A stretch of DNA of 20,009 nucleotides from a virus. Within the stretch, counting starts at the first letter, position 1. Every line of letters begins with the position of its first letter. Below are positions 1 to 20,009 of this stretch, one piece after another. Under the pieces are notes generated by a model. It was not told the origin of the DNA and did no database searches. It was given only the letters and a program-made list of their open reading frames with translations. The translations under genes and the position numbers were made by a program. Location of the stretch: IMG/VR virus record IMGVR_UViG_3300009167_000039, positions 1 to 20,009 of that record; one strand, written 5' to 3'.

Positions 1-897
1 AACATAAAATATGAAATAGTAGAAAATAAATCTATCTTTGTACATACAAAAAGTCAACATAATTATTGGGGTAAGACATTTACAGAAATTATATTAAATG
101 ATAAACCAAAAGATATAGAAGATGTACTTGAGTATAAATGTCCAGTTTTTACGGTAAAAATTTCTGATAAAATTAATGAACCATGTAGACCTTTTATGTA
201 TTATATATTACATCATATATTAAGGATGGCATCAAAACCAGAAGGTTATATAAATGCTGATTTTTATTTTAAAAGACCGGATGGTAGTTTAGTAGAATTT
301 ATTCTGGATTGTAATAATAGGAATAGAGGTTATAGAAGTTTAGCAGAAATAAATTTATCTATTAATAATTTAATTTTACTAGATGATATAGATAAGATTA
401 ATATCTATCTTAATACAAATAATAATCATCTAACTCAAACAGAAATTTTTATGAATTTAAATTGGGATAGTTATTGTAAAATTAAAAAAGGTACTGTAGT
501 AACTAATGAGAATTGTATAAGAAGGGGGCGTTCATATTATAATTATTATCATATCCAACATACTGGAGAACTGATTAGTATTAAAAAGAATAATTGTTTT
601 ATAATTAAAACACCTAATAATGCTAATACAATGGTATACGGCCCAATTCGTACATTAGAATATATAAAAGTAGATAAAGGAAAGTTTAAGGTTGGGGATT
701 TTATTACTCCTAAAACTTATTATTTAGAATATGGGCCGGCTTTATCACATGTTATAGAAAATTATGAAGGAGGTTTTGTAAAAATACAAACTGATCTCCC
801 ATTTAAATCTAAGGGTAGAACAGATATATTTTATGAAGATGATTTTAAGCGTTTACCTAAAACCAAATATGAAGAATATGGTATAGAAAGTATTTAA
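1..897 (+). CDS. Hypothetical protein, 5'-truncated by window edge
   Basis: The reading frame is open from base 1 to a TAA at 895-897, giving at least 298 residues. The Met codon at 196 is internal: no Shine-Dalgarno sequence precedes it and the frame stays open upstream, so the true start lies left of the window. I do not recognise the protein. It is rich in Asn, Tyr, Ile and Lys, with no signal peptide, membrane helix, Cys cluster or nucleotide-binding motif in the visible part. The composition is markedly AT-driven, like the following small genes. It is the first visible gene of a rightward cluster ending at the terminator at 2484. Real coding is likely from the long open frame; the function is unknown. 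Confidence 0.75.
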   Translation, partial: NIKYEIVENKSIFVHTKSQHNYWGKTFTEIILNDKPKDIEDVLEYKCPVFTVKISDKINEPCRPFMYYILHHILRMASKPEGYINADFYFKRPDGSLVEFILDCNNRNRGYRSLAEINLSINNLILLDDIDKINIYLNTNNNHLTQTEIFMNLNWDSYCKIKKGTVVTNENCIRRGRSYYNYYHIQHTGELISIKKNNCFIIKTPNNANTMVYGPIRTLEYIKVDKGKFKVGDFITPKTYYLEYGPALSHVIENYEGGFVKIQTDLPFKSKGRTDIFYEDDFKRLPKTKYEEYGIESI

Positions 898-947
898 ACC
901 CTTGTGGTAGAATTATATTTTTCCCCCGCAGAAAAAGGAAATTTAAA

Positions 948-1175
948 ATGGATAGATTTCATAATAAATACGGTGCTATGACTCAAGAGGCTAAAAATAT
1001 TTCTTATGAATTGGAAGAGGCTATTAAGCCAATTTTAGATAAATATAAAGATGATATAGAAATTTTAGTTTTTATGAGAGAGGCTATACCATTTCTCCTA
1101 ACATTTGTTAGTGAATATATTTTAATTTACTCTTTTGGTTTAGTTAAAAAAGATAAAGATAAAAATGAATTATGA
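948..1175 (+). CDS. Hypothetical small protein (75 aa)
   Basis: The ATG at 948 is preceded by AAAAAGGAAA at a good distance. The product is 75 residues: a charged N-terminal half with helical character (residues 1-40), a hydrophobic stretch around residues 45-63 that could be one membrane-associated helix, and a Lys/Asp-rich tail. The short gap upstream (898-947) shows no convincing promoter. The 3' end overlaps the next gene by 11 bases, indicating translational coupling. No family is recognised. Confidence 0.65.
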   Translation: MDRFHNKYGAMTQEAKNISYELEEAIKPILDKYKDDIEILVFMREAIPFLLTFVSEYILIYSFGLVKKDKDKNEL

Positions 1176-1416
1176 TAAAGTTGTTGAAAACCTGCTAGAA
1201 AAATTATCGGCAATTACTGGAGATGCATCTGTAATTCATGATGTAATTGTTTTAACTAGTTTATTAGAATCGGGTATAAAATTATATAATAATAACTATA
1301 AATTTCCTAATATTATTTATCCTGAATCTTCTTTAAAGACTATTATTGATAGAGCAGAGGATTTTCTAATTAAAAATGCTTTAAATAAAATTACAAAGAA
1401 AAATAAAGGAGAATAA
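1165..1416 (+). CDS. Hypothetical small protein (83 aa)
   Basis: This frame starts inside the last codons of the preceding gene; its ribosome site is weak (AAAGATAAA), consistent with coupled translation. The product is an 83-residue, mostly helical soluble protein ending in a Lys-rich tail (residues 72-83). No motif is recognised. The stop is immediately followed by the ATG of the next gene, and an AAAGGAGAA ribosome site for that gene lies within the last codons here. Confidence 0.6.
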   Translation: MNYDKVVENLLEKLSAITGDASVIHDVIVLTSLLESGIKLYNNNYKFPNIIYPESSLKTIIDRAEDFLIKNALNKITKKNKGE

Positions 1417-1417
1417 A

Positions 1418-1756
1418 ATGTCGTACGGAATATTAATTTTAGAAAAAGATTGGGCTGATGAATTTGATGTAGTAGGATTTATGTTATTGGATGAAGAAAA
1501 AAATACTACATATTTAAAAATGAAAGATGAAAATCCTGAGTTTTTTAAAGAAAAACGTGAATGGTATTTTGGAACCAATGAGGGATTTGAAGATTTTAAA
1601 TATGATGACATAGACTATAAGGAACTTAATAAAGAAGAGTATGATATTTTAAAAAGAATTTTGTATAGCAGTCCTTACTCTAGTTCTTTTGGACAATTTC
1701 CATATATCATGGATGATATAAATGATTATTACTATAGTTTAGAAGAAAAGAAATGA
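1418..1756 (+). CDS. Hypothetical acidic protein (112 aa)
   Basis: The start ATG sits behind AAAGGAGAATAAA, one of the best ribosome sites of the rightward cluster. The 112-residue product is strongly acidic and aromatic, with many Asp/Glu, Tyr and Phe residues, for example the DDINDYYYSLEEKK tail. Acidic, aromatic small phage proteins can act as DNA mimics or host-enzyme inhibitors, but nothing here identifies a target. The stop overlaps the next start (ATGA). Confidence 0.65.
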   Translation: MSYGILILEKDWADEFDVVGFMLLDEEKNTTYLKMKDENPEFFKEKREWYFGTNEGFEDFKYDDIDYKELNKEEYDILKRILYSSPYSSSFGQFPYIMDDINDYYYSLEEKK

Positions 1757-1983
1757 AAAAGAAAATTACCGGAGTAAGAACCCTACCTTATAAAGATTAT
1801 TTTATAGTACAAGTAGATAGATTTACTTCTAATCCTGTTCCTAGACTAGAGACTAGGTATTATAAATATAAATATAGTACTAAACATATTTATACTGTAG
1901 TAGAAAGGTTTACAAATTGTATTTTGATTCTTAATTTAAGAATTGTTCAAGAAATGAAGGAATTAAATAATGTCAATGTATGA
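1753..1983 (+). CDS. Hypothetical basic protein (76 aa)
   Basis: It starts in an ATGA overlap with the preceding stop. The product is 76 residues, basic, with a Tyr/Lys-rich middle (residues 34-47), suggesting a small beta-rich nucleic-acid- or protein-binding domain, but no family is recognised. Its 3' end overlaps the next gene by 14 bases and contains that gene's ribosome site (AAGGAATTAAATA). Basic charge directly after an acidic neighbour could mean the two products pair; this is only a guess. Confidence 0.55.
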   Translation: MKKKITGVRTLPYKDYFIVQVDRFTSNPVPRLETRYYKYKYSTKHIYTVVERFTNCILILNLRIVQEMKELNNVNV

Positions 1984-2287
1984 ATGTGCATATTGTGGAA
2001 GTGATGAAGGTGGTTATCCAGCAGTTATTATTGTATTAAATAATAATATGGATTATAATATTCCCGGCAATAGTGACTGGGATGGTTTACATGATAAAAT
2101 CTATTGGGAATTTAAAAGAAATCCAGAGACTATTGGTTTATCAGATAGCGAGCTTATCGCTTTAGTTTGGGATAAATTTTATCTAGAATTAGGTAAACGT
2201 GATTTATGGTTTTGTACTGATAAGTGTGCTAGAAAATATTTAAAACATAGAAAATCAGAATGGGAATTAAATAATGAACACGGATGA
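1970..2287 (+). CDS. Small zinc-binding protein (105 aa)
   Basis: The product has an N-terminal C-x2-C (Cys6, Cys9) and a C-terminal C-x3-C (Cys82, Cys86) flanking a roughly 70-residue insert rich in Asp, Asn and Trp. This is the layout of a split treble-clef zinc finger. The ATG at 1970 is served by AAGGAATTAAATA, a sequence nearly repeated before the next gene. The function is unknown; DNA or protein binding is possible. It ends in an overlap with the following gene. Confidence 0.65.
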   Translation: MSMYECAYCGSDEGGYPAVIIVLNNNMDYNIPGNSDWDGLHDKIYWEFKRNPETIGLSDSELIALVWDKFYLELGKRDLWFCTDKCARKYLKHRKSEWELNNEHG

Positions 2288-2459
2288 ACAAGGTTATGAA
2301 GGTTCTCGTTTAAGAGATGAACAAATTAGATTAAAGAAAAAAATATTAAGATTATTAGCAAAAGAGTTTTATATACATTCCACTGGTAAAACTGAACTTG
2401 ATAGAGGTGTTGCTATAGGAATTCGTTTTGCTATGACAATTATAGAAAATAATCTTTAA
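2274..2459 (+). CDS. Hypothetical small protein (61 aa)
   Basis: This is the last gene of the rightward cluster; it starts within the preceding gene behind GGGAATTAAATA. The product is 61 residues with a charged helical N-terminal half (Arg/Lys/Glu rich, residues 10-32) and a short hydrophobic C-terminal helix. No family is recognised. Its stop lies 24 bases before the terminator stem. Confidence 0.6.
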   Translation: MNTDEQGYEGSRLRDEQIRLKKKILRLLAKEFYIHSTGKTELDRGVAIGIRFAMTIIENNL

Positions 2460-2483
2460 ATAATTAAATAGTTTTTAAATAAT

Positions 2484-2519
2484 AATCCCCCTGAGTTTCG
2501 GCTCAGGGGGATTTTTTGT
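2484..2519 (+). terminator. Strong intrinsic terminator between convergent operons
   Basis: A 12-bp perfect stem (2484-2495 with 2502-2513, core CCCCCTGAG/CTCAGGGGG) closes a TTTCGG loop and runs into a T tract (ATTTTTTGTTTT). It ends the rightward cluster. Read from the other strand the same stem is followed by ATTATTTAAAAA, a weaker U-rich tail, so it probably also stops the leftward RNR transcript, whose stop codon lies at 2521. Confidence 0.92.
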
Positions 2520-2520
2520 T

Positions 2521-5004
2521 TTAAATTTCCCCGTTAGAATTTGGTAGATTTAAAATCTGGAAAGTCTTTGACTTATCTCTATAGATTGTACCACCCTTCA
2601 ATCCTGATTGCCACATATAATTAAATATTCTAAAGATTTCTTCAGGTGTAGTATCCTGAGGACAGTTTATAGTCTTGCTTACTGCGTTGGATATAAATTC
2701 TTGCCAAGAAGATTGCATATCGACATGATCATAAGGAGAAATTTCGTGAGAAATACTAAAAATGCGTTTTAGTTTTTCTGGAATTTTTTCCAGCCCATTT
2801 AATGACCCAAATTTTTCAACATGAGATTTAATTTCATCAATCTCAGATTCTGAAAACCCATACTTCTCTAATTTTCTAAATAAAATCGGATTCAATTCCG
2901 TAATATAATCTTTAGCAGTGTTTCCTATACCCTCTGTTATGTTTCTCCTATAGGAGAGGGCAAAGAATGGTTCTATGCCTGAGTTTACACCTGCTAAAAG
3001 TGCGATAGTGCCGGTTGGAGCGATAGAAGTTACTGAAACGTTCCTTAAACCGGCATTTTTTATTTCTTCAAAATTAAACCTGCCTGATTTATTATACCTA
3101 GAGTGTAAAACCCTCTCAATATGGCTTAAATTGACCTTTTCTGGGTCATACATAGGAAATGCGCCTCTTTCAATACCTAAATTTATAGATTCTAACCAAG
3201 AAAAGAAGGTTATAAACCAACTTAGGTAATTAGATAAGCCTTTAGAGTCATCAGAGTTATATGGTACTTCTAATTCAGCTAAAAGATCAGCTAATCCCAT
3301 AACTCCTAAGCCTAATCTCCTTAAACCACTAGACCACTCATTTATTTTCTCTACTGGGGTATAAGATAGGGTTTGTACATTGTCTAAGAACCTGATAGCA
3401 GTTCTAACTGCATATTCTAAGAATTCAAAGTCAATTTTCTCATCTTTAACAAAGGAATACAGATTTAAAGACCCTAAACAGCAAGGTTCATAAGGAAGTA
3501 GAGGTACCTCTCCACAATTAGCTGAAACTATACCTGAAAAATCACCTGCTACTGGTTTATCATCAGCAATTATGTAAGTATGTGTACCCAATACTGTACC
3601 ATTGTAAACATCGTATTTTTCTTCCAATTCTCTGATAGAGACTACTTTATGATTCCTAATTCTGTTTCTACCATGAATTTGGTTATGTTCTTCTATAGTA
3701 ACTAGTTCTAAGTTCTCTAATCTGTTATTTACAGGGTTTAAATCCTTATGATGCAGGATTAAACCACCTTCTATCTTCTCATTGAAGTGTTCCCATACCA
3801 TCCTAGCTGTATACTGATGTTTAGCCTTACCATTCACCCAACCGTGTGCACGGATATGCTTATCAACATGAACACCACCTGAAAAGGCACGAATTGATTG
3901 CCCAACTTTTAAATCCTTAGCTTTAATTTTATAGCCTCTAAAAGAATAGAAATTATGATCTGGAGTACATTTTACTTTTAATCCAGAATCAAACTCAACC
4001 TCTAAAACATTAACATTTGTTCTAGTTAACCTGGGTCTCTCCATAACGGATACTCCAGGTAATTTTGTCTCAGGATTCCAGGTATAAACTAAAACATCAT
4101 AATCTTCATCTGCTAATTCTTTAATTGTACGAGGTCCATCATAAACAGTTAATATTTTAGTATCCCCGGTAATACAAGGATTAGTAGTCTCTAAATTACC
4201 TAGATATGGTACTAAATTATCTTCATTAGCCCTGTCATAGAAGAAAACTCCCGGGTCTCCACTAGTCCAAGCCATATCAGCGATTTGTTTTAATAAATTT
4301 TTATCCTCACCTTTCATATACTCATCATCTATAACTACAGAGATATTGAAGTGAGATAACTGATCATCTTGTAGAGTTTTTTCTAGTACATGGAAATATT
4401 TAGTACCTTTCTTATCTAGACCATTTAACTCCAAATTTCTTTTGTATTCTTCTAACAATCTTTTATTCCGAGAATTTGGAGTGGATTTGTAGTTAATAAA
4501 CTTCTCTATATCTTTATGATTAATACTAAGCATACCCATTTGAGCACCCCGTCTGGATGCTTGGGAAATAACCTCACCAGTCTGGTCAAATAAAGACATA
4601 AAACTAAGAGGACCTGAAGCTTTACCTCCGGTAGTCTTTACCTCAGCACCTTCTGGTCTAAGCTTAGAAAAGTTATACCCGATACCACCTCCCCATGCAA
4701 AAATCTCAGATGCATCTTTTAGAGTCTGATAGATAGACTGTCTTGAATCCTCTATTGGGAGTACAAAACAATTGTTTAAGTTTTTAATATTAGTACCTGC
4801 ATTAGCTAAAATTCTACCTCCTGGTATAAATACTAAATTATAAATCAACTCAAAGAATTGCTTTGTATACTTTTCTTTATTTTCTTCAGTCTCTTCAGCA
4901 CTAGCTATATAAGATGCTACCCTCCAACAAGCCTGTTCCCAGGTTTCTCCAGGAAATGCGGTGTACTTCATATTGAAAATTTTCTGAGCTTTATCACTCA
5001 ACAT
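2521..5004 (-). CDS. nrdJ: Class II-type ribonucleotide reductase containing an intein
   Basis: Reduces ribonucleotides to deoxyribonucleotides for phage DNA synthesis. The precursor is 827 residues; removing the 220-residue intein (277-496) leaves a 607-residue enzyme. Visible landmarks are the first redox Cys in NNCFVLPIEDS (Cys79), the RRGAQMG segment typical of adenosylcobalamin-dependent enzymes (residues 151-157), the active-site NP/CGE (Asn275, Pro276, then Cys497 and Glu499 after splicing), the second redox Cys in PCCLGSLNL (Cys508/509) and the phosphate-binding APTGTIAL (662-669). No ATP-cone is present at the N-terminus. The C-terminus stops soon after GGTIYRDKS, without the usual CxxC tail. 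The start is backed by AGGAG seven bases upstream. It is the last gene of the leftward block. Class II is inferred from the motifs; the RNR call is firm. Confidence 0.9.
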   Translation of the reverse strand: MLSDKAQKIFNMKYTAFPGETWEQACWRVASYIASAEETEENKEKYTKQFFELIYNLVFIPGGRILANAGTNIKNLNNCFVLPIEDSRQSIYQTLKDASEIFAWGGGIGYNFSKLRPEGAEVKTTGGKASGPLSFMSLFDQTGEVISQASRRGAQMGMLSINHKDIEKFINYKSTPNSRNKRLLEEYKRNLELNGLDKKGTKYFHVLEKTLQDDQLSHFNISVVIDDEYMKGEDKNLLKQIADMAWTSGDPGVFFYDRANEDNLVPYLGNLETTNPCITGDTKILTVYDGPRTIKELADEDYDVLVYTWNPETKLPGVSVMERPRLTRTNVNVLEVEFDSGLKVKCTPDHNFYSFRGYKIKAKDLKVGQSIRAFSGGVHVDKHIRAHGWVNGKAKHQYTARMVWEHFNEKIEGGLILHHKDLNPVNNRLENLELVTIEEHNQIHGRNRIRNHKVVSIRELEEKYDVYNGTVLGTHTYIIADDKPVAGDFSGIVSANCGEVPLLPYEPCCLGSLNLYSFVKDEKIDFEFLEYAVRTAIRFLDNVQTLSYTPVEKINEWSSGLRRLGLGVMGLADLLAELEVPYNSDDSKGLSNYLSWFITFFSWLESINLGIERGAFPMYDPEKVNLSHIERVLHSRYNKSGRFNFEEIKNAGLRNVSVTSIAPTGTIALLAGVNSGIEPFFALSYRRNITEGIGNTAKDYITELNPILFRKLEKYGFSESEIDEIKSHVEKFGSLNGLEKIPEKLKRIFSISHEISPYDHVDMQSSWQEFISNAVSKTINCPQDTTPEEIFRIFNYMWQSGLKGGTIYRDKSKTFQILNLPNSNGEI
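3517..4176 (-). mobile_element. Intein with HNH homing endonuclease, in the RNR gene
   Basis: This is an in-frame 220-residue insertion between NP and CGE of the RNR active site. It begins with Cys (CITGDTKI, splicing block A). It carries the block B motif TPDH (precursor residues 347-350), and towards its end a block F-like THTYI (His475) and a terminal SGIVSAN followed by Cys+1. Between them is an HNH_3-type endonuclease core with ILHHKDLNPVNNRLENL (about residues 416-432) and a later EEHNQIH. The HNH domain would allow homing into intein-less alleles. The residue before the final Asn is Ala, not the usual His, which may slow or alter splicing. Confidence 0.9.
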
Positions 5005-5476
5005 TGTTAACTCCTAATAATATTTTTAATTCTTCTATATCTCTAAGACTATCAGCAGGCTTATAATAATTTATAACACCATACCCAAAATCTTTAATAG
5101 GTTGTTTGATCATCTCAGAATCATACTCCCAACCAAGTAAATTAACTTGTTTAAAATCTTTAGAAACAGATGCTAACACTAAAATATCAGCATGTTTTTT
5201 ATAAACCTCTCTAAGCAGGTTGTATGGTTTTAATGCAGTTTTTACATCTATAGTAATATTCCCAACATGGAAATCTATTCTACCATCTCCCGTAGATTTC
5301 AATGACCAATCTGGTTTTGTACCAAATTCTTTATAAAAAGCAAACTCTCCTAGTAGACCGATAAGTTCATAGTTTTCACTAAGAGGTCTGCTACTAGATT
5401 GTCCAAGATGTAAATTGTGTCTAGCACTTGCAATATATTTTATACTACCTAATTCACTATCACTCACAATCATATG
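4994..5476 (-). CDS. PD-(D/E)XK nuclease-like protein
   Basis: An early helix with GLLGEFAFYKEF supplies a Glu. A later strand pair, GDGRIDF and then TIDVKTA, gives the Asp...Asp-x-Lys arrangement of the PD-(D/E)XK nuclease fold. Either a nuclease or a non-catalytic relative is possible; the target is unknown. Two starts are available. ATG at 5491 has no ribosome site; ATG at 5476 has GAAGAG seven bases upstream and overlaps the preceding stop, so 5476 is preferred (160 aa). The gene ends in an overlap with the RNR start, so the two are translated together. Confidence 0.7.
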   Translation of the reverse strand, partial: HMIVSDSELGSIKYIASARHNLHLGQSSSRPLSENYELIGLLGEFAFYKEFGTKPDWSLKSTGDGRIDFHVGNITIDVKTALKPYNLLREVYKKHADILVLASVSKDFKQVNLLGWEYDSEMIKQPIKDFGYGVINYYKPADSLRDIEELKILLGVNNVE

Positions 5477-5657
5477 AACACTCTTCATCATCTACAAATG
5501 TAATAACACCTTTAATTATTTCATACTTTAAACCACATTTACATACACCAGTATCTCCAGCTTCACCATAAACAGTTTCTCCGCACCACAAACATTTAGC
5601 CCAATGTTTCTTCTTCCAATCATTAGTTAAATCTACAATAAGTTTAGGTAATACCAT
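5460..5657 (-). CDS. Small zinc-ribbon protein (65 aa)
   Basis: The 65-residue product contains C-x2-C (Cys22, Cys25) and C-x-C (Cys39, Cys41) in a compact ribbon, followed by an acidic tail with two more Cys residues (DDEECSYDCE). It is probably a small metal-binding adaptor or nucleic-acid-binding ribbon. The start lies inside the upstream gene (14-base overlap) behind GAGAGG. No specific family is recognised. Confidence 0.65.
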   Translation of the reverse strand: MVLPKLIVDLTNDWKKKHWAKCLWCGETVYGEAGDTGVCKCGLKYEIIKGVITFVDDEECSYDCE

Positions 5658-5865
5658 TTTTTAACCTCTCAAAAACATCATCGTATGCAGTACAAGTTAA
5701 CATATGACCTTGTGCACTTCCAATAAGATAACTGGCTACCATTAAATGATTAATGTTATCCATGTTAACCTTCTTTCCATAGATCATACCATCTTCAATC
5801 TGTTTCTTTATCTGATCAGCTTGTTCTTTTATTATAAATTCTATATACTCATCATGAGTATCCAT
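5644..5865 (-). CDS. Hypothetical protein (73 aa)
   Basis: The product is 73 residues with a helical charged N-terminal half and a Gly/Met-containing C-terminal half; no motif is recognised. Its ribosome site and start, GGAGATATAAAAATGGA, are identical to those of the membrane-protein gene starting at 6677. It overlaps the next gene by 14 bases and sits two bases after the nucleotidase stop. Confidence 0.6.
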   Translation of the reverse strand: MDTHDEYIEFIIKEQADQIKKQIEDGMIYGKKVNMDNINHLMVASYLIGSAQGHMLTCTAYDDVFERLKNGIT

Positions 5866-5867
5866 TT

Positions 5868-6404
5868 TTATATCTCCAATACTTTAGGTAATTCTGAAAT
5901 ATCATTAATCCATAATATCTTCTTAGTAAGAGAATCTAAGAAATAATCCTCATTCCAAGGCTGTCTAACCCCGATAACTTGAGTATAGTCATAAATTTTA
6001 TGGATATACTCCGCTCTATCCTCAACATAATAATCAAAGTTATGATAAGCAATGTATTCTGCTTTATCATTTAGAACAAGAGTGCTACTAGTATTAGGAA
6101 ACTCCCATAGACTTAACCATCTTCTAGTAATAACTTCCGTAATTTTAGGTCTTTGAGTTATATAAGCAATGGAGTAATCCTTAGCATATCTCCATACAGT
6201 TTCTACTGCACCCTTATAAGGTTCTCCAACCTGATAGAAATACTTATCCTCTAACAAAGGCTTGATCAAATGTTGAAAAGATAAATAATTCATCCAAAAA
6301 TAAGTATAAGTTACATCTACTTTACCTTCCATCCATAAATAATCATATATATGCTGATGCCACGGATATAACACTCCATCAATATCAAACCCTAACCTTT
6401 TCAT
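5868..6404 (-). CDS. HAD-family 5'(3')-deoxyribonucleotidase-like phosphatase
   Basis: The protein has the HAD core: motif I GFDIDGVLYP with nucleophile Asp7 and acid/base Asp9; motif II ITQRP with Thr83; motif III Lys114 (NDKAEY); and the acidic metal-binding site YYVEDRAEY with Asp129. Its length (178 aa) and the DxDGVLYPW start fit the phage 5' nucleotidase group, which removes phosphate from nucleoside monophosphates. Placement with dUTPase, dNMP kinase and RNR supports a role in nucleotide pool control. It starts behind AAAAGGAGAAAGAA. The exact substrate cannot be read from sequence. Confidence 0.8.
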   Translation of the reverse strand: MKRLGFDIDGVLYPWHQHIYDYLWMEGKVDVTYTYFWMNYLSFQHLIKPLLEDKYFYQVGEPYKGAVETVWRYAKDYSIAYITQRPKITEVITRRWLSLWEFPNTSSTLVLNDKAEYIAYHNFDYYVEDRAEYIHKIYDYTQVIGVRQPWNEDYFLDSLTKKILWINDISELPKVLEI

Positions 6405-6416
6405 TTCTTTCTCCTT

Positions 6417-6677
6417 TTATAAATAATCTAAAGTTTTATATTCATCATCTAAAGGATTATACTTAGGCTTTAAATCATCTTTAAACCATTGATAACCGCT
6501 GATAACTGCATTAGCACCTAGGATAACCGATGAAGGAATTAACCCGTACTGTTTGATGCTTATAGCGTAATAAATCCATAGGATACTATTCAAAGCACTA
6601 ACTACCCAACCCCATTTATTCTTTCTCCCTAACAAATACATTGTTAATACTACTGTAAAAGACAATACCCAATCCAT
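6417..6677 (-). CDS. Small PnuC-like membrane protein (86 aa)
   Basis: Three hydrophobic helices (about residues 2-16, 22-42, 46-65) are followed by an acidic cytoplasmic tail. WGWVVSALNSILWIYYA and the later ISGYQWF resemble the repeated Trp-x-Gly / Tyr-x-Trp pattern of PnuC nicotinamide-riboside transporters, but the protein is only about a third of a full PnuC, so it would have to oligomerise or do something else. The ribosome site GGAGATATAAAA is shared exactly with the gene starting at 5865. The family call is tentative. Confidence 0.6.
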   Translation of the reverse strand: MDWVLSFTVVLTMYLLGRKNKWGWVVSALNSILWIYYAISIKQYGLIPSSVILGANAVISGYQWFKDDLKPKYNPLDDEYKTLDYL

Positions 6678-6679
6678 TT

Positions 6680-7072
6680 TTATATCTCCATTCTTATAGG
6701 TGCGTGATTAAACTTACCCTTTAAAATATATACCTTTAGTAACTTATCTTGTTCTTTAGCTAAATCAATGCTGTTCTTAGTACCTGAGGATTTACCATCC
6801 CAAAAAGCTACTAATAAATCACAATAATCTACAATCTCCTTATTCCTTACTACACCAGCAGACCTTCCATAAACCTGCCATTGAGCAGGGAATATAATCT
6901 TACTTAAACGCATTTCATTTGCATACTTATCAGCTAGAGTATCAATACCTTTAGCACCACCAGATACTATAACATTCACATGATATTTAGCTATTATAAA
7001 ATCTAATTTATCCTTAACCTCATCATAAAAAGAATCGTCAAAAATTCTAGAACCTACTACCGCCAGTTTCAC
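6680..7072 (-). CDS. YspA-type SLOG (DUF2493-like) nucleotide-binding protein
   Basis: The Rossmann-like fold starts LAVVGSR (residues 3-9) and continues with the phosphate-binding loop SGGAKGIDTLAD (37-48) and the C-terminal DYCDLLVAFWDGKSSGT. These are the marks of the SLOG superfamily, YspA branch, related to DprA and LOG proteins, which bind nucleotides or nucleotide-derived ligands. The start is GTG at 7072 behind AAGGAGACAAT, overlapping the methyltransferase stop. The family is thought to sense or cleave nucleotide ligands; the ligand here is unknown. Confidence 0.8.
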   Translation of the reverse strand: MKLAVVGSRIFDDSFYDEVKDKLDFIIAKYHVNVIVSGGAKGIDTLADKYANEMRLSKIIFPAQWQVYGRSAGVVRNKEIVDYCDLLVAFWDGKSSGTKNSIDLAKEQDKLLKVYILKGKFNHAPIRMEI

Positions 7073-7599
7073 ATTGTCTCCTTATCGAAGATAGAGATGA
7101 TTTGCATCCTACCAAAATAAGTTTTAGGCATCCAGTTATACAAATCTGTAAGAGTAAACCTATGGTTCTTTCTATACCTACCATGCTTATCTACGGGGGA
7201 GAACCAATGTTGAAATATAATCCTTTTATTAGCTACCCTGCATAACTCAGATAACATATCATGCATTATCTGTAACTTAGAATTATAGGGCGGGTCAATA
7301 AGTACAGTATCAAAACTCTCATTAGCAAATGGCAATCTAGTCATATCTCCTTTTACATCCACATCTTCTTCATACAAATCTAATCTAATACTACCTAACT
7401 TACTTTTACCACAACATACATGTAAGGTTTTACCTATTAAAACCTTACATAAAAAGTCTTCAACTTCCCGAGGCCACAATAGTTTAGTAACTTTATACAC
7501 ATAAGCATTACCAGCTAAAGGGATACTACCTCTAGTTTTATGGATAGCATCTTGATGTTTATAAGTTACTGTTCCCATCTTTTCTCTTTCGTCTTTCAT
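7069..7599 (-). CDS. SAM-dependent methyltransferase with DPPY motif
   Basis: It contains an AdoMet-binding motif I (LHVCCGKSKLGS, 59-70), an acidic strand-2 end (RLDLYEE), the GDMTRLPF segment and the catalytic DPPYN (102-106). DPPY points to methylation of an exocyclic amino group (N6-adenine or N4-cytosine type), although the compact 176-residue build also resembles general class I enzymes. No target-recognition domain is visible. A second ATG at 7578 (behind AAAGAGAAAAG) may be the true start; the first ATG lacks a clear ribosome site and overlaps a 38-codon frame. It may protect phage DNA or modify RNA. Confidence 0.7.
   Translation of the reverse strand: MKDEREKMGTVTYKHQDAIHKTRGSIPLAGNAYVYKVTKLLWPREVEDFLCKVLIGKTLHVCCGKSKLGSIRLDLYEEDVDVKGDMTRLPFANESFDTVLIDPPYNSKLQIMHDMLSELCRVANKRIIFQHWFSPVDKHGRYRKNHRFTLTDLYNWMPKTYFGRMQIISIFDKETM
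7420..7450. repeat. Perfect 12-bp inverted repeat
   Basis: ATGTAAGGTTTT (7420-7431) and AAAACCTTACAT (7439-7450) are perfect complements separated by seven bases, inside the methyltransferase gene. No T run follows on the leftward strand, so it does not look like a terminator. Confidence 0.8.
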
Positions 7600-7675
7600 A
7601 CAGCATACCGGCTATAAATACTAAAGATATTGGAACAACTATTCTAAGGAAACCAAACACACAACTTATTTCCAT
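7559..7675 (-). CDS. Tiny single-span membrane protein (38 aa)
   Basis: An ATG one base after the dUTPase stop, with AGGTG five bases upstream, opens a 38-codon frame. The product has one hydrophobic span (about FGFLRIVVPISLVFIAG, residues 7-23) followed by a strongly basic tail (YERRKRKDGN), a positive-inside membrane peptide. It overlaps the methyltransferase start by 41 bases (20 if that gene begins at 7578). It fills what would otherwise be a gap in a tightly packed block. The function is unknown; small phage membrane peptides include holin-like and host-inhibitory ones. Confidence 0.5.
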   Translation of the reverse strand: MEISCVFGFLRIVVPISLVFIAGMLYERRKRKDGNSNL

Positions 7676-7676
7676 A

Positions 7677-8123
7677 CTACACCTGATAGGCTATGCCTCC
7701 ACTTACACCTCTGTCTGTAGCTTTCTGATGAATCTCATCTAGTCCTACTAAATACACATCTACATAGTTTACTGGGATTATTAATAATTGTGCAACTGCA
7801 TCATGATGGTGAATAGTAACCGTTACTTTTAGAGGATTGATAACCTTTACTAACAATTCTCCCTGATAGCCTTGGTCAACAATCCCACCACCAATTAGAA
7901 AATTATTTTTACTTTTATTAGTAATCCACCCAAAATAACCATCTGGAATTTCAACAGTAATTCCAGTATGAACTACATAAAACTCATTAGGGTGAATACT
8001 AACCCTGGCTATAGATGTATAGTTTAATAAGTCTGCATACAAATCTAAACCCGCATCAGTAGAATTTTTTCTGGTAGGCATCCTAGCAGTCTCAGTCAGA
8101 TAAGCAACCTTTAGCTCAGTCAT
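7677..8123 (-). CDS. dut: dUTP diphosphatase (trimeric dUTPase family)
   Basis: Hydrolyses dUTP to dUMP, keeping uracil out of phage DNA and feeding dTMP synthesis. The five family motifs can be followed: 1, TDAGLDLYA; 2, a diverged TNKSKNN in place of the usual PRSG; 3, GGIVDQGYQGELLVKVIN with the catalytic Asp; 4, HHDAVAQLLIIPV; 5, DRGVSGGIAYQV, which lacks the usual Phe in the Gly-rich tail. The length of 148 aa is typical. The start is behind GAGGAGATTTAG and overlaps the upstream stop (ATGACTGA). The altered motif 2 may shift substrate handling. Confidence 0.88.
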   Translation of the reverse strand: MTELKVAYLTETARMPTRKNSTDAGLDLYADLLNYTSIARVSIHPNEFYVVHTGITVEIPDGYFGWITNKSKNNFLIGGGIVDQGYQGELLVKVINPLKVTVTIHHHDAVAQLLIIPVNYVDVYLVGLDEIHQKATDRGVSGGIAYQV

Positions 8124-8304
8124 CTAAATCTCCTCTAGATAATGGATTTAAGTCCATCTCTTTCCTCAATATATTTCTCCTAACCAATCCTTCAAGTATA
8201 TCCTTAATCACTTCTTTTCTCTCTTCATCATCTAAACTTACCAGTAGATTCACTATTGCCTCTGCCGCCTCTTCTACCGTCTTGTCCAGGTAATTCAAAA
8301 ACAT
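8116..8304 (-). CDS. Hypothetical acidic helical protein (62 aa)
   Basis: The preferred start is ATG 8304, with GGGAG five bases upstream; an ATG at 8316 has no ribosome site. The product is a 62-residue, largely alpha-helical protein with alternating charged and hydrophobic residues (EEAAEAIVNLLVSLDDEER) and an Asp-rich end. It may be a small helical-bundle regulator or subunit. Its first 77 bases overlap the 3' end of the primase gene in another frame, an unusually long overlap for this block. It ends overlapping dUTPase. Confidence 0.6.
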   Translation of the reverse strand: MFLNYLDKTVEEAAEAIVNLLVSLDDEERKEVIKDILEGLVRRNILRKEMDLNPLSRGDLDD

Positions 8305-9172
8305 ATTTACTCCCATTAGTTATTAGTTCTACAAAACTATCTACATCATCATTATCCCTGAAATAATCTACAGGGTCATACCCAGGCTCTCCAGAATCTT
8401 CAAAGGTATAAATCTTACACCTGTTTACACCTAAGAATTTAGCTAATTTTTTAGCCTCTTTTCTACCAGCATCATCATTATCAAACACAATGTTAATCTT
8501 TTTCTGTTTGATAAATTTACTATACCATTCAGGTAAGTAACCTCCTCCACAATTAGTAGAGATAGCTGGTAAACCATTCTGTACTAAGATCATAGCATCA
8601 ACTGGCCCTTCCACATAATAAACATCATCTGTAGTTTTGAGTACATCAGGATTGAACATCAGAGGCCCAATATTACGGTAAAACCCCTTGATTCGTTTAC
8701 TGGGATTATCCTGCCTCATTTGAAAATTCCTGAACGCACCATTATCAAAAAACGGAACCATATTATAATCATTATACCAGCCTAGTTGAAATCTGTCAAT
8801 GGTAGAATCTTTTAAACCTCTCCTATAAAAATAATCTCTCTTATCAAGACCCTGCTCATAGAATACATCCACCAACTTTGGGTATACAACTACATCCTCT
8901 TTCTTAGTTTGAATAGTGTAAACATAAGTACCTTGATAATCGAATCTCTTTAGATATTCTCTAGCGTCTAAAAAGCTCAGCTTTCTAACCTGAGTTAGAT
9001 AAACCAATGGGTCTCCTACAATCCCCTGAGCATTCCAATAAAAAATCCCTTTATCTTTATCTAATACCAGGGATGAATGTTCTTCAGATTTGCCCCAACG
9101 TGAGCCATCTTTAGTTTGAAGACCGAAATCCTCTTCGATTAAGCTTTCAAGAATATCAGCATTCTTAGACAT
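8228..9172 (-). CDS. dnaG: DnaG-type DNA primase with TOPRIM domain
   Basis: Makes RNA primers for replication and would act with the DnaB helicase encoded at 14399. The TOPRIM core is clear: VYYVEGPVDAM (catalytic Glu188), NIVFDNDDAGRKEA (Asp231, Asp233) and YDPVDYF (Asp266). Residues 20-75 align in pattern with the CHC2 zinc finger domain (WNAQGIVGDPLVYL) but every zinc-ligand Cys/His is gone, so this domain is metal-free. At 314 aa it is about half of a cellular DnaG and lacks a helicase-binding C-terminal domain. Instead it has a short Gly/Arg-rich tail (QDGRRGGRGN) in the region overlapping the next gene. The start overlaps the preceding stop (TAATG). Confidence 0.85.
   Translation of the reverse strand: MSKNADILESLIEEDFGLQTKDGSRWGKSEEHSSLVLDKDKGIFYWNAQGIVGDPLVYLTQVRKLSFLDAREYLKRFDYQGTYVYTIQTKKEDVVVYPKLVDVFYEQGLDKRDYFYRRGLKDSTIDRFQLGWYNDYNMVPFFDNGAFRNFQMRQDNPSKRIKGFYRNIGPLMFNPDVLKTTDDVYYVEGPVDAMILVQNGLPAISTNCGGGYLPEWYSKFIKQKKINIVFDNDDAGRKEAKKLAKFLGVNRCKIYTFEDSGEPGYDPVDYFRDNDDVDSFVELITNGSKYVFELPGQDGRRGGRGNSESTGKFR
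8771..8799 (-). promoter_or_regulatory. Sigma70/sigmaA promoter inside primase gene
   Basis: Leftward TTGACA (8794-8799), a 17-base spacer and TATAAT (8771-8776), both hexamers perfect, with a TGG just before the -10 (extended -10). It would feed the 8304 gene, dUTPase and everything down to RNR. Confidence 0.65.
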
Positions 9173-9327
9173 TATCTGGTCTTCTTTTCTTTTTTAACTT
9201 TTTTATCTTCAACCAGTTCTTCAGGAATAGATTCAACAGTTCTTCTATCAATAACCTTTTCATCTCTACGACGATGACTTTCTCTACGTAACGCGTGGTA
9301 AAGTTTCGACAGGTTGAATTTAGCCAT
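9172..9327 (-). CDS. Small basic protein (51 aa)
   Basis: A 51-codon frame fills the space between the zinc-ribbon gene and primase. Its ATG at 9327 has a strong AAAGGAGATGAAGT ribosome site, overlaps the upstream stop by eight bases, and its TAA shares a base with the primase ATG (TAATG). The product is very basic: an Arg-rich helix (LRRESHRRRDEK, residues 13-24) and a Lys-rich C-terminus (KKVKKEKKTR). It could bind DNA or RNA, possibly assisting the primase with which it is translationally coupled. No family is recognised. Confidence 0.75.
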   Translation of the reverse strand: MAKFNLSKLYHALRRESHRRRDEKVIDRRTVESIPEELVEDKKVKKEKKTR

Positions 9328-9523
9328 ACTTCATCTCCTTTATCTTTATTAGGATTTTGTCTGTAATTTCTTTTCTCTCTGGTTCAACAATAATTTCATA
9401 CTTCTTACCATAGTTTAGCTTATAAACCTTATTGCATAAACTACAATACCAATAAAGTCTATTCAGACCCTCTATCTCCAGATTATAAATTCCAAGACAA
9501 GAATTACAGTTATCACATTTCAT
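9320..9523 (-). CDS. Small zinc-finger protein (67 aa)
   Basis: The preferred start is ATG 9523, in an ATGA overlap with the upstream stop; an ATG at 9541 is possible but has no ribosome site. Metal ligands are C-x2-C-x2-C (Cys3, Cys6, Cys9) and C-x2-C (Cys27, Cys30), a zinc-ribbon pattern, followed by a Lys/Glu-rich C-terminal helix. It is probably a nucleic-acid-binding or adaptor ribbon; the function is not recognised. Confidence 0.65.
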   Translation of the reverse strand: MKCDNCNSCLGIYNLEIEGLNRLYWYCSLCNKVYKLNYGKKYEIIVEPERKEITDKILIKIKEMKYG

Positions 9524-9804
9524 TTTATAAACTTCTCGCATCTTTTACAGATATCACTATACTCTTTTTCTAACTTAGCTAGGTGAAATGACTTCCTAAT
9601 AAGTCTCTCTATAGTATCAGTCTCTATACCATAGAGGTTAGCTTTTAGCATAGCGTCATACAAGTTGATTGAGAACTCCTCTGGTAGTTCAGCAATAAGC
9701 TTTAGCTCATCCAGCATAGTGTCTCTATCCACATGCACGTTATCATCAAGTACCCAATCTCCGATATAATTCTGTTCTACAAAATCATCTAAGCCTATTC
9801 TCAT
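9520..9804 (-). CDS. Hypothetical protein (94 aa), first gene after the 9.8-kb promoter
   Basis: The product is 94 residues, acidic in the N-terminal half and helical; residues 60-90 form an amphipathic charged helix (RLIRKSFHLAKLEKEYSD) that could be a coiled coil. No family is recognised. It is the first gene after the only intergenic promoter in the leftward block, with AAAGGA six bases before its ATG and a leader of only about a dozen bases. Being first in a separately promoted sub-operon suggests regulated expression. Confidence 0.65.
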   Translation of the reverse strand: MRIGLDDFVEQNYIGDWVLDDNVHVDRDTMLDELKLIAELPEEFSINLYDAMLKANLYGIETDTIERLIRKSFHLAKLEKEYSDICKRCEKFIK

Positions 9805-9816
9805 AACATGTCCTTT

Positions 9817-9831
9817 CTATACTTAGTATAG
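9817..9831. promoter_or_regulatory. Operator-like palindrome over -10/+1 of the 9.8-kb promoter
   Basis: CTATACT-T-AGTATAG is a perfect 7+1+7 palindrome covering the -10 hexamer and the expected transcription start of the promoter at 9825-9853. A dimeric repressor bound here would block RNA polymerase. A second overlapping AGTATA copy lies at 9830-9835. Confidence 0.5.
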
Positions 9832-9853
9832 TATAGAGGTGCCGATCTGTCAA
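9825..9853 (-). promoter_or_regulatory. Intergenic sigma70/sigmaA promoter
   Basis: Leftward TTGACA (9848-9853), a 17-base spacer and TATACT (9825-9830). It lies in the gap 9805-9856, one of the few true gaps in the leftward block, directly before the ribosome site of the gene starting at 9804. Confidence 0.8.
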
Positions 9854-9856
9854 GGG

Positions 9857-10081
9857 TCAATTTTCTAACCCATACCTTCTGAGAGGTGCTCTTTTATCTT
9901 TATTAGAACCATGATTAGATTGTCCCATCCTGGCGTGATAGGTACATATCCCTGATTCAGTACTGAATACAGGTCTATTACAATAAGCACAAACAGTAAC
10001 TATCCAGGTATCAGCATGTTTATCACATACATCTTTATCTACAGAAAAATAATCACCTTGACAGATCGGGCAACCGCACAT
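9857..10081 (-). CDS. Tandem C2CH zinc-finger protein (74 aa)
   Basis: There are two identically spaced fingers, each C-x2-C-x11-C-x2-H: Cys4? is spare, then the pair uses a Cys-Pro-Ile-Cys unit near residues 4-7 with Cys19/His22, and Cys31/Cys34 with Cys46/His49. Both share a Phe-Ser in the loop, so the protein looks like an internal duplication. A basic tail (NKDKRAPLRRYG) follows. Nucleic-acid binding is plausible. The ATG has AAGGATAAC upstream. Its stop codon sits just inside the -35 side of the 9.8-kb promoter. Confidence 0.7.
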   Translation of the reverse strand: MCGCPICQGDYFSVDKDVCDKHADTWIVTVCAYCNRPVFSTESGICTYHARMGQSNHGSNKDKRAPLRRYGLEN

Positions 10082-10082
10082 G

Positions 10083-10424
10083 TTATCCTTCCCCCTCTTC
10101 TAAGGCTTTGGCATCTTTCAGAGCAGTATTGTAATCTTTGAGTTTCTTGTACCCGCCGCCATAGAATAACAGGGATACTAAAGAGCTAACCCCTACCAGC
10201 ATAGCCGAACGAATCCAACCTACCCAATCAGTAGGTAAGGATACAGACTGTACACCTAATAGGGCTAGCAAAGGTATAACCAATATATTCAGGACAGGAA
10301 TAGCTACACCATAAAAGATTGTTGGGAAGTTGTAGTTTGGGTCTTTCTTAACGTAACGAATAACCCACTTCACAATCTCCAAAATAAGCATAGCCAAACC
10401 GCCATTGAGTAACATCTCATCCAT
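10083..10424 (-). CDS. Small integral membrane protein (113 aa)
   Basis: The preferred start is ATG 10424, with GGAGG six bases upstream. The protein has an N-terminal hydrophobic segment (LLNGGLAMLILEIVKWVI), a strong central span (VAIPVLNILVIPLLALLGV) and a third (SAMLVGVSSLVSLLFYG), then a charged Lys/Glu/Asp tail inside the cell. Three spans and a charged tail recall holin-like proteins, but no family is recognised and no endolysin is nearby, so it is left unassigned. It overlaps the end of the dNMP kinase gene. Confidence 0.65.
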   Translation of the reverse strand: MDEMLLNGGLAMLILEIVKWVIRYVKKDPNYNFPTIFYGVAIPVLNILVIPLLALLGVQSVSLPTDWVGWIRSAMLVGVSSLVSLLFYGGGYKKLKDYNTALKDAKALEEGEG

Positions 10425-11022
10425 CTTTGACCTCCATTTTGTCAATATAATTTATAATCAACTTTAAAGATTCGGTTAAATCTTCTTCATTATTTTCTAC
10501 AATAAAATCATAATAAGTTAAATCTTCAGGTAAAGAGTTTTCGGAGACATCTTCTGCTAAGTCTCCTTGTAAACCCCCTCTGATATTAGACTCTACTCTA
10601 ACCGCTATGATGTAAAAGTCATTGAGTTTTTCAAGATAATCTCTTTCATTCTCAAAGCGCCAGTCATCAACTACATACACATCATACAAATAAATATTAT
10701 CTTCAAACGCTCTTACTAACCTTTTTACCCAAACATCTTTATCATATTCTCTACCAATATTACCGATATTTTGTAAAAGTTTTCTGCCTCTTTTATTCTT
10801 TTCAGAATCCCAATTGAAGTAATCAATTGCACAATCTTTTATGCCATCAGCAAAACTTCTAATGTGAGCTATGTAACCAGACTTTTTAAATAAACTTATA
10901 AGCTTATCAGCTATATACGTCTTACCCACACCAGCCTTACCCGATAGTAATACGATAACAGATTTAGATGGGTATGCCTCTTCCCACATGGTTACTGACT
11001 TAACTTGTCCAGTTGCTTGCAT
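10417..11022 (-). CDS. Deoxynucleoside monophosphate kinase
   Basis: Phosphorylates dNMPs to dNDPs using ATP, supplying precursors for phage DNA. It shows a P-loop GKAGVGKT near the N-terminus, the FADGIKDCAIDYFNWD segment that in phage dNMP kinases contacts the base, LLQNIGNIGREYDKDVWVKRL, and the DDWRFENE acidic motif after a beta strand. This is a typical phage P-loop dNMP kinase, about 200 aa. Two starts are close: ATG 11028 overlaps the upstream stop (ATGA) but is too near the GAGAGGA; ATG 11022 is six bases from it and is preferred. It works with RNR and dUTPase in the same block. Confidence 0.85.
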   Translation of the reverse strand: MQATGQVKSVTMWEEAYPSKSVIVLLSGKAGVGKTYIADKLISLFKKSGYIAHIRSFADGIKDCAIDYFNWDSEKNKRGRKLLQNIGNIGREYDKDVWVKRLVRAFEDNIYLYDVYVVDDWRFENERDYLEKLNDFYIIAVRVESNIRGGLQGDLAEDVSENSLPEDLTYYDFIVENNEEDLTESLKLIINYIDKMEVKDG

Positions 11023-11024
11023 AA

Positions 11025-11231
11025 TCATTCCTCTCTATACTCACTCAATAATCCTTCTAAAACTTTGGGGGAAATTAAACCTCTGAATAGCATAAATTTT
11101 AGTAGTGCGTAAAAGTTGAATGTAGATATAATAAAGGAATCAGAAGTGGTGACAAAGAATTTGCTACCTTTATTCTTCTTTATAATTATAGTTTCTAAGT
11201 CATCCAACTTAAACACTTGGATATTATTCAT
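11025..11231 (-). CDS. Hypothetical protein (68 aa)
   Basis: The start is ATG 11231, sharing TAATG with the preceding stop; an in-frame TTG at 11246 is less likely. The product is 68 residues: a basic patch (IIIKKNKGSKFF), a hydrophobic aromatic middle (FNFYALLKFMLF) and an acidic C-terminus. It could be a small mixed alpha/beta domain. No family is recognised. It lies immediately after the Tad2-like gene and is translated from the same message. Confidence 0.6.
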   Translation of the reverse strand: MNNIQVFKLDDLETIIIKKNKGSKFFVTTSDSFIISTFNFYALLKFMLFRGLISPKVLEGLLSEYREE

Positions 11232-11473
11232 TACACCACTACCCAATCTGTAGCTACCATATCCACTTCTCTGATACGGAAGAAGTGATCTCCGTCTTCA
11301 AGCTTGATCTTTAAATCTCCGTTATCTAAGTACATGTAGATTTCATTGCTTTTCCACTCAGTCCTGGTAAGCTTTTTACCAACAATAACCAGTTCAATAG
11401 CTTTTGGAAAACTCATTTCTCCATCTACTTTAGATTTCTTAGGAGTAGGGCTTGTCCTCATATCATCACTCAT
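11231..11473 (-). CDS. Tad2/DUF2829-like protein, candidate anti-Thoeris sponge
   Basis: Residues 20-80 follow the DUF2829 pattern: MSFPKAIELVIVGKKLTRTEW at the start, a short YMYLDNGDLKI strand pair, and the terminal MVATDWVVV. In characterised phage Tad2 proteins this fold oligomerises and sequesters glycocyclic-ADPR signals made by the Thoeris defence system, keeping the effector off. Here a 19-residue polar N-terminal extension precedes the domain. The start at 11473 has AAAGGAGG nine bases upstream and an ATGA overlap with the upstream gene. Domain assignment is by eye; ligand and activity are inferred from the family. Confidence 0.7.
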   Translation of the reverse strand: MSDDMRTSPTPKKSKVDGEMSFPKAIELVIVGKKLTRTEWKSNEIYMYLDNGDLKIKLEDGDHFFRIREVDMVATDWVVV

Positions 11474-11769
11474 TGTATATAACCTCCTTTCCCTTCTGGA
11501 ATTTCATCTTCCTTCTGTTCATTAAACAGATCGCCATCTATCCTTTCTAGATACAACAGGATGGACATTGCTGTGATATCAGATGCCCTCTCCAAATTCT
11601 TATCTGTAGCCTTCATACTGATCTTCTTAGTCTCCCAGTCTTCACCATCCTTGGTACGGCTTTGAGTTAAGGTCTGTTCAACTATCCAATAACCATCTTT
11701 ACCCTTAGTACACCTAGTATCTGTCACCACTGAATAACCTACAATGTCGTCTTTTATTAGTTCTTCCAT
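11470..11769 (-). CDS. Hypothetical acidic protein (99 aa)
   Basis: The ATG at 11769 follows AAAGGATACAGAT. The product is 99 residues and acidic, with alternating Lys and Asp/Glu in a probable beta-rich N-terminal half (GYWIVEQTLTQS) and a helical region (ERASDITAMSILLYLERID). No family is recognised. It is the first gene after the perfect-consensus promoter at 11844-11872 and leads directly into the Tad2-like gene, so both may be expressed early as a pair. Confidence 0.65.
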   Translation of the reverse strand: MEELIKDDIVGYSVVTDTRCTKGKDGYWIVEQTLTQSRTKDGEDWETKKISMKATDKNLERASDITAMSILLYLERIDGDLFNEQKEDEIPEGKGGYIQ

Positions 11770-11782
11770 ATCTGTATCCTTT

Positions 11783-12493
11783 CTAAATAGATGATTTTAC
11801 CCATTTTCTAATAAACTCTAATCTGTTATGTAACTTCTCAGTAATTATAACATCATATTCGCAGTGTGTCAAGACCAAATCTATAGATTCTTTATCCCCA
11901 TATTTAGCCTTTCTCCACACATCCTTATCCAGAGGAGTCTTACCTTCTATGCCCAAATAACTACATACATTATCAAGTGAGTTCCTAGATAAGGCTAGCT
12001 TATCCCTGACTGTAAAGTACATATCCCATTGGAACAAGTCCCCGTAAGCAGGGAAGTCCAAATCGTAGTATAAAGCTTTACTCCTCATAAACGGTATATC
12101 AAAACGTGAGCTATAGTAACCTACAACAATCTTATATTTAGAAATCTCATCAATAAACTCTTTAATTACCCTGTAATCACCAGTACCATTGAACAACTCC
12201 TCTTTAGTTATAATACTAGATACAATGTCACCATCCTTCTGCTTTATACACCAGCACAATACAGTCCCGAAATCAGCGTTCAAATTATCAACTTCAATAT
12301 CAGCATAAGCTATCCTATAACCAGGATAATCATACCAAGCCTCTCCAGTAATTTTAGAAAAGGTCTTGTCATCGGGCCACTTGATTCTACCTCTAGCAAA
12401 ACAAACTGGGTGTTCATCAATAGTATGCCTGTGTACACATCTTAATTCTTCTTTTAGTTTTTTTGATTTTAATACTTCATCAACTATACTCAT
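11783..12493 (-). CDS. 3'-5' exonuclease, DnaQ-like (PolB-exo/RNase_H_2 type)
   Basis: The RNase H-like exonuclease motifs are present: Exo I YADIEVDNL (Asp65, Glu67), Exo II VVGYYSSRFDIPFM with its Asp, and Exo III ending in HCEYDVIITEKL. The pattern matches stand-alone exonucleases related to the proofreading domain of family B polymerases. The visible part of the phage polymerase carries only palm and fingers motifs, so this protein may supply proofreading in trans or process recombination ends. The start has GAGGAAAA before ATG. The last part of the gene contains a strong promoter. Confidence 0.85.
   Translation of the reverse strand: MSIVDEVLKSKKLKEELRCVHRHTIDEHPVCFARGRIKWPDDKTFSKITGEAWYDYPGYRIAYADIEVDNLNADFGTVLCWCIKQKDGDIVSSIITKEELFNGTGDYRVIKEFIDEISKYKIVVGYYSSRFDIPFMRSKALYYDLDFPAYGDLFQWDMYFTVRDKLALSRNSLDNVCSYLGIEGKTPLDKDVWRKAKYGDKESIDLVLTHCEYDVIITEKLHNRLEFIRKWVKSSI
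11844..11872 (-). promoter_or_regulatory. Perfect-consensus promoter inside exonuclease gene
   Basis: Leftward TTGACA (11867-11872), a 17-base spacer and TATAAT (11844-11849), with TGT before the -10. It lies near the 3' end of the exonuclease gene, about 75 bases before the start at 11769. Confidence 0.75.
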
Positions 12494-12960
12494 TTTTCCT
12501 CGCTCATAATATTTTTTAGTTTGGATATCTGCTCTTTATGAAGGTGATATTTATTAGCCATATAGTACAAATACCCATCATCAGTAAATATGCCTCCTAA
12601 ATGAAAGGCTATCCTAGAACAAACATCATTGAACTTCCTACTTATTGTAAGTCTTACTACACCTTCAGACCTGACTACTTGTGCAATACTCTTACCGGAC
12701 ATTACCTGATCAAGTATGTTTAGCTCATCTTTAGATATCATACCACAATCTGTTAGTTCTTTAATCTTAGTTTCCACTATCATTAGATCGTTGTACACAT
12801 CAGAATCAAAACTGTAGATTTGATAAGCAAAATTATCTATCCAATCTAGATCATCTGTACTAACATCATAGGTACAGTTATCCAAGACCCCATAATTGGT
12901 GACTATAGAACTTCGGATACTATCTCTATCCAGTAACAACCTACGCACATACCAGGACAT
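12490..12960 (-). CDS. HTH protein resembling sigma factor region 4
   Basis: Residues 76-118 (ISKDELNILDQVMSGKSIAQ and the following helix with TISRKFNDVCSRI) look like a sigma70 region 4 / LuxR-type helix-turn-helix. There is no recognisable region 2, and the N-terminal 70 residues are acidic. It could be a transcription regulator or an anti-sigma/appropriator that redirects host RNA polymerase. The ATG directly follows the upstream stop, with no clear Shine-Dalgarno, so translation is probably coupled. The HTH is seen; the function is inferred. Confidence 0.65.
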   Translation of the reverse strand: MSWYVRRLLLDRDSIRSSIVTNYGVLDNCTYDVSTDDLDWIDNFAYQIYSFDSDVYNDLMIVETKIKELTDCGMISKDELNILDQVMSGKSIAQVVRSEGVVRLTISRKFNDVCSRIAFHLGGIFTDDGYLYYMANKYHLHKEQISKLKNIMSEEK

Positions 12961-13320
12961 TTAGACTACAGCACTTCTTTCATTTGCTGATTGAGTCCTA
13001 TACAGACCAACCAGTTCTTTGTATAATTGGAATTTCAATCTGGCACTTTCCAAATCAGCGGATACCTTAGCTAATTCTTCACGCTTAGGTTTCAACTCAT
13101 TATTAAAACCAGTGTTCTTCCATGTAGAATTAATAAACGCTACAGATGGTGGTTTACCACCTTGATAATAGGATGAATCTGATGATGCTAATTTTACTAT
13201 TTTAGACTCTTCAAATGTTATCTCCAATTCTAACATAGATTTTCTATAACTCAAATCTGTAATCTTATCCACTAATTTAAACATCTCATCAACATCAGGT
13301 AACTCAATCTTATACGACAT
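12961..13320 (-). CDS. Hypothetical coiled-coil protein (119 aa)
   Basis: Two charged helical segments (residues 15-45 and 78-108, for example KREELAKVSADLESARLKFQ) flank a polar Gly/Pro/Ser loop (QGGKPPSVAFINS). This suggests an antiparallel helical hairpin or coiled coil. No family is recognised. It overlaps the upstream gene by 11 bases and abuts the HTH gene. Sitting between the resolvase and exonuclease, it may be an accessory replication or recombination factor, but nothing in the sequence proves this. Confidence 0.65.
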   Translation of the reverse strand: MSYKIELPDVDEMFKLVDKITDLSYRKSMLELEITFEESKIVKLASSDSSYYQGGKPPSVAFINSTWKNTGFNNELKPKREELAKVSADLESARLKFQLYKELVGLYRTQSANERSAVV

Positions 13321-13702
13321 ATTTGTTTATTTCCCTTTCTATCTCCTTATATCTTCTACACAATAAGTATGAAATCTCTATAGCTGAATCTGGTGTTATA
13401 CTGCTTATCATCAGAATGTCCTGTCTATACCTCTCATAGTTATTGTTACACCTATTATACACCGCTATTGGTGAGAAGTCAAGGTCTACTTCCCAACCTT
13501 CAAACCCTAAACTATAGAACAGCACTTCCTTAATATACTTTAGATCATCCTTCATACCGTATGAGATTCTTAAATTACTATAACCTGATATGCATTTCTT
13601 CAGTATTTCAAAAGTAGAGTAATACTCAATGACAGCATCAGGTATATTAAAATTCTCCTTGTATATTCTTTTTATAGAATCCCATACAGTTAAGTCATTC
13701 AT
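13310..13702 (-). CDS. Hypothetical helical protein (130 aa)
   Basis: The product is 130 residues, mainly alpha-helical and aromatic-rich, with a basic C-terminal helix (CRRYKEIEREINKY). No family is recognised. The start is behind AAAGAAG and overlaps the resolvase stop by eight bases. The gene body holds a near-consensus promoter at 13454-13482. Confidence 0.6.
   Translation of the reverse strand: MNDLTVWDSIKRIYKENFNIPDAVIEYYSTFEILKKCISGYSNLRISYGMKDDLKYIKEVLFYSLGFEGWEVDLDFSPIAVYNRCNNNYERYRQDILMISSITPDSAIEISYLLCRRYKEIEREINKYVV
13454..13482 (-). promoter_or_regulatory. Sigma70/sigmaA promoter inside the 13.3-13.7 kb gene
   Basis: Leftward TTGACT (13477-13482), a 17-base spacer and perfect TATAAT (13454-13459). 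It would feed the coiled-coil gene, the HTH gene and the exonuclease gene. Confidence 0.6.
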
Positions 13703-14147
13703 CTTCTTTTTCTAGCTTTTCATACAGTAAATCTAGCTCCTTTTTTAGATTATTAGCATAATTAATTATATCACAAAACGTGTTAAAATCTAAAATTATA
13801 AAGTACTGAACTCCATCTGACTTTCTAGCACCTGAGAATTTGCACGCTACTACAGGATAAGAATAAGTCTCATTAGCCTCTTCAATAATCTTATTAATCC
13901 ACTCCTTTTTTACTGTTAGTTGTGTGTCACCTCCATAACCTACTTTAGTTTCTATCCTAAATTTTCTAGGAAACCCATAGAAATTAGCAACAACATCTCC
14001 CTTTAAAAGTGGTTCATTCATAGCTGTACCCATAGCACCAGAACCTACTACTCTCTTAGCACTTATTGTAAGAGGTATGTTTTTTATAATCAGTTCTACA
14101 AACTGGTTCTCCCACTGGGTACCTTTGATCTTCTTTTTATTAACCAT
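13695..14147 (-). CDS. Hjc-like Holliday-junction resolvase / PD-(D/E)XK nuclease
   Basis: The order of motifs matches Hjc-type resolvases: KGTQWENQFVELI with Glu13, the RVVGSGAMG segment, LKGDVVA with Asp51, FRIETKVG with Glu66 and Lys68, and then a Gln-Leu-Thr strand. These form the PD-(D/E)XK metal site that nicks four-way junctions during recombination-dependent replication and before packaging. The length of 150 aa is typical. A Lys/Glu coiled tail ends the protein. It lies between DnaB and the other replication genes. Confidence 0.8.
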   Translation of the reverse strand: MVNKKKIKGTQWENQFVELIIKNIPLTISAKRVVGSGAMGTAMNEPLLKGDVVANFYGFPRKFRIETKVGYGGDTQLTVKKEWINKIIEEANETYSYPVVACKFSGARKSDGVQYFIILDFNTFCDIINYANNLKKELDLLYEKLEKEDE

Positions 14148-14397
14148 TTTTAATCCAAAGTCCTAGACTACCTAAAAAGTATAGAAAAAGAATAGCACCA
14201 GGAAACATAATAAGAAGTTCTTTTATATTATATAATAATATACTTTTCCAGCTATAATGTACTTCTCCTCTTAATTTTAATAAGATACTTTTAAAAGTAT
14301 CTAAAATATAAAAAATAAACATAGGGAATGAATACATTGAAAATAAAATCAATGCACCATAAATCACATACTTACTACCAGCTAATATTTCGTTCAT
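14140..14397 (-). CDS. Small membrane protein (85 aa)
   Basis: The start ATG at 14397 has GGAGAG five bases upstream and follows the DnaB stop by one base; the longer reading to 14433 would overlap DnaB by 35 bases without a ribosome site and is rejected. The protein has two hydrophobic spans (about YVIYGALILFSMYSFPMFIF and LLIMFPGAILFLYFLGSL) separated by a basic loop. No family is recognised. Confidence 0.65.
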   Translation of the reverse strand: MNEILAGSKYVIYGALILFSMYSFPMFIFYILDTFKSILLKLRGEVHYSWKSILLYNIKELLIMFPGAILFLYFLGSLGLWIKNG

Positions 14398-14398
14398 A

Positions 14399-15682
14399 TT
14401 AACTCTCCGTAATCCTGTTAGTCTCTTTATCAAAAGTAGATACTACCATACCTATAGGCCCGTTCCTCTGTTTAGCTACAATATGCTCTAACTCACCTTT
14501 ATGTCTAGAGTCTTTGTTATATAATTCATCTCTATATAGGAACATAACTACATCAGCATCATCTTCCAACGTACCTGATTCTTTTAAATCAGATAGGATT
14601 GGTCTCTTTTCTGGTCTGCGCTCAAGCTCTCTATTCAGTTGTGAATAGGCTACAGAACAAACTTCTATTTCCTCAGCTAATAGCTTTAGACCTCTGGTAG
14701 CCTGTCCTAAATCATGCCTCATTTCAGTAGACCTCTCTACTAAAAGTTGTAGGTAATCTATATGTGCTACTCTGATACCATAAATCTTTTTATACCTACG
14801 AATAGTAGAGAATACATAATTTAAATTTCCAGAGAAATTGGTATCTATATGAATAGGATAGTCTTTAATTTCCCGTATTTTTTCTGCTATTAAGTCTAAC
14901 TGCTTTTGGTTTAACATACCTAAATGGATATTATATATCGGAATACCAGTCTCTATAGCTAAGATTCTATGCACTAAAGATTTTCTGCGCATTTCTCTAG
15001 AAATTAATAAGCTAGGTATGCCCATTTTTGCGCACCTTACTAAAGAGTTTACAGCATAAGCACTCTTACCTTGACCGGGTCTTCCAGCAACTACCCATAA
15101 ATCTCCAGGCTCATAACCATAAGTAATAGCATCAATATGTTTAAATCCAGATGTAGTTTCTATCCTGCTACCAGCATTTACCCTCTCTACTAAGTCAGTC
15201 CATGTCTCTTTAGATGCCTGTTTTAGATCAACTGTTCTACCACCACCTTCTAGACTAGATAAAGAATCTAGATTATCTCTAATAAAATTTATAGCACCAT
15301 CAATATCATTTTGATTCTTAACTATATTAGGTATCTGATTAGAGATAGATATTAAAGTCCTGGCTTTATAAGAATTTACTATTAATCTTTCAAAGTCTTT
15401 TAGATGTTCTTTAGAGTAATTCTGATTATATAAGTAACTGATATAAGTTTCACCTCCACAATCATTAAGCTTGGAGGCAGATTTCAAGTAATAAGTAAAT
15501 AGATTATAATCTGGTGTTACCCCAGTAGATAATAAATTAGTTAGATTATCTAAGAGGTTTTTATTTATTTCAGATGAAAGCATGAAAGACCTTACATCCG
15601 TAAGATCATATATAGTAGTGGGGTCTTTCAGTATGATAGATAATATAGCTATCTCAGAATCGTTATTAAACAATTCATTCAT
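14399..15682 (-). CDS. dnaB: Replicative DNA helicase (DnaB family)
   Basis: The hexameric 5'-3' helicase that unwinds DNA at the fork. The N-terminal domain begins NDSEIAILSIILKDP. The RecA-like domain has Walker A AGRPGQGKSAYA, the SREMRRKSLVHR helix, Walker B RVAHIDYLQLL, YSQLNRELERRP, SGTLEDDADVVMFLYRDE, and the arginine-finger region AKQRNGPIG. It is 427 aa when started at ATG 15682, which has GAGGAG seven bases upstream and overlaps the previous stop (ATGAATGA). An in-frame TTG at 15700 is less likely. It presumably works with the primase at 8228 and the protein encoded just upstream. Confidence 0.93.
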   Translation of the reverse strand: MNELFNNDSEIAILSIILKDPTTIYDLTDVRSFMLSSEINKNLLDNLTNLLSTGVTPDYNLFTYYLKSASKLNDCGGETYISYLYNQNYSKEHLKDFERLIVNSYKARTLISISNQIPNIVKNQNDIDGAINFIRDNLDSLSSLEGGGRTVDLKQASKETWTDLVERVNAGSRIETTSGFKHIDAITYGYEPGDLWVVAGRPGQGKSAYAVNSLVRCAKMGIPSLLISREMRRKSLVHRILAIETGIPIYNIHLGMLNQKQLDLIAEKIREIKDYPIHIDTNFSGNLNYVFSTIRRYKKIYGIRVAHIDYLQLLVERSTEMRHDLGQATRGLKLLAEEIEVCSVAYSQLNRELERRPEKRPILSDLKESGTLEDDADVVMFLYRDELYNKDSRHKGELEHIVAKQRNGPIGMVVSTFDKETNRITES

Positions 15683-16067
15683 TAGCAGGCTCCTCTTCAA
15701 ATGGATTTATATTTATTTTTATCTTCTTTCTCTTCTCTCCATCCTTTTCAAACTCTTTTACTAAGTCGGATAAATTAACTGCTACATCAAAACTTCTGGT
15801 ACTTTCTAATCTCTTTTTAGCGAAATAAGAAAGTAATCCACTCATTCCAATACTTAGATCAATATTCTCCATATCACTACAGTCTAACAAAGCAAAATAA
15901 AGTAATTGTTTACCATAAATTCTATACAATCTAGCAAAAGTTTTATAAGTAGATTCATCTGCTTTGTCTACATTAAACAAAGATTTATAGAACGCTACTA
16001 ACGTACCTACAGGGTTAGTAGTACTCTTTAACTGCTCATAATAGAATTCTGCTAAAGAATCTTCCAT
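15675..16067 (-). CDS. Hypothetical protein in helicase-loader position (130 aa)
   Basis: A helical protein with an acidic first half and a Lys-rich C-terminal region (EKDGEKRKKIKININPFEEE). It lies immediately before dnaB and overlaps it by eight bases, the usual place for a helicase loader in phage replication modules. It shows no Walker motif, so an AAA+ (DnaC-type) loader is excluded; an adaptor-type loader is possible. No family is recognised. The start follows AAAGGGCATAA. Confidence 0.65.
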   Translation of the reverse strand: MEDSLAEFYYEQLKSTTNPVGTLVAFYKSLFNVDKADESTYKTFARLYRIYGKQLLYFALLDCSDMENIDLSIGMSGLLSYFAKKRLESTRSFDVAVNLSDLVKEFEKDGEKRKKIKININPFEEEPANE

Positions 16068-16092
16068 TTATGCCCTTTCAAAATAAATAATA

Positions 16093-16305
16093 TTATGCCT
16101 CTCGTAACCATTTCTCATAATCCGGGTCATTTTGAGTGATCTCAACGTCAATCGAAAGGCCATTAATACTACTCCCACTATGGATAGCATCCTGATCTCC
16201 AACGGCTATTATGGTCATCTTTCTATCCACGAATTTTATATGCCTCCCACAAATAGGGCATATCCATTCAGACATACCAACATGACTCATAGTATGTTTC
16301 ATCAT
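16093..16305 (-). CDS. Small CPxC-containing protein (70 aa)
   Basis: The first Met codons follow a strong AGGAGGTGAA ribosome site directly after the tRNA-like element. Residues 16-22 hold CPICGRH, half of a zinc finger; only His residues (His3, His7, His42) could complete a site, or two molecules may share a metal. The rest is acidic and ends in an amphipathic helix. The start could also be Met2. No family is recognised. Confidence 0.6.
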   Translation of the reverse strand: MMKHTMSHVGMSEWICPICGRHIKFVDRKMTIIAVGDQDAIHSGSSINGLSIDVEITQNDPDYEKWLREA

Positions 16306-16321
16306 TTCACCTCCTTTCTAA

Positions 16322-16429
16322 GTGACGGGGCAGGAATCGAACCTGCTATACCCTACGTTTTACAAGAGGCGATGGCTAGCATCACGGGGTACCTCTCACT
16401 TGCTGTGTGTCCCACCACACCGCCCGTCT
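16322..16429 (-). tRNA. tRNA-like element with non-canonical body (possible Leu-type or decayed tRNA)
   Basis: The 3' part is clearly tRNA-like: T-arm GCAGG-TTCGATT-CCTGC (16346-16330) followed at once by an acceptor-like CCCGTCA. The distal GACGGG (16428-16423) pairs perfectly with CCCGTC (16329-16324). The 5' part contains GTGTG-GTGGGA-CACAC, like the D-arm of leucine tRNAs. Between D-arm and T-arm there are about 57 bases instead of 22-37, with no standard 7-base anticodon loop. GCAAG...CTTGT could close an interrupted anticodon arm containing GTGAGAG (GAG, Leu). A shorter 77-base alternative starting at 16398 has a two-mismatch acceptor and no D-arm. No CCA is encoded. It fills most of the gap between SSB and the CPxC gene. 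Confidence 0.45.
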
Positions 16430-16438
16430 ATTCAATTT

Positions 16439-17233
16439 TTACGGATAAAGCTCACCAATCTTTTTAGCAATATCCTCGTTTGTTGCTACAGCTTTAGCAT
16501 CTAAGGCTGTCTCTGTAGTCTTACCAACACGTGCTAAGAAAATATCCCTCAATGAAACACCCTGCAAAAGGCTCACAATTTCATTGGCAGACAGTGTTAG
16601 AACTGCCCTATCCAAATCATGTAGAAACTCTGCCGGGACATCTAGTTTATCATTCCTATCTGCCATAGGCAGAGGGGTAATATTTTTCTTACTACCTACT
16701 TTAGTTACCATAAAAAGAAAATCGAAATTGGTCATGCCAACTGGATTACCCTCTGCATCTAGGATGGACTTCTCATGAGTTTTAATTTGAACTGCATTAG
16801 TCTCACTGATGCTGGCTACCTTCACCTTATTAGACAGGTGAGGTTCAGCATTTGTAACAATATGTCCATTACTACAAACAGGTGGGTACTTGCTGGCTAA
16901 ATCCTTTTTAACTTCATTCCCGCATTCAGGGCAGGTTTTTACTTCTGTCCTATCTAAGCAGTTGAAGTAGTGTCTAATATTCTTGAAATTATATCCAGGA
17001 ACATCCTTATAATTTTCTGGATGCTCAGCAATAATTTTCTTGTTATTTAGACAAATAGGACATTCTTCACCCAAACACTTTAGTACCACTTTCATAGAAG
17101 ATAAGTAATGTGTGTAAACTTTTTTAGGGTTATCATCTAAAATTCTAATAGTATGGCTACCAAAATCAAATGTTAAGAATGGGATTTTCTCAAATGTTTT
17201 CTTTTCTGTATCTGAAACTGTATCAAACGGCAT
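16439..17233 (-). CDS. ssb: Zinc-containing single-stranded DNA-binding protein (T4 gp32-like)
   Basis: Coats single-stranded DNA at the fork and during recombination. The protein (264 aa) resembles phage gp32-type SSBs: a basic/aromatic OB-type core (residues 17-175, with KNIRHYFNCLDR) and inserted metal sites C-x4-C-x2-C (Cys53, Cys58, Cys61) and CPEC (Cys101, Cys104) with CSNGH (Cys120, His124). The second cluster is a fuller zinc ribbon than that of T4 gp32. The C-terminal third is helical. The start has AAAGGAGAG upstream. It lies between RecA and the helicase genes, as in other phage replication blocks. Confidence 0.8.
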   Translation of the reverse strand: MPFDTVSDTEKKTFEKIPFLTFDFGSHTIRILDDNPKKVYTHYLSSMKVVLKCLGEECPICLNNKKIIAEHPENYKDVPGYNFKNIRHYFNCLDRTEVKTCPECGNEVKKDLASKYPPVCSNGHIVTNAEPHLSNKVKVASISETNAVQIKTHEKSILDAEGNPVGMTNFDFLFMVTKVGSKKNITPLPMADRNDKLDVPAEFLHDLDRAVLTLSANEIVSLLQGVSLRDIFLARVGKTTETALDAKAVATNEDIAKKIGELYP

Positions 17234-17234
17234 T

Positions 17235-17294
17235 TTATTTACTCTCCTTTTTAAGTATATTAATTCTTTTTTCTAATTTTTTATTATTAAACAT
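17235..17294 (-). CDS. Possible 19-codon leader peptide before SSB
   Basis: A short frame starts with MFN, as the 66-aa gene just upstream does, and reads as a Lys-rich helix. Its last codons contain the SSB ribosome site. It may be a translated leader, a remnant copy of the N-terminus of the upstream gene, or chance in AT-rich DNA. Confidence 0.25.
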   Translation of the reverse strand: MFNNKKLEKRINILKKESK

Positions 17295-17297
17295 TTA

Positions 17298-17498
17298 TTA
17301 TTTCTCTTTCTTTACTAAAGAAGTTTTAGAAACTTCAATCTCTAGTTCTAAGTATTCCAAAAGCATTTCTATAACTTCTTTCAAGGTAATACCTTCAGCA
17401 TATGTATAACGTTGTGATGGTATCATTGAGTAATGAGTTTCATACTCCAAATCACTTACTCTTATTTTAAGTTTTTTTATATCATTACTATTAAACAT
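17298..17498 (-). CDS. Hypothetical coiled-coil protein (66 aa)
   Basis: The ATG at 17498 follows AAAGGAATAAAG. The product is 66 residues with an N-terminal charged helix (NDIKKLKIRVSDLEYE), a Tyr/Gln/Arg loop and a Leu/Glu-rich helix (KEVIEMLLEYLELEIEV) suited to helical pairing. No family is recognised. Its TAATAA stop is immediately followed by the 19-codon frame. Confidence 0.6.
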   Translation of the reverse strand: MFNSNDIKKLKIRVSDLEYETHYSMIPSQRYTYAEGITLKEVIEMLLEYLELEIEVSKTSLVKKEK

Positions 17499-17500
17499 CT

Positions 17501-17788
17501 TTATTCCTTTCCATTAAACAATTCTTTAATCAAGTCAATAGTTTGTACTTTTACCTCTTCAAGATACCCAACTGCCTCCTCTGTATTATACGGATGAATC
17601 TTATCCACTAACTGCAAATACCTGCGTAAGTCTAGCTCTAACTGAATAAACTGTAAGTACCTAATCTCATTCATCACATCTGTATTAAACACCACCTCCT
17701 CAGGTAAGTTATCAATACTATCATGTAACTTGATATTCTGATATTGCCCTAAACTATATGTTCTCTCTACTGCCAAACTCCTGTCCAT
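17501..17788 (-). CDS. Hypothetical protein (95 aa)
   Basis: The start at 17788 has AAGGAGATGAG upstream and overlaps the RecA 3' end by 35 bases in another frame. The product is acidic and helical (YLQFIQLELDLRRYLQLVDK and later EEVKVQTIDLIKELF), probably a helical bundle. No family is recognised. A strong promoter (17832-17860) lies just upstream within recA, so this is the first gene of a separately transcribed stretch leading to SSB and DnaB. Confidence 0.65.
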   Translation of the reverse strand: MDRSLAVERTYSLGQYQNIKLHDSIDNLPEEVVFNTDVMNEIRYLQFIQLELDLRRYLQLVDKIHPYNTEEAVGYLEEVKVQTIDLIKELFNGKE

Positions 17789-18803
17789 TTAACTCATCTC
17801 CTTCTTCATCTAAATTTTTATTATCAATTGTATCATAACATGCTTTTATAATTTTGTCAAGGGTTTCTTTATTATTATTCAAATATTCAATTGTCTTGTT
17901 CATACCACTAGCTAATGTCTCACCACCAAATGCAAAATATGGACCTCTTTTCTCCATAATACTCAACATACTGGCAAACTCAATAGCATCCCTAACAGTA
18001 TCCACACCTTTACCAAAGATGATAGGTATTGTAAATGATCTATAAGGAGGGGCTAACTTATTCTTCTTTATCACAAACCTGGACATGATACCTATCTTAG
18101 TACCATCCTGTTCAATATCAGTAGCCCTGCTTAGTTGAATCCTTAAACTGGTTATATGTTTCCACGCATGTCCTCCGGGAGTCTCAAATGTAGAGATATA
18201 TGCACCTATTTTATCCCTAACCTGATTAACTCCTAGGAATGCAATGTTACTTTTACGTACATTGTAAGCATTTCTCTGTAAGAACGTAGTCATAAACCTT
18301 GATAATAAGGCTACATTTGAACTTGTTAACTCATCTTCTTTTACCTTTTTAGGTGCTAAAGAACCTATTGAATCTAACACAATTAAGTTAAAGTCACCAT
18401 CATTGATAGCAAGCTCAGCAATTCTCATACTCTGTTCCATCAATTCAGGTTGTATTAGAACAAACGTATTATCATTCATATCCTTAATAATTTCACGGGC
18501 ATAATCAATGTCCAGAGTATTCTCTGCATCTATGTATAAGACTCTATGGCCCTGTTTAATAGCATTACTACAAATCTCCATTGATAGTGTAGTCTTACCG
18601 GACGAATCCGGCCCATATAGTTCAGTAAACCTACCTAGTGGAATACCACCAATACCAGTAGATATATCCAGACTTACCGAACCTGTAGAGATAGCTTTAA
18701 CTGGTTCTCCAGAATTCTCATCTGTCTTAGTTGGTAAGATATCTCCAAACTCTTCTTGAATAATACTTGAAAAATCTCTATGTTTTTCTATTTTTTTAAC
18801 CAT
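17754..18803 (-). CDS. recA: RecA recombinase
   Basis: An ATP-dependent strand-exchange protein for recombination-dependent replication and repair. It shows Walker A GPDSSGKTT (64-72), IDAENTLDIDYA with catalytic Glu94, Walker B LIVLDSIGSLAP (140-151), GVNQVRDKIGAYISTFETPGG covering the ATP-sensing Gln194 and the DNA-binding loop L2 with GGHAWKH (210-216). The length of 349 aa and the motif sequences are closer to bacterial RecA than to T4 UvsX. The C-terminal acidic tail is short. The start has AGGA seven bases before ATG and overlaps the membrane-protein stop. Confidence 0.92.
   Translation of the reverse strand: MVKKIEKHRDFSSIIQEEFGDILPTKTDENSGEPVKAISTGSVSLDISTGIGGIPLGRFTELYGPDSSGKTTLSMEICSNAIKQGHRVLYIDAENTLDIDYAREIIKDMNDNTFVLIQPELMEQSMRIAELAINDGDFNLIVLDSIGSLAPKKVKEDELTSSNVALLSRFMTTFLQRNAYNVRKSNIAFLGVNQVRDKIGAYISTFETPGGHAWKHITSLRIQLSRATDIEQDGTKIGIMSRFVIKKNKLAPPYRSFTIPIIFGKGVDTVRDAIEFASMLSIMEKRGPYFAFGGETLASGMNKTIEYLNNNKETLDKIIKACYDTIDNKNLDEEGDELNGQEFGSRENI
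17832..17860 (-). promoter_or_regulatory. Sigma70/sigmaA promoter inside recA
   Basis: Leftward TTGACA (17855-17860), a 17-base spacer and TATGAT (17832-17837), with TGT before the -10 (extended -10). It sits about 45 bases before the start at 17788. The bases before the -35 (CCC) match those of the 9.8-kb promoter. Confidence 0.7.
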
Positions 18804-19002
18804 ATCTAATCCTATTAACAGTATAAAGTATCGCCCCTAAAGCTATAAATAAATATATTAGAGGCCAAAATAAAGTAGTTACCCCAACTACAACCAGCCA
18901 AAACAACCAGTAATCATCGGCTAAGTTATAGAATACAGCATCTGTAATAACTACACCAGTTATTAAACCAAACAATAAATAATATAATAAAAGTAAGTTC
19001 AT
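18796..19002 (-). CDS. Small membrane protein (68 aa)
   Basis: There are two hydrophobic spans: LLLYYLLFGLITGVVITDAVF at the N-terminus, given here as its first part LLLYYLLFGLITGVV, and WLFWLVVVGVTTLFWPLIYL, with a short Asp-containing loop between. It ends in a basic tail. No family is recognised. Its ATG shares the TAATG overlap with the polymerase stop, behind GGAG. Membrane proteins placed between polymerase and recombinase genes are unassigned in most phages. Confidence 0.65.
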   Translation of the reverse strand: MNLLLLYYLLFGLITGVVITDAVFYNLADDYWLFWLVVVGVTTLFWPLIYLFIALGAILYTVNRIRYG

Positions 19003-20009
19003 TATTTACTCCAGTAGGGTAGAATCTTATAATCAATAGCCGCTGGGATTTCCCCTAATTGAGGTTGTTCTGCCCTTAGCATACAGTCCTTAGAGAACTC
19101 TGCTATATCTTTAGACAATGCAGTTAAAATTTCTAAATCAATTTCATCATGAGCCTGATTATAAAACCTTAAAGAGTCCCCAAATGGATTCTCATAAAAG
19201 ATATTATTCATAGAAATCTTAGTAATATCTGCACCCCAGCCTTGAATCATATGGTTCCAACCTTCTCTCATTACTCTTCTTTTATACCTGTCTCTTTCGT
19301 TTATGTCATTAAAATATTTTATATCCTCAAAATATCTCTTCCTTCCTAGAGGAGTAGTAGCCATTTTCTTTTCCCAAATAGTTTTCTTAGCATACTCTCT
19401 ATACTCAATAAAAGTAGGATAACTAGCATTCAGTAATTTTACTAATTCCTCAGCCTCGTTCATATTGATATTCAAATTATATGCTAGTCCCCCCACAGTT
19501 GAATCATATAGTAAGGCAAAGTTTACACTCTTAGCATTCTGCCTCATATCCGGTGTTACAGCATCTATAGATACTTTATATACAACTCCCCCTGTAGCAG
19601 TGTGCATATCTTTTCCCATTAAATATGATTCGATAATTCTTCTATCACCTGTTAATGCACCTGCCAATCTATATTCCTGCTGACTGAAATCAGCAGTACA
19701 TATACTGAAATCATCTCTAGCAATAAAGCATCTTCTTACATTTTTATCCCTGGGTATTTGTTGCATTCTTGATACGGAAAATCTTCCGGTATATGTACCT
19801 ACTTGATTATACTCGAAATGATACCTTTTTGTCAAGAGGTGTTTTTCCTGCAAAAAGTTTTCACCATACGTAGTAAAGTTCTTCTCATACTCCCTATACA
19901 GGAGTAAACCATCTACTACAGCATCCCCTTTATACCTGTTAAGTTCTTTCTCACCAGTCTTCTTTACTGGTATACCGCATATATTCAAAGCCATGAGAAC
20001 CTGTGCGGG
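19002..20009 (-). CDS. polA: DNA polymerase I family (family A), 5'-truncated by window edge
   Basis: Replicative DNA polymerase of the phage. The frame is open through 20009 and reads PAQVLMALNICGIPVKKTGE, matching the thumb-to-fingers entry of family A enzymes, so the ATG at 19994 is internal. Visible motifs are YTGRFS, motif A DFSQQEYRLAGALTGD with the first catalytic Asp, motif B RQNAKSVNFALLYD and GGLAYNL, and motif C QAHDEID with the second catalytic Asp/Glu. At least 335 residues of the polymerase domain are present. Motif B has Ala and Asp where Gly is usual (NFG..YG). Any exonuclease domain would be outside the window; a separate exonuclease is encoded at 11783. Confidence 0.92.
   Translation of the reverse strand, partial: PAQVLMALNICGIPVKKTGEKELNRYKGDAVVDGLLLYREYEKNFTTYGENFLQEKHLLTKRYHFEYNQVGTYTGRFSVSRMQQIPRDKNVRRCFIARDDFSICTADFSQQEYRLAGALTGDRRIIESYLMGKDMHTATGGVVYKVSIDAVTPDMRQNAKSVNFALLYDSTVGGLAYNLNINMNEAEELVKLLNASYPTFIEYREYAKKTIWEKKMATTPLGRKRYFEDIKYFNDINERDRYKRRVMREGWNHMIQGWGADITKISMNNIFYENPFGDSLRFYNQAHDEIDLEILTALSKDIAEFSKDCMLRAEQPQLGEIPAAIDYKILPYWSK
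19806..19835 (-). promoter_or_regulatory. Sigma70/sigmaA promoter inside polA
   Basis: Leftward TTGACA (19830-19835), an 18-base spacer and TATAAT (19806-19811), both hexamers perfect. It is about 800 bases from the end of polA, so it would add a start for the recA region. Confidence 0.5.

Follow-up and report, generated by a model that had tools for sequence, protein, structure and literature searches.

We conclude (with a probability of about 0.9) that a phage class II RNR carries at its active-site cysteine a class 1 intein with an HNH homing endonuclease, which excises itself without a penultimate His and probably homes. The window analyzed is an entire IMG/VR record of 20,009 bases, in which phage replication genes (DnaB, RecA, PolA, and primase, as identified by profile matches) surround the RNR gene. 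Our computations covered the anatomy of the intein, its exact insertion site, the conservation of its splicing residues, selection at the protein level, the occurrence of empty and occupied alleles, and transfer between RNR subclasses.

The precursor is encoded by a single open frame of 827 amino acids (positions 2521 to 5004, minus strand), which profile and alignment results assign to the adenosylcobalamin-dependent class II RNRs of the NrdJ_Z type. The host protein matches the NCBIfam model NrdJ_Z (TIGR02504) with 555 bits, both ends of the precursor match class II RNR, and the homology to NrdJ extends over the catalytic barrel. Alignment to T. maritima NrdJ delimits an N-extein of 276 amino acids that terminates with TTNP (4177 to 5004, minus strand) and a C-extein of 331 amino acids plus stop that starts with CGEVPLLPYEPC (2521 to 3516, minus strand). 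Residues known from class II RNRs are aligned in the precursor at Asn275, Cys497, and Glu499, and at the cysteine pair formed by Cys79 and Cys508. The same alignment reveals that the C-terminal cysteine pair for re-reduction is absent from the window RNR. The protein stops in the vicinity of T. maritima residue 640, roughly the end point of the T. maritima crystal construct, and the same C-terminal end without the cysteine pair is seen in six relatives (L004, L005, L160, L162, L163, and L164). Among the scanned ORFs of the window, none matches thioredoxin or glutaredoxin. Scans of the window for tRNAs and for Rfam families returned nothing, and the empty Rfam result indicates that the window contains no cobalamin riboswitch. 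An 80-amino-acid ORF elsewhere in the window (11231 to 11473, minus strand) yields an above-cut-off match to the Tad2-like (Thoeris anti-defence 2) Pfam family (E = 4e-8).

Homology to the T. maritima NrdJ chain stops at Cys322, which is the thiyl-radical cysteine of that enzyme, and restarts at the same residue, such that the insertion occupies the bond NP|CGE. Cys+1 of the C-extein (3514 to 3516, minus strand) aligns with Cys322, in agreement with the proposal in a preliminary description of this DNA that the radical cysteine doubles as the +1 nucleophile for splicing. That description also held that enzyme activity depends on splicing. Because the active-site residues Asn275 and Glu499 reside on opposite sides of the intein, RNR activity must indeed wait for its removal, and known RNR chemistry suggests that the unspliced precursor should be inactive. 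The further statement that NP-CGE is universally conserved was slightly too strong, given that an empty relative (L162) carries NPCSE, but the site in the window is exactly NP|CGE. The residue at position −1 is Pro, as it is at all NP|C sites. Judging from the available sequences, an intein at NP|C in a phage RNR is real but common. Searching viral contigs for NPC[hydrophobic]xGDT yielded at least 120 matches, and nearly all of those listed are RNR frames with inteins. Dozens of NP|C inteins are present among the viral matches listed, and so the same insertion site, which it had been proposed to seek in other inteins, is amply represented. Similar RNR inteins are present in annotated phages, including S-CBWM1 (where the element is annotated as an intein) and Dickeya phages. 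Inteins have been reported in phage RNRs (PMC3653736), and reviews note that inteins favor active sites (PMC7765530).

The intein extends for 220 amino acids from Cys1 to Asn220 (3517 to 4176, minus strand; codons 277 to 496), as defined by profile matches, alignment, and an AlphaFold2 model. It begins with CITGDTKIL, ends with SGIVSAN, and matches both Pfam Intein_splicing (E = 9e-13, above the gathering cut-off) and NCBIfam intein_Nterm (E = 1e-9). In an alignment of 17 related inteins, four residues are invariant: Cys1, the N-terminal splicing nucleophile of a class 1 intein (4174 to 4176, minus strand); Thr71 and His74 of the block B motif TxxH (3955 to 3966, minus strand); and the block-F His, His199. 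Asn220 is nearly invariant. Block F (DVYNGTVLGTHTYII; 3568 to 3612, minus strand), which was located with the same alignment, also includes Asn192 at position F:4. Block G (SGIVSAN; 3517 to 3537, minus strand) carries Ala219 as the penultimate residue (3520 to 3522) and Asn220 as the terminal residue (3517 to 3519). An HNH_3 endonuclease domain (HHKDLNPVNNRLENL...EEHNQIH; intein residues 123 to 165; 3682 to 3810, minus strand) matches Pfam PF13392 above the gathering cut-off (E = 9e-12) over nearly the whole model, retains the conserved His and Asn, and looks intact. Thus, several elements of the preliminary description are confirmed, including an intein at 3517-4176 (the coordinates are exact), an internal HNH domain of the HNH_3 type, Ala in place of the penultimate His, and a spliced product whose predicted size of 607 residues agrees with the arithmetic (827 − 220).

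A C-terminal Asn followed by Cys, Ser, or Thr, as expected for class 1 inteins, is present as Asn220 and Cys+1. The penultimate His that is usual for this class is absent, and we do not consider this residue to be defining because approximately 5% of functional inteins differ there. Assignment to class 3 was rejected on the grounds that F:4 is Asn192 rather than Cys, and that position 1 is Cys. Relative to canonical inteins, about ten extra residues separate blocks F and G, which counts against the reading that we favor. Immediately ahead of the block-F His, the window intein carries a Leu-Gly pair (3583 to 3588; VYNGTV-LG-THTY) in place of the polar, mostly acidic pairs (DD, DE, EN, DN, DS, and KD) of the remaining clade members.

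The AlphaFold2 model, which was built from a 17-row alignment and has a mean pLDDT of 85.4, exhibits strands as in Hint domains. Foldseek matches the model with many solved inteins (best E = 1e-8, target TM 0.69 to 0.82), and the best PDB folds are those of the Ssp DnaB, Ssp DnaE, and Npu DnaE inteins. The two DnaE inteins splice without a penultimate His, as the window intein would, and carry at this position Ala (Ssp) or Ser (Npu); such splicing of a DnaE intein was reportedly described by Sun in 2005 (listed among the references of PMC4031507). Unlike the window intein, however, both are split, lack an endonuclease, have Asp at F:4, and reside in another host gene. The best PDB sequence match (E = 6e-7) is the NrdJ-1 intein (PDB 8ubs), which likewise derives from an RNR, but which is split, carries no endonuclease, and ends with His-Asn. 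The mycobacteriophage RDF intein (Bethlehem gp51) and related examples are phage class 1 inteins that lack the penultimate His and for which a block-F His is the proposed substitute, although their penultimate residue is Gly, Lys, or Ser instead of Ala and they interrupt other host genes (PMC5050341). Other viral RNR inteins at NP|C (RIR1/NrdJ/NrdA) share with the window intein the same bond, the residues Cys1, Asn, and Cys+1, an HNH domain, and sporadic occupancy, whereas the subclade of the window intein is distinguished by its SAN or SCN ending and its longer F-G segment. The NCBIfam model NF052663 (RtcB_rel_intein2), whose host is an RtcB-like protein, matches the intein part of the window protein (63 bits, E = 3e-17), and we claim no membership because this score is far below the whole-protein cut-off of the model.

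The same insert is present at the same position in L004 with 87% identity, and therefore chance is not an issue for the intein call. Single-sequence searches with the locus recovered only L002, which is a shortened, identical contig. Comparison of the window and L004 inteins (dN 0.071, dS 1.08, dN/dS ~0.07) indicates that the intein is under purifying selection, with a constraint like that on the RNR itself (dN/dS ~0.08 for both exteins). The same intein occupies the RNR genes of L004, L005, and L160. Intein-less alleles in related phages, another proposed check, are present in L162 and in L164/L165 (60% and 55% identity), and these empty alleles end exactly at NP|C. At the same RNR bond, L163 carries an unrelated intein of 311 amino acids ending with AHN, and L003 carries an intein of 348 amino acids that ends with TAN and has Cys at F:4; the L011 intein at this bond likewise has the TAN ending and Cys at F:4. 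This mixture of unoccupied sites and a second, unrelated intein is what a homing locus would be expected to show. L039 carries a 65% identical intein in a reductase of the RTPR type, the extein of which shares only 27% identity, and the simplest reading of this arrangement is transfer of the intein between RNR subclasses at a conserved site. We infer that the predicted HNH nuclease is active, in which case it would probably spread the intein by cutting, at this conserved site, RNR alleles that lack it.

To evaluate the penultimate Ala, 96 non-redundant complete phage RNR inteins were collected, 68 of which (window included) were found without regard to the identity of this residue. In the sample of 68, the penultimate residue is His in 29 inteins (43%), Gly in 13, Ala in 9, and Lys in 6, with others in the remainder. 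Thus, phage RNR inteins are enriched in residues other than His (~57%) relative to functional inteins in general (~5%; PMC4031507), and the penultimate His is also poorly kept in mycobacteriophage inteins (Kelley et al., PMC5050341). The SAN ending is found in L001, L004, L005, L006, L039, L072, L129, and L160, and a Cys variant (SCN) is found in L120. The window intein, seven others ending with AN, and one ending with CN form a single clade (support 97). Because eight inteins share the SGIVSAN-type ending across NrdJ and RTPR-type hosts, this ending is best viewed as a lineage trait, and the range of identities to the window intein within the clade (46 to 87%) indicates that the Ala is old and stable. 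L003 and L011, which end with TAN|CGE, were rejected as clade members because they are different, longer inteins with Cys at F:4; the penultimate Ala therefore arose more than once. L038 was also set aside since it matched the pattern THTYIIAD but is not an intein. In contigs from prokaryote genomes, the pattern V-S/T-A-N-C-G-E-x-P gave 26 matches with none in an RNR frame, and thus a SAN-type ending was not found there by this pattern.

We propose that, after translation, Cys1 would take the acyl group of the N-extein and Cys+1, the future radical cysteine, would then accept it from Cys1. Asn220 would subsequently cyclize, and the exteins would join to yield the 607-amino-acid RNR. Cyclization would proceed without a penultimate His, most likely aided by the block-F residue His199, whose invariance among the 17 aligned inteins makes it the most likely stand-in. 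A block-F His can take over the role of the penultimate His, and a phage RDF intein splices faster with its native Gly than when this Gly is changed to His, which makes splicing much slower (PMC5050341). We infer that the window intein splices promptly, and probably constitutively. Splicing may nevertheless be slow, because F:4 is Asn rather than the usual Asp and because Pro precedes the intein. A search of the papers covered for the effect of Pro at position −1 gave nothing; in the Mth RIR1 intein, this residue reportedly slowed splicing in E. coli.

A regulatory role could be assigned to the same features. If the odd C-terminus makes Asn cyclization slow or dependent on a signal, the RNR would remain inactive until a cue such as redox state, pH, or temperature is received, and splicing of an insert at the catalytic residue would switch the enzyme fully on. 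Two additional deviations, Asn at F:4 and Pro at −1, fit this view, and Kelley et al. suggest that phages use the penultimate residue to tune splicing (PMC5050341). We nevertheless consider conditional splicing to be improbable, given that the tested phage intein is faster, not slower, with a non-His residue (PMC5050341), that the penultimate His is missing from ~57% of the phage NP|C inteins in the sample, and that the same C-terminus occurs in different RNR subclasses, which points to intein ancestry rather than to the regulation of one host enzyme. Moreover, the only cysteines of the intein are Cys1 and Cys70, and the residue at −3 is Thr, leaving no obvious disulfide trap; the sequence of the window intein shows none of the known regulatory devices, for instance a Cys at −3. 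The preliminary description linked Ala to slower Asn cyclization or to the need for a compensating residue. Slow splicing on this account is not supported, given the retention of Ala throughout the clade, the frequency of non-His residues at this site, and published non-His inteins that splice, one of them better than with His. Its suggestion that conditional splicing regulates dNTP supply likewise finds no support, since there is no disulfide device and the ending is a lineage trait. The F-G segment of the L006 intein (ADSCYCGKCENGLMSGIVSAN) has three cysteines in the loop before SAN that resemble a metal or redox site, and this intein may be a better candidate than the window intein for conditional splicing.

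Two other readings are less probable still. The absence of both the penultimate His and the F:4 Asp of textbook inteins might indicate a decaying element, wherein Ala marks the loss of splicing and the resulting dead RNR is dispensable to the phage. This is very unlikely because the frame is open, the intein and exteins are similarly constrained relative to L004, and the remaining splicing residues and the RNR catalytic residues are all kept. Least probable is an ordinary domain inserted in the RNR, a formal possibility alone and the outcome that the preliminary description regarded as contrary to an intein. The matches to intein families above cut-off, the Cys1 and Asn-Cys ends, the Hint fold matches, and the empty alleles that end exactly at NP|C refute this reading as far as sequence can.

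For the self-excising class 1 intein that we favor, the penultimate residue may be linked to position F:4. Among the 96 inteins, a penultimate His accompanies Asn at F:4 in 0 of 41 cases, Asp in 35 of 36, and Cys in 3 of 19. The comparison of Asn with Asp gives a Fisher p of 4e-21, which is a naive value because the rows are related. Two independent switches at F:4 lie on strongly supported branches, and the best tree has five; every one of them follows the predicted direction, and an independent-pairs test is without significance because supported pairs are too few. Examples of close pairs include L068/L125 (Asp, His), which are nested in a clade with Asn and Lys or Arg, and L169 (Asp, His), which adjoins the clade of the window intein (Asn, Ala). 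A second sample from many host genes, chosen by a block-F pattern that admits Asn and Asp, exhibits the same trend, with exceptions that combine Asp with Ser or Lys, or Asn with His (L332 and L334). Outside phages, Ssp DnaE (Asp at F:4, Ala penultimate) is an exception to the pairing. We found no description of this pairing in the portion of the literature covered, which is weak evidence given that partial coverage. It is conceivable, though we advance the idea only tentatively, that phage RNR inteins hold a distinct class 1 configuration in which Asn with non-His is coupled as opposed to Asp with His and the block-F His cyclizes Asn, with the window intein as a member. The pairing constitutes a testable rule, namely that a change at F:4 is accompanied by one at the penultimate residue. 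Restoring the penultimate His has been noted to have inconsistent effects (PMC4031507, PMC5050341), and the pairing, if confirmed by experiment, would help explain why this change rescues some inteins and harms others.
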